Part shown: one piece after another, positions 1-64,000 of the stretch
Numbering within the stretch: the first letter of the stretch is position 1
How the letters are laid out: the number at the start of each line of letters is the position of its first letter
Assembly (NCBI GenBank): GCA_022800215.1
Contig: JAAWPV010000004.1
Span: forward strand, 1-64,000
Length of the DNA stretch: 64,000 nt
Direction of reading: 5' to 3'
Source: Oscillospiraceae bacterium
Lineage (GTDB): Bacteria; Bacillota; Clostridia; Oscillospirales; Oscillospiraceae
Translations under genes and position numbers: made by a program
Notes under the pieces: model-generated
Seen by the model: only the letters and a program-made list of their open reading frames with translations
The model's database searches: none
What the model was told of the DNA's origin: nothing

Positions 1-48
1 CTTTCCGTATACGGAAAGAAAACATGTTAAAGAAAGAAGGAAGCGGAT

Positions 49-2742
49 ATGAAGAAAAAAGTTTTGTCCCTTATGCTGGTCATGGTGCTGGCCCTGTGCC
101 TGTTCCCGGTGTCCGCACTGGCGGCGGACTATACCGAGGTGGTCCCCTGCCAGTATGACCAGGTGATGGACTTCTCCGAGGGCCTTGCCGCGGTGTGTGT
201 GAACGGCAAATGGGGCTTCATTGATAAGACCGGCAAGGTGGTCATTCCCTGCATCTATGACGGTGTAAAGAGTTTCTCCGAGGGTCTTGCGGCAGTGAGC
301 GTCGGTATTGGAGGAAACGGCAAATGGGGCTATATCGACCGGGAGGGCAAGGAGGTCATTCCCTTCACATATAACGAAGCGTCCAGCTTCTCCGAGGGCC
401 TTGCGGCGGTTGGCAAAGAAAACGGCAGAGGCAAAGACTTTTTCGGCTATTATTTCTGCATTCAGGGCTACATCAATAAGACGGGTGAGGTGGTCATCCC
501 CCTCCAATATGAGACGGCGGGCCCCTTCATCGATGGCCTTGCAGTGGTGAGTACCGGCAACCGGAAAGGCGGGGTGGACTGGTACTTTGGTGTGATCGAC
601 AAGACGGCGAAAGAGATCGTGCCCTGCAAATATGAGTATATCGACAGCTTCTCCGAGGGCTTTGCGGTGGTACGGAACACCGACTACCTGGAGGGTTACA
701 TCGACAAGACGGGCAAGGAGGTCATTCCCTGCCAATATGAGGCGGCAGCGGCTTTCTCCGAGGGCCTTGGGTCGGTCTTTGTGGGAGATTTTCCCGGCGG
801 AAGAGTTGGCTTTGTGGATAAGACGGGCCAAATGGTCATCCCCGCCAAGTACGGTGACGGAAGCAGTACGGCAACCTTCACCTTCTCCGAGGGGCTTGCG
901 GGGGTGATGGGGGAAGGCCAATATTATACGCAGGGGTATATCGACAAGACCGGTCAGGTGGTCATCCCCTTCGAGTACAGGGAAGTGCGTCCCTTCTCCG
1001 AAGGCGTTGCCCCGGTAGCCATTGGTGCCGCAAGAGTCGGCAGCAAATGGGGCTACATTGACAAGACGGGTACCCTGGTCATCCCCGCCAAGTATGACGA
1101 TGCCAGGAGCTTCTCCGAGGGCATGGCGGCAGTGGCCGTTGGGACCAATTCACGGGACTACAAATGGGGCTTTGTCTGCCTTGGTGATGCCCCCGTGTAC
1201 GAGGCTGGGCAGTCTCAGGCTACCGTGGCGCCCGAGAGCGACTTCGTCATCGAAAACGGCGTGTTGACCAAATATGTAGGCCCCGGCGGCAACATTGTGA
1301 TCCCCTCCGGCGCGACCAGCATTGGGAAGGAAGCCTTCCTCCAGTGCGGAGACCTGACCGGGGTGACCATTCCCAGCAGTGTCACCAGCATTGGAGACGG
1401 AGCCTTCAAGTGGTGCTGGAACCTGGCCAGCTTGACCATTCCCGACAGCGTGACCTCCATTGGGAAGGAGGCTTTCAGCGGGTGCAGCAGCCTGACCAGC
1501 GTGGTCATTCCCAGCCGTGTGACCAGCGTTGGAAACGAGGCGTTTGCCTACTGTACGAGCCTGGCCAGTGTGACCATTCCCAATGCGATTACCAGCCTTG
1601 GGCGGAGTGCGTTCGAGGGCTGCCAGGATCTGAAGAGCGTGACCATTCCAGGCAGTTTGGCAACCATTGACGGTAAGGCATTCTACAAGTGTACCGGTCT
1701 GACCAACGTGACGATCCAGTCCGGTGTGACCAGCATTGTCAGTGAGGCCTTCCGCGAGTGCGGGAGCCTGACGAGTGTGACCATCCCGGGCAGTGTGACC
1801 AGCATTGGGACAAGTGCCTTCTACGGCTGCACGAGCCTGACGAGTGTGACCATCCCGGGCAGTGTGACCAGCATTGGGACAAGTGCCTTCTACGGCTGCA
1901 CGAGCCTGACCAGCTTGACCATCCCTGACAGCCTGACCAGCATGGGAGCAAGTGCGTTCTACGGCTGTAAGGGCCTGACCAGCGTGACCTTTGGCAGCAG
2001 CATGACCACCACAGGAAGGGACATCTTCTCCGGCTGCAGCGGCCTGACCAGCGTGGTCATCCCCTCCACCATCACCGCCATTGACAGTTCGGCCTTCAAC
2101 TGGTGCCAGGGTATGACCAGCATAACCATTCCCAGCAGCGTCACCAGCATTGGAGATTTTGCGTTCAACTCCTGCGACAGGCTGAAGGACATTTACTACG
2201 GCGGCACCGAAGCCCAGTGGCAGGCCATTCAAATTGGTGACTTTAACTTGTCTCTTAACTACTGCACCGTCCACTATAATAGCCCCATGCCCGCGCCCGC
2301 CGTGCCGGAGAAGCCCACTGCCTACACCTCCACCCAGACCGTGCTGGTGGACGGGGAGAAGGTGGAGTTCCAGTGCTACGCCCTCAAGGACGCAAACGGC
2401 AACGACACCAACTACATCAAGCTCCGGGACATCGCGTCCATCCTGAACGGAACCGCCGTTCAGTTTGAGGTGGGCTGGAACGGCGCGGTGAACATCGAGA
2501 CCGGAAAGGCGTACACTCCCAACGGGAGCGAAATGTCCACCCCCTTCAGCGGCAACCGGATTTATGAAAATGCCGCCTCCGCCACCAACATCAACGGTGT
2601 GCCGGCGAACTTGGAAGCCATCGTGCTGAAGGACGACGGCGGCAACGGCTACACCTACTACAAACTCCGGGACCTGGGCACCGAGCTGGGCTTCCAGGTA
2701 GACTGGAGCGCCGAAAAGGGCATCTTTATCGAAACAAAGTAA
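49..2742 (+). CDS. Secreted surface protein: signal peptide, WG beta-repeats, BspA-type leucine-rich repeats, C-terminal copper-amine-oxidase-N-like domain
   Basis: N-terminal signal peptide MKKKVLSLMLVMVLALCLFPVSALA; repeated WGYIDKTGKVVIP/FSEGLAAV units; repeated SVTIPxSVTSIGxxAFxxCxSLT units; C-terminal IKLRDIASIL/YYKLRDLGTELGF. Confidence 0.88.
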   Translation: MKKKVLSLMLVMVLALCLFPVSALAADYTEVVPCQYDQVMDFSEGLAAVCVNGKWGFIDKTGKVVIPCIYDGVKSFSEGLAAVSVGIGGNGKWGYIDREGKEVIPFTYNEASSFSEGLAAVGKENGRGKDFFGYYFCIQGYINKTGEVVIPLQYETAGPFIDGLAVVSTGNRKGGVDWYFGVIDKTAKEIVPCKYEYIDSFSEGFAVVRNTDYLEGYIDKTGKEVIPCQYEAAAAFSEGLGSVFVGDFPGGRVGFVDKTGQMVIPAKYGDGSSTATFTFSEGLAGVMGEGQYYTQGYIDKTGQVVIPFEYREVRPFSEGVAPVAIGAARVGSKWGYIDKTGTLVIPAKYDDARSFSEGMAAVAVGTNSRDYKWGFVCLGDAPVYEAGQSQATVAPESDFVIENGVLTKYVGPGGNIVIPSGATSIGKEAFLQCGDLTGVTIPSSVTSIGDGAFKWCWNLASLTIPDSVTSIGKEAFSGCSSLTSVVIPSRVTSVGNEAFAYCTSLASVTIPNAITSLGRSAFEGCQDLKSVTIPGSLATIDGKAFYKCTGLTNVTIQSGVTSIVSEAFRECGSLTSVTIPGSVTSIGTSAFYGCTSLTSVTIPGSVTSIGTSAFYGCTSLTSLTIPDSLTSMGASAFYGCKGLTSVTFGSSMTTTGRDIFSGCSGLTSVVIPSTITAIDSSAFNWCQGMTSITIPSSVTSIGDFAFNSCDRLKDIYYGGTEAQWQAIQIGDFNLSLNYCTVHYNSPMPAPAVPEKPTAYTSTQTVLVDGEKVEFQCYALKDANGNDTNYIKLRDIASILNGTAVQFEVGWNGAVNIETGKAYTPNGSEMSTPFSGNRIYENAASATNINGVPANLEAIVLKDDGGNGYTYYKLRDLGTELGFQVDWSAEKGIFIETK

Positions 2743-2749
2743 ACATGCA

Positions 2750-2787
2750 AAAAGCCCCGCCGGGAGAGAACTCCCGGCGGGATTTTG
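2750..2787 (+). terminator. Rho-independent terminator after the WG/LRR gene
   Basis: cccgccgggag-agaa-ctcccggcggg followed by attttg. Confidence 0.8.
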
Positions 2788-2802
2788 TATGCAGTGACTG
2801 TC

Positions 2803-3321
2803 TCAGCCCCAACCCAGGTTCTGGGCGGGACAGCCCGGACCCGGGCAGGGGAGGGTAGCGGTGTCCTGACCGACCACGCCGCTGCCCATACCGTAGCTCA
2901 TATCAACCCCGGGGGCAAAGCCGGGAGCCATACCGGTCTGCCCGCCGGATGTACCCTGGCCGAAGAGGGGATTGTTCATCTGCCAGGGCCGGTGGCCGGG
3001 CAGGTAGAAGGTGACGAACTTGATGGAGAAGATGTCACAGGTGACAAAGGTCTGGCTCAGCTCCTGGTAGAGAGTCACCACGCTGGTGCCCACAGCGTAG
3101 AGGATGCCCGATTTGGTGACGGCGTTCTGGGTGCCCACCAGGAACTCGATGACCACATACTGGCCCAGGTTATCGGCCAGGAATTGCTGCATGGAGCCCT
3201 CCATAGCCGGGGTGTTGAAGTCCTGCTGGGGCGGGGTGGTGATGGAACCGTTCTGTCCGGCGGCCGCGAGGGCGGCGCTGAGGGCCGGGTTCTGGGTGGA
3301 GTCGGGATATATTCTTGCCAT
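2803..3321 (-). CDS. gerQ: GerQ-like spore coat/germination protein (start at MARIYPDS)
   Basis: QFLADNLGQYVVIEFLVGTQNAVTKSGILYAVGTSVVTLYQELSQTFVTCDIFSIKFVTFY resembles the GerQ core; upstream ggagg SD; lies next to a CwlJ-like hydrolase. Confidence 0.7.
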   Translation of the reverse strand: MARIYPDSTQNPALSAALAAAGQNGSITTPPQQDFNTPAMEGSMQQFLADNLGQYVVIEFLVGTQNAVTKSGILYAVGTSVVTLYQELSQTFVTCDIFSIKFVTFYLPGHRPWQMNNPLFGQGTSGGQTGMAPGFAPGVDMSYGMGSGVVGQDTATLPCPGPGCPAQNLGWG

Positions 3322-3337
3322 AGGATAAGCCTCCAAT

Positions 3338-3772
3338 TTAGGTGTCCGCATAGGCGGCGGTGGGATTGTAGAAGCAGTGGTCACCGATGCGGATGGCAAA
3401 GGTGCCCACGGCGGATGGGAAATTGGGCCGGCACTCGGGACTGTAGGGGTTGAAAAACCAGAGGGCAAAACCCAGGTTGGTGAGGCGGTGTCCCGCCATG
3501 GCCCACTCGGCGATGTCCCAGTGGATCTGGTCCAGGCTCATGTTGTAAATGTTCTGGGCGTTGTAGCTGCCCCCTACGGTCTCCATGGCACAGACGAACT
3601 GCCTGGGTTGAAAAACCACCTGGCGGACGGTCTTGTACTTGGAGTACTCGCCGTATGTAATGTTCACACGGTTCATGACCACACTGGCCACTGCCTTCAT
3701 GCCGTTTTCCCCTTCGCCCCCGGCCTCGCACTTGATGACCCGGGCCAGGCACTCCAGGTCGGAATATGCCAT
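3338..3772 (-). CDS. Cell wall hydrolase, SleB/CwlJ-like (Hydrolase_2 family)
   Basis: LARVIKCEAGGEGENGMKAVASVVMNRV ... DHCFYNPTAAY motifs. Confidence 0.85.
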   Translation of the reverse strand: MAYSDLECLARVIKCEAGGEGENGMKAVASVVMNRVNITYGEYSKYKTVRQVVFQPRQFVCAMETVGGSYNAQNIYNMSLDQIHWDIAEWAMAGHRLTNLGFALWFFNPYSPECRPNFPSAVGTFAIRIGDHCFYNPTAAYADT

Positions 3773-3787
3773 TGTCTCACTCCTTCC

Positions 3788-4213
3788 TTACGCGGGCAGC
3801 TCCTCATCTGGGAGAACCTCGTCCTCGCCCTGCTGTGCGGCGTTTAAAGCCCAAAACCGCAGAATAGCGGCGGCCAGGACAAACAGGGAGGCCCACAGGT
3901 TCACCTGGGAAAGGCGGATGCTTTCCCGGCTTCCTGTCCGGCAGGCGTCGCTTTGGCCTCTGAGCGCCAAGGTGAAGAAATACCCCAGGGCCCCGATGGC
4001 GATGGCTCCCGATGCGCGTTGGAAGGGAAAGGGGGCCTCCAGACAATCTGTGTTTCCGCCCTCCCTGGCGGTGCAGAGGGATTCCCGCTGCAGCAGCACG
4101 GACTTGAGGGAGAGAAGAATGCCCAGGACCAACAGGACCAGGAACATGATGGAGGTGTTGACCGTCTCCAGCGCAGAGTCATATAAGGTCTCGTCGGCCA
4201 TTTCTGCTCCCAC
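3788..4213 (-). CDS. Hypothetical small membrane protein (possible spore-associated gene)
   Basis: Hydrophobic segments SIMFLVLLVLGILLSL, AIAIGALGYFFTLAL and LWASLFVLAAAILRF; same strand, directly upstream of the cwlJ/gerQ-like pair. Confidence 0.65.
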   Translation of the reverse strand: MGAEMADETLYDSALETVNTSIMFLVLLVLGILLSLKSVLLQRESLCTAREGGNTDCLEAPFPFQRASGAIAIGALGYFFTLALRGQSDACRTGSRESIRLSQVNLWASLFVLAAAILRFWALNAAQQGEDEVLPDEELPA

Positions 4214-4346
4214 CTTCCTGCCCGCTTCAAGTCATTCTACGCGGCTTGGGGGGAAAAGGTGTTTCCGCCGATTCGCCCTTGTGCCCAGCGGGGAAAAATG
4301 ATATAATATTTCATTCCACAGAAAAAGAGAGAAGGAGGGGAACGTC

Positions 4347-5021
4347 ATGTCCATGCACCAGGGTCACCGCCAGCGGATGAAGGAAGAGTTTCTGGCCCGG
4401 CCCGACTCCTTCCCTGACCATAAGCTTCTGGAGCTGCTGCTTTTCTACGCCAATCCCCGTTCGGACACCAACCCCACCGCCCATGCGCTCATAGAGCAGT
4501 TTGGCTCTCTGGCCGGGGTGCTGGACGCCGCCCCCGAGGAGCTCCGGAAAGTCCTGGGCATGGGGGACCACGCCGTCGTTCTGCTGAAAACGATGAAGGA
4601 GCTTTCCCGCCGCTACCTGACGGCCCGCACCGGGATGGACGATATTCTGCAAAATACGGACGATGTGTTTTACCTGCTTCGGCCCCACTTTTTCGGCGCC
4701 CGGTCGGAGCGGGTCTGTGTGGTCTGTCTGGATGGCAAGGGCAAAAATCTCGGGGTACGGAAGATCAGCGAAGGCAGCGTCAATGCCGCCGAGGTCACCA
4801 CCCGAAAAGTGATGGAGGCCGCCATGGCCCTCAATGCCGAAAAGGTCATTCTGGCACACAATCACCCCTCCGGCCTGGCCCTTCCTTCACCGGAGGACAA
4901 GGCGACCACCATCCACCTGGCCAGAGTCCTTGCCAGCGTTGGCATCACCCTTGCGGACCATGTCATCTTCACCGATGACGACATGGTCTCCATGAAGGAC
5001 AGCGGCATCCCGCTCATATAA
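4347..5021 (+). CDS. radC: RadC/JAB-domain family protein
   Basis: HxRMKEEFL N-terminus, VVCLDGKGKNLGVRKISEGSVNAAEV, AHNHPSG...D JAB motif. Confidence 0.92.
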   Translation: MSMHQGHRQRMKEEFLARPDSFPDHKLLELLLFYANPRSDTNPTAHALIEQFGSLAGVLDAAPEELRKVLGMGDHAVVLLKTMKELSRRYLTARTGMDDILQNTDDVFYLLRPHFFGARSERVCVVCLDGKGKNLGVRKISEGSVNAAEVTTRKVMEAAMALNAEKVILAHNHPSGLALPSPEDKATTIHLARVLASVGITLADHVIFTDDDMVSMKDSGIPLI

Positions 5022-5048
5022 AAATTTGAAAATATTTTCTTAGTTGCA

Positions 5049-5077
5049 TTGACATAGAACATTTGTTCTGATAAAAT
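5049..5077 (+). promoter_or_regulatory. uvrB promoter with LexA (SOS) box in the -35/-10 spacer
   Basis: TTGACA (5049-5054), 17-nt spacer, TAAAAT (5072-5077); palindrome GAACATTTGTTC at 5057-5068 fits the Gram-positive LexA consensus GAAC-N4-GTTC. Confidence 0.85.
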
Positions 5078-5108
5078 ATATGGGAGAGTAAAAGGAGGAG
5101 ATGTGCCC

Positions 5109-7076
5109 ATGCCGGAATTCAAGGTAGTCAGTCCCTTTGAGCCCTCGGGTGACCAGCCTCGGGCCATCGAGGCCCTGGCGGCGGGGGTGGAGAACGGCCT
5201 TACTGAGCAGACTCTTCTGGGCGTCACCGGCTCGGGCAAGACCTTTACCATGGCAAAGGTCATCGAGAAGGTCCAGCGGCCCACCCTGGTGCTGGCCCAC
5301 AACAAGACCCTGGCCGCCCAGCTCTGCGCCGAATTTAAGGAGTTTTTCCCCAACAACGCCGTGGAGTACTTCGTCTCCTACTACGACTACTACCAGCCCG
5401 AGGCTTACATCCCCCATACGGATACCTTCATTGAGAAGGACTCGGCAGTGAACGATGAGATCGACCGGCTCCGCCTCTCCGCCACCGCCTCCCTCATCGA
5501 GCGCCGGGACGTGATCGTGGTGTCCTCCGTTAGCTGTATTTACGGCCTGGGCGAGCCTGACGACTACGCCCATATGATGATCACTGTCCGGGTGGGGGAG
5601 GAGTTCAAACGGGAGGAGTTCATGCGCCGGCTCATCGAGGACCGGTATGAGCGCAACGACATCGCCTGGGAGCGGAATATGTTCCGGGTCCGGGGGGACA
5701 CCATCGAGGTCTGGCCCGCCTACTGGCGGGACACCGCCATCCGGGTGGAGTTCTTCGGGGACGAGGTGGACCGCATTTCGGAGATCAACGTGGTTTCCGG
5801 GGCGGTGATCCGCCGCTTAGAGCACATCCCCATCTACCCCGCCAGCCACTATATCACCCCCCGGGAGAAGATGGCCGCCGCCATCCAGGAGATCTACAGG
5901 GAGCTGGAGGAGCGGGTGGCCTTCTTCGAGCAGAATGAGATGCTGGTGGAAGCCCAGCGCATCAAGCAGCGGACCATGTACGACATCGAGATGCTCCAGG
6001 AGCTGGGCTTCTGTTCAGGCATTGAAAACTATTCCCGGGTCATCGCCGGTCGGCCCGTGGGCTCCGCCCCCATGACGCTGCTGGACTATTTTCCCGATGA
6101 TTTCCTCATGTTCATTGACGAAAGCCATATCTCTCTGCCACAGGTCCATGCCATGTACAACGGAGACCACGCCCGAAAGACCACCCTCATCGACTACGGC
6201 TTCCGCCTGCCCTGCGCTTTTGACAACCGCCCCTTGAAGTTCGAGGAGTTCGAGGAGCGGCTCAACCAGGTCATCTACGTCTCCGCCACCCCCGGCCAGT
6301 ACGAGCGGGAGCGGTCTGGCCAGATAGTGGAGCAGCTCATCCGGCCCACGGGCCTTCTGGACCCCAAGGTGGAGGTCCGCCCGGTGGAGGGCCAGATCGA
6401 CGACCTCATCGGGGAGATTAACGCCCGTACCGCCAAGGGGGAGCGGGTGCTTGTCACCACTCTTACCAAGAAGATGGCCGAGGACCTCACCGCCTACCTC
6501 AAAAATGTGGGCATCAAGGTCCAGTATATGCACCACGATGTGGATACCATGGAGCGGCAGGAGATCATTCGGGACCTGCGCCTGGGCACCTATGACGTGC
6601 TCATCGGCATCAACCTCCTCCGGGAGGGTCTGGACCTTCCCGAGGTGAGCTTGGTGGCCATTCTGGATGCGGATAAAGAGGGCTTCCTCCGGGGGGAGAC
6701 CAGCCTCATCCAGACCATCGGCCGGGCGGCCCGGAACGCCGATGGCCTTGTCATCATGTACGCCGACACCATCACCCGGTCCATGCGAGCCGCTCTGGAC
6801 GAGACGGAGCGCCGCCGCCAGATCCAGGATGAATTCAACAAGGCCCACGGCATCGTGCCAAAGACCATCATCAAGTCCATCCGTGACGTGGTCAACCTCT
6901 CGGACGCCGAGGAGGAGGCCGACCGGACCCTCCGCCAGAAGCACAAGATGACCCGCTCCGAGCTGGACAAGGCCATCGAGAAGTTGGAGAAGGAGATGAA
7001 GGAGGCCTCCAAGCGGCTGGAGTTCGAGTACGCCGCCGTCCTCCGTGACCGCATCATAGAACTGCGGGGCAAGTAA
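5109..7076 (+). CDS. uvrB: UvrABC system protein B
   Basis: [15 protein letters not shown] Walker [37 protein letters not shown]-terminal UVR motif. Confidence 0.98.
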
Positions 7077-7096
7077 CGTCAAACCAACAAAGAGAG

Positions 7097-8041
7097 ATGA
7101 CCCTTATGACCCCTCGATCGCAAGAACTACTGGACCGCTGGCAGGTCCGCAAGACCCCCAGGCAGAAGGAGGCCTTCTATCTCTGGCTCTGCGGGGTTTT
7201 GCAGCAGGCAGGCTATACCCCCCAGGTGGAGCAGGGCCGCGGGAACTGCCGGAACATCCTGGCCGGCGACCCGGAGAAGGCCAAACTCCTTCTTACCGCC
7301 CACTACGATACCCAGCCCGTCCTGCCCTTTCCCAACTTCATCACCCCCCGGAACCTGCTTTTTTATATTCTCTACCAGCTTCTTCTGGTCCTGCCCCTCT
7401 TCCTGGGGGCCTTCGTCATCAGCTTCACGGCGGCGGTGCTGGAGGCGCCCATCCAGGTGTCGATAGCCCTCAGCTATGCCCTCTGCATCTTCTTTGTCTG
7501 GTGGCTCTTCTTCGGCAAGGCCAATAAGCACACTGCCAATGACAATACCAGCGGGGTCATCACTCTGCTGGAAACGGCGCTGTCCCTTCCTGAGACGGAC
7601 CGGAGCAAGATCTGTTTCGTCTTTTTTGACAACGAGGAGAAGGGGATGCTGGGCTCCGCCGCCTTTGCCAAAAAGCACAGGCAGGCCCAGAAAGATGCCC
7701 TGGTCCTCAATTTCGACTGTGTCTCCGACGGAGACTACATCCAGTTTTTCCCCTCCAAGGCTTTGAAAAAAGAGGAAATCACCCTTGAAAGGCTGGAAAA
7801 AGCCGTTCAAAGCCGGGGAGAAAAGCAGGTGGAGGTGGTTCGCTCTTTCGGCTTCTACCCCTCGGACAACGCCCGGTTCCGCCGCGCCTGCGGCGTGTGC
7901 GCCCTCAAGAAGGGCAAGGCGGTGGGCTACTATATGGACCGTATCCATACCAATAAGGACGTTATCTTCGAGGAGGAAAACATTACCCTCCTCCGGAACG
8001 GGATCTTGAACCTGATACACACAATGAAAGGTGAGGAATGA
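7097..8041 (+). CDS. M28-family zinc peptidase with membrane segments
   Basis: LLTAHYDTQP, NDNTSGVITLLETA, FDNEEKGMLGSAAF metal/catalytic motifs; internal hydrophobic segments. Confidence 0.8.
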   Translation: MTLMTPRSQELLDRWQVRKTPRQKEAFYLWLCGVLQQAGYTPQVEQGRGNCRNILAGDPEKAKLLLTAHYDTQPVLPFPNFITPRNLLFYILYQLLLVLPLFLGAFVISFTAAVLEAPIQVSIALSYALCIFFVWWLFFGKANKHTANDNTSGVITLLETALSLPETDRSKICFVFFDNEEKGMLGSAAFAKKHRQAQKDALVLNFDCVSDGDYIQFFPSKALKKEEITLERLEKAVQSRGEKQVEVVRSFGFYPSDNARFRRACGVCALKKGKAVGYYMDRIHTNKDVIFEEENITLLRNGILNLIHTMKGEE

Positions 8042-8043
8042 AC

Positions 8044-9060
8044 ATGAAATACGTAGAACTCGGCAAGACCGGCCTCAAGTGCGCCGCCGTCTCCTTCGGC
8101 GGCATCCCCATCCAGCGGAGCGACGCCGCCAACACCCTGGCGGTGGTAGACGCCCTGGAAAAGCACGGCATGAACTACATCGACACCGCCCGGGGCTACA
8201 CCGTCTCAGAGGAGTATTTGGGCGCCGCCCTCAAGGGCCGCCGGGACAAGTTTATCCTGGCCACCAAGTCCATGGTCCGGGACTACGAGGGCATGAAGAA
8301 GGAGGTGGAGACCAGCCTCCATAACCTCCAGACCGACTACATCGACGTTTACCAGCTCCACAACCTGCCCCTGGGTGCCTTCGACCAGGTTTTCGGCCCT
8401 GAGGGGGCCTACCGGGCGCTGGCGGAAGCCAAAGAGGCGGGCAAGATCGGCCATATCGGCGCTACCTTCCACTCCCTGGACGCCCTTAAAAAGGTGGTGG
8501 AGGAGTATAGCGACAAGATCGAGACCGTTATGTTCCCCTTCAACATCGTGGAAAGCCAGGGCACCGAGACCCTGAAGCTGGCCCGGGAGAAGGGCATGGG
8601 CACCATCTGCATGAAGCCTATGGCGGGGGGCAATCTGACCGACTGGACCCTGGCTCTTCGGTTCATTGACGCTGCCGGAGTCATGGACATCTCCATCCCC
8701 GGCATGGGCAGCGTGGAGGAGGTGGAGCGCAACGCCGCCGCGGCGGAGACCCTGTCGCCTCTGACGGAGGAGGAACTTGCCAAATGCGAGGCCATCCGCA
8801 AGGAGCTGGGCACCACCTTCTGCCGCCGGTGCGGCTACTGCGCCCCCTGCACCGTGGGCATCAACATCCCCTCGGCCTTCCTTTTCAACAACTACCTTCA
8901 GCATTATGAGGGCCTGGCCGACTGGGCCCGGGGCCGCTACGCCGCCATGGACCATAAGGCGGATGAGTGCATCCAGTGCGGCCTCTGCGAGAGCCGCTGT
9001 CCCTACGAGCTTCCCATCCGGGACATGCTCAAGGAAGTCGCCAAGGCCTTTGAAAGGTAA
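8044..9060 (+). CDS. Aldo/keto reductase with C-terminal 4Fe-4S cluster domain
   Basis: NYIDTARGYTVSEEYLGAAL, DYIDVYQLHN; C-terminal CRRCGYCAPC and CIQCGLCESRCPY. Confidence 0.93.
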   Translation: MKYVELGKTGLKCAAVSFGGIPIQRSDAANTLAVVDALEKHGMNYIDTARGYTVSEEYLGAALKGRRDKFILATKSMVRDYEGMKKEVETSLHNLQTDYIDVYQLHNLPLGAFDQVFGPEGAYRALAEAKEAGKIGHIGATFHSLDALKKVVEEYSDKIETVMFPFNIVESQGTETLKLAREKGMGTICMKPMAGGNLTDWTLALRFIDAAGVMDISIPGMGSVEEVERNAAAAETLSPLTEEELAKCEAIRKELGTTFCRRCGYCAPCTVGINIPSAFLFNNYLQHYEGLADWARGRYAAMDHKADECIQCGLCESRCPYELPIRDMLKEVAKAFER

Positions 9061-9088
9061 GACATACCTGTAAAAAGGAGGGACCACC

Positions 9089-9832
9089 ATGAAATGGAAG
9101 GAGCTGGGCCGCTTTCGCCAGGTGCTTCTTATTCTGCTGGCGGTGATGGGCGTAGGCTTTCTGCTGGCCTACATCCTTGTGACGATGAAGCCGGGCATTG
9201 AATACCGAAACGGATTTTTGGTCCAGTCGGCGGAGGGGGACAATACCCTCTATACCGGTAAGGTCCAGATGAAAGATACCGTCTTCACCGTCACGGCGGG
9301 GGGCGAAGTGACTCTCCGGGTGGGGGAGAATACCTTCGGTCCCTACACCGTGGAGAAGGACCCCACCGTCTCCTTTCGGGTCCCGCCTCAAAACAGCAGG
9401 GGCATTGTGATCTATGAGGGGGATACCCAGATCTTCCGGGGAGCCTACGGCACCTTTCAGGGCATCAGCTTTTTTGAGGAGGAGCCGGATAAAGCCTGGA
9501 GCCGTTATTCCCCCATCTATTTCAGAGGGGATTCCTCCTATGGGACCCCGGGCTGGGACCCGCCCTTTGAGCTCATCGTCCCCATGGCCCTGGGCACCCT
9601 CACGGTGACCCACCGGGGAAATTGGGAATTTTACTGGCTGGGCCTGGTCTTTTCCGCCGTGGCGGCTCTGCTTATGATCTACGCGGAGCGCCTGTTCCGT
9701 TTCAACCTCCGCTTCCAGATCAAGAATGCGGACCAGGCGGAGCCATCGGACTGGGAGCTGATGGGCCGCTATTTCGGCTGGGCGGTTATGACCCTGTTTG
9801 CCTTCGGCATCTATGCCGCAGGGCTGGCATAA
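9089..9832 (+). CDS. Hypothetical membrane protein
   Basis: N-terminal TM VLLILLAVMGVGFLLAYILV and C-terminal TM segments; good RBS. Confidence 0.7.
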   Translation: MKWKELGRFRQVLLILLAVMGVGFLLAYILVTMKPGIEYRNGFLVQSAEGDNTLYTGKVQMKDTVFTVTAGGEVTLRVGENTFGPYTVEKDPTVSFRVPPQNSRGIVIYEGDTQIFRGAYGTFQGISFFEEEPDKAWSRYSPIYFRGDSSYGTPGWDPPFELIVPMALGTLTVTHRGNWEFYWLGLVFSAVAALLMIYAERLFRFNLRFQIKNADQAEPSDWELMGRYFGWAVMTLFAFGIYAAGLA

Positions 9833-9859
9833 AAATCAAAGGAAAAGGGAGAATGCGCC

Positions 9860-10246
9860 ATGACAGACTTAAACTGGCTGGACCAATACCTTCTTTCCCT
9901 CTCCGGGGCGGAGCACGATTTCAAGGTGGAGTGGGGCTGGGACCGGTACATGGTCCGGGGCAAGCTCTTCGCCGCCATTTGTAGGCCCACAGGCATGAAG
10001 GATGAGCGGTACAACGGCCACACCCTGGTGAATCTGAAATGCGACCCCCGCCGCTCTGAGCTGCTTCGGGCGGAATTTCCTCACATTCTCCCCGGCTTCT
10101 ACTGCGATAAAAAGGCCTGGAACGCCGTCCTGCTGGACGGGGAAGTGCCCGACGATCTTGTGCAGGAGCTCTGCGGCGACTCCTACCGCCTCATCGTGGA
10201 AAAGCTGCCCAAATATGTCCAGAAGGAGCTGGCGGGGGAGGGATGA
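9860..10246 (+). CDS. MmcQ/YjbR family DNA-binding protein
   Basis: YMVRGKLFAAICRPTG, LVNLKCDPRRSELLRAEFPHILPGFY, DSYRLIVEKLPK. Confidence 0.85.
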   Translation: MTDLNWLDQYLLSLSGAEHDFKVEWGWDRYMVRGKLFAAICRPTGMKDERYNGHTLVNLKCDPRRSELLRAEFPHILPGFYCDKKAWNAVLLDGEVPDDLVQELCGDSYRLIVEKLPKYVQKELAGEG

Positions 10247-10953
10247 ACCTTGTTGACAAGCGCACTGGAGAATGTGCTGTTTGTTTCTGCTCTCATGCTG
10301 GGGCCTCTCACCCTTTTTTGCTTTTTGTGGGACTGGTTTGGCAAGGCAGTACATTACAGGCGCTGCAGGGTCGGCTCATGGATGTCCAAAACGGGCTGGA
10401 GGAGGCGGAAGCCCAACGCCAAACCCTTCAAATGGAAGTAAACAGGCTTTTGAGTGAACAGGCCGACCTTCAGGAAAAATATGAGCAGGCCGCCGCGCCA
10501 AAACTGCCGGATAATCCCATTGACGCGTTTTATCGGCCTTTGCTGGACCATTCCGCCACCGCCGCTTTGGGCTATCTTTACAGCAAATATGGAGAAGCCT
10601 GGCAGGCGGAGCTGTATGCGCGGGCCGACCAGCTCCAAGCGAAGTTGGTTTATCAGGAGGATAAAAATGTCTTGGAGGAATATCTGGCGGCGGTGGAGGA
10701 TGAAGCCGCCGCGGTCAACGAGCTGGCGTGGCTTTTCGAGGCGCGGAAGGATCTTCCGCCGGGCGATTCAGAGCGTTACGCTTATAGCGGAACGGGGATG
10801 AGCGCCCGCGTGGAAAACCGGACGGCGAGGGTATATCGGGACGCCGTATACCATGCTTTTCCCGAGCAGGGTTCTTATGTATTTGATGAAGAGGTGGCTC
10901 GGACCGAATTGATGAAGGCGTCGGGCATTGCAGATTGGATCATTTGGCCCTAA
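10243..10953 (+). CDS. Hypothetical coiled-coil protein; 5' end may carry a frameshift
   Basis: Coiled coil QNGLEEAEAQRQTLQMEVNRLLSEQADLQEKYEQ; a stronger N-terminal TM is encoded in an overlapping frame from TTG 10250. Confidence 0.55.
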   Translation: MNLVDKRTGECAVCFCSHAGASHPFLLFVGLVWQGSTLQALQGRLMDVQNGLEEAEAQRQTLQMEVNRLLSEQADLQEKYEQAAAPKLPDNPIDAFYRPLLDHSATAALGYLYSKYGEAWQAELYARADQLQAKLVYQEDKNVLEEYLAAVEDEAAAVNELAWLFEARKDLPPGDSERYAYSGTGMSARVENRTARVYRDAVYHAFPEQGSYVFDEEVARTELMKASGIADWIIWP

Positions 10954-10971
10954 AAAGTTTTCAAATTCCTC

Positions 10972-11000
10972 TTGACATTAAAAATTCATTCCATTATGCT
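10972..11000 (+). promoter_or_regulatory. uvrA sigma-A type promoter
   Basis: TTGACA (10972-10977), 17 nt, TATGCT (10995-11000). Confidence 0.75.
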
Positions 11001-11044
11001 GTGATTTGGACGAAAACCGAAACAAACACGAAGGAGATTTTCCC

Positions 11045-13867
11045 ATGCAGGATACCATCGTAGTGAAGGGCGCCCGCGCCAACAATCTGAAAAATGTGGA
11101 CGTTGCCATCCCCCGGGACAAGCTGGTGGTCCTCACCGGCGTTTCGGGCTCGGGGAAGTCCTCCCTGGCCTTCGACACCATCTATGCCGAGGGCCAGCGG
11201 CGGTATGTGGAGAGCCTTTCCTCCTACGCCCGGATGTTCCTGGGCCAGATGGAAAAGCCCGACGTGGACTCCATCGACGGTCTTTCCCCCGCCATCTCCA
11301 TCGACCAGAAGACCACCTCCAAGAACCCCCGGTCCACTGTGGGTACGGTGACGGAAATTTACGACTATCTGCGCCTTCTCTGGGCCCGGGTGGGTACCCC
11401 TCACTGTCCCGTCTGCGGCAAGGAGATCCAGCAGCAGACCATCGACCAGATCATCGACCAGGTCATGAAGCTGCCCGAGGCCACCCGTATCCAGATCATG
11501 GCCCCCGTCATCCGGGGCAAGAAGGGGGAACACGCCAAGATCTTCGAGGACGCCCGGAAGTCGGGCTATGTCCGGGCCCGGGTGGACGGGAACCTCTACG
11601 ACCTTTCCGAGGATATCTCCCTCAATAAGAACCAGAAGCACAACATCGAGATCGTGGTGGACCGTCTGGTCATCCGGGAGGATATCACCCAGCGGCTCAC
11701 CGACAGTGTGGAGGTGGCCTCCGGCTTGGCCGGCGGCCTTGTCATCATCAACATCGTGGGGGAGGACCGGGACATCTCCTTCTCCCAGAACTATGCCTGC
11801 GAGGACTGCGGCATCTCCATCGAGGAGCTGACCCCCCGGATGTTCTCCTTCAACAACCCCTTCGGCGCCTGCCCCACCTGTACCGGCCTGGGGGTCCAGC
11901 TGAAGGTGGACCCGGAGCTCATCCTCCCCAACAAGGAGCTGTCCATCCTGGACGGGGCCATCGTGGCCTCGGGCTGGAACAACATCAAGGGGGATTCCAT
12001 CTCCCGGATGTACTTCGAGGCCCTGGCGAAAAAATACAAGTTCAAGCTCACCACCCCGGTGAAGAACCTGCCGGCGGAGGTCATTGATGTGATCCTCTAC
12101 GGCACCCGTGGGGAGAAGCTGAAGCTGACCTATGACCGGGCCAACGGCCAGGGCACTCTGATGCAGCCCTTCGAGGGCATCTGCAACAACCTGGAGCGCC
12201 GCTACCGGGAGACCCAGTCCGAGGGGATGCGCCGGGAGCTGGAGGAGTGCATGAGCGAAAAGCCCTGCCCCGACTGCGGCGGCAAGCGGCTCCGCCGGGA
12301 GTCCCTGGCGGTGACCGTGGGGGATATGGACATCGACACATACTGCCATAAGGCGGTGACCGAGGCGCTGGATTTCATGGAGAAGCTGGTCCTTTCCGAG
12401 CAGAAAACCATGATCGCCGGCCAGATCGTCAAGGAGATCAAGACCCGGCTCAACTTCCTCAACTCGGTGGGATTGGAGTACCTGACCCTCTCCCGGGCCG
12501 CCGCCACCCTCTCCGGCGGTGAGAGCCAGAGAATCAGGCTGGCCACCCAGATCGGCTCCTCCCTCATGGGGGTGCTCTACATCCTGGATGAGCCCTCCAT
12601 CGGCCTCCATCAGCGGGACAACGACAAGCTGCTGGAGACCCTGAAGCACCTCCGGGACCTGGGCAACACTCTTCTGGTGGTGGAGCACGACGAGGACACC
12701 ATGCGCGCCGCCGACCACATCATCGACGTGGGCCCCGGGGCCGGCGTCCACGGGGGCCGCATCATCGCCCAGGGCACCGTGGAGGACATTATGGAAAGCC
12801 CCGAGTCCCTGACGGGGGCCTACCTCTCCGGCACCCTGAAGATCCCCGTGCCCCGGGAGCGCCGGAAGGGCAGCGGCAAGTGCCTCACCGTCCGGGGGGC
12901 GGCGGAAAACAACCTCCGGGGGGTGGACGTGTCCATCCCTCTGGGCACCTTCACCTGCGTCACCGGGGTCAGCGGCTCGGGCAAGTCCTCTCTGGTGAAC
13001 GAAATTTTGTATAAGCGGCTGGCCGCCGACCTGAACCGGGCCAAGACCCGGCCCGGCAAGCATAAGGCCATGGAGGGGGAAGAGTACCTGGACAAGGTCA
13101 TCGCCATCGACCAGTCCCCCATCGGCAGGACCCCCCGGTCAAACCCGGCCACCTACACCAACCTCTTCAACGACATCCGGGAGCTCTTCGCCTCCACCAA
13201 CGACGCCAAGGCCCGGGGCTACAACGCCGGGCGGTTCTCCTTCAACGTCCGGGGGGGCCGGTGTGAGGCCTGCCAGGGCGATGGCCTTCTGAAGATTGAG
13301 ATGCACTTCCTCCCCGACATCTATGTCCCCTGTGAGGTCTGTAAGGGCAAGCGCTATAACCGGGAGACCCTGGAGGTCCGCTACAAGGGCAAGAACATCT
13401 ACGAGGTGCTGGAGATGACGGTGGACGAGGCCCTGCCTTTCTTCGAGAACCTGCCGAAAATCTACAACAAACTGCTGACCCTCTCCCAGGTGGGCCTTAG
13501 CTATATCAAGCTGGGCCAGCCCTCCACCGAGCTCTCCGGCGGCGAGGCCCAGCGGGTGAAGCTGGCCACCGAGCTTGCCAAGATGTCCACGGGCAAGACC
13601 ATCTATATCCTGGACGAGCCCACCACCGGCCTTCACAGCTACGACGTCCACAAGCTCATCGACGTGCTGCAGAAGCTGGTGGAGAAGGGCAACACCGTGG
13701 TGGTCATCGAGCACAACCTGGACGTCATCAAGACCGCCGACCACATCATCGACCTTGGCCCCGAGGGGGGCGACAAGGGCGGTACCATCGTCTGCACCGG
13801 CACTCCCGAGGAAGTGGCGGCCTGTCCAGGAAGTTATACGGGCCGGTATCTGAAAAAGATGCTGTAA
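11045..13867 (+). CDS. uvrA: UvrABC system protein A
   Basis: [42 protein letters not shown] signatures, CPxCG zinc fingers; start at MQDTIVV. Confidence 0.98.
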
Positions 13868-13882
13868 ACGGAGAGGACGAAT

Positions 13883-14230
13883 ATGAAAAAGTGGCTGGAC
13901 GAAGAGTATGAATTTGAGGTCGAGGTCATCGGCTTTCTCCGGGGGGACCGGACGGAGCACTACTGCCGGAACGGGGAGGAGATTGGGGATAGATATACCT
14001 GTACCTACGGCTGCCCGGTGAACGCCCAGGGCTGCGGCATCTGCTCCAAGGTGATGATGACCCTATTTCCCATCATGGAGGCGGTCCGCAGCGGAGGAGA
14101 CCTGGAGAACATCGGCGGGGACGGGAGATACAGCAAGGTGGTGGTATGCCCCGACGGCTGCGTCATGTTCCGCCTGACGGCGAAGCCCCTGGGGAATCCG
14201 AACCCCTTCAGGGGGAAAGCTTTTGGCTGA
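13883..14230 (+). CDS. TIGR04076-like small Cys-rich protein
   Basis: YEFEVEVIGFLRG...HYCRNGEEIGDRYTCTYGCP...GCGICSKVMMTLFPIMEAVRSGGDLENIGG. Confidence 0.65.
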   Translation: MKKWLDEEYEFEVEVIGFLRGDRTEHYCRNGEEIGDRYTCTYGCPVNAQGCGICSKVMMTLFPIMEAVRSGGDLENIGGDGRYSKVVVCPDGCVMFRLTAKPLGNPNPFRGKAFG

Positions 14231-14295
14231 TCCATCGGCGGGGACCGGTGGAGAGATATCAGCATAATGGAACTCTTTAGAAGGAGGCTCCTCCG

Positions 14296-15074
14296 ATGGG
14301 TACTTGGGGTACGGGCTTTTACAGCGACGATGAAACGTTGGATGTCAAAGACACTACCGGGATGAGGAGTGGGGCTATCTCTTTTGGCTCACCATTGCGC
14401 TCCTTCAGTGGGAATACGGTCATTTGCCCCAGGAGCGCCGGGAGAAGGCTCTGGCGATTCTCGCCTCCGGTGTAGACGAAGCCCGGTGGGCCGAGGTCAG
14501 GCCCAGGGACCGGGAAAAGCGCCGGGAGGTCATGGCGAAACTGGAGGCCAAGTTCCGCTCGGAACCGGAGAAGGTGAAGAAGCTGCGGCCCTATACCCAC
14601 AAACGTCTGCCCTGGAAGGTGGGGGATGTGATCTCCCTGCGGATGGGGCGGATGTGTGAGCCATGGTGTGGCTCCACCTTTTGCTGGCCTTTTGACGATC
14701 TGTATACGGCGGTGTTGATCGTGGATATCTGGGAGGAGGACGCGGGGGACATCTGCGATATTCCCGTGGTGGCGGTCTATGACTGGGTGGGGGCGGAAGA
14801 GGCTGCCATGGAGGACCTGGCGGTGACGCCCTTTCTCCGGGGGGACGACTGGTTTCGGGGAACGGAGGAGCTGGAAAGAAAAAAGCAGGAGGAGTGGGAG
14901 ATATTCCGGAAACGGTATTCCGACCCCATCCAAAAGGAAAGACTGTGGTCCGCCATCTTTGAGGGGGAGGGTCCCCCCTTACCTGCGTTGCAGGGAAAAA
15001 GATTCATAAATTCTTTATCCTCCTCTGCGGGAAACTGTGGTATGATAGAAAAAACGAAAGAAAGGAGGGGGTGA
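14296..15074 (+). pseudogene. DUF4259-like gene apparently split by an internal deletion/frameshift
   Basis: ATG 14296 reads MGTWGTGFYSDDETLDVKD, then the frame is lost; the other frame from 14361 reads DEEWGYLFWLTIALLQWEYGHLPQERREKALAIL and continues to 15074. Confidence 0.6.
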
Positions 15075-15078
15075 CCCC

Positions 15079-15579
15079 TTGGAGCTTTTGACCTGGCTGG
15101 AGACCACCATGGGAGGAGAATTTATCTTCACCTTCCTGGTGTCCATGATCCCCATTGTGGAGCTGCGGGGGGGCATCCCCTTCGGGGTGGCCCTGGGGCT
15201 TCCTTACCCGGTGGCTTTCACTGCCGCCGTCATCGGAAATGTACTGCCCGCCCCCTTCATCATCGTCTATATCCGCCGTATTTTCCAGTGGATGCGTCAG
15301 CGGCTGCCCCGGCTGGATGGGATCGTGGACAAGCTGGAGCGGAAAGCCCATCTGAAGGGCAATAAGGTGAATAAGTATAAGTATCTGGGCCTCATGCTCT
15401 TTGTGGGCATCCCCCTGCCGGGCACCGGGGTATGGACCGGGGCTCTGGCGGCTGCCTTTTTGGACATGCCCCTTCGGAAAGCCATGCCCTCCATCATTCT
15501 GGGGGTCATTCTGGCGGGATGCATTATGACCGGCCTCACCGCCGTTGGGGTCAACGTCTTTTCCGCGGTAACGGCTTGA
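15079..15579 (+). CDS. Putative small multidrug export family (COG2426-like) membrane protein, TTG start
   Basis: LVSMIPIVELRGGIPFGVALG...GNVLPAPFIIVYIRRIF...GIPLPGTGVWTGALAA. Confidence 0.85.
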   Translation: MELLTWLETTMGGEFIFTFLVSMIPIVELRGGIPFGVALGLPYPVAFTAAVIGNVLPAPFIIVYIRRIFQWMRQRLPRLDGIVDKLERKAHLKGNKVNKYKYLGLMLFVGIPLPGTGVWTGALAAAFLDMPLRKAMPSIILGVILAGCIMTGLTAVGVNVFSAVTA

Positions 15580-15638
15580 GAGAATGAAAGTTTTGTTCCG
15601 GTATGGGCCGAAGACTGGATAAATAGGAGGAGCTTAGC

Positions 15639-16235
15639 ATGTATCTTTACTTAGTGCGCCACGGAGAGTCGGAGGGCAATACCTCCGGCGTGTTCCACGG
15701 TCAGAAGGACTTTCCTCTCACTGACAAGGGCCGGGAGCAGGCCCGGGAGTCTGGGCGGAAGCTAAAGGAAAAGCATTTCACCCGCTGCTGTGCCAGCGAT
15801 TTGAAGCGGGCCTGGGAGACCGCACAGCTTTGTTTGGAGGGCCGGGACATTGAGCCGGAGGCCTGTCCCGATCTGCGGGAGCATGATGTGGGATCTCTTC
15901 TGGAGGGGACGCCCTGGCCCCAACTGCGGGAGAGTGACCCGGAGCTGGCCCAGGGCTACATCCATGACTGGTTCCATACTTATGTGCCCGGCGGGGAGTC
16001 CCCGGAGGCCATGATCGAGCGGGTCAGCCGGTGCGTTGACGTCATCATCGAGCGGGGAGAAGACACGCTGATCGCTGCCCACAATGTGTGTCTCAATGTG
16101 ATTTTGCATCATCTGGGGCTCAGGGAGGAGGCTATAGCCATCCAGGGCAGGACGGCATCTTTCTTTGAGCAGGGCTGTTATACCGCCATCGAGATCGCGG
16201 ATGGCAAGGCCAAGCTGTTGGGCTTTAACCTGTAA
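15639..16235 (+). CDS. Histidine phosphatase (phosphoglycerate mutase-like)
   Basis: LYLVRHGESEGN, SDLKRAWETAQ, EHDVGSLLEG, IAAHNVCLN. Confidence 0.92.
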   Translation: MYLYLVRHGESEGNTSGVFHGQKDFPLTDKGREQARESGRKLKEKHFTRCCASDLKRAWETAQLCLEGRDIEPEACPDLREHDVGSLLEGTPWPQLRESDPELAQGYIHDWFHTYVPGGESPEAMIERVSRCVDVIIERGEDTLIAAHNVCLNVILHHLGLREEAIAIQGRTASFFEQGCYTAIEIADGKAKLLGFNL

Positions 16236-16260
16236 AAAATTCTCATCCAGAGGTGATCCT

Positions 16261-16881
16261 ATGCACATTCCAAGCGGCGATACTGCCTTGCTGGAGGTGG
16301 CCCGGTTTGACGAAGCTCTGGTGGAGGCGCAGGAACCGTCTTCCGATTATGATGTATCCAAATGGCTGTATGTACCCAACCATTATGGAGAGTATCGTTA
16401 TATCCTGGGCACTCGGGGGAAAAAGCCTCTGATCTGCGTGGGGGTGAACCCGTCCACCGCTGCCCCCGGCGATCTGGACAACACCTTGAAATCGGTGGAG
16501 CGGGTGGCGCTTCACAATGGGTACGACAGCTTTATCATGTTCAACGTCTATGCCCAGCGGGCCACCCGGCCCGAGGACATGGAGCGCTCCTGCAATGCGG
16601 CGCTCCATGCGGAGAACATGCGGGCCTTTGACTACGCCCTTTCTCTGGACAGGGAGGGAAGCCCCGCGGTTTGGGCGGCCTGGGGTGCGGTCATTGAAAA
16701 ACGGGATTATCTGCCCTGGTGCGTCCGGGAGATGATTGAGGTGGGGGAAAAGCGGAACGCCCGGTGGTTCTCGGCGGGAAAACGGACCAAACAGGGACAC
16801 CCCCACCACCCGCTGTACCTGAGAAAGGACAGTCCGCTGGACCCCTTCGATGTGGAAGACTACTTGGATAACCTGGGCTAA
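16261..16881 (+). CDS. DUF1643 domain-containing protein
   Basis: RYILGTRGKKPLICVGVNPSTAAPGDLDNTLKSVERVALHNGYDSFIMFNVYAQRAT. Confidence 0.85.
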   Translation: MHIPSGDTALLEVARFDEALVEAQEPSSDYDVSKWLYVPNHYGEYRYILGTRGKKPLICVGVNPSTAAPGDLDNTLKSVERVALHNGYDSFIMFNVYAQRATRPEDMERSCNAALHAENMRAFDYALSLDREGSPAVWAAWGAVIEKRDYLPWCVREMIEVGEKRNARWFSAGKRTKQGHPHHPLYLRKDSPLDPFDVEDYLDNLG

Positions 16882-16913
16882 GCGGGACGAAAAGATAACA
16901 TATAACACGATTT

Positions 16914-16937
16914 AAGGCGGGCCGGAAGGCCCGCCTT
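16914..16937. terminator. Strong GC-rich hairpin between the DUF1643 gene and recD2
   Basis: aaggcgggcc-ggaa-ggcccgcctt perfect 10-nt arms; no T-tract. Confidence 0.5.
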
Positions 16938-16974
16938 GCGGAGCGATAGGGAGGTGGAGCCGTTGGAAGAGAAT

Positions 16975-19179
16975 ATGTCCAATCTGTTGGAGGGCACGGT
17001 GGACTCGGTGGTCTACCAGAATGAGGAGAACGGCTACACCGTCCTCCGGCTGGACGTGGGGGAGGAGGAGCCCGTCACCGTGGTGGGCTGTATGCCCGGA
17101 GTGGCCCCGGGGGAGAGCCTTTCCGTCCAGGGGGCCTGGACCCGCCACGCCACCTACGGCCAGCAGTTCAAAGCCGAGGTGGCCCGCCGGGGGATGCCGG
17201 TGGGGGAGAAGGCCATCTTTGACTACCTGGCCTCCGGGGTGGTGAAGGGCATCGGCATCGCCACCGCCCGGCGGATGGTGGAGCTGTTCGGGGAGGAGGC
17301 CCTCACCGTGCTGGAACAGGAGCCCGAGCGGCTCACCGAGCTTAAAGGCATCACCAAAAAGCGGGCGCTGGATATGGGAGAGGCCTTCCGGCTCCAGATG
17401 GGGATGCGGCGGCTTTTGGATTTCCTCACCTCCTACGACCTGCCTCCTCAGCTGGGGATGCCTCTTTACCGGCGGTTCGGGAGCCGGGCCCTGGAGGAAG
17501 TTCGGAAAAATCCCTACCTCCTTACCGAGGGGGAGATGACGGTGGATTTTGGCCGGGCGGACCGGCTGGCTCTGGAGCTGGGCTTCGCCGAGGACCACCC
17601 CTGGCGGCTGGAGGCCGGGGTGCTTTTTGTGCTGCGGCACAATCTGGACAACGGCCACACCTTCCTGCCCGCGGGCAAGCTGGCGGAGACCGCCGCCATG
17701 CTCCTGGGGGTCCGGGACCCCGAGGAGGTGGCAGGGGCCATGGACAGCCTTCGGGACCGGGGGGCCATCGTAGCCGACCGGGTGGCGGGAGAGGAGGCCT
17801 GCTACCTCGCCGAGCTTTACGAGGCGGAGACCGCCGTGGCGGAGCGCATCGGCATGATGAGCCAAAACGAGCTGATGCCGCCGGAAAATTTGGACAGGCT
17901 CATCGAAAAGATCGAGAAGGACCAGGGCATCACCTACGCCCCCCAGCAGCGCTCTGCCGTGGAGCTGGCGGCCCAGCGGCAGGTGATGCTGCTCACCGGC
18001 GGCCCCGGCACGGGAAAAACGACCTCCCTGAAGGGGGTGCTGGCCCTCTTTGAGGCGCTGGGGCTGGAGACGGCCTTGGCCGCCCCCACAGGGCGGGCAG
18101 CCAAGCGGATGGGGGAGCTGTGCGGGGCGGAGGGGGTCACCATCCACCGGCTGCTGGAGACCCGGTTCGACCCCAAGACGGGGAACCTGGTTTTTTCCCA
18201 CAACGCTGACGATCCTCTGAAGGCGGACGCGGTCATTGTGGACGAGACTTCCATGGTGGATATCACCCTCATGGCGGCTTTGCTGGACGCACTCAAAGAG
18301 GATTGCCGGCTGGTGCTGGTGGGGGACCCGGATCAGCTTCCTTCCGTGGGGGCGGGGAATCTCCTGTCCGACCTCATCCGCAGCGGGGCGGTGCCCACGG
18401 TGCGGCTCACTGAGGTGTTCCGCCAGGCGGCCCAGAGCGCCATCATCCGCTCGGCCCATCAGGTGAATGAGGGGACCGTCCCGGCGCTGAAAAACAGCAG
18501 CGGACAGGACTTTTTCTTCCTCCGGCGAAGCGACCCTATCGCCGCCGAGGAGACCATCGTGGAGCTGGTGGGCAAACGCCTGCCCGAGAATATGGGTATC
18601 CCCTCCCACCAAATTCAGGTGCTCAGCCCCACCCGGAAATATGACGGCGGGACGGGAAGTCTCAACCGGGCCATCCAGGCCACCGTCAATCCTCCCGCCG
18701 AGGACAAGGGGGAGCGGCAGTTCGGGCCCTACATCTTCCGCCGGGGAGACCGGGTGATGCAGGTGAAGAACAATTACGATATCATGTGGAAGACCATGGA
18801 CGGCCTGGAGGCGGGCATGGGCATCTTCAACGGGGACATCGGCCACATTTTGGACGTAGACAACCGCCGGGAGCTTATTACAGTGGATTTTGACGGCCAT
18901 ATCGTGGAGTATTCCCCTGATATGCTGGGGGAGCTGGAGCCGGCCTACGCCGTCACCGTCCACAAGAGCCAGGGCAGCGAGTACCGGGCGGTGATCCTCA
19001 CCGCCCTGGATACAGCTCCCCGGCTCCTGACCCGTGGGGTGCTGTATACCGCCATCACAAGGGCCCGGGAGCTGCTGGTCATTGTGGGGGATGAGAATGT
19101 GGTGGCCCGGATGACGGCCAACAACCGTCAGGCCAAGCGGTATTCGGGATTGCGGTGGAGACTGGCGGACAAGGCATAA
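16975..19179 (+). CDS. recD2: RecD2-like ATP-dependent DNA helicase
   Basis: LLTGGPGTGKTTSLKGV, PTGRAAKRM, DETSMVD, LVGDPDQLPSVGAGNLL, AVTVHKSQGSEY. Confidence 0.95.
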   Translation: MSNLLEGTVDSVVYQNEENGYTVLRLDVGEEEPVTVVGCMPGVAPGESLSVQGAWTRHATYGQQFKAEVARRGMPVGEKAIFDYLASGVVKGIGIATARRMVELFGEEALTVLEQEPERLTELKGITKKRALDMGEAFRLQMGMRRLLDFLTSYDLPPQLGMPLYRRFGSRALEEVRKNPYLLTEGEMTVDFGRADRLALELGFAEDHPWRLEAGVLFVLRHNLDNGHTFLPAGKLAETAAMLLGVRDPEEVAGAMDSLRDRGAIVADRVAGEEACYLAELYEAETAVAERIGMMSQNELMPPENLDRLIEKIEKDQGITYAPQQRSAVELAAQRQVMLLTGGPGTGKTTSLKGVLALFEALGLETALAAPTGRAAKRMGELCGAEGVTIHRLLETRFDPKTGNLVFSHNADDPLKADAVIVDETSMVDITLMAALLDALKEDCRLVLVGDPDQLPSVGAGNLLSDLIRSGAVPTVRLTEVFRQAAQSAIIRSAHQVNEGTVPALKNSSGQDFFFLRRSDPIAAEETIVELVGKRLPENMGIPSHQIQVLSPTRKYDGGTGSLNRAIQATVNPPAEDKGERQFGPYIFRRGDRVMQVKNNYDIMWKTMDGLEAGMGIFNGDIGHILDVDNRRELITVDFDGHIVEYSPDMLGELEPAYAVTVHKSQGSEYRAVILTALDTAPRLLTRGVLYTAITRARELLVIVGDENVVARMTANNRQAKRYSGLRWRLADKA

Positions 19180-19199
19180 CCAGAGTGAGGTGATATTTT

Positions 19200-19391
19200 A
19201 TGCCGACAAAAAGGGTCAAAAACATTGGGTTGCGGGTGGTGCCGGAGGTCCATGACAAGATGGCCTATATTGCCGCCTATGAGGGCCGGACCTTGAATGG
19301 GCAGGTCTATTATCTCATGCAGGTCTGTATCCGGGAGTTTGAAAAAGTTCACGGCCCTATCACTCAGGAGGATATGGAAGCAGGAAAATAG
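19200..19391 (+). CDS. Arc-like ribbon-helix-helix small protein (copy 1)
   Basis: LRVVPEVHDKMAYIAAYEGRTLNGQVYYLMQVCIREFEKVHGPITQEDMEA. Confidence 0.75.
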   Translation: MPTKRVKNIGLRVVPEVHDKMAYIAAYEGRTLNGQVYYLMQVCIREFEKVHGPITQEDMEAGK

Positions 19392-19413
19392 TTACGCCGA
19401 AGCGGCGTAACTA
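19389..19413. repeat. Perfect inverted repeat tagttacgcc-gaagc-ggcgtaacta
   Basis: 10-nt arms, 5-nt loop, overlapping the stop codon of RHH copy 1. Confidence 0.85.
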
Positions 19414-19441
19414 TACACTGAAAAAAGAATAAAAACGGTAT

Positions 19442-19471
19442 GATTCCTCCATCATCATTGATGGAGGAATC
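19442..19471 (+). promoter_or_regulatory. Hairpin sequestering the SD of RHH copy 2
   Basis: gattcctccatca-tcat-tgatggaggaatc, perfect 13-nt arms; SD ggagga (19463-19468) in the 3' arm, ATG at 19477. Confidence 0.8.
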
Positions 19472-19476
19472 GGCAT

Positions 19477-19665
19477 ATGAATCGTGATTATCATTTGAGT
19501 ATTCGCATGGATCGGGATACCCATGATAAAATTCAGTATGTGGCGGCTTATGAGGGCCGGTCCATGAGCAGTCAAATCGTGTATCTGATGCGGGAGAACA
19601 TCCGTGCGTTCGAGAAGGAGCACGGCCCCATCACGACCCAGGACATGGAAAATGCCAAGCCTTGA
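19477..19665 (+). CDS. Arc-like ribbon-helix-helix small protein (copy 2, tandem paralogue)
   Basis: LSIRMDRDTHDKIQYVAAYEGRSMSSQIVYLMRENIRAFEKEHGPITTQDMENA aligns along its length to copy 1. Confidence 0.78.
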   Translation: MNRDYHLSIRMDRDTHDKIQYVAAYEGRSMSSQIVYLMRENIRAFEKEHGPITTQDMENAKP

Positions 19666-20296
19666 TCTCCTTTGGGACCTCCTGTTCCCACCCAAATGCC
19701 CCTTCTGCGGAAAGCTGCTGGAGAAGGGGGAATTGTTGTGCCCGGAGTGCCAGAGGGGCCTTCCCTGGCTCACCGGGGCGGAGGGGAAGAAGGCGGTGGA
19801 GCTGACCGAGGGCTGCGTGTCTGCCCTCCGGTATGAGGGCAAGGTGCGCAAGGCCATTCACGGCTTTAAATTCGGGGGCAGAAGCGCCCGGAGCAAGGCT
19901 TTTGGGCTGCTCATTGCACAATGCGTCACCGACCAGGGGCTTACCGCCGACCTCATTTCCTGGCCCAGCATCTCCAAAAGGCGGTTCCGGCAGCGAGGCT
20001 ACGACCAGGGGGAACTGCTGGCCCGGGAGGTGGGGAAGCATTTGGGCCTTCCCGTGGTTCGGACCCTCCGGAAGGCTGACCGGCCCGCCCAATCGGGCCT
20101 CAAAGGGGCGGCGGAGCGCCGGGCCAACCTGCTGGGAGCTTACACGGCCCTTGCCCCGGAAGCGTTTCGGGACAAGATGGTCCTGCTGGTGGACGACGTG
20201 GTCACCAGCGGCGCCACCTTCTCCGAGTGCGCCGGGACCCTCCGCACGGCGGGGGCCAAGGCGGTTCTCTGCGCCACACTGGCCCGGGCCGGATAG
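19652..20296 (+). CDS. comF: ComF family protein (phosphoribosyltransferase-like)
   Basis: CPFCGKLL...LCPECQ zinc fingers, KRRFRQRGYDQGELLAREV, MVLLVDDVVTSGATFSEC. Confidence 0.93.
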   Translation: MPSLDLLWDLLFPPKCPFCGKLLEKGELLCPECQRGLPWLTGAEGKKAVELTEGCVSALRYEGKVRKAIHGFKFGGRSARSKAFGLLIAQCVTDQGLTADLISWPSISKRRFRQRGYDQGELLAREVGKHLGLPVVRTLRKADRPAQSGLKGAAERRANLLGAYTALAPEAFRDKMVLLVDDVVTSGATFSECAGTLRTAGAKAVLCATLARAG

Positions 20297-20335
20297 GGCA
20301 TTTTGCAAGAAATTGTGATTTTTTTCCCTTGGGCG

Positions 20336-20364
20336 TTGAAATGTGGGGAGAAAACTGCTACAAT
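20336..20364 (+). promoter_or_regulatory. mreB promoter
   Basis: TTGAAA (20336-20341), 17 nt, TACAAT (20359-20364). Confidence 0.65.
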
Positions 20365-20436
20365 GTCAAATAGGTCTAAAATGCAAGGCTTCCGGCAACA
20401 ATAGACCGGAAAGCGGAAAATATAAGAGGTGCAGCT

Positions 20437-21468
20437 ATGTTCAATTTCAGTAAAGACATCGGGATCGACCTGGGTACCGCTTCCATCCTGGTCTACGTCA
20501 AGGGCAAGGGTGTGGTGCTCCGGGAGCCTTCGGTGGTGGCCATCGACAAGAATACGGGCAAGCTTCTGAAGGTGGGCACCGACGCCCAGCAGATGCTGGG
20601 CCGTACCCCGGGCAACATTGTGGCTATCCGGCCTTTGCGGGAGGGCGTCATCTCCGACTATGACATGACCGAGCGGATGCTGAAGGAGTTTATTCGGAAG
20701 GTGACCACCTTCCGGCTCTTCAAGCCCCGTATCATCATCTGCGTCCCCTCGGGCATCACCGAGGTGGAGGAGCGGGCCGTCATCGACGCGGGCATCCAGG
20801 CGGGCGCCCGGCGGGTCTACCTCATTGAGGAGCCCGTAGCCGCCGCCATCGGCGCGGGCATTGACATCGCCAAGCCCGACGGCCACATGGTGGTGGACAT
20901 CGGCGGCGGCACCTCGGACATCGCGGTCATCTCCCTCTCCGGCGTGGTGGAGTCCACCTCCATCAAGATCGCCGGCGACCAGTTTGACGAGGCGGTCATC
21001 AAGTATATCCGCCGCAAGCACAACGTGCTCATCGGCGAGCGGACCGCCGAGGAGCTGAAGATGCAGATCGGATGCGTCTATCCTCCCGAGGAGGAGAAGA
21101 GCATGGAGATCAAGGGCCGCAGCCTGATGACCGGCCTTCCCCAGGTGTTTACCGTCACCTCCAGCGAGATGATCGAGGCCTTTGAAGAACCCTCCAGCCG
21201 CATTCTGGAGGCCATTCACTCCGTTCTGGAGCGTACCCCTCCCGAGCTGGTGGCGGACATCTCCAACAACGGCATCGTCATGACCGGCGGCGGCTCCCTG
21301 GTCCAGGGCTTTGACAAGCTCATCGAGTCCCGCACCGGCATCGAGACCCATGTGGCTGACGACGCCATCTCCTGCGTGGCCTACGGCACGGGCAAGAGCC
21401 TGGACAGCCTGGACGGGATGCAGGACGGCACCATGAACCTGTCCCGGCGGAAGCAGCTCAACGGGTAA
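20437..21468 (+). CDS. mreB: Rod shape-determining protein MreB/Mbl
   Basis: DIGIDLGTASILVYVKGKGVVLREPSVVAID, EEPVAAAIGAG, VVDIGGGTSDIAVI, MTGGGSLVQGFD. Confidence 0.96.
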   Translation: MFNFSKDIGIDLGTASILVYVKGKGVVLREPSVVAIDKNTGKLLKVGTDAQQMLGRTPGNIVAIRPLREGVISDYDMTERMLKEFIRKVTTFRLFKPRIIICVPSGITEVEERAVIDAGIQAGARRVYLIEEPVAAAIGAGIDIAKPDGHMVVDIGGGTSDIAVISLSGVVESTSIKIAGDQFDEAVIKYIRRKHNVLIGERTAEELKMQIGCVYPPEEEKSMEIKGRSLMTGLPQVFTVTSSEMIEAFEEPSSRILEAIHSVLERTPPELVADISNNGIVMTGGGSLVQGFDKLIESRTGIETHVADDAISCVAYGTGKSLDSLDGMQDGTMNLSRRKQLNG

Positions 21469-21537
21469 CCTTCTTTCTTTTGAAAAAGAAAGAAGGCAAA
21501 GAAAACTTCCATAGAGGACCATCCCATGACAAAAGAT

Positions 21538-21566
21538 AAACCCCATCCGCTTTACGGATGGGGTTT
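21538..21566. terminator. Terminator between convergent mreB and murC
   Basis: aaaccccatccg-cttta-cggatggggttt. Confidence 0.75.
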
Positions 21567-21577
21567 GAACTATATGT

Positions 21578-22954
21578 TTATTCTTCCTTTACTAGATTTT
21601 CCCCTACCGTGTAGATATCCCCCGCCCCCACGGTGAGAATGAGGTCTCCGGGCCGGGCCAGCTCCCTGAGCCGGGCGGTGAGGGCCTTCAGGGTGGGGAA
21701 GTACTCGCTGCCGGGGATCTTCTCGCACAGGTCCTTGGAGGAGATGCCCAGGTCGTTGTCCTCCCGGGCGGCGTAGATCTCCGCCAAAAGGGTAATGGTG
21801 GGCAGGGACAGCACCTCGGTGAACTCCCGGAAGAGAGCCTTGGTCCGGGAGTAGGTGTGGGGCTGGAAGGCGCAGATGACCCGGTCATAGCCCAGGCCCA
21901 TGGCGGTACTGAGCAGGGCCTTCACCTCACTGGGGTGGTGGGCGTAGTCGTCGTAGACATCGGCGCCCTGGTAGGCACCCTTCTTCTCGAACCGCCGCCC
22001 AGCCCCCCGGAAGGCTCCCAGACCCTTCTCCACCGCCTGGGGGTTCACCCCGAGGGCGATGGCGGCGGCCGCCGCCGCCAGGGCGTTGCGGACGTTGTGT
22101 TCCCCGGGGACCTGGAGCTTCACATGGGCGAAGGGGTCCCCCCGGCAGATGATGTCGAAGGTGGGCAGGCCCTTGTCATAGCTAAGGTTGGCGGCGTGGA
22201 CATCCCCTTCGCTGAGGCCGAAGGTCATAATGGGTCGGGTTTCCCCAAAGAGGGTGGTCATGGTATTCTGGTCGTCCCGGTTGGCGATGATCAGGCCTGT
22301 CTGCTCAGGCACCAGGTCGGCGAAGGCCCGGAAGGAGTGCTCCACGTCCTCCAGGTCCTTGAAAAAGTCCAGATGGTCGGCGTCCACGTTCAAGATGACG
22401 GCGATGGTGGGGAAGAAGGACAGGAAGCTGTTGCAGTATTCACAGCTTTCCAGAATGATGGTGTCCCCGTGGCCCACCCGATGGCCCGCCCCCAGCATGG
22501 GCAGGGTGCCGCCGATCATCACCGTGGGGTCAAGCCCCGCAGCCATGATGACGTGGGTACACATACTGGTGGTGGTGGTCTTGCCATGGGTGCCTGAAAC
22601 GCACAGGGCGTTCTTATACTTGCGCATGATGGCACCCCAGGCCTGGGCCCGCTCAAAAACGGGGATGCCACGGGCCCGGGCTCCAGCGATCTCCGGGTTG
22701 TCGTCGTGGGCGGCGGCGGTGCGGATCACAAGCTCCGCGTCCCCCAGATTCTCGGCGCTCTGGCCCACGGTGACGTGGATGCCGAGGCTCTGCAAATGCT
22801 CCACTGTGGCGCTTTGACGCATGTCGGAGCCGGTGATGATGAGCCCCGCGCCGTGAAGGACCTCGGCTAGGGGGGCCATGGACACCCCGCCGATGCCCAC
22901 CAGATGGGCCCGGCGTCCGGGGGCCAGGAAGGAAGAAATATCAAGGCTTGCCAT
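21578..22954 (-). CDS. murC: UDP-N-acetylmuramate--L-alanine ligase
   Basis: HLVGIGGVSMAPLAEVL, VSGTHGKTTTTSM, VLNVDADHLDFF, DDYAHHPSEVKA, FQPHTYSRT; start at MASLDISSF. Confidence 0.96.
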   Translation of the reverse strand: MASLDISSFLAPGRRAHLVGIGGVSMAPLAEVLHGAGLIITGSDMRQSATVEHLQSLGIHVTVGQSAENLGDAELVIRTAAAHDDNPEIAGARARGIPVFERAQAWGAIMRKYKNALCVSGTHGKTTTTSMCTHVIMAAGLDPTVMIGGTLPMLGAGHRVGHGDTIILESCEYCNSFLSFFPTIAVILNVDADHLDFFKDLEDVEHSFRAFADLVPEQTGLIIANRDDQNTMTTLFGETRPIMTFGLSEGDVHAANLSYDKGLPTFDIICRGDPFAHVKLQVPGEHNVRNALAAAAAAIALGVNPQAVEKGLGAFRGAGRRFEKKGAYQGADVYDDYAHHPSEVKALLSTAMGLGYDRVICAFQPHTYSRTKALFREFTEVLSLPTITLLAEIYAAREDNDLGISSKDLCEKIPGSEYFPTLKALTARLRELARPGDLILTVGAGDIYTVGENLVKEE

Positions 22955-23091
22955 AACAACACAACCTTTGTTCAAAATGAAATAAAAAGATATATATAAA
23001 TTATTATAAATCAAGTGAGAAAAATTGGCAAGAACATTGTACGCAAAAGGGAAATGAGTTATACTTGTAAAAAAGAAAGGGGGGAGTGACC

Positions 23092-24090
23092 ATGACCTGG
23101 AAGGACCTGCACCCGGGGGCCCGGCTGTGCCTGGAGAGCCTGAGGTTGGCGGGCTTTGCCGCCTATCCGGTGGGGGGCTGCATCCGGGACCTGCTGCTGG
23201 GAAGGGTACCGGGGGATGTGGACGTATGCACCGCCGCCCACCCGGAGGCCGTCATGGCCCTTTTCCCCCGGGCTGTGCCCACGGGTTTGCAGCACGGCAC
23301 GGTCACCGTGCCCACGGAGACGGGGAACGTGGAGGTCACCACCTTCCGCCGGGAGGGGGGCTATGCCGATTCCCGGCACCCGGACGCCGTCACCTTTGAC
23401 GCGGGGCTTCGGGAGGACCTCGCCCGCCGGGATTTCACGGTGAACGCCATGGCCCTCAGCCAGGAGGGGGAAGTGATCGACCTTTTCGGGGGCCGGGAGG
23501 ACCTGAAGGGGGGCGTCATCCGCTGTGTAGGGGAGCCAGACAAGCGCTTTTCCGAGGACGCCCTTCGGATGTTCCGGGCCATTCGGTTCCGGGCCCAACT
23601 GGGCTTTACCCTGGAGGAGGGGACGGCTCAGGCCCTCCGCCGCAATGCCCGCTTGGCGGATAAGCTCTCCCGGGAGCGGATTCGGGCGGAGATGGAAAAG
23701 ACCCTTCTCTCCCCGAGGCCTCAGGTGGTGGGCGAGATGATCGCCGCCGGCCTTCTGGACCATATTTACGCCTTCCCGGCGGAGCTCTGCCGGGAAGAGC
23801 GGCTGGCCGAATCCCTCCGGTCCCTGCCTCCCACGGCGGAGGCCCGCTGGCGGGGGTTCTGTGAACTTACCGGCTTTCCCATCTCCGCCCTCCCCGTGGA
23901 GCGGAAGCTCCGCCGGGCGGTGGAGCACCCCGAGGCGGCCGTCATCCCCACGCTGGCGTTATCGGCACAGGATTTGATGGCCCTGGGCCTTTCCGGTCCG
24001 GCCATCAGCGCCGCTCAGAAACGACTGGCACTCCATGTGCTGGAAAAGCCGGAGGATAATACAAAGGAAAAGTTGAAAAAACTGCTGTAA
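23092..24090 (+). CDS. cca: CCA tRNA nucleotidyltransferase (poly A polymerase family)
   Basis: AYPVGGCIRDLLLGRVPGDVDVCT, RRDFTVNAMAL, EDALRMFRAIRFRAQLGF. Confidence 0.93.
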   Translation: MTWKDLHPGARLCLESLRLAGFAAYPVGGCIRDLLLGRVPGDVDVCTAAHPEAVMALFPRAVPTGLQHGTVTVPTETGNVEVTTFRREGGYADSRHPDAVTFDAGLREDLARRDFTVNAMALSQEGEVIDLFGGREDLKGGVIRCVGEPDKRFSEDALRMFRAIRFRAQLGFTLEEGTAQALRRNARLADKLSRERIRAEMEKTLLSPRPQVVGEMIAAGLLDHIYAFPAELCREERLAESLRSLPPTAEARWRGFCELTGFPISALPVERKLRRAVEHPEAAVIPTLALSAQDLMALGLSGPAISAAQKRLALHVLEKPEDNTKEKLKKLL

Positions 24091-24123
24091 AGGGACCGCG
24101 GAACATTCCGCGGTCCCTGTTTT
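24091..24123 (+). terminator. cca terminator
   Basis: agggaccgcgg-aacatt-ccgcggtccct followed by gtttt. Confidence 0.85.
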
Positions 24124-24136
24124 CACCTTGCAAGAT

Positions 24137-24385
24137 TTACTTCCCCGTCCCCTCAAACAAACTCTCAATGGGCACTCCCAGCACTTGGGACAGCCCGTAG
24201 AGCTCAATGTCGGTGACGGTGCGGCGTTTGTCCTCAATTCGGGAGATGGAGCCCCGGCAGATGTAGATAGCCAGCACCTCCAGCCTGTCAGAGAGGGTCT
24301 GCTGGCTCCACCCCCGCTCCAACCGCAGTGCCCGGACCCGGCCGCCGATCATATTCATATCCTGCCCGTCGATGATGCGCGCCAT
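24137..24385 (-). CDS. XRE-family helix-turn-helix regulator
   Basis: GGRVRALRLERGWSQQTLSDRLEVLAIYICRGSISRIEDKRRTVTDIELYGLSQVLGV. Confidence 0.85.
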   Translation of the reverse strand: MARIIDGQDMNMIGGRVRALRLERGWSQQTLSDRLEVLAIYICRGSISRIEDKRRTVTDIELYGLSQVLGVPIESLFEGTGK

Positions 24386-24401
24386 AAAAAGCCCCCTTTG
24401 T

Positions 24402-24471
24402 TTGTCTTGACATAGGACAAAACTAAGGGTATACTATAAACAAAAAAATATTGTCCTATGATAGGACAATA
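24402..24471 (+). promoter_or_regulatory. Promoter TTGACA-N17-TATACT flanked by two related operators
   Basis: -35 24407-24412, -10 24430-24435; perfect 23-bp palindrome tattgtcctat-g-ataggacaata at 24449-24471; related site ttgtcttgacataggacaa at 24402-24420 (15/19 match by eye). Confidence 0.8.
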
Positions 24472-24503
24472 TAAAGTTTGTACAGAGACAGGAGGACATA
24501 TCC

Positions 24504-24830
24504 ATGGCAAAATTTGAACTGAACCCCGGCGAGACCGTCATCGGCAAGGGCCAGATGGCCCTTCACCAAAAGCAGTATCTCAACACCAGGCCCATCAGCG
24601 GCCACGTCTACGTGACCGACCAGCGGGCTTGCTTTTACGTCACCCTTCTGGGGATGGGAACGATGGAGATGGACTTGCCCCTTGCGGAGATCAAGGGCTT
24701 TTCCGTGAAGAAGGCTCTCATCACCACGGTGACCATTCACAGCAAGGCGGGGGAGAGTTACGTATTCACCGGCTTCCCCTCCAAGAAGCTCCAGGAGTGG
24801 CTGCGGCAGGTGGGCGTCAGTGAAATTTGA
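24504..24830 (+). CDS. Small PH/GRAM-like domain protein
   Basis: GETVIGKGQMALHQKQYLNTRPISGHVYVTDQRACFYV...LPLAEIKGFSVKKALITTVTIHSKAGESYVFTGFPSKKLQEWL. Confidence 0.65.
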   Translation: MAKFELNPGETVIGKGQMALHQKQYLNTRPISGHVYVTDQRACFYVTLLGMGTMEMDLPLAEIKGFSVKKALITTVTIHSKAGESYVFTGFPSKKLQEWLRQVGVSEI

Positions 24831-25545
24831 GGGGAGAAAAATAAAAAGCGGGCTCGCCATATTGGGTCAAGGGCTGTGTATTCTTTTGGCCGTTTGGCTG
24901 CTGCTGGCCGCCCCCACCGGCTGGTTTTATGACCTGTGGGCCGGGGAGGGGACCGGGCAGGGCCAGCGGCCCGATGATAATGTTCTCCTTCTTCAGCGGC
25001 AGGAGGAGGTGGAGACCTCCTTTTTGTCCGGCACTCCGGTTACCGTGTCCGGCGATGGGCTGACGGCCTGTCCCCTGGCCCGGCTGCGGGACGGGGGACA
25101 GGCGGGCGTCCACACCCACAACAACGGCGGGGGGAAAAGAAGCGTGTTCGTATCGGAGTACATTACCGCCGATTACCCTTTGTCTCAGGGGGAGAAGCTG
25201 CTCCAGGGCCTTGCAGGCGGCTTCTATAACCGCTATTACCTGCTGGAGCTGGCAGACGGGACCCACCTCTGCGTCTATTTTGACGATTATCTGCTCCTGA
25301 CGGGCGGGAAGGGCTACCCCACCGGCTATGTCCGCTATACCACCACCGAGGAGCGGCGGATGTTGGACCGGATGGCGGAGGACTATGAGGTGAACACCGT
25401 TTATGTGCTGGATATGTACCGCCACGGGAAGGTGAACTGGATGCTGGACCTGACCCTGCGGCTGGGTGTTCTGGCTGTGGCGGCCGTTGCCGCCGCAACG
25501 GTCCGGGGCCTGGTACAAAAGCAAAAGGCAAAGAAAGAGAATTAA
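24820..25545 (+). CDS. Hypothetical membrane protein
   Basis: N-terminal TM LGQGLCILLAVWLLLAAPTG and C-terminal TM LGVLAVAAVAAATV; overlaps the upstream stop, suggesting translational coupling. Confidence 0.7.
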   Translation: MKFEGRKIKSGLAILGQGLCILLAVWLLLAAPTGWFYDLWAGEGTGQGQRPDDNVLLLQRQEEVETSFLSGTPVTVSGDGLTACPLARLRDGGQAGVHTHNNGGGKRSVFVSEYITADYPLSQGEKLLQGLAGGFYNRYYLLELADGTHLCVYFDDYLLLTGGKGYPTGYVRYTTTEERRMLDRMAEDYEVNTVYVLDMYRHGKVNWMLDLTLRLGVLAVAAVAAATVRGLVQKQKAKKEN

Positions 25546-25633
25546 GCAGAAGGGCTGTGGAAATTCCGCAGCCCTTTTTCATTCATTCCCGCCTCCGTTT
25601 CTGCATATTCATAACAGGAATGGGGGCGGTTTT

Positions 25634-25912
25634 GTGGAACAGCGGAGAAAAAAGGACGGCCTTTTGGAGCGCACGGCCCAGGCTCTGGATCTTCCCGGGG
25701 ATGTGATGGGTCTCCCCAAGATGGAGCTCACAGGCCGCCATGAGGTGCGCATGGAGAACCACCGGGGTATTCTGGCCTACGGGGAGGAGGAAATCCTTAT
25801 CAGCGGCGGCAGGCTCATCTTCAAGGTGAGGGGCTCGGGGCTGGAGCTGAAGGCTATGAACGCCAGCGAGCTGCTGATCACAGGCACGATTTTGGGTGTG
25901 GAATTGGAATAA
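25634..25912 (+). CDS. yqfC: Sporulation protein YqfC-like (GTG start)
   Basis: LDLPGDVMGLPKMELTGRHEVRMENHRGILAYGEEEILISGG; directly upstream of yqfD. Confidence 0.85.
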   Translation: MEQRRKKDGLLERTAQALDLPGDVMGLPKMELTGRHEVRMENHRGILAYGEEEILISGGRLIFKVRGSGLELKAMNASELLITGTILGVELE

Positions 25913-25926
25913 AGGGGGAATGACCC

Positions 25927-27132
25927 ATGGCCATGGGGAAGATCATCAACACCCTCCGGGGCAGCGTAGCATTGGAAGTGACAGGGGCTTTCCCGGAACG
26001 GTTCCTGAACCTCTGTGCCCAGCGGGGGGTAGCCTTTTGGGCGGTGGAGTGGCCGGACAGCCACACCCTCCGCCTCACCGTGGCCTGGCAGGACCGGGAG
26101 GGTCTGGAGGAGCTGGCTCAGCGGACCCAATGCACCGTCATCGAGCGCACCCGCCGGGGCGTGCCGCCCTTCCTGCTGCGCTTCCGGAAGCGCTATGCCC
26201 TTTTGGCGGGCCTTGCGGTGGCGTTTGCGGCGGTGTGTTTTCTCAATCAGTTTGTACTGGTGGTGGACGTGGAGGGCAACGAGACAGTGCCCACCCAGCT
26301 CATCCTCACCGAGCTGCGGCGGCAGGGACTCCATACCGGGGTCTACGGTCCCTCTTTGTCCACCCGGGAGATCGCCAACCAGACCCTTTTGCAGATCCCA
26401 GACCTTGCCTGGATGGCGGTAAACCTCCACGGCATCCGGGCTCAGGTGGTGGTCCGGGAAAAGGTGCCCACCCCCAAGGTGGTGGACGAGACCATCTTGG
26501 GCGACATTGTGGCCGAGGCCCCGGGCATCATCACCAAAGTAGAGGCCTGGTCGGGGGACGCGGCGGTGGCCGAGGGGGCCACGGTGCTGGCCGGGGACGT
26601 ACTGATCCGCGGCTCCATCCAAATGGACCCGCCCATGTACAGTGAAAATCCCCCCCAGTGGATGCCTGTCCGGGCCATGGGGCGGGTGGAGGGCCGCACC
26701 TGGCGGACCCTCACCGCCGTCATCCCTTTAACGGCGGAGGTGAAAACCTATACCGGCGGGGAAAAAAGCCTTTGGTCCTTAAATCTTTTGGGTCAGAGGG
26801 TCAATTTTTACCAAAACAGTGGAATTTCCATGGACAGATATGATAAAATAAGTAAAACGTGGATCTTACCCCTGCCTGGGGATGGGCTTCTGCCCGTCTT
26901 TCTCCGCCGGGAGACCTTCCGGGCCTATGAGACGGTGACGGTGGAGGTGGACCAGGCCGCCGCCCAAGCCCTTCTGGAGGAAAGGCTTTTGCTGAAGCTC
27001 CAGGACCTTTTGGGAGAGACGGGGGAGGAGGTCAGCCACAGCTTCGCCGCCCAGGTCCGGGAGGGACAGTTGGTGGTGGAGCTCACGGCTGAATGCAAAG
27101 AAGAATTGGGCCGATTTATACCGGCCCAGTAA
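25927..27132 (+). CDS. yqfD: Sporulation protein YqfD
   Basis: LRGSVALEVTGAFPERFLNLCAQRGVAFW, VEGNETVPTQLI, VREKVPTPKVVD, IVAEAPGIITKVEAWSGDAAV. Confidence 0.92.
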   Translation: MAMGKIINTLRGSVALEVTGAFPERFLNLCAQRGVAFWAVEWPDSHTLRLTVAWQDREGLEELAQRTQCTVIERTRRGVPPFLLRFRKRYALLAGLAVAFAAVCFLNQFVLVVDVEGNETVPTQLILTELRRQGLHTGVYGPSLSTREIANQTLLQIPDLAWMAVNLHGIRAQVVVREKVPTPKVVDETILGDIVAEAPGIITKVEAWSGDAAVAEGATVLAGDVLIRGSIQMDPPMYSENPPQWMPVRAMGRVEGRTWRTLTAVIPLTAEVKTYTGGEKSLWSLNLLGQRVNFYQNSGISMDRYDKISKTWILPLPGDGLLPVFLRRETFRAYETVTVEVDQAAAQALLEERLLLKLQDLLGETGEEVSHSFAAQVREGQLVVELTAECKEELGRFIPAQ

Positions 27133-27159
27133 TGCCAACATACAAAGGAGAGACCTGAT

Positions 27160-28128
27160 TTGATAGAACAGACCATATCCATCGAGCGGCTGGAGGAGGC
27201 CGTCAACCTTTTCGGCTCCATGGACGAGAATGTAAAGCTCATTGAAAAGGACCTGGACGTTATGGTGGTGAGCCGGGACGGACAGCTAAAGGTCTCAGGC
27301 GAGGACGGCGAGCGGGTCATCTACGCCGTCAAGGCCCTGGAGGGGCTTTTGAAGCTCATCGGCCGGGGGGAGACCATCACCGAGCAGAACGTGCGGTATA
27401 TCCTGGGCCTTGTGAAGACGGGCAACGAGGACAAGATCGGCCAGTTTTCCGCCGACGTGCTCTGCGTCACCGCCAAGGGAAAGCCCATCAAGGCCAAGAC
27501 CCTGGGCCAGAAGCGGTATGTGGACGCCATTCGCAAGAATCTGGTGACTCTGGGCATCGGCCCCGCCGGCACGGGCAAGACCTACCTGGCGGTGGCCGCC
27601 GCCGTGGCCGCCTTCCGGGCGGGGGAGGTGAACCGCATCATCCTCACCCGGCCCGCCGTGGAGGCGGGGGAGCGGCTGGGCTTTTTGCCCGGCGACCTTC
27701 AGAGTAAGGTGGACCCCTACCTGCGGCCCCTCTACGACGCCCTTTTCGAGATGCTGGGGGCGGAGACCTACCAGAAGTACCTGGAGCGGGGCAATATCGA
27801 GGTGGCCCCCCTGGCCTATATGCGGGGCCGGACCCTTGACGACAGCTTCATCATCCTGGACGAGGCCCAGAATACCAGCCGGGAGCAGATGAAGATGTTT
27901 TTGACCCGCATGGGCTTTGGGTCCAAAATCGTCATCACCGGCGACGTGACCCAGATCGACCTGCCCACCGAGAAGGTCTCCGGCCTGAAGGAGGCCATGC
28001 GGGTGCTGAAAGGGGTGGAGGACATCGCCATCTGCACCCTCACCGGGGCCGACGTGGTCCGCCATGTCATCGTCCAGCGCATCATCAAGGCCTACGAGGC
28101 CGACGAGGCCCGCCGGGCCAAAAAATGA
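27160..28128 (+). CDS. phoH: PhoH family ATPase
   Basis: GIGPAGTGKTYLAVAAAV, LTRPAVEAGERLGFLPGDL, ILDEAQNTSREQMKMFLTRMGFGSKIVITGDVTQIDL. Confidence 0.96.
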   Translation: MIEQTISIERLEEAVNLFGSMDENVKLIEKDLDVMVVSRDGQLKVSGEDGERVIYAVKALEGLLKLIGRGETITEQNVRYILGLVKTGNEDKIGQFSADVLCVTAKGKPIKAKTLGQKRYVDAIRKNLVTLGIGPAGTGKTYLAVAAAVAAFRAGEVNRIILTRPAVEAGERLGFLPGDLQSKVDPYLRPLYDALFEMLGAETYQKYLERGNIEVAPLAYMRGRTLDDSFIILDEAQNTSREQMKMFLTRMGFGSKIVITGDVTQIDLPTEKVSGLKEAMRVLKGVEDIAICTLTGADVVRHVIVQRIIKAYEADEARRAKK

Positions 28129-28243
28129 CCCCGCGCAACTCAAACGTTGCAGATAGAAACGCCGGAGACATAGGCATATGGACGGGAAAGGGCTATCCTT
28201 TCCCCATACCCTCCGGGGTAAATCTGTCAATGAGGTGATACCA

Positions 28244-28744
28244 ATGAGCATGGGTGCGAGACTGGCCCAGGAGCGAAGAAGCCAAAACCTGACTCAGGAG
28301 CAGCTTGCTGAGACGCTGGGCGTGACCCGGCAGGCGGTCTCCCGCTGGGAGTCGGATACCGCCTATCCCGAGACCGACAAAATTATCCGCATGGCCGCCC
28401 TTTTTGGCGTGAGCTGCGACTACCTGCTGGGGGCCAGCAACGAACCCTCCCCCGCGCCGGACAGGCCCCCCTCCCCGGTGACCCGGATCCTCCGGGAAGC
28501 TATGGGCAAAAAGGTCTTGCTGGCTTTCTATGAGGAGGACGACTTCGTCTACTGTGACTATGCGGTCATCCTGGATTTCGACGGCGGCTGGGCCAGTGTG
28601 GAATTTGTCCGGGAGAAGAAGGGCAAGGGGAAAAATCCCCTGAGCCTGCAGGGCGGGGGCCCGGAGGGCAAGCGGGAGACCCGCCTCATTCCCCTGTCCT
28701 CGGTCCGCACCGTCACCATCCTCCCGGAAGGGGGTGAGGGCTGA
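28244..28744 (+). CDS. XRE-family transcriptional regulator
   Basis: GARLAQERRSQNLTQEQLAETLGVTRQAVSRWESDTAYPETDKIIRMAALFGVSCDYLL. Confidence 0.88.
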   Translation: MSMGARLAQERRSQNLTQEQLAETLGVTRQAVSRWESDTAYPETDKIIRMAALFGVSCDYLLGASNEPSPAPDRPPSPVTRILREAMGKKVLLAFYEEDDFVYCDYAVILDFDGGWASVEFVREKKGKGKNPLSLQGGGPEGKRETRLIPLSSVRTVTILPEGGEG

Positions 28745-29052
28745 TGGAATACATGGGCGTCGTCGCTTTCGTATTTGTCCTGTGCCTTTGGGATAAGGTG
28801 CGGCGGCTGGAGCGGCTCCTCCGGGAGAACCACATCCGCCCCGGCGGCCCGGGCCCTCTGGGGACAGGACTGCGGGACAAGATAGGAAAAACGGTGGATA
28901 TCACCCTCTATGAGGGCGAAGGCAGTACCACCACGACCTGCCGGGTGCTGGACGTGGACGAGGAGTGGGCCCGCATCCTTCGCAACGAGGGCAAAAAGAA
29001 CCAGCGGGAGCTGCTCTTGCGGCTCAGCGATGTGAAGCAGGTCAAGGGTTGA
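28744..29052 (+). CDS. Hypothetical small membrane-anchored protein
   Basis: N-terminal TM MEYMGVVAFVFVLCLWDKV; start overlaps the stop of the upstream gene. Confidence 0.65.
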   Translation: MEYMGVVAFVFVLCLWDKVRRLERLLRENHIRPGGPGPLGTGLRDKIGKTVDITLYEGEGSTTTTCRVLDVDEEWARILRNEGKKNQRELLLRLSDVKQVKG

Positions 29053-29058
29053 ACGGGT

Positions 29059-29235
29059 TTAATCCCGGCAAATCCAAGCCAGTTGAAGTCCCAGTTGAAG
29101 TCCCTGATAGAAAGACCACAGCCCATGGGCTTGTATTGGGTTATCTTCCAGGTACTCTGGCCAGAACTTTGGGGTGGGAGCGGGGACAAAATATCCGTAT
29201 AATTCGTTTATGATGTCAGGAATTGGTTGTTGCAT
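29059..29235 (-). CDS. Small divergent ORF (58 aa), possibly DUF6809-like
   Basis: MQQPIPDIINELYGYFVPAPTPKFWPEYLEDNPIQAHGLWSFYQGLQLGLQLAWICRD; divergent from the XRE-YbeY gene across a palindromic operator region. Confidence 0.45.
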   Translation of the reverse strand: MQQPIPDIINELYGYFVPAPTPKFWPEYLEDNPIQAHGLWSFYQGLQLGLQLAWICRD

Positions 29236-29250
29236 AAGATAACCCCATTT

Positions 29251-29289
29251 CACGATATTTTTATCGTGTTTATTATACACGATAAAAAT
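29251..29289. promoter_or_regulatory. Operator array with three CACGATA half-sites
   Basis: cacgata-tttt-tatcgtg (29251-29268); atttttatcgtg-N9-cacgataaaaat (29257-29268/29278-29289) perfect 12-nt arms. Confidence 0.75.
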
Positions 29290-29314
29290 ATGCATGTCAA
29301 GAGAGGGAGGAATG

Positions 29315-30022
29315 AAAATGATTTTTAATGAGAGGTTGAGGGCGCTCCGGAAAGAAAAAGGATGGACACAGCAGGAAACGGCGGAAAAGTTGTCCATTGC
29401 GTACCGGAACTATCAGCGTTTGGAGGCGGAAGGGAATACGCCGAATTTTGCGAATTTAGTGCAAATTTCCGACCTGTTTTGTGTGTCTATGGATTATCTG
29501 GCAGGCCGCACAGACCGGCGGGAGGTTAATGGGGCAGTACGCCATGAGATCATCCTTTCCTCTGACCTTGCGGAGGACACATCAGAACTGGAAGCCCTGC
29601 TTCGCCGGGTCATCCCCGCGGCCCTTGCCGCCGAGGGCGTGGAGCAGCCTTGCGAGATCAATGTACTCCTTACCGATGACAAGGGTATCCATGCCATCAA
29701 TTTGGACCAGCGGGGAGTGGATTCGCCCACCGATGTGCTCTCTTTCCCCATGTTTGATCTGAAGCCGGGGGACAAGCCCTCCGCAGAGGAGGCCGATCCC
29801 GCCACCCATCTGGTCCCCTTGGGGGACATGGTGCTGAACCTGGACCGGGTGAAAAGCCAGGGGGAGGAGTACGGCCACGGCGAAAAGCGGGAGTGTGCCT
29901 ATCTGGCAGTCCACTCCGTCCTGCACCTTTTGGGCTACGACCACATGGACGACGGCCCTATGAAAGCCCAGATGCGGGAGCGGGAAGAAGCCATTTTGGA
30001 GCGGTTGGGACTGGGGAGATAG
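29315..30022 (+). CDS. ybeY: XRE helix-turn-helix domain fused to endoribonuclease YbeY
   Basis: N-terminal IFNERLRALRKEKGWTQQETAEKLSIAYRNYQRLEAEGNTPNFANLVQISDLFCVSMDYLAGR; C-terminal INVLLTDDKGIHAINLDQRGVDSPTDVLSFPMF...LGDMVLNLDRV...AVHSVLHLLGYDHMDD (H-x3-H-x5-H). Confidence 0.85.
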   Translation, partial: KMIFNERLRALRKEKGWTQQETAEKLSIAYRNYQRLEAEGNTPNFANLVQISDLFCVSMDYLAGRTDRREVNGAVRHEIILSSDLAEDTSELEALLRRVIPAALAAEGVEQPCEINVLLTDDKGIHAINLDQRGVDSPTDVLSFPMFDLKPGDKPSAEEADPATHLVPLGDMVLNLDRVKSQGEEYGHGEKRECAYLAVHSVLHLLGYDHMDDGPMKAQMREREEAILERLGLGR

Positions 30023-30026
30023 GGAG

Positions 30027-31535
30027 ATGGATGGTTTGACCAAGAAGAGGGAGGCGGGAATATCTTTCCTGCTGGCAGGATTCCTGCTGCTGTCCGCCTG
30101 CGCCGCCCCGGCGGCCGGGACCCCGGAGCCTACATCTGTCCCAATGCCGGAGGTGACGGCTACGCCTGCCCCCGAGCCCACGCCGAGCCCAACCACCACC
30201 CCGGAGGCGGAACCCACCCCGGCTCCGCCCACGGTGGCCATGGAACGCCCGGATCTCACCGGAGAGTGGCACCGAACGAACTGTCACAGCGGGCACCAGG
30301 CCACCCTGACGATTGCTGGACAGACCGAGGACAGTTTTCTGGTGGAGGCTGATTGTTGGTACTATACCCATTCCGGCGTTTGGGAGCCAACTCCGGCCCG
30401 GTTTATAGGAGAAAATGTAGCGCTGGTAGAAGAATACGGTTATGGTTTGTGGGAAGAGGAGGAAGAGCCCCCGGTAAAGTTTGTTTGGGAAGGGGATACC
30501 CTGACCGTGGAGACCGAAGCGTGGTATCAGTTGGGTTTTGGGTTTAATGTGGATATCAATGGCACCTATACCCGGGAGAAACCGACGTACACCAACGCCG
30601 GAGCGCTGGAAAGATGTTTAACGTTGGAACAGCAGATGCTATTGCGGGAATTGGGAGAGGGGCTTCAATGGGCCATCCTCCACGGAATCAACGATGGCTG
30701 TCCGAGCGATCCGCTTCCCTGTCTGCTGTCTGATGGAAGACAGGGGACACAGCTTGAAATTTATTTTCCCACTTTGAGCTATTATAACTGGAGTTTGATT
30801 TTCACGGAGGATGGTAAGGTTTACGGACAAAATAACCCCAATTTTTATACCAATGACCCCTCAGCAGCGGAAATGCCGGAGGTGGTCTGGCCCTTGCGGG
30901 ACGATACCCACGACTGCTTTACCGTCCCCACCGGGGGCAGGTTGGGCACGGTGCTGGTGACGGTGGAGATGGAGAAGGACGGAGAAGATGAATACACTTC
31001 GATCCTCTCAGTTTGGGAAGCCTCCAATTTGACAGAGCCCATCCAGACCATTGAGCGGGAGGGCGTTACGACGCGTTCTCACAAATTGGTGGATGCCAAT
31101 TTTGACGGCTACATAGATTTTTGCTATACCTGGCTTTTTGGAGTGAAAAATGACAATTCCGGATTATATGTTTGGAATGAAGAGCAGGGACAGTTCATGC
31201 CGGAGAAAGAGTTCTTGGGCGATTTAGTGATTGATGAAGAGGAAAAAAGGATCTATAACTATTCAAACGGGGCTGGTTCATCGGGAACGGCAGAGATATT
31301 CCGATGGGAGGATATGCAGTTGGTTTTGGCCCGTGAAATTAAGCTTCTCTATCCGGAAACACTGGAAGATGGAACCATCAAGCAGGAAAGCGTAGTAGAA
31401 GATCCTATCAATGGAGAATGGCGGGAAGTGTATAGAGAAATTTGTTATACCCCTGATGAAGCGGCTGTTTTAATGAATGCTTTTTATGACGGGACTCTTC
31501 CGTGGTATGACCTGTCCTACCACGGCGAACCATAA
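30027..31535 (+). CDS. Predicted lipoprotein with Pro/Thr/Glu-rich linker
   Basis: Lipobox FLLLSACAAP, PEPTSVPMPEVTATPAPEPTPSP linker, C-terminal LVDANFDGYIDF motif. Confidence 0.75.
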   Translation: MDGLTKKREAGISFLLAGFLLLSACAAPAAGTPEPTSVPMPEVTATPAPEPTPSPTTTPEAEPTPAPPTVAMERPDLTGEWHRTNCHSGHQATLTIAGQTEDSFLVEADCWYYTHSGVWEPTPARFIGENVALVEEYGYGLWEEEEEPPVKFVWEGDTLTVETEAWYQLGFGFNVDINGTYTREKPTYTNAGALERCLTLEQQMLLRELGEGLQWAILHGINDGCPSDPLPCLLSDGRQGTQLEIYFPTLSYYNWSLIFTEDGKVYGQNNPNFYTNDPSAAEMPEVVWPLRDDTHDCFTVPTGGRLGTVLVTVEMEKDGEDEYTSILSVWEASNLTEPIQTIEREGVTTRSHKLVDANFDGYIDFCYTWLFGVKNDNSGLYVWNEEQGQFMPEKEFLGDLVIDEEEKRIYNYSNGAGSSGTAEIFRWEDMQLVLAREIKLLYPETLEDGTIKQESVVEDPINGEWREVYREICYTPDEAAVLMNAFYDGTLPWYDLSYHGEP

Positions 31536-31566
31536 ATTGCTCTTATCAAAAAGGAGGATCACCTAC

Positions 31567-32466
31567 ATGAACACACCAAAGACCAAAGCCGGCATGATCG
31601 CCATCGTGGGCCGGCCCAATGTGGGCAAGTCCACCCTGACAAACGCTCTGGTGGGCGAGAAGATCGCCATCGTCTCCAACAAGCCCCAAACCACCCGGAA
31701 CCGCATCTGCGCCGTGGTGGACCGGGGGGAGAGTCAGTTCGTCTTCATGGACACCCCCGGCCTCCACAAGGCCCGGACGAGGCTGGGGGATTACATGGTG
31801 GAGGTGGTTCACCAGAGTGTGGCCGATGTGGACGCCGCCCTCCTTCTGGTGGAACCCATCCCCCACATCGGGGAGCCCGAGGCCGAGCTCATGGCCGACC
31901 TAAAAAAGCGGAACATCCCCACCGTCCTTGTCATCAATAAAATTGACACGTTGGAGAAGGAGAAGCTGCTTGCCGTCATCGCTTCCTATACCCAAAACTA
32001 TGAGTTCGCCCACGTCATGCCTATCTCCGCCAAGGAGGGGGACGGGGTGGCGGATCTTCTGGATCTGCTGGAGGGATACCTTCCGGAAGGCCCCTGGCTC
32101 TTCCCTGAGGGCATGACCACCGACCAGCCTGAGCGGCAGGTCTGCGCCGAAATTCTGCGGGAGAAGCTGCTTCTGTGTCTTGATAAAGAGGTGCCCCACG
32201 GCACGGCGGTGGAGCTCACCAAGTTCTCCGAGCGGGAGGACGAGGTCATCGAGGTGGACGCCACCATCTACTGCGAGAAGGAGTCCCACAAGGGCATCAT
32301 CATTGGCAAGAAGGGGGCCATGCTGAAAAAAATTTCCACCCTGGCCCGGGAGGACATGGAGAAATTCATGGGCACCAAAATTTTCCTCCAGACCTGGGTG
32401 AAGGTCAAAGAAAACTGGCGGGACAACCTGAATTTGATCCATAATTTCGGGTATCGGGAAGACTAA
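31567..32466 (+). CDS. era: GTPase Era
   Basis: GMIAIVGRPNVGKSTLTNALVGEKIAIVSNKPQTTRNRI, MDTPGLHKAR, VINKIDTLE, KH domain HKGIIIGKKGAMLKKI, C-terminal WRDNLNLIHNFGYRED. Confidence 0.98.
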   Translation: MNTPKTKAGMIAIVGRPNVGKSTLTNALVGEKIAIVSNKPQTTRNRICAVVDRGESQFVFMDTPGLHKARTRLGDYMVEVVHQSVADVDAALLLVEPIPHIGEPEAELMADLKKRNIPTVLVINKIDTLEKEKLLAVIASYTQNYEFAHVMPISAKEGDGVADLLDLLEGYLPEGPWLFPEGMTTDQPERQVCAEILREKLLLCLDKEVPHGTAVELTKFSEREDEVIEVDATIYCEKESHKGIIIGKKGAMLKKISTLAREDMEKFMGTKIFLQTWVKVKENWRDNLNLIHNFGYRED

Positions 32467-32663
32467 AAGAGGAGAACTGTGGGCAAGGCCAGTTTTCGCG
32501 AGCGAAAGCGAGCCGCCGCAAGTGCGGCGGAGCCCGGCGGAATTCATTTCCGACGGGCGATCACTTAAAAATGAATGGGGTCCCCGCAAAACCGAAGGTT
32601 TTGTGGGGCATCTGGCGGGATAATTTGAACTTTGTCCACACCATGGGCTACCGGGAAGATTAA
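32467..32663 (+). repeat. Insertion ending in a diverged second copy of the era 3' end
   Basis: 32612-32663 encodes WRDNLNFVHTMGYRED*, parallel to 32415-32466 (38/52 nt identical by eye); hairpins in between: ccgccgca-ag-tgcggcgg and ccccgcaaaacc-gaa-ggttttgtgggg. Confidence 0.75.
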
Positions 32664-32736
32664 CGCAAAATTTTCCTGACATGTTTTTCTCATAGCGGTC
32701 CAAGCTAACCTCAAAAGACAAAGGAGGGGCTTGACT

Positions 32737-32847
32737 ATGACTGCCGCAACCGCATGGGAGATTTTTGTGACCACCGGCCTGCCGGAGGCATACACTGTTT
32801 ACTGCCAGTTGAGAGAGGAGGAGCGCCGGGCCGCCCTGACGGCCTGA
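32737..32847 (+). CDS. yqzL: YqzL-like 36-aa protein (not in ORF track)
   Basis: MTAATAWEIFVTTGLPEAYTVYCQLREEERRAALTA; aaggagggg SD; era-yqzL-recO order as in Bacilli. Confidence 0.65.
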   Translation: MTAATAWEIFVTTGLPEAYTVYCQLREEERRAALTA

Positions 32848-32858
32848 CGCCGGTACAT

Positions 32859-33611
32859 ATGGCGCATTTGACGACAAAAGGCCTGGTGCTCCGGGAGGTC
32901 AACTATAAGGAATCGGACAAGATATTGACCGTTCTGGTGGAGGGGCAGGGCAAGCGCACCGTGAAGGCCCAGGGGTGCCGCCGGAAGAACAGCCCCCTGG
33001 CCGCCGCAAGCCAGCTTTTGGTGTATTCGGATATGACCCTTTATGACTACCAGGACCGCTGGAGCATGAAGGAGGCCAATACCTTAGAGGAATTTCGGGG
33101 CCTTCAAAAGGACCTTTCCCGGCTGGCCCTGGGCACCTACTTCGCCGAGGTCTGCGAGGCGGTGAGCGAGGAGGGGCTTGAGACCCCGGGCCTTCTCCCG
33201 CTGGTCCTCAACTCCCTCTATGCCCTGGATAAGCTGGGCAAGCCGGAGGAGCTGGTGAAGGCGGCCTTTGAAATAAAGCTCTGCTGCCTCATTGGGTACG
33301 AGCCTATGGTGGACGCCTGTGCCCTCTGCGGCACCGAGCCCGAGGAGCCCCGGTTCCACCTGGCGGAGGGGGTCCTCCACTGCCGTCGCTGCCGGGAGGC
33401 CCTGGCGGGGGAGGGCATCTCCCTGCCCCTGGACAGGGGAAGTCTGGCTGCCCTCCGGTATACCGCCTACGGGGACCCCAAGCGGCTTTTCTCCTTCCAG
33501 CTCCCGGCGGAGAGCCTGGACATTTTGGCGGGAGTGGCCGAGGGCTTCCTTCTGACCCAGTTGGAACGGGGTTTCCGGTCACTGGATTTCTATAAGGGGC
33601 TGGCGGGGTGA
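32859..33611 (+). CDS. recO: DNA repair protein RecO
   Basis: TTKGLVLREVNYKESDKILTVLVEGQGKRTVKAQGCRRKNS; CALCG...CRRC zinc ligands. Confidence 0.94.
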   Translation: MAHLTTKGLVLREVNYKESDKILTVLVEGQGKRTVKAQGCRRKNSPLAAASQLLVYSDMTLYDYQDRWSMKEANTLEEFRGLQKDLSRLALGTYFAEVCEAVSEEGLETPGLLPLVLNSLYALDKLGKPEELVKAAFEIKLCCLIGYEPMVDACALCGTEPEEPRFHLAEGVLHCRRCREALAGEGISLPLDRGSLAALRYTAYGDPKRLFSFQLPAESLDILAGVAEGFLLTQLERGFRSLDFYKGLAG

Positions 33612-33686
33612 GGCCGCTTGACAAATGGGTTAGCCGGTGCTATCCTATTTCATTAGAATAAAGAGTACTCTTCGGGGGCGAGAGAG

Positions 33687-33902
33687 ATGACATTGGACAA
33701 GGGAGCGGTGGGCCAGAGCTACACCGTGGCAAGTATGGGTCTGCCCCAGCAGGTGGGCCACCGGCTGGAGGCCTTGGGTCTGACCGTGGGTACAAAGGTG
33801 TCCGTGCTGGGCAGCAAGGACAAAGGGACCCTCATTCTCAAGGTCCGGGGTACCCGGTTCGCTATGGGTCGGGATATCACCCGGCGGATCGAGGTGGCAT
33901 GA
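33687..33902 (+). CDS. feoA: Ferrous iron transport protein A
   Basis: SMGLPQQVGHRLEALGLTVGTKVSVLGSKDKGTLILKVRGTRFAMGRDITRRI. Confidence 0.9.
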   Translation: MTLDKGAVGQSYTVASMGLPQQVGHRLEALGLTVGTKVSVLGSKDKGTLILKVRGTRFAMGRDITRRIEVA

Positions 33903-33903
33903 G

Positions 33904-35961
33904 ATGAGAAAAGAATTGACGGTGGCTTTCATCGGTAACCCCAACTGCGGCAAGACAACCCTTTTTAACGCCTACACCGGCGCCAACCTGAAGGTGGCAA
34001 ACTGGCCCGGGGTGACGGTGGAGCGGGTGGAGGGCACCATGAAGGATCACGGCCTTGCCATCCGGTTGGTAGACCTTCCCGGTACATACTCCCTCACCTC
34101 CTACACCATGGAGGAGCAAGTATCCCGGGAGTTCATTCTCTCCGACGAGGTAGACGTGATCATCGACGTGGTGGACGCCTCCGCCCTGGAGCGGAACCTC
34201 TACCTGACCCTCCAGCTTCTGGAGCTGGGTAAGCCCGTGGTGGTTGCCCTCAACATGATGGACATTGTGGAAAAGCGGGGGATGGAGATTGACCTCCACC
34301 GGCTGCCCGAGATGCTGGGGGTCCCCGTCATCCCCGTCTCTGCCCGGAAGCGGACGGGGCTGGAGGTCCTCATGCACGCCGCCGCCCACCACGTGGAGGA
34401 GCCTTGGCGGGATCCCATCATCCACGAGCACGAGTGGCACGGGGGCAGGGACCCGGGGCAGCGGGACAAGCATCAGAAATTTGCCATGGTCTATGACGAG
34501 GTGATGGAATTCCGCATCGACGGCGTGAAGGAGGTCTTGAAGCGGAAATGGCCTGAGCTTCCCAACCACCGCTGGTGTGCCATCAAGCTGCTGGAGGGGG
34601 ACGAGGCGGTCCGGAAGCGGTGCCCGGTGGACCTTCCCGACCTTTTGGACAAAAACTATGAAACCGAGATCATCAACCAGAAGTATGACCTCATTGAGGA
34701 GATCATGGCCGAGGTGATGATCCACTGGGAGGAGAAGGCCGCCCTGACCGAGAAGGCAGACCGGGTGTTGACCCATCCGGTGTGGGGCCTTCCCATCTTC
34801 CTGGGTATCATGGCACTGGTCTTTTTCCTCACCTTCACGGTGGGGGATTTTCTGGCGGGATATTTTGAGGCGGGCATTGAGGTATTCTCCGGCCTGGTGG
34901 GGGACATCCTCGCTGGCTGGGGGGTGGGGGAGCTGCTCATTGCCCTTATCACCGACGGTATTATCGCCGGAGTGGGCAGTATTCTGAGCCTGCTTCCCAA
35001 CATCTTCATTCTTTTCCTGGCCCTGGCCTTTTTAGAGGATACGGGCTATATGGCCCGGGTGGCCTATATCATGGACGGGATCATGGGCAAGCTGGGCCTT
35101 TCTGGCCGGGCCTTCCTGCCCATGGTGCTGGGCTTTGGCTGCTCGGTGCCCGCCATCATGGCATCCCGGGCTTTGGAGAGCCGCCGGGACCGGTTCAAGG
35201 TCATGCTGGTGACCCCTTTCATGTCCTGCTCTGCCCGGCTTCCCATCTACATCCTTTTCTCCCAGCTCTTTTTCGGGAAATACGCCATGGCGGCGGCCTA
35301 CTCCATGTACCTCATTGGTATTCTGGTGGCTCTGCTGGTGGCCCTTGTAATCCACGGAATGGAGAAAAATCAGGGCTTAGAGAAAAACAGCCTTCTTATC
35401 GAGCTGCCTGAGTACAAGATGCCCTCCGCCCGGACGGTGGCGGTTTACGTGTGGGAGAAGGTGAAGGACTACCTTACTAAGGCGGGCACCATCATCTTTG
35501 CTGCCTCCGTTTTGCTTTGGTTCCTTCTGAATTTCGGCCCCGGCGGGTATACTTCCACCATGGAGGAGAGCTTTGCCGCCCTTATCGGCCATGCCCTGGC
35601 CCCCCTGATGACCCCGGCGGGTTTGGGTTTCTGGCCTATCGTGGTGGCGATCATCGCCGGCATCTCCGCCAAGGAGGTGGTGGTGTCCTCCACCGCCATC
35701 CTCTTCCGGGTAGCCAACGTCAACTCCGCCGCCGGGCTGGCGGCTGTTCACGCAGGCCTTGCAGGTATGGGCTTTGGAACCCTGAACGCATACTGTATGA
35801 TGGTCTTCTGTCTTCTCTACATCCCCTGTGCCGCCACCATCGCCGTCATCAAAAAGGAGTCGGGAAGCTGGAAGTGGACCGCCTTCTCCGTCTGCTTCCA
35901 GGTGGCGGTGGCCTACGGCATGAGCTTTCTCATCTTTCAGGTGGGAAGCCTTCTGCTGTAA
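33904..35961 (+). CDS. feoB: Ferrous iron transport protein B
   Basis: VAFIGNPNCGKTTLFNAYTG, NWPGVTVERVEG, VDLPGTYSLTSYTMEEQVSREFI, FAILEDTGYMARVAYIMD-type core, GFGCSVPAIMASR. Confidence 0.97.
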   Translation: MRKELTVAFIGNPNCGKTTLFNAYTGANLKVANWPGVTVERVEGTMKDHGLAIRLVDLPGTYSLTSYTMEEQVSREFILSDEVDVIIDVVDASALERNLYLTLQLLELGKPVVVALNMMDIVEKRGMEIDLHRLPEMLGVPVIPVSARKRTGLEVLMHAAAHHVEEPWRDPIIHEHEWHGGRDPGQRDKHQKFAMVYDEVMEFRIDGVKEVLKRKWPELPNHRWCAIKLLEGDEAVRKRCPVDLPDLLDKNYETEIINQKYDLIEEIMAEVMIHWEEKAALTEKADRVLTHPVWGLPIFLGIMALVFFLTFTVGDFLAGYFEAGIEVFSGLVGDILAGWGVGELLIALITDGIIAGVGSILSLLPNIFILFLALAFLEDTGYMARVAYIMDGIMGKLGLSGRAFLPMVLGFGCSVPAIMASRALESRRDRFKVMLVTPFMSCSARLPIYILFSQLFFGKYAMAAAYSMYLIGILVALLVALVIHGMEKNQGLEKNSLLIELPEYKMPSARTVAVYVWEKVKDYLTKAGTIIFAASVLLWFLLNFGPGGYTSTMEESFAALIGHALAPLMTPAGLGFWPIVVAIIAGISAKEVVVSSTAILFRVANVNSAAGLAAVHAGLAGMGFGTLNAYCMMVFCLLYIPCAATIAVIKKESGSWKWTAFSVCFQVAVAYGMSFLIFQVGSLLL

Positions 35962-35982
35962 GGATCTTAGACGGATATTAAG

Positions 35983-36021
35983 AATATGACTGGGAAGCAA
36001 TGCTTCCCAGTCATATTTTTA
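35983..36021 (+). terminator. feoB terminator
   Basis: aatatgactgggaagc-aat-gcttcccagtcatatt followed by tttat. Confidence 0.85.
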
Positions 36022-36039
36022 TCGAGGGGAGCGCAGAGC

Positions 36040-36231
36040 TTAAGAAAGCGCGTCTGCGGCGGCAGTCTGGCCGGCGATGCGGCCAAAGGTGCCGGAAGAG
36101 TTGGCCATAAATAGGATGGCGCAGATCCGGGAGGTGTCCACGCTCTTGAGGAAGTCGGACCCTTGCCGAAGTCTTCATCCTTACCGTTGACGTACAGAGT
36201 GTTGTAGCGTTCTACGGTGGCGGGGTCCAAG
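36040..36231 (-). pseudogene. Remnant of an FAD-dependent (fumarate/urocanate reductase-like) flavoprotein
   Basis: Minus strand reads LDPATVERYNTLYVNGKDEDFGKG, then after a +1 shift DFLKSVDTSRICAILFMANSSGTFGRIAGQTAAADALS*. Confidence 0.55.
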
Positions 36232-36350
36232 AAAAAAGAAAAGTGTCAATCCAGATAATTTGTACTGTTTTTTTTCCTTGAATTGGTGTATGATAAAAAG
36301 AAGAAAATGCAGACCCTCCCTGAAGAGGACGGCAACATGAGGAAACGACC

Positions 36351-38720
36351 ATGAATGACCTGTTTGAAAAATCCATTGAGACCTTAGAGCTTCCACGGGT
36401 GCTGGAGCTTCTCGCCAACGAGGCGGTGACGGCGGAGGGGAAGGAGCGCTGCCTTGCCCTCCGGCCTTTCACCGACCGCGACGACGTGGAGCGGGCTTTG
36501 GCGGAGACTTCCGCCGCGGTGGACCTTGTGTCCCTCAGGGGAGCGCCCTACTTCGGCAGTGTCCGGCCGGTCCGGGCCGCCCTCCAGCGGGCGGACATGG
36601 GGGGCAGCCTCAACACCCGGGAGCTTTTGGATATCGCCGCAGTGCTCCGCTGTGCCCGGGGGTGCATCGAGTACGCCGCCGACAGCGATAAAAAGACCCC
36701 CATGGACGCTCTGTTTCTGGGCCTTACCGCCCACCGTAGCCTGGAGGAGGAGATCTCGGGCTCCATCCTCTCCGAGGAGGAGATCGCCGACGCCGCCAGC
36801 CCGGAGCTTGCCGACATCCGCCGGAAAAAGCGGGCCACGGCAGCCCGGGTCCGGGACATTTTGCAGAAGCTCATCTCCTCCAACCAGTCCAAATATTTGC
36901 AGGAGAACATCATCACCCAGCGGAACGGCCGGTACGTGGTGCCCGTGAAGTCGGAGCACAAAAACGATGTGCCCGGTCTGGTCCACGATCTTTCCGCCAG
37001 CGGCGGCACCTTCTTTATCGAGCCTATGGGAGTGGTGAAGGCCAACAACGAGCTCCGGGAATTGGAAGCCCGGGAGCAGAAGGAGATCGAGCGGATCCTG
37101 GCGCAGCTCTCTGCCGGCTGCGCTGTCCATAAGGAGGACATTACCCAGGATTACGATTTCATCATTATGCTGGATGTGATCTTTGCCCGGGCGGGGCTTT
37201 CCCTCCGGATGCGGGGGATGGCCCCCAAAATCGTGGAAAAGGGTCTCCGTTTCGAAAGCGCCCGGCACCCTCTTCTGGACCGGGACACAGCGGTGAAAAA
37301 TGATCTGTGGCTGGGTCAGGACTTCGACACCCTGGTGGTGACAGGGCCCAACACCGGCGGTAAGACGGTGACCTTGAAGACCATCGGTCTGCTGATCCTC
37401 ATGGCCCAGTGTGGGCTTCACATCCCCGCCGCCGGGGACAGCTGCATGGCGGTCTTTGACCGGGTGCTGGCCGACATCGGCGACGAGCAGTCTATCGCCC
37501 AGAGCCTTTCCACCTTCTCCTCCCACATGGTGAACATCGTGGGCATCCTGAAGGAGGCCGATGACAAGACCCTGGTCCTCTTTGACGAGCTGGGGGCGGG
37601 CACCGACCCGGTGGAGGGGGCGGCCCTGGCCGCCGCCATCATCGAGGAGGCCCGGTCCCTGGGGGCCCTGGTGGCAGCCACCACCCACTATGCCGAACTG
37701 AAGGTCTATGCTATGACCACCCCGGGGGTGGAGAATGCCTCCTGCGAGTTCAATGTGGAGACTCTGGCCCCCACCTACAAGCTGCTCATCGGCATTCCCG
37801 GCAAGTCCAACGCCTTTGCCATCTCCAGGCGGCTGGGACTTCCCGACCATGTCATCGACGCCGCCGCGGGGCGGGTCTCTGCCGAAAACGTCCGGTTTGA
37901 GGACGTGCTCACCCAACTGGACCGTCAGCGGCAGGAGATGGAGAAGGAGAAGGAGGCCGCCCGGCTCCTCCGGCGGGAGACTGAGGAGGCCCGGGAGAAA
38001 GCCCGGCAGTACCGGGACGATTTGGAAAAGCAGCGCGCCAAGGCGGTGGAGAAGGCTCAGGCTGAGGCAAGGGCCATCCTGGACGAAGCCCGGAGGGCTG
38101 CCGACGATACCTTCAAAGAGCTGGACGATATGCGTAAGCGCAGCCGGCAGTCGGAGGACTGGCAGCGGGTCAATGAAGCCCGTTCCGGGCTCCGCCGCAG
38201 CCTCAACGAGGCGGAAGGCAAGCTGGGCGAAGCTCCACAGGCCCCCGTTCCGCCGCCTACCCGCCCGGCGGCGCGCGGGGACACGGTGGAGCTTGTGAAG
38301 ATGCCGGGAACCCGCGCAACCGTGCTGGATGTGAAAAAGGACGGCACCCTTCAGCTTCAGGCGGGGATTTTGAAGCTTACCGCTACCCAGGCCGAGGTTC
38401 GGGTCACCGAGAGCGAGACCCAGAAGTCGGTGAAAAAGATCGTGGAGCGGGCCTCCCGGGAACTGCGGAACCTGGGGGCTTCCTATGAGGTGGACTTGCG
38501 GGGCATGACAGGAGCTGAGGCCATTTTGGAGCTGGACCGGTTCCTGGACAACGCGGTCATGGGGAAACTTTCCGAGGTGCGCATTATCCACGGAAAGGGG
38601 ACAGGTGTTGTGCGGAATGCTGTCCGGGAGCATTTGAAGCGCAGCCCCTATGTGAAAACCTTCCGCCCGGGTAAGTATGGGGAGGGTGAAGATGGGGTCA
38701 CAGTGGCCCAACTTCGGTAA
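36351..38720 (+). CDS. mutS2: Endonuclease MutS2
   Basis: VTGPNTGGKTVTLKTIGLL, STFSSHMVNIVGIL, FDELGAGTDPVEGAALAAAI, C-terminal Smr domain VDLRGMTGAEA...IIHGKGTGVVRNAVREHL. Confidence 0.97.
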   Translation: MNDLFEKSIETLELPRVLELLANEAVTAEGKERCLALRPFTDRDDVERALAETSAAVDLVSLRGAPYFGSVRPVRAALQRADMGGSLNTRELLDIAAVLRCARGCIEYAADSDKKTPMDALFLGLTAHRSLEEEISGSILSEEEIADAASPELADIRRKKRATAARVRDILQKLISSNQSKYLQENIITQRNGRYVVPVKSEHKNDVPGLVHDLSASGGTFFIEPMGVVKANNELRELEAREQKEIERILAQLSAGCAVHKEDITQDYDFIIMLDVIFARAGLSLRMRGMAPKIVEKGLRFESARHPLLDRDTAVKNDLWLGQDFDTLVVTGPNTGGKTVTLKTIGLLILMAQCGLHIPAAGDSCMAVFDRVLADIGDEQSIAQSLSTFSSHMVNIVGILKEADDKTLVLFDELGAGTDPVEGAALAAAIIEEARSLGALVAATTHYAELKVYAMTTPGVENASCEFNVETLAPTYKLLIGIPGKSNAFAISRRLGLPDHVIDAAAGRVSAENVRFEDVLTQLDRQRQEMEKEKEAARLLRRETEEAREKARQYRDDLEKQRAKAVEKAQAEARAILDEARRAADDTFKELDDMRKRSRQSEDWQRVNEARSGLRRSLNEAEGKLGEAPQAPVPPPTRPAARGDTVELVKMPGTRATVLDVKKDGTLQLQAGILKLTATQAEVRVTESETQKSVKKIVERASRELRNLGASYEVDLRGMTGAEAILELDRFLDNAVMGKLSEVRIIHGKGTGVVRNAVREHLKRSPYVKTFRPGKYGEGEDGVTVAQLR

Positions 38721-38782
38721 AAGTTACTCGAATATGTAGCCAAACCTCCCCGGGAGGGGGCTACGATTTGGTGAAAATGCCG

Positions 38783-38812
38783 TTGACGGCGAGGGCAAAA
38801 ATTTGTTATACT
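38783..38812 (+). promoter_or_regulatory. ptsH promoter
   Basis: TTGACG (38783-38788), 18 nt, TATACT (38807-38812). Confidence 0.65.
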
Positions 38813-38850
38813 ATAAATACAGTACCAGTGTAGCATTGGGAGGGACTGCT

Positions 38851-39114
38851 ATGTACATGAAAGAAGTCACAGTCAGCAACCAGGTCGGTCTGCATGCGCG
38901 TCCGGCGACCTTCTTCATTCAGAAGGCCAACGAGTTCAAAAGCTCCATTTGGGTGGAAAAGGATGAACGCCGGGTGAATGCCAAGAGCTTGCTGGGCGTT
39001 CTGTCCCTGGGGATCGTCAAGGGAACAGCCATCAACCTCATTGCTGACGGTCCCGATGAGCAGGAGGCTGTGGAGGCCCTCATCGAACTCATCTCCAGCA
39101 ATTTTGACGACTGA
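38851..39114 (+). CDS. ptsH: Phosphocarrier protein HPr
   Basis: VGLHARPATFFIQKANEFKSSIWVEKDERRVNAKSLLGVLSLGI; His and regulatory Ser sites present. Confidence 0.93.
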   Translation: MYMKEVTVSNQVGLHARPATFFIQKANEFKSSIWVEKDERRVNAKSLLGVLSLGIVKGTAINLIADGPDEQEAVEALIELISSNFDD

Positions 39115-39132
39115 TCCAAACACATCGCGCAG

Positions 39133-39164
39133 AAGAGCGCCGCTCACCGCGGCGCTCTTTTCTT
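39133..39164 (+). terminator. ptsH terminator
   Basis: aagagcgccgc-tcacc-gcggcgctctt followed by ttc. Confidence 0.8.
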
Positions 39165-39191
39165 CATTCTTTCAGAGGGGAGGGAGCGCCT

Positions 39192-40094
39192 GTGATCTGC
39201 TCTCAATGCCCCAGAAGCTGCGGGGCGGAGCGTACTGAAGAGAGGAAGGGCGGCGTTTGCGCTATGCCCAGTCTGCCTGTCGTGGCGCGGGCAGCCCTCC
39301 ACTTTTGGGAAGAGCCCCCCATTTCGGGCAGCCGGGGGTCGGGGACGGTGTTTTTTTCCGGATGCAATCTCCGGTGCGTTTTCTGCCAGAACAGCCTTAT
39401 CAGCCAGGAGGGCTTCGGAAGGCTTGTGACGGTGGAGCGGCTTCGGGCCGTTTTTGAGGAGCTTATCGCCCAAGGAGCCCACAACATCAATCTGGTGACT
39501 CCTACCCACTTTGCCCATGTCATTCTGGAGGCGCTGGAGGAGCCCCTTCCTGTGCCCGTGGTGTGGAATACAGGGGGCTATGAGAGCCTGGAGACCCTCC
39601 GAAGCCTGGAGGGGAAGGTGCAGATCTACCTTCCTGACCTCAAATACCTGAACCCTGACCGGGCCCGGCGGTACTCTGCCGCTCCGGATTATCCCGAAAT
39701 CGCTACCGCCGCCATCCGGGAGATGGTGCGGCAGACAGGCCCATGTGAATTTGACGAAGAGGGGCTTTTGAAACGGGGAGTTATCATCCGCCATCTGATG
39801 CTGCCAGGGGGGCTTAATGAGGCTAAGGCGGTGATGGACTGGGTGGCGGATGCCTTCCCCCGGGGGACGGTGCAGTTTTCCCTTATGAGCCAGTATGTGC
39901 CCCTGGGAAGGGCGGGGGAGTTCCCTGAGATAAACCGTACCCTGCGGAAAAGCGAGATACGCGCTGCCCAGGGCTACATGGCGGCGCTGGACCTTCCCGG
40001 CTACACCCAAGAGGAGGCCTCCGCCAGCGGCGCGTTTGTGCCGGCCTTTGATCTTACGGGGGTAGAAAAAGCCGCCCCGCAAGAAAAGACTTGA
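39192..40094 (+). CDS. Radical SAM protein (PflA-like activase family)
   Basis: CSQCPRSCGA, GTVFFSGCNLRCVFCQN (CxxxCxxC), NLVTPTHF, YLPDLKYL. Confidence 0.9.
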   Translation: MICSQCPRSCGAERTEERKGGVCAMPSLPVVARAALHFWEEPPISGSRGSGTVFFSGCNLRCVFCQNSLISQEGFGRLVTVERLRAVFEELIAQGAHNINLVTPTHFAHVILEALEEPLPVPVVWNTGGYESLETLRSLEGKVQIYLPDLKYLNPDRARRYSAAPDYPEIATAAIREMVRQTGPCEFDEEGLLKRGVIIRHLMLPGGLNEAKAVMDWVADAFPRGTVQFSLMSQYVPLGRAGEFPEINRTLRKSEIRAAQGYMAALDLPGYTQEEASASGAFVPAFDLTGVEKAAPQEKT

Positions 40095-40160
40095 CTTCAA
40101 CCGGACTTTAAGGAGTAAACTTGGCAAGTTGATTTAGATAGAGAAGAGGGGAGAAAGTCC

Positions 40161-41576
40161 ATGGGAGCCTTACGTTTACAAGAGCAGAAGCCCAGATTCC
40201 GGAAAATGTGGCTGTTGGCCTGGCCCGCCATCATTGAGCAGATCTTGGGTACTTTGGTCAACTATGTGGACACTGCTATGGTGGGTACCATGGGTGCCAC
40301 CGGAACGGCGGCGGTGTCGGTAAATGGGCCCGTCATCTGGCTCATCGGCGGTATCCTCACCGGCGTGGGGGTGGGCTACTCGGTCCAGGTGTCCAACGCC
40401 GTGGGCGCCGGGGACATGGAGAAGGTGAAAACCACCCTTCGCCAGGCGGTGCTGGCCACTCTGGTCTGCGGCCTGACGGCCACTGCACTGTATGAAGTTC
40501 TGGGCGGCAAGATCCCTGAGTGGCTGGGAGCCAAACCCGAAGTGCTGCCCCACGCCATCAACTACCTGCGTATTTATGCCGCCGCCCTTCTTTTCCGGGG
40601 CTTCCAGGCGGTGTTCGGCACCACATTGCGGTGCATGGGGGACTCCAAGACCCCCATGGTCCTCAACACCGTCGCCAACCTGATGAACATGGTGCTGAAC
40701 TTCCTATTCATCTACCCTACCCGAACCTGGGAGGGGATCCATATCTTTGGCCTCTCCATCGGTGAGGGACTTGTCATTCCCGGCATGAACTGGGGCGTGG
40801 AAGGCGCCGCCATCGCCACCGCCATCTCGGTGGCGGTCACCGGGCTTTGGATGTGTGCCGCTACCCTTCGGAAAGAGCCCTACCGTACCTCTCTCCGGGA
40901 GGGCATGGCCCCTGATAGGGACATTATCCGCCGGGCGGTGAAGCTGGGTGTGCCTTCTGCCTTGCAGAACGCCATTGTCAATGTGGGTCAGATCTTCATG
41001 ACCAGCCTTGTGGCCCATGAGCTTACCACCGTGGCTCTGGCGGCCAACCAGATCGCTGTCACCGCCGAGAGTTTTTGCTATATGCCCGCCGCCGGCATCG
41101 GCATGGCGGCCACCGCCCTGGTGGGCCAGGCGGTGGGTGCACGGGAGAAGGAGGACGCCGACGCCTACGGTGCTTTGACAGGGGGCTGTGCTTTCCTGCT
41201 GTGCTGCGTCACGGGTGGCATCCTCTATCTGGCGGCCCCGGTGCTGGCGGGTTTCTTCAATACGGATGCAGGTGTGGTGGCAGGCGCCGCCATGGCCTTG
41301 CAGATCGTCTCCATCGCCGAGCCTTTTCAGGCGGTGAACATGGTGCTGTCCAGCGCCCTCCGGGGGGCGGACGATGTGCGGTTTCCCATGGTGGTGGGAC
41401 TTGTTGGTATGTGGTGCGTTCGGGTGCCGCTGGCTTATGTCTTCGTACTGGGGATGAAGATGGAACTGGCCGGCGTGTGGGTAGCGATGACCATCGACCT
41501 CATCGTCCGGGGCGTTTTGTGTATCCTCCGCTGGAAGAGCGGCAGGTGGAAGAAGCTCAGCGGGCTGGAAACGTAA
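40161..41576 (+). CDS. MATE family efflux transporter
   Basis: WLLAWPAIIEQILGTLVNYVDTAMVG, 12-TM pattern, GVEGAAIATAIS. Confidence 0.94.
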   Translation: MGALRLQEQKPRFRKMWLLAWPAIIEQILGTLVNYVDTAMVGTMGATGTAAVSVNGPVIWLIGGILTGVGVGYSVQVSNAVGAGDMEKVKTTLRQAVLATLVCGLTATALYEVLGGKIPEWLGAKPEVLPHAINYLRIYAAALLFRGFQAVFGTTLRCMGDSKTPMVLNTVANLMNMVLNFLFIYPTRTWEGIHIFGLSIGEGLVIPGMNWGVEGAAIATAISVAVTGLWMCAATLRKEPYRTSLREGMAPDRDIIRRAVKLGVPSALQNAIVNVGQIFMTSLVAHELTTVALAANQIAVTAESFCYMPAAGIGMAATALVGQAVGAREKEDADAYGALTGGCAFLLCCVTGGILYLAAPVLAGFFNTDAGVVAGAAMALQIVSIAEPFQAVNMVLSSALRGADDVRFPMVVGLVGMWCVRVPLAYVFVLGMKMELAGVWVAMTIDLIVRGVLCILRWKSGRWKKLSGLET

Positions 41577-41587
41577 AAAAGTTGTGG

Positions 41588-41622
41588 AAGGACCGGAGGC
41601 AAGTGCCTCCGGTCCTTTTTTC
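41588..41622. terminator. Terminator between convergent MATE and LysR genes
   Basis: aaggaccggaggca-ag-tgcctccggtcctt plus T-tract. Confidence 0.85.
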
Positions 41623-41632
41623 TGCATTCTGC

Positions 41633-42544
41633 TTAAAGGGAAGGCCCCAGAGCTTGCTGGGCAGTGAGGTAATGGATGTACTGCCGAAGAATGGGGTTGT
41701 CCTGGTGTTCCTGGGGTGCGGTGGCGAGAATATCCCAGGATGGGAAGCTGTGTGGCCCATCATGGCGAAACGGGAGGGCAGCTAAGCCATCCATCAGGTT
41801 CGTGTAGAGGAAATGAAGCCTTGTGTCAAAGTAAGCCGCTCCTGAGCTGCGGATGGTGCGCAGAAGCGTCAGGGGGTCGTGGGAGGGGAAGGGGAGAAAT
41901 TCTGCTTCAACGCCCTCGGCATGAAAGCAGTGCTGGATATCTTCAGAAAGTCTGGAGCTGGCGTTCAAAAGGATGGGATGGCGGGCCAAGTCGCTGAGAA
42001 GGATCTCCTCCTTCTGGGCCAGGGGATCCTCCTGACGGAGAAGAAGGTAGGTGGGAGATTTCTGAAGCAGGACGCTGAATGTGGTTTCCGGCTCCCCGCG
42101 TTCACCGGAAATGATCAGATCCAAAAGTCCTGCGGACAAGCGGCTAAGCAGTTTTTCCGGGGGCAGGATCTCGTAGGAAAACTGGACCTCCGGATGAGCC
42201 TGAGCAAAGGCTTCTGCATGACCGGCGGGCCAAAGGTTATAGGTCATCTGACCATAGCCTACCCGTAAAACGCTCCGCTGCTCCCGCTTGAGGGGTTCCA
42301 GTTCCTCCAAAGCCTTATCCCAGTTGCGGAGAAGGACATGGGCGTGGCGGTACAAGATATGCCCGGCGGGGGTGGGCTCTGTCCCGGACTTTTTACGGCG
42401 GAGCAGCTTGATGCCTACCTCGCGCTCCAAAGTAAGGATGGCCTTGGAGAGAGCCTGACGGGAGAGGGAAAGCCGCTCGGCGGCCTTGGCCATGCTGCCT
42501 AATTCACAAACAGCAGTGTAATACTGCAAAACGACCAGATTCAC
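41633..42544 (-). CDS. LysR-family transcriptional regulator (GTG start)
   Basis: LQYYTAVCELGSMAKAAERLSLSRQALSKAILTLEREVGIKLLRRKKSGTEPTPAG. Confidence 0.9.
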   Translation of the reverse strand: MNLVVLQYYTAVCELGSMAKAAERLSLSRQALSKAILTLEREVGIKLLRRKKSGTEPTPAGHILYRHAHVLLRNWDKALEELEPLKREQRSVLRVGYGQMTYNLWPAGHAEAFAQAHPEVQFSYEILPPEKLLSRLSAGLLDLIISGERGEPETTFSVLLQKSPTYLLLRQEDPLAQKEEILLSDLARHPILLNASSRLSEDIQHCFHAEGVEAEFLPFPSHDPLTLLRTIRSSGAAYFDTRLHFLYTNLMDGLAALPFRHDGPHSFPSWDILATAPQEHQDNPILRQYIHYLTAQQALGPSL

Positions 42545-42732
42545 GATGGTATCCTCCAGGGAAAATGTTTGTCTGAGATGATTATACCAGCCGGTCAAAT
42601 GAAATACAAGGAGACGCAACAAAAAGTTGACATAGGACAAAGAAAATCTTCTTCCGCTCACAGGGAAGTACAGGTAAAATAAATGCGATGTGGATTTGAT
42701 ACAAGTCCATTATTCATAAAAAAAGAAGGAGT

Positions 42733-44817
42733 ATGAGCATGAAGGAGACAAAGAAGATTTTCCACCGGCTGCTGGCCCTGACGCTGGCTGCCGGGCTGTG
42801 CCTGAGCGCTTCGGGCTGCGGCAAGAAGGAAGCAGAGGAGGACGGCGTCTATACTGCCGGCGAATATACCGCCAGCGCCCAGGGTATGGGCGGCCAGGTG
42901 CCTGTTACTGTTACCTTCTCCGCCAATGAGATCACCAAGGTGGAGATCGGGGAGCACAACGAGACTCCCGGCATCAGTGACCCCGCCATCGAGCAGCTGC
43001 CCGACGCCATCGTGAAGGCCCAGTCTGCCGATGTGGACGTGGTGAGCGGCGCAACCGTCACCAGCACTGCCATTATCGAGGCAGTTAAGTCCTGCATCGC
43101 TCAGGCCAAGGGCGAGGAAGTCGGCGGCGGTGCCGACGGTTACACCGCCGGCACCTACACTGCCACTGTCACCGGTATGGGCGGCCCCTTTGAGCTGAGC
43201 GTTACCTTCTCCGATGATGCCATTACCGACATCCGGGCCGGAGAGAATGAAGAGACCATCATGGTTGGTACGGAGGCCATCCGTATTCTGGGCGAGCGGA
43301 TCATCGCCAGCCAGTCGCTGGGCGTGGATACCCTGACCGGCGCCACCATTACCAGCATGGCCGTCCTCAGCGGCGTGAAGGACTGCGTCAACAAGGCCGG
43401 CGGTGACGTTGCCGCTTTGCAGGTTGTTTCCGCCCCTGTGGAGACCTATGAGGGAAAGACCCGGGAAGCTGATATTATCGTGGTCGGCGGCGGCCTGGCC
43501 GGTATCACCACCGCCATCTCTGCTGCGGTCAACGGCGGAAATGTGATCCTGCTGGAGAAGAAGGCCTATTTGGGCGGCAACTCGGTCCTCTCCACCGGCA
43601 CCTTCATCCTGGGCGGCACCAGCGTTCAGGCCGGTCTGGATATCCAGGATGACCCCGATACCTTCTACAACTGGGAGATCGCCGCCGGCGAGGGCAAAAA
43701 GGACCCTGAGAAAGTCGCTATGGTGGCCTATCACAGCCAGGATCTGATTGACTTCTTTTCCTCTCTGGGTGTGAATTTCAACACGGAGAAGGTCAATTCC
43801 ACCGACGGTTCCGAGATCAACAGAGGTCATGCCCTGTCTCCCAATATCGGCACCGGTGTCGCTACTCTGGTGAGCCAGCTGGCGAACAACGGCGTTGATG
43901 TGCGCTTTGAGACGGATGTAAACGGCCTTATTACCGACGACAGCGGTGCTGTTATCGGTGTTACTGCCACCAACGCTGCCGGCGAGGCAGAGGAGTACTA
44001 TGGTAAGCAGATCGTACTGGCCTCCGGCGGCTTTGGCGATAATAACGATATGATCGTGAAGTACTGGGGCGAGGAATATGACGGCCTGGTTTACGGCGGC
44101 AGTAAGGGTATGGATGGCACCATGATGCGGGCGGCCATGGATCTGGGCGCTGCAACGGTGGACATGGAGGATGCCCATATTGATGCGACCCTGGAAGTCA
44201 CCCGGGGCGTGACCATTACCACCAATCTGCTGCGGAACTGCAGCAGCATTCTGGTCCGTCAGTCTACCGGTGAGCGTTTTGCCGATGAGCAGAGTAGCCA
44301 CTCTGAGATCGCGGCGGCCGCCATGCACGACCTGGGCGATCCCTATTACTATGAGATCTGCAACTCCGACATGTTCACCTATAGTGAGGCCGTGGCTGCC
44401 AAGGCAAAGTCCTATGTGGCCATGGGGCTGACCACTCAGTATGACACGGTGGAGGACATGGCCGCCGGTATCGGTGTGGATGCCGGCACCCTGCAAAAGA
44501 CGATTGATGACTTCAATGCCGCCGTCCGGGGTGAAGTTGCCGATCCTTTTGGCCGTGAGCGTTTTGGAGCCACCGAGTTGGCCGCGCCCTTCTATGTGCT
44601 GAAGGTTTCCAACGGCGTAGCCTGCACGACCGGCGGATTGAAGACCAACAACAATTTCCAGGTGCTTGACGAGGAGGGCAATGCCATCGAGGGGCTCTAT
44701 GCGGCCGGTGAGATGACCGGCGGCTCCCGGGTCCACTACATCGGCGGTGACGCACTGTCAAACGCCTCCGTGGGCGGTATGCTCCTGGGCCAGCAGTTGG
44801 CTGAGATGAACAAGTAA
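42733..44817 (+). CDS. Lipoprotein flavoprotein reductase: two FMN-binding domains plus FAD_binding_2 domain
   Basis: Lipobox LSASGCGKK; DVVSGATVTSTA and DTLTGATITSMA flavinylation-type motifs; DIIVVGGGLAGITTAISAAVNGGNVILLEK. Confidence 0.92.
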   Translation: MSMKETKKIFHRLLALTLAAGLCLSASGCGKKEAEEDGVYTAGEYTASAQGMGGQVPVTVTFSANEITKVEIGEHNETPGISDPAIEQLPDAIVKAQSADVDVVSGATVTSTAIIEAVKSCIAQAKGEEVGGGADGYTAGTYTATVTGMGGPFELSVTFSDDAITDIRAGENEETIMVGTEAIRILGERIIASQSLGVDTLTGATITSMAVLSGVKDCVNKAGGDVAALQVVSAPVETYEGKTREADIIVVGGGLAGITTAISAAVNGGNVILLEKKAYLGGNSVLSTGTFILGGTSVQAGLDIQDDPDTFYNWEIAAGEGKKDPEKVAMVAYHSQDLIDFFSSLGVNFNTEKVNSTDGSEINRGHALSPNIGTGVATLVSQLANNGVDVRFETDVNGLITDDSGAVIGVTATNAAGEAEEYYGKQIVLASGGFGDNNDMIVKYWGEEYDGLVYGGSKGMDGTMMRAAMDLGAATVDMEDAHIDATLEVTRGVTITTNLLRNCSSILVRQSTGERFADEQSSHSEIAAAAMHDLGDPYYYEICNSDMFTYSEAVAAKAKSYVAMGLTTQYDTVEDMAAGIGVDAGTLQKTIDDFNAAVRGEVADPFGRERFGATELAAPFYVLKVSNGVACTTGGLKTNNNFQVLDEEGNAIEGLYAAGEMTGGSRVHYIGGDALSNASVGGMLLGQQLAEMNK

Positions 44818-44831
44818 AGTCCTTTTGATTC

Positions 44832-44864
44832 AAAGAGACGGCCCCTCGGGGCCGTCTCTTTTTA
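44832..44864. terminator. Bidirectional terminator
   Basis: aaagagacggcccc-tc-ggggccgtctcttt followed by tta. Confidence 0.88.
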
Positions 44865-45761
44865 TATGCCGGGGAAATCCGGCTCCATGAGCCTTGCCAT
44901 ATCGGCGGGAAGGGGGGAATCGAAGGTCAGCCTCTCCCCGGTGAAGGGCTGGGTCAGCTCCAGGTGGGCGGAATGGAGGGCGGGCCGGGGAATGAGGTCT
45001 ATATCCTCGGTGCCGTAAAGGAAATCCCCGGCCAGAGGGTGGCCTAGGTGGGTCATATGGACCCTTATTTGATGGGTGCGGCCCGTTTCCAGCCGGAGCC
45101 GGAGCAAGGAGAGGCGGGAATTGCTGTCCAATACCTTGTAATGGGTCCGGGCGGGCTTGCCGTCAGGGCGGACGCATTGGCGGATGTAGGAATCCTCTGT
45201 GCGGCCCAGGGGGGCGTCCACCGTGCCCGAAAGGGGGAAAGGGGTGCCCTCACAGATGGCGAGATATTCCCGAAGAAAAGCCCCTGAGTGGAGGGCGGAA
45301 GTGAGGACGTGCTGGGCGGCGGGGTGTTTGGCCACCACCATAAGCCCCGAAGTGCCCTTGTCCAGCCGGTGGACCGGGTGGAAGCCGGCCTCCAGGCCGA
45401 TCTGATGATAGTAGTTTACCAGCCGGGCCCCCAGAGAGTCATCCCAGCTCCCGGCGCAGGGGTGGACCGCAAGGCCGGGGGGCTTGTCCACCACCAGAAG
45501 GTCCGCATCCTCGTAGCGGATGTCCACCGGGCCCTCGTTGGGCATAATGTCCGAAGGGGCCTTGTCGTCGGCTAAGATCGCCACCACCTGCCCGGCGTGG
45601 ACCAGATAGCTTGTGTAGATGTCCTCCCCGTCCAGAAGAAGGCCATGGGGCCGGTGCTTGGAGCGGCGGATGGCCGAGGTGGACAGGCCGTGGCGGTGAA
45701 GGATGGCGTCCACCCGCTTGCCCTCCTCCTCAGGTGTGACGGGAAATTCCAGATAGCGCAC
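44862..45761 (-). CDS. RluA family pseudouridine synthase
   Basis: YEDADLLVVDKPPGLAVHP, GFHPVHRLDKGTSGLMVVAK, RLETGRTHQIRVHMTHLGHPLAGD. Confidence 0.95.
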   Translation of the reverse strand: MRYLEFPVTPEEEGKRVDAILHRHGLSTSAIRRSKHRPHGLLLDGEDIYTSYLVHAGQVVAILADDKAPSDIMPNEGPVDIRYEDADLLVVDKPPGLAVHPCAGSWDDSLGARLVNYYHQIGLEAGFHPVHRLDKGTSGLMVVAKHPAAQHVLTSALHSGAFLREYLAICEGTPFPLSGTVDAPLGRTEDSYIRQCVRPDGKPARTHYKVLDSNSRLSLLRLRLETGRTHQIRVHMTHLGHPLAGDFLYGTEDIDLIPRPALHSAHLELTQPFTGERLTFDSPLPADMARLMEPDFPGI

Positions 45762-45819
45762 GGGCGGACGCCTCCTTTCAAATGGGATAGGAAAAGGGTA
45801 TCACAGCCGGGGCGGAAAG

Positions 45820-46995
45820 TCAAATGGTCTCCGGCCGGATGTGGTGCTTCTCGGCGTAGCCGGTGAGGATAAGAGTCAAAGCCCCGTCCCCGGTGACGTT
45901 GCAGGCGGTGCCGAAGCTGTCCTGAAGGGCGAAGATGGCCAGCATGAGGGCAAGGCCGTCCTCCCCGAAGCCCAGCACCCCCGAAATAAGGCCCAGAGAG
46001 GCCATCACCGTGCCGCCGGGGACCCCGGGGGCGCCGATGGCGAACACCCCCAGCAGAAGGCAGAAAAGGACCATGCTGCCCGGGACGGGGAGGACCCCGT
46101 AGAGGACCTTGGACACCGTCATGACGAAGAAGGTCTCGGTGAGGACGGAGCCGCAGAGGTGGATGTTGGCAAAGAGGGGGATGCCGAAGTCCACCATGTC
46201 GGAGCGGAGGTTTTTACTCTTGTGGGCGCACTGAAGGGCCACCGCCAATGTGGCGGCGGAGGACATGGTGCCCACGGCGGTGAGGTAGGCGGGGCCGTAG
46301 TGCTTTACGACCTCCAGCCCCGAACGGCCCGAATAGAGGGTGGCAGCGCCGTAGAGGACGGCCATCCAGAGGAAGTGGCCTGCCATGACGATGAGGATGA
46401 CGGCCAGAAACACGGGCACCTGCCGGGTGAGGGAGCCTTCCCAGGCAAGGCCGCAGAAGGTGGAAGCGATGAACAGGGGAAGGACGGGAATGACCACCTT
46501 GCTGACGATGTCCAGCACGATGGCCTGGAACTCCTCCAAAACGGCGGTAATGGTCCGGGCCTTTGTCCACACGGCGGCAAGGCCCAGGAGGACGGAGAGG
46601 ACCAGGGCGCTCATGACGGGCATGATCTGCGGGATATCAAGCTGGAAGGCCACAGGGGGCAGCTCCCGCAGGCCCTCCGCCTGGGCGGCGATATTCAGGT
46701 GGGGGATGATGGCGTAGCCGGAACCCATGGAGAGAAAAGCGGCCAGAATGCTGGAGACGTAGGCCAGAGTGACGGCCACAGCCAGCATCCGGGTGGCGTT
46801 TGTTCCCAGACGGGTGATGGAGGGGGCAATGAAACCAATGACAATAAGGGGTACGCAGAAGGTGATGAGCTGGCCCAGGATATATTTGACGGTGACCACG
46901 GCCACCATGGCCTCCTGAGGCAGTATAAGGCCTAACAGAACGCCGGCCAGGATGCCCAGCAGAAGCCGGGCGGGGAGACTTTTGAGGAACTTCAT
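45820..46995 (-). CDS. Dicarboxylate/amino acid:cation symporter (DAACS family)
   Basis: LLGILAGVLLGLILP, TFCVPLIVIGFIAPSI, GTMSSAATLAVALQCAH, GAPGVPGGTVMASLG. Confidence 0.88.
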   Translation of the reverse strand: MKFLKSLPARLLLGILAGVLLGLILPQEAMVAVVTVKYILGQLITFCVPLIVIGFIAPSITRLGTNATRMLAVAVTLAYVSSILAAFLSMGSGYAIIPHLNIAAQAEGLRELPPVAFQLDIPQIMPVMSALVLSVLLGLAAVWTKARTITAVLEEFQAIVLDIVSKVVIPVLPLFIASTFCGLAWEGSLTRQVPVFLAVILIVMAGHFLWMAVLYGAATLYSGRSGLEVVKHYGPAYLTAVGTMSSAATLAVALQCAHKSKNLRSDMVDFGIPLFANIHLCGSVLTETFFVMTVSKVLYGVLPVPGSMVLFCLLLGVFAIGAPGVPGGTVMASLGLISGVLGFGEDGLALMLAIFALQDSFGTACNVTGDGALTLILTGYAEKHHIRPETI

Positions 46996-47151
46996 GGAAA
47001 TCAACTCCTTGGGGTAAGATAGGGAGAGAAAATTCTTTTTCAGTATATGGCCGGACGGGGGAAAAGGGTGACAAAATCACCATGAGGAGGGAAAGAAAGG
47101 CTCTTTGCAAACGGAGAAAAATATGCTATAATAACAGGCAAGAAAAACGAG

Positions 47152-48366
47152 GTGGTTTCTGTGGCGGAAAAGCTGGGTATCTATATCCATATTCCCTTCT
47201 GCAAAGCCAAGTGCGATTACTGTGATTTCTACTCTCTGCCCGAGCGGGAGGGGACTATGGACGATTACCTGAAGGCCCTCATCGCCCATATCAAGGAGAC
47301 AGCCCCTCTGGCCAAAGGCTGGCAGGTGGACACTGTCTATATTGGCGGGGGAACTCCCAGCTTCTTTGGGGCCAAGCGCCTTTCCGCCCTGCTGGGGGAG
47401 GTCAAAAAGCGGTTTAATGTAGCCCGGGACGCCGAGATCACCTGCGAGGCCAACCCGGAGAGCGTGGATCTCAAATTTCTGAAAACCGTTCGCCGGGCCG
47501 GGGTGAACCGGCTGAGCCTGGGGATGCAGTCGGCCTGTGATGCGGAGCTTCACGCCGTTCACCGGCTCCATGACTTTTCCCAGGTGGTCCAGGCTGTTCA
47601 GTGGGCTCGGAAGGTAAAACTGAAAAACATCTCTTTGGACCTTATCTACGGCCTGCCGGGGCAGGATATGCAGACCTGGCAGAAGAGCGTGGAGGCGGCC
47701 CTCTCGCTGGAGCCGGAGCACCTTTCCTGCTATGGGCTGAAGGTGGAGCCGGGCACTCCCCTGGACGGACGGGTCATGCGGGGAGAGGTGCTGCCCGACG
47801 ACGACACCCAGGCAGATATGTACCTGTGGACGGTGGAGCGGCTTCAGAAGGCGGGCTACCCCCAGTATGAGATCTCCAACTTTGCCCGGCCCGGCTTCCA
47901 GTCCCGGCACAACCTGAAATACTGGATGAGCAGGCCCTACATCGGCTTCGGCCCCGGAGCCCACTCGGACTTCGGCGGGCGGCGGTACTCCTTTGTCCGG
48001 GATCTGGACAAATATATCATGGGGATCCTGAACGGCGGCCGGGTCATCGACGAGGACCAGCTCATCCCCCACCGGGAGCGGGGGGGAGAGTACCTCATGC
48101 TCCGGCTCCGCACGGTGCGGGGGATTGAGGAGTGGGAGTACCGGCGGGAGTTCTCCATGAACTTCGACCCCTTGGAGCAGAAGCTGGAGGAGTATGAGCA
48201 CCAGGGTTGGGCGGCCAAGAAGGACAGGCGGTGGCACCTTACCCCCAAGGGCTTTCTGGTGTCCAACCAGCTCATTGGGGACCTTCTCACCATCCAGGAG
48301 GTGGAGACCCTGCAAAGCGCTCTGCCCCGGCTCCGGGCCCAGGGAAAACAGCTCCGGGGCCAGTGA
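47152..48366 (+). CDS. hemW: Radical SAM heme chaperone HemW
   Basis: GIYIHIPFCKAKCDYCDFYS, VDTVYIGGGTPSFF, GVNRLSLGMQSA, LIYGLPGQ. Confidence 0.95.
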   Translation: MVSVAEKLGIYIHIPFCKAKCDYCDFYSLPEREGTMDDYLKALIAHIKETAPLAKGWQVDTVYIGGGTPSFFGAKRLSALLGEVKKRFNVARDAEITCEANPESVDLKFLKTVRRAGVNRLSLGMQSACDAELHAVHRLHDFSQVVQAVQWARKVKLKNISLDLIYGLPGQDMQTWQKSVEAALSLEPEHLSCYGLKVEPGTPLDGRVMRGEVLPDDDTQADMYLWTVERLQKAGYPQYEISNFARPGFQSRHNLKYWMSRPYIGFGPGAHSDFGGRRYSFVRDLDKYIMGILNGGRVIDEDQLIPHRERGGEYLMLRLRTVRGIEEWEYRREFSMNFDPLEQKLEEYEHQGWAAKKDRRWHLTPKGFLVSNQLIGDLLTIQEVETLQSALPRLRAQGKQLRGQ

Positions 48367-48509
48367 TCGGCAGGAAAAATCTGCATGGTTACCGTTGTGT
48401 TTCATTTGCCGCCGGGCGGTTTACAATGGGACCTTAAATGTGCTATGATAGGCGTACCGAGCTGGGCCCGGTGCGCCTTTTTGAAACGAACTTCAGCAAA
48501 GGAGATACT

Positions 48510-51500
48510 ATGAAGCATTTTACGAAACGGCTGTCCGCGGCGGGCCTTGCCCTGTCGCTGTTGGCGGGCCAGAGCGCCATGGCCTCCGAGGCCATGGGCC
48601 ATGACCTTCATGAGAGCACCACCCGGCTTTCCGCCGGCACCAGCATCACCAAAGAGCTTTTCTGGAGCGATACATATTCCGATCTGCGTACCGGGCAGTA
48701 CCTCACATACGTCCCCAACGCCGACGTGACCCCCGCAGTGGCTTACGGCGGCGATTGGGTGCTGAACAAGGCCACACTCACCGCCATGGCCCAGTCCCTG
48801 GAGGCCCAGGGCAGGCGGGTGGTAGGCGGCGCCAACGGCGACTTTTACGTGGTGGCCACCGGCCAGCCCTTGGGCATTGTGGTGACGGAGGGCGTAGTCC
48901 GTTCCTCCTCGTCTTATCACTATGCCATCGGCTTCCGCGCTGACGGCACCGCCTTCATCGGCCGGCCGGGGATGACCGTCACCGCTACCATGAACGGGGA
49001 GCGGGTGAACGTGCCCGGCGGCATCAACAAGGTCCGTCAGCTCACGGGTAAGGACAACGGGGGGCTGCTGCTCCTCACCGGGGACTTTGGGTCCTCCACC
49101 CAGAATACCTCCCCCGGCGTGGACGTGGTGCTGCGGCCGCTGGAGGACCAGTGGGCGGTTTTAGAGCCTCCTGTGACCGGCGAGCCGCCCGTTTCCGACG
49201 TTGTCCCAGAGCCTGTTCCGGAGCCTACAGCATCCCCGGAAGGAGAGACAGCGGGGGAGAGCGAGGCTTTGCTTCCCCCGGAGGGGGAGAAAATGCCCTC
49301 TGAGGGGGAGGAGACCTCCGCTGAAGGGGAGGAGACCCCTGCCGAAGGGGAAGGGCAGGAGCCGGCGGACCCTGTGCCATTTACGGACTCGGGAGCGGAC
49401 CTGCCCCGGTCCAAGGAACTGAAGATCAACAGCCGCACCCGCTGCCAGGTGGTGTCGGTCAATGAGGCCACGGGGGCGGGCGCCATCCCTGAGGGCTGCT
49501 TTGTTCTCACCATGAACGGCAAGGACGACGAAACTATTTTGGCTAAGCTCCGGGCGCTCCAGCCCGGCAGCCAGGTGGACATCGACGTCCAGTGCGCCGA
49601 TCCCCGCTGGGCGGAGTGTACCGAGGCCATCGGCGGGATGTACCGGCTTTTGGAGAACGGGGAGATCGGCAAGAACCTGAGTGCCGAGCGCACCGCCCGC
49701 ACCGCCATCGGCATCAAACCGGACGGCACGGTGATCTTCTACACCATGGACGGCAAGCAGCCCGGTTACAGTGTGGGCGCCACCTTCACCCAGATCGCCA
49801 TGCGGCTCAAGGAGATGGGATGTGTGGAGGCCATCGGCCTGGACGGAGGCGGTTCCACCATGATCGGTGCGGCCACCCCGGCTCAGGATGTCTTTCAACT
49901 GACCAACAAGCCCGCAGACGGAAGTCAGCGGGCGGTATCCACCGCCATCTTCCTGACCACCGGCCTCACCGCCACCGGGGAGCCCGGCTACCTTCAGGTG
50001 ACGCCGGCGGCGGACTTTTTGCTGGCGGGAGCCAGTGCGGGGATGTCCGCTGACCTTATCGACACGGGTTACCGGGCTATGGGTCCCGCCGCCAGCCCGG
50101 TCTATACCGCCCAGGGGGGCGGGACGGTGAACGGAAATGTGTACACGGCCGGAGCGGAGAGCGGCAGCGTGACCATTACCGCTCATCAGGGAACAAGTCT
50201 GACGGGCAGTGCCATGGTGACGGTAGTCAAGACACCGGACGGCATCAGCCTCACCAATGAAGCCACCGGGAACCCGGTGACCACCGTGGCCCTGGAGCCG
50301 GGGGAGAGCATTGATTTGAAAGCCTCCGCCGTTTGGCGGAAGCAGACGCTTCTGTCTCAGGACAGCTGCTATGTCTGGAAGTGTGACGCTCAGGTGGGTA
50401 CCATCACCTCTGACGGTGTGTTCACCGCCGGGGAGAAGTCGGCTGCGGGCAATCTGGCGGTCACTGCCGGGGACAAGTCCCTGACCATTCCGGTGAGCGT
50501 GGCAGGCCACATCAAGACTCTGGCGGACTTTGAGGGGGAGAATCCCTTTACCACCAACGAAAACGCCGCGGCCATCCTGACAGGGGACCTGACCCATGTG
50601 AAGGCCGGGTGGAAGAGCCTGCTGGTGGACTACAACGTGGATGAGAAGGGGGAGGCCCGGTTTGGCGCCGGCCTTGTTATCCCTGCCGGGGAGAACCATT
50701 TGGGCTTCTGGCTCTACGGCGACGGGTCGGGTAACGGTCTTGCACCCCTATGTCTGACCGGGGACGGGGAGATCACAGGACCGGAGACGGTGCTGGACTT
50801 TACCGGCTGGAAGCATATTGTCCTGGCCCTGCCCCAGGGAACGGAGAAGCTGGGCGGCTTCCTCATCGCCCAAAAGGAGGAGACGGGAGTCGGACGGCTG
50901 TGGCTGGACCAGCTTACCACCGCCAACGAGGCGTTGGAAGATATGACGCCCCCGGTGGTCCACGTGAAGGTGGAAAATAACGTTCTCACTGCCACGGTGG
51001 AGGACAATGTGGACAAGGCTTTTGCCACAGGCCAGGTGACGGCCCAGTTGGATGGCAAGGACCTGCCCGGAAGCTGGAATGCCACCAGCGGTACCTTTAC
51101 CGCAGCGCTGCCTGCTTCCGACGGCCTTTCCCACCGCCTCACGGTGACAGCCGCCGACCAGAGCGGCAACCTGGGCCGGGCTTCCTGGGACATCCAGGGG
51201 GAGAGCCAGATGAGCTTTGCCGACATGGAAAACCACTGGGCGGCCTCCTTTGCAGGCTACCTCTATGAGCAGGGCATCACCAAGGGCGTGTCTGCGGAGG
51301 AAGGGGTGGTCTACTACCAGCCCGGCGCCAACATCACCCGGGCGGAGTTTTTCACCATGGTGGCCCGGTGGATGGGGCTGGACCTTGCCCAGTATGAGAG
51401 CGTGGAGCTGCCCTTTGCCGATGTGAATGAGATCCCGGAGTGGGCCCTCACGGCGGTGAAGGCCATGTACCAGAAGGGCATCGTTCAGGGCAGCCTGGAG

Positions 51501-51764
51501 AATGGGGCCCTCTACGCCCATCCCGGCGCTACCATCACCCGGGGGGAGGTCATGACCATCCTGGGCCGGACCCAGCAGAGAGGCTGGGGGGAGGATGACC
51601 TAAGCCGGTTCAGCGACCAGGACGGCGTGGCCGACTGGGCCCGGGGTTATGTGCAGGTGCTGGTGGGCCAGGGCATCGTCAACGGCTATGAGGACGGGAC
51701 CTTGAAGCCCGGGGCATCCATGACCCGGGGCGAGGTGGCCAAAGTGCTGTACGCTTTCCGGTAA
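48510..51764 (+). CDS. Phosphodiester glycosidase (NAGPA)-like protein with C-terminal SLH domains
   Basis: Signal peptide; GGANGDFYVVATGQPLGIVV and EAIGLDGGGSTMI NAGPA-like motifs; SLH repeats MENHWAASFAGYLYEQGITKG..GANITRAEFFTMVARW and DWARGYVQVLVGQGIVNGYEDGTLKPGASMTRGEVAKVL. Confidence 0.88.
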   Translation: MKHFTKRLSAAGLALSLLAGQSAMASEAMGHDLHESTTRLSAGTSITKELFWSDTYSDLRTGQYLTYVPNADVTPAVAYGGDWVLNKATLTAMAQSLEAQGRRVVGGANGDFYVVATGQPLGIVVTEGVVRSSSSYHYAIGFRADGTAFIGRPGMTVTATMNGERVNVPGGINKVRQLTGKDNGGLLLLTGDFGSSTQNTSPGVDVVLRPLEDQWAVLEPPVTGEPPVSDVVPEPVPEPTASPEGETAGESEALLPPEGEKMPSEGEETSAEGEETPAEGEGQEPADPVPFTDSGADLPRSKELKINSRTRCQVVSVNEATGAGAIPEGCFVLTMNGKDDETILAKLRALQPGSQVDIDVQCADPRWAECTEAIGGMYRLLENGEIGKNLSAERTARTAIGIKPDGTVIFYTMDGKQPGYSVGATFTQIAMRLKEMGCVEAIGLDGGGSTMIGAATPAQDVFQLTNKPADGSQRAVSTAIFLTTGLTATGEPGYLQVTPAADFLLAGASAGMSADLIDTGYRAMGPAASPVYTAQGGGTVNGNVYTAGAESGSVTITAHQGTSLTGSAMVTVVKTPDGISLTNEATGNPVTTVALEPGESIDLKASAVWRKQTLLSQDSCYVWKCDAQVGTITSDGVFTAGEKSAAGNLAVTAGDKSLTIPVSVAGHIKTLADFEGENPFTTNENAAAILTGDLTHVKAGWKSLLVDYNVDEKGEARFGAGLVIPAGENHLGFWLYGDGSGNGLAPLCLTGDGEITGPETVLDFTGWKHIVLALPQGTEKLGGFLIAQKEETGVGRLWLDQLTTANEALEDMTPPVVHVKVENNVLTATVEDNVDKAFATGQVTAQLDGKDLPGSWNATSGTFTAALPASDGLSHRLTVTAADQSGNLGRASWDIQGESQMSFADMENHWAASFAGYLYEQGITKGVSAEEGVVYYQPGANITRAEFFTMVARWMGLDLAQYESVELPFADVNEIPEWALTAVKAMYQKGIVQGSLENGALYAHPGATITRGEVMTILGRTQQRGWGEDDLSRFSDQDGVADWARGYVQVLVGQGIVNGYEDGTLKPGASMTRGEVAKVLYAFR

Positions 51765-51877
51765 AAGTCTCTCTATATATGCCGGCGACACCCCGCCGTG
51801 TTGCATGAAACGATACATCTAAAGGGAAATTGTAACCAAATCTTAATATAGAGGACGTTTGGGTACAACTTTCTGGG

Positions 51878-51921
51878 CACAAAATGAGCCCCGGTCTGAA
51901 AAGACCGGGGCTCATTTTGTG
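51878..51921. terminator. Bidirectional terminator between the SLH gene and proC
   Basis: cacaaaatgagccccggtct-gaaa-agaccggggctcattttgtg, perfect 20-nt arms. Confidence 0.9.
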
Positions 51922-51929
51922 TGTAGGGT

Positions 51930-52715
51930 TCAGTAGCGGGCCATGGCGGCCTTGACGGCCTCGATAAGGGCGGCGCGGGCCCCCTTGTCCTCCATGGCGG
52001 CCACTCCCGCGATGGTGGTGCCGTTGGGGGAACAGACCATGTCCTTGAGCTGGCCCGGGTGCATCCCGGTCTGGAGGAGCATTTTGCCCGACCCGGCCAT
52101 GGCCTGGGCCGCCAGGTCGTAGGCGGTCTGCCGGGGCAGGCCGTACATGACCCCGGCATCGGCCAGAGCCTCCGCAATAAGGGCAAAGAAGGCGGGGGAG
52201 CAGGAGCTCACCGTGCCGCCGATGTTCATGAGATGGCTGGGCAGAGTGACCACCTCACCCAAAGCGGCCATCCACCGGGAGACCTCCTCAAATTCCGCCG
52301 GGGTAAGGGAGTGGGCTTCCTCCAGGATCAGCACGCCGTCCCCCACCAGAGCGGGGGTGTTGGGCATGATGAAAAGGTGGTGGGTAGAGGGGTCCAGGAT
52401 GGTTTCATACCGGGCGAAGTCCCAGCCGGCGGCCACAGAGAGGAGGACCTTGTTCTTCAGAAGGCCCTTCAGGGGGGCCAACACCTCCTCCACCAGGTAG
52501 GGCTTCACCGCCACCAGCACGGCGTCGGAACGCTCCACCAGCTCCTCCGGGGTGGCGCAGGGCCGGAAGCCCTGGGCCTGGGCGGTCTGGGCCAGCTTGT
52601 CGGGGTGGGGGGTGTAGGCAAAAATGTTTTCCGGGGCCAGAACGCCTTTTTGGATGAGACCGCCGGAAACGGCCTTCGCCATGTTGCCCATGCCCAAAAA
52701 TCCAAGTGTTTTCAC
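51930..52715 (-). CDS. proC: Pyrroline-5-carboxylate reductase
   Basis: LGFLGMGNMAKAVSGGLIQKG, LVAVKPYLVEEVL, RIMPNTP-type segment FIMPNTPALVGDGV, C-terminal MVCSPNGTTIAGVAAME. Confidence 0.95.
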   Translation of the reverse strand: MKTLGFLGMGNMAKAVSGGLIQKGVLAPENIFAYTPHPDKLAQTAQAQGFRPCATPEELVERSDAVLVAVKPYLVEEVLAPLKGLLKNKVLLSVAAGWDFARYETILDPSTHHLFIMPNTPALVGDGVLILEEAHSLTPAEFEEVSRWMAALGEVVTLPSHLMNIGGTVSSCSPAFFALIAEALADAGVMYGLPRQTAYDLAAQAMAGSGKMLLQTGMHPGQLKDMVCSPNGTTIAGVAAMEDKGARAALIEAVKAAMARY

Positions 52716-53017
52716 GGTGTAACCTCCTCGTTTGTGTTTTGGGGAATATAGCCTTTACCACCGCAATGGGGGCAGAGCTCCTTGGTGACGGTTTTGCTGG
52801 TGCCCAGGAGATGCTTTTTGACCTTGACGACCCGGCCGGTGCCCTCGCAGCTCTGGCAGCGGACGCAGCCTACCGGGAGCTCTGGCTTGTTTGGGCCGAA
52901 GGACTCGCCGAACATGTCATGGAAGGTCTGGGACACCTGGTCCACATCAGGGTCGGCGAAATCGAAATTCTTTTTCTCCTCCCCGTGGGAAAACTGAAAT
53001 TTGAATCTGTCTTTCAT
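52712..53017 (-). CDS. Small CxxCxGxG zinc-finger protein
   Basis: CVRCQSCEGTGRVV and CPHCGGKGYIP; start overlaps neighbouring gene organisation. Confidence 0.65.
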   Translation of the reverse strand: MKDRFKFQFSHGEEKKNFDFADPDVDQVSQTFHDMFGESFGPNKPELPVGCVRCQSCEGTGRVVKVKKHLLGTSKTVTKELCPHCGGKGYIPQNTNEEVTP

Positions 53018-53031
53018 GAAATGATCCTCCT

Positions 53032-53958
53032 TTACTCCCTGGGGAGCAGGTCGGCGCTTACGGGGATATCAGTCCGGGGGACTTTGGACCAGTCGAAAGT
53101 CTGGGCCAGCTCCGTCGCTGATACGGGGGCGGGGGTGGGCTGTTGGCCCGCCAGGTGGGCCAGGATGCCCAAAAGCGCCTCGGGACGGAAACGCTGCCGG
53201 AGAGCGCCCATGTCCAGATCGGCGTCACGCTTGGCAAGGCGGCGGCCATCAGGGGCCACCAGCAAGGGAACGTGGCAGAACCGGGCGGGCGGAGTCAGGC
53301 CCAAGGCCTCATAAAGCCAAAGCTGCCGGGGGGTGGAGGAGAGAAGGTCCCGGCCCCGGACCACCTCGGTGATACCCATGGCGGCGTCATCCACCACCAC
53401 GGCAAGCTGATAGGCCCAGGCTCCGTCCCAGCGGCGGATGGGGAAGTCGCCGCAGTCGAGAGCAAGATTTTCACTGTATACGCCCTGGAGGCCGTCGGGG
53501 AAAGAGACGGCCTTTTGGGGGACTTTTACCTTCCAGTTGGGGGGACGGGTCAGGGTACGCAGGGCGACTTCCTCCGGGGTGAGGGCGGCGCAGGGGCAGG
53601 AGGGGGAGGTGTCGGGGCCGTGGGGGGCCTCGCTGAGCCGCTGGTGCCGGGTACAGAAGCAGGGGTACACAAGATTTTTGCATTTCAACTTCTCAAAGGC
53701 GGCCTCATAAAGGTGACCCCGGTTGGACTGCCAGCAGGCAGGGTCCTCGCCGCCCTCATCCCAATCAAGGCCCAGCCAGCGAAGGTCCTCCATGAGCCTG
53801 TGGGCGTACTCCGGCTTGCAGCGGTCAGGGTCCAGGTCCTCGATGCGCAGGACCAAGGCGCCGCCTTCATGCCGGGCGGACAGCCAGGCCAGGAGGGCGG
53901 AAAAGAGGTTGCCCAGATGCATCCGCCCGCTGGGGGAAGGGGCAAAACGGCCTTTCAC
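53032..53958 (-). CDS. gluQ: Glutamyl-Q tRNA(Asp) synthetase
   Basis: RFAPSPSGRMHLGNLFSALLAW, LRIEDLDPDR, DFPIRRWDGAWAYQLAVVVDDAAMGITEVVRGRDLL, RLAKRD. Confidence 0.93.
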   Translation of the reverse strand: MKGRFAPSPSGRMHLGNLFSALLAWLSARHEGGALVLRIEDLDPDRCKPEYAHRLMEDLRWLGLDWDEGGEDPACWQSNRGHLYEAAFEKLKCKNLVYPCFCTRHQRLSEAPHGPDTSPSCPCAALTPEEVALRTLTRPPNWKVKVPQKAVSFPDGLQGVYSENLALDCGDFPIRRWDGAWAYQLAVVVDDAAMGITEVVRGRDLLSSTPRQLWLYEALGLTPPARFCHVPLLVAPDGRRLAKRDADLDMGALRQRFRPEALLGILAHLAGQQPTPAPVSATELAQTFDWSKVPRTDIPVSADLLPRE

Positions 53959-55217
53959 TGTTCAAAGACCATGGTGGCGAAGTAGTCCTCCGGGGTCTCG
54001 GCCCGGCGGATCAGCTTCACGGTGCCGTCCTCCCGGAGGAGGAGCTCCGCCGAGCGGAGCCTGCCGTTATAGTTGTAGCCCATGGAGAAGCCGTGGGCCC
54101 CTGTGTCATGGATCACCAGCAGGTCCCCAATGTCGATGTCGGGCATGGGCCGGTCCACGGCAAACTTATCGTTGTTTTCGCACAGGCCGCCCACCACGTC
54201 GTCCACATGGCGGAGGGGTTTGTCCTCCTTACCCATGACGGTGATGTGGTGGTAAGCCCCGTACATGGCGGGGCGCATCAGGTTGGCGGCGCAGGCGTCC
54301 ACCCCCACGTACTCCTTATAGGTGTGCTTAAAGTGGAGGACCTTGGTGACAAGGCACCCGTTGGGCCCCAGCATATACCGGCCCAGCTCGGTGTAGATGG
54401 CAACGTCCCCCATGCCGGCGGGGACCAAGATCCGCTCATAGGCCCGGCGGACCCCCTCGCCGATGGCGAAGATGTCGTTTTTGGGCTGGTCGGGGCGGTA
54501 GGGGATACCTACGCCGCCGGAGAGGTTGATGAAGGTGATTTTGCAGCCCGTCTCCTTTTCCAGGTCCACCGCCAGCTCGAATAGAATGCCTGCCAGGGCG
54601 GGGTAGTAATCGTTGGAGAGGGTGTTGGAGGCCAGAAAGGCGTGGAGGCCGAAATGCTTGACCCCCATGGCTTTCAGCTTTTTATAGCCGGCAAAGAGCT
54701 GCTCCCGGGTGAAGCCGTACTTGGAGTCCTTGGGGGTGTCCATGACCTGAAAGCCCTCCTTGGAGGCACCCAGCCGGAAGACTCCGCCGGGGTTGAAGCG
54801 GCAGGAGATGGTCTCAGGGATATAGCCCAGAGTTTCCCGCAGGAAGTCAATGTGGGTGAAGTCGTCCAGGTTGATAATGGCCCCCAGCTGGTTGGCCAGA
54901 CGGTATTCGGCGGCGGGAGTCTCGTTGGAGGAGAACATGATCTCCTGGCCCCCGAAGCCGCACTTGTCCACCAGCATCAGTTCGGTGAGGGAGGAGCAGT
55001 CCACCCCGCAGCCCTCCTCACGGAGGATCTTCAGAATGGCGGGGGTAGGGGTGGCCTTGACGGCAAAGTATTCTTCGAACCCCGGATTCCAGGCGAAGGC
55101 GGCCTTCAGGTCCCGGGCGGTGCGGCGGATGCCTGCCTCGTCATAGAGGTGGAAGGGGGTGGGGTAGGTCTGGGTGATGGCCTGTAGCTGGGGCAGGGTG
55201 ACGAAAGGGGTTTTCAT
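53955..55217 (-). CDS. lysA: Diaminopimelate decarboxylase-like PLP enzyme
   Basis: TPFHLYDEAGIR, YFAVKATPTPAILKILREEGCGVDCSS, NLSGGVGIPYRPDQ, ELGRYMLG, GAHGFSMGYNYNGRLRSAELLLREDG. Confidence 0.88.
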   Translation of the reverse strand: MKTPFVTLPQLQAITQTYPTPFHLYDEAGIRRTARDLKAAFAWNPGFEEYFAVKATPTPAILKILREEGCGVDCSSLTELMLVDKCGFGGQEIMFSSNETPAAEYRLANQLGAIINLDDFTHIDFLRETLGYIPETISCRFNPGGVFRLGASKEGFQVMDTPKDSKYGFTREQLFAGYKKLKAMGVKHFGLHAFLASNTLSNDYYPALAGILFELAVDLEKETGCKITFINLSGGVGIPYRPDQPKNDIFAIGEGVRRAYERILVPAGMGDVAIYTELGRYMLGPNGCLVTKVLHFKHTYKEYVGVDACAANLMRPAMYGAYHHITVMGKEDKPLRHVDDVVGGLCENNDKFAVDRPMPDIDIGDLLVIHDTGAHGFSMGYNYNGRLRSAELLLREDGTVKLIRRAETPEDYFATMVFEQ

Positions 55218-55348
55218 GGGATCACGTCCTTGGAAAAATTCTTCTCAAATACTACCCCAGGAAGGGGCAAAAGTCAACGCCCGAAAGAGAAGAAGCGGAG
55301 AAAATTTTGTGCAAAACGAAAAAAGTGGGGGAAAATTAAAATTGACGC

Positions 55349-55377
55349 TTGCCTTTTGGGGAAAACTCTGGTATGAT
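55349..55377 (+). promoter_or_regulatory. Candidate uraA promoter
   Basis: TTGCCT (55349-55354), 17 nt, TATGAT (55372-55377). Confidence 0.55.
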
Positions 55378-55406
55378 ACGACACAATGAGAAGGGAGGGA
55401 TCAGCC

Positions 55407-55484
55407 ATGACGGAGTGGAAAAGAAAGCCTTTTTTGATTTCGCTGGGGGCTGTTCTTCCCTTTTTTGATGGGTATTCATTTTGA
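55407..55484 (+). CDS. Candidate 25-aa leader peptide upstream of uraA
   Basis: aagggaggg SD; MTEWKRKPFLISLGAVLPFFDGYSF*; the stop codon overlaps the terminator stem. Confidence 0.6.
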   Translation: MTEWKRKPFLISLGAVLPFFDGYSF

Positions 55485-55515
55485 GACGACCGCTTTTGTG
55501 GTCGTCTCTTTTTTT
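55483..55515 (+). terminator. Leader terminator/attenuator upstream of uraA
   Basis: gagacgacc-gcttttgt-ggtcgtctc-ttttttt, located between promoter/leader ORF and uraA. Confidence 0.85.
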
Positions 55516-55560
55516 GCCCATCGGTACACAGCCGCGTAAGAAGAGAAAGGAGAAATCATT

Positions 55561-64000: not shown

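Follow-up and report, generated by a model that had tools for sequence, protein, structure and literature searches.

A probable pyrBI-type transcription attenuator upstream of pyrimidine-base permease genes in Oscillospiraceae

The region preceding uraA in the window (the whole 64,000-nucleotide stretch of Oscillospiraceae DNA analyzed here) is, most probably, a pyrBI-type, ribosome-coupled transcription attenuator belonging to a set that would control pyrimidine-base permeases. In Escherichia coli pyrBI, low UTP causes RNA polymerase to pause at U-runs, with the result that the trailing ribosome blocks the terminator. By a similar logic, the polymerase would here transcribe a short ORF led by a Shine–Dalgarno (SD) sequence and U-rich in its 3′ part, followed by a terminator beginning at the stop codon. 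When UTP is plentiful, the polymerase would outpace the leader ribosome, the hairpin would form and transcription would stop before uraA. When UTP is low, the polymerase would slow down in the U-tracts, allowing the ribosome to catch up and to reach the stop codon; once there, it would cover the 5′ arm of the terminator, giving read-through into uraA and more uracil import. We infer the UTP response, the translation of the leader and the pausing at the U-tracts from sequence, the link to UTP because of the permease targets, the selection for U and the relation to PyrR described below.

All the elements lie on the forward strand. A predicted sigma-A-type promoter with an extended −10 element (55349..55377; TTGCCT-N17-TATGAT, with TG ahead of the −10), similar −35/−10 elements being seen upstream of the relatives' leaders, is followed by the SD sequence AGGGAGGGA (55392..55400), recognized from the sequence and from the genus alignment, and by a leader ORF of 25 codons plus TGA (55407..55484; ATG at 55407, TGA at 55482–55484). 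This ORF, whose 25-aa translation is MTEWKRKPFLISLGAVLPFFDGYSF, has equivalents in 56 distinct leaders. It contains an upstream U-run, CCTTTTTTG / CCUUUUUUG (55428..55436), a main U-run, CCCTTTTTTG / CCCUUUUUUG (55458..55467), which lies 15 nt ahead of the stem and is the putative pause site of the polymerase, and a last U-rich stretch, TTCATTTTG / UUCAUUUUG (55475..55483), which adjoins the stem at a place where U-richness is common to the 56 leaders. The intrinsic terminator (55483..55515), GAGACGACCGC-TTTT-GTGGTCGTCTC plus T7, consists of an 11-bp stem, a UUUU loop and a U7 tail, and the genus alignment reveals compensatory changes in its stem. The predicted regulated gene (55561..56901, ATG at 55561) encodes a 446-aa protein that we take to be a uraA-type uracil permease, the name coming from the prior reading and sequence knowledge rather than from a family-library run. 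Promoter, SD-led ORF, U-runs, terminator and uraA had all been described in the first-pass annotation and are all present; the overlap that it reported between the stop codon and the terminator 5′ arm is exact, the stem starting at the second base of the TGA. The predicted fold and the alignment also indicate an outer pairing on either side of the terminator (55467..55522), between GAUGGGUA (55467–55474) and UGCCCAUC (55515–55522), which is kept in several genus members, with recurring GGGC/GCCC versions.

The first-pass annotation had proposed comparing uraA leaders in relatives, and the comparison found the ORF, the U-tract and the terminator to be conserved. We sampled uraA relatives from named genome contigs, 201 same-family genomes and 16 genus genomes; 67 automatic calls, minus 6 judged doubtful by eye, gave 61 leaders, 56 of them distinct after removal of near-duplicates (one is a codB leader, the others being of the uraA-type set). 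These leaders come nearly all from Oscillospiraceae, from many genera, and most Oscillospiraceae-type uraA genes close to that of the window share the layout; leader L012 belongs to a cultured relative, Pseudoflavonifractor capillosus. Their ORFs, a set partly selected for openness, are 15–38 codons long (median 25.5) and mostly start with ATG; a few run on through the stem (L006, L017). The Lachnospiraceae-type uraA genes that were sampled had no convincing leader, just weak calls such as L027, L040 and L063. The leader is a real, widespread feature of Oscillospiraceae, beyond what chance would give. Variants were also seen: L093 and L094 have a TTG start and a stop within the terminator loop, L101 has its SD within a terminator-like stem, and L134 has a terminator without a leader ORF.

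The position of the stop codon is compatible with masking of the terminator by the ribosome. If the leading edge of the ribosome is taken to lie 9 nt beyond the stop, a ribosome positioned there would cover 70% or more of the 5′ arm in 56/56 leaders, and 100% of it in 52/56. The 5′ arm, moreover, pairs less with the sequence upstream than with shuffled upstream sequence (0.26 versus 0.50, p 2e-8), so that no competing antiterminator, whether trp-like or riboswitch-like, is indicated. Both results agree with masking as it occurs in pyrBI.

The tails of the leader ORFs are strongly enriched in U. Across the 56 leaders, the U share rises from about 32–34% at positions −55 to −41 before the stem to 45–57% at −20 to −1, where C makes up just 15–27%; upstream U amounts to 42% in leaders versus 23% at ordinary terminators (p about 1e-24). 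The bias shows at third codon positions: NNU/(NNU+NNC) is 0.67 in the 13 codons nearest the stem, 0.53 in the ORF heads and 0.21 in uraA itself at these loci. The shift is common to Phe, Leu, Ile, Val, Ser, Cys and His codons, with for instance a UUU:UUC ratio of 95:25 in the leader tails versus 122:310 in uraA for Phe, and a CUU:CUC ratio of 42:4 versus 49:174 for Leu. Judging from this codon usage, U in the RNA is under selection, not any amino acid. TTTT is found in 46 of the 56 leader tails, versus 33 in mononucleotide shuffles, and TTNTTT in 33 versus 20. Dinucleotide shuffles of these 45 nt contain T-runs at least as long (5.0 versus 4.6 in the leaders), which points to U-richness, rather than run length, as what is conserved.

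The layout is dedicated to pyrimidine-base permeases. We defined a strict pattern (an SD-led ORF of 10–45 codons whose end falls at or inside a strong terminator, itself preceded by a run of four or more T), which matched the 64-kb window once, at the uraA leader. In 966 kb of collected loci, all the matches were uraA leaders, codB leaders or uraA-upstream fragments (the scan assigned a spurious downstream frame to a few of them, whose loci are nonetheless uraA). An SD-ATG ORF reaching the stem was found in 43/55 uraA leaders versus 5/281 other terminators of the same loci, and in 47/77 uraA upstream regions chosen only for a nearby terminator and not for an ORF. A covariance model built from 15 genus leaders was also searched in 16 whole genus genomes: it gave 19 matches with E<1e-11, 14 before uraA and 5 before codB, the training set holding most of the uraA leaders and 4/5 codB leaders lying outside it. 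The next-best match had an E value of 0.004, and the weak matches, upon inspection, were not leaders. Note that the identity of codB (cytosine permease) is likewise presumed from its sequence rather than from a family-library run. The codB leaders occur in five genus members (L086, at G181:C29:71907-72041, and L265–L268) and have peptides of their own type; the codB genes sampled from other genera (L224–L229) are without a leader.

PyrR is the usual regulator of pyrimidine genes in Bacillota. As the first-pass annotation had noted, no PyrR-type binding loop is recognizable here: an Rfam scan of the window and an RF00515 search of the genome both gave no match. The region upstream of uraA was readable in 86 of the sampled genomes, of which 35 have the leader, 13 have PyrR without the leader and 38 have neither; PyrR over the family cut-off is found in 0/35 leader genomes (Fisher p 6e-4, a value that ignores relatedness and comes mostly from MAGs). 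Counted by genus, 19 have the leader, 9 PyrR, 25 neither and 0 both (p 0.019, phylogeny ignored). Other genera of the family show an alternative arrangement, with pyrR immediately before uraA (L120, L122, L123, L129, L135, L148, L150, L151, L154, L162), and the uraA of some relatives has neither a leader nor an adjoining pyrR.

Nearly all the sequence-testable predictions of a pyrBI-like attenuator thus came out favorably, and that initial reading of the region gains support from the conservation of the leader, the amino-acid-independent enrichment in U, the lack of an antiterminator, the placement of the stop, the dedication to pyrimidine permeases, the failure to find a PyrR RNA and the non-overlap with PyrR.

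Other readings make different use of the same elements. The leader could be an amino-acid attenuator sensing the charging of Phe (or Ser/Leu) tRNA, ribosome stalling at Phe codons then shifting the folding; Phe indeed accounts for 120/709 codons of the leader tails, and the window peptide contains PFF. This is very improbable, for the third-position U is selected for many amino acids, and an enrichment in U whatever the amino acid encoded argues against Phe attenuation; besides, two leaders have no Phe codon and four have one, no antiterminator is apparent and the targets are pyrimidine-base permeases. Neither a conserved codon run of one amino acid nor an alternative antiterminator, the pair of features expected of a trp-, his- or phe-type attenuator, was found in the leaders. 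An unlikely but somewhat better candidate is a pause that NusG imposes at T-rich stretches of the non-template strand, which would make the leader a coupling attenuator that senses the status or speed of translation, not UTP. The frequent TTNTTT (33/56 leader tails, about 20 expected) is a spelling of the NusG pause motif. In B. subtilis, NusG pausing at T-rich DNA does gate a leader-peptide attenuator (PMC6851288). A general translation sensor, however, would be expected at genes other than those of uracil and cytosine permeases, and would not avoid PyrR genomes.

A PyrR-type or ligand-binding (riboswitch) attenuator has a very small chance of being at work in the window: PyrR usually regulates these genes in the phylum, and pyrR directly precedes uraA in some relatives, but neither RF00515 nor any other Rfam family matches, PyrR proteins over the cut-off are absent from all the leader genomes, and no aptamer is conserved, the leaders having just the SD, the U-tract and the terminator in common. 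It is hardly credible, finally, that the ORF serves to make a functional small protein, with the terminator doing no more than ending its transcript. An ORF with a good SD does recur in many genomes; yet the peptides score 0.134 in between-genera alignments versus 0.110 when shuffled, and the ORF is invariably found with one or other of the two permease genes.

The pyrBI-type reading rests on a likeness of logic. E. coli MG1655 pyrL is a 44-codon ORF with a U-run, CCGTTTTTCTTCCCG, about 20–28 nt ahead of the terminator stem, whereas the window U-run CTTCCCTTTTTTG lies 15 nt before the stem. Both systems have an SD-led ORF, a U-run followed by a GC-rich terminator that a ribosome can mask, no need for an antiterminator and a pyrimidine gene downstream. 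In pyrBI, termination is avoided only if transcription and translation are coupled across pyrL (PMC5021804). The differences are several: the phylum is another one, the peptides have no evident similarity, the predicted targets here are uracil/cytosine permeases, and the ORF usually stops at the stem, whereas the pyrL stem lies within the ORF, the stop coming 47 nt after the stem start. The window also lacks a T-run for reiterative transcription at the transcription start (the initial sequence after the −10 is ACGACACAATGAG), and it may have an SD:U-tract pairing. Since leader peptides from different genera resemble each other barely more than shuffled ones do, the link to pyrL is one of logic and probably convergent, common descent being neither shown nor needed. 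Note that the strict scan misses E. coli pyrL, probably through that late stop, and so a lack of matches elsewhere does not prove that a leader is absent.

Other known systems share parts of this scheme. PyrR attenuation (B. subtilis; RF00515) is also transcription attenuation of pyrimidine genes, including that of the uracil permease, in Bacillota; here, by contrast, there is no PyrR site, no PyrR in the leader genomes and a predicted translated ORF instead. In the B. subtilis tlrB (yxjB) leader, where a NusG pause is combined with leader-peptide attenuation, a polymerase pause likewise times a terminator-blocking leader ribosome, but that ribosome is stalled by tylosin, while the variable would here be the polymerase speed at the U-tracts (PMC6851288). 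The His leader peptides of bacilli establish that leader-peptide attenuators occur in Firmicutes, the amino acid being sensed there by codon content (PMC2965389). E. coli codBA and upp also place cytosine/uracil salvage under UTP control, not by attenuation but at the initiation step, through reiterative transcription and a switch of start site (PMC6245113). In the open-access papers searched, we found no description of pyrBI-type or UTP-sensing attenuation in Firmicutes, of a uraA leader peptide or of PyrR replacement.

As a phylum, Bacillota have been assigned to the bacteria with runaway (uncoupled) transcription (PMC13323073), a trait that would make ribosome masking weaker; either the family is coupled enough, or U-tract pausing restores coupling locally. 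The stop-to-terminator distance, a proxy for coupling that does not separate the groups, has a median of 15 in these bacteria and of 17 in 200 kb of E. coli. Because the proposed mechanism needs a ribosome that catches up with the polymerase, and this in bacteria counted as uncoupled, it would provide a natural setting in which to ask whether local coupling can be restored by pausing. If the pyrBI-type reading is true, the use of polymerase speed at U-tracts as a readout of UTP has a separate origin here, and it controls salvage importers rather than synthesis, in place of PyrR.

The leader may have an additional layer. Its minimum-free-energy fold in the window (z −5.5) pairs the SD region (55387–55405) with the U/C tract (55447–55466), a candidate long-range pairing spanning 55387..55466, and the genus consensus fold shows the same helix, with mainly one-sided changes. 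Over the 56 leaders, an SD pairs better with its own tract than with the tracts of others (−20.1 versus −17.3 kcal/mol; better in 43/56, p=5e-5) or with shuffled tracts (−15.3 kcal/mol). Purine SDs and pyrimidine tracts pair easily, and the SD:U-tract pairing of E. coli pyrL is not above shuffles; for these reasons we do not claim the pairing as part of the pyrBI type, and put forward a lock-out through it just as a hypothesis. It enters into a wider proposal that we consider tentative and on balance doubtful: an independently evolved UTP sensor would have taken the place of PyrR in much of a family of Bacillota, its U-tract both slowing the polymerase at low UTP and, once transcribed, pairing with the SD to lock out an unloaded ribosome, a one-shot kinetic decision workable even where the polymerase outruns ribosomes.

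Among 30 pyrB upstream regions, one has a similar leader (L210, G103:C292, about 1380–1460), namely MSVHYYNLNAAYGLFIS followed by the terminator TACCGGTTGTACCGGTA plus T8. We considered pyrB as a further target in the window's own genome and rejected it: it lies within a pyrC-carB-pyrK-pyrD-pyrF-pyrE-pyrB cluster whose start is without a leader, and no uraA-type leader was found for this pyrimidine biosynthesis operon. At the start of the pyrC-first cluster (L245, G000:C43), a short hairpin, AGGCCCGGTACGGGCCT, then TTTTC, comes directly after a promoter-like TTGACA..TAAAAT, without a leader ORF; judged from its layout, it is possibly a different attenuator of the biosynthetic operon.

Elsewhere in the window, positions 58646–62200 of the forward strand encode an 1184-aa protein that has, as seen by eye, Cys/His-rich repeats and a C-terminal LPATG-hydrophobic-basic tail and that looks like a sortase-anchored surface protein; ahead of it lies an ORF (57791–58372) that, also by eye, is signal-peptidase-like.
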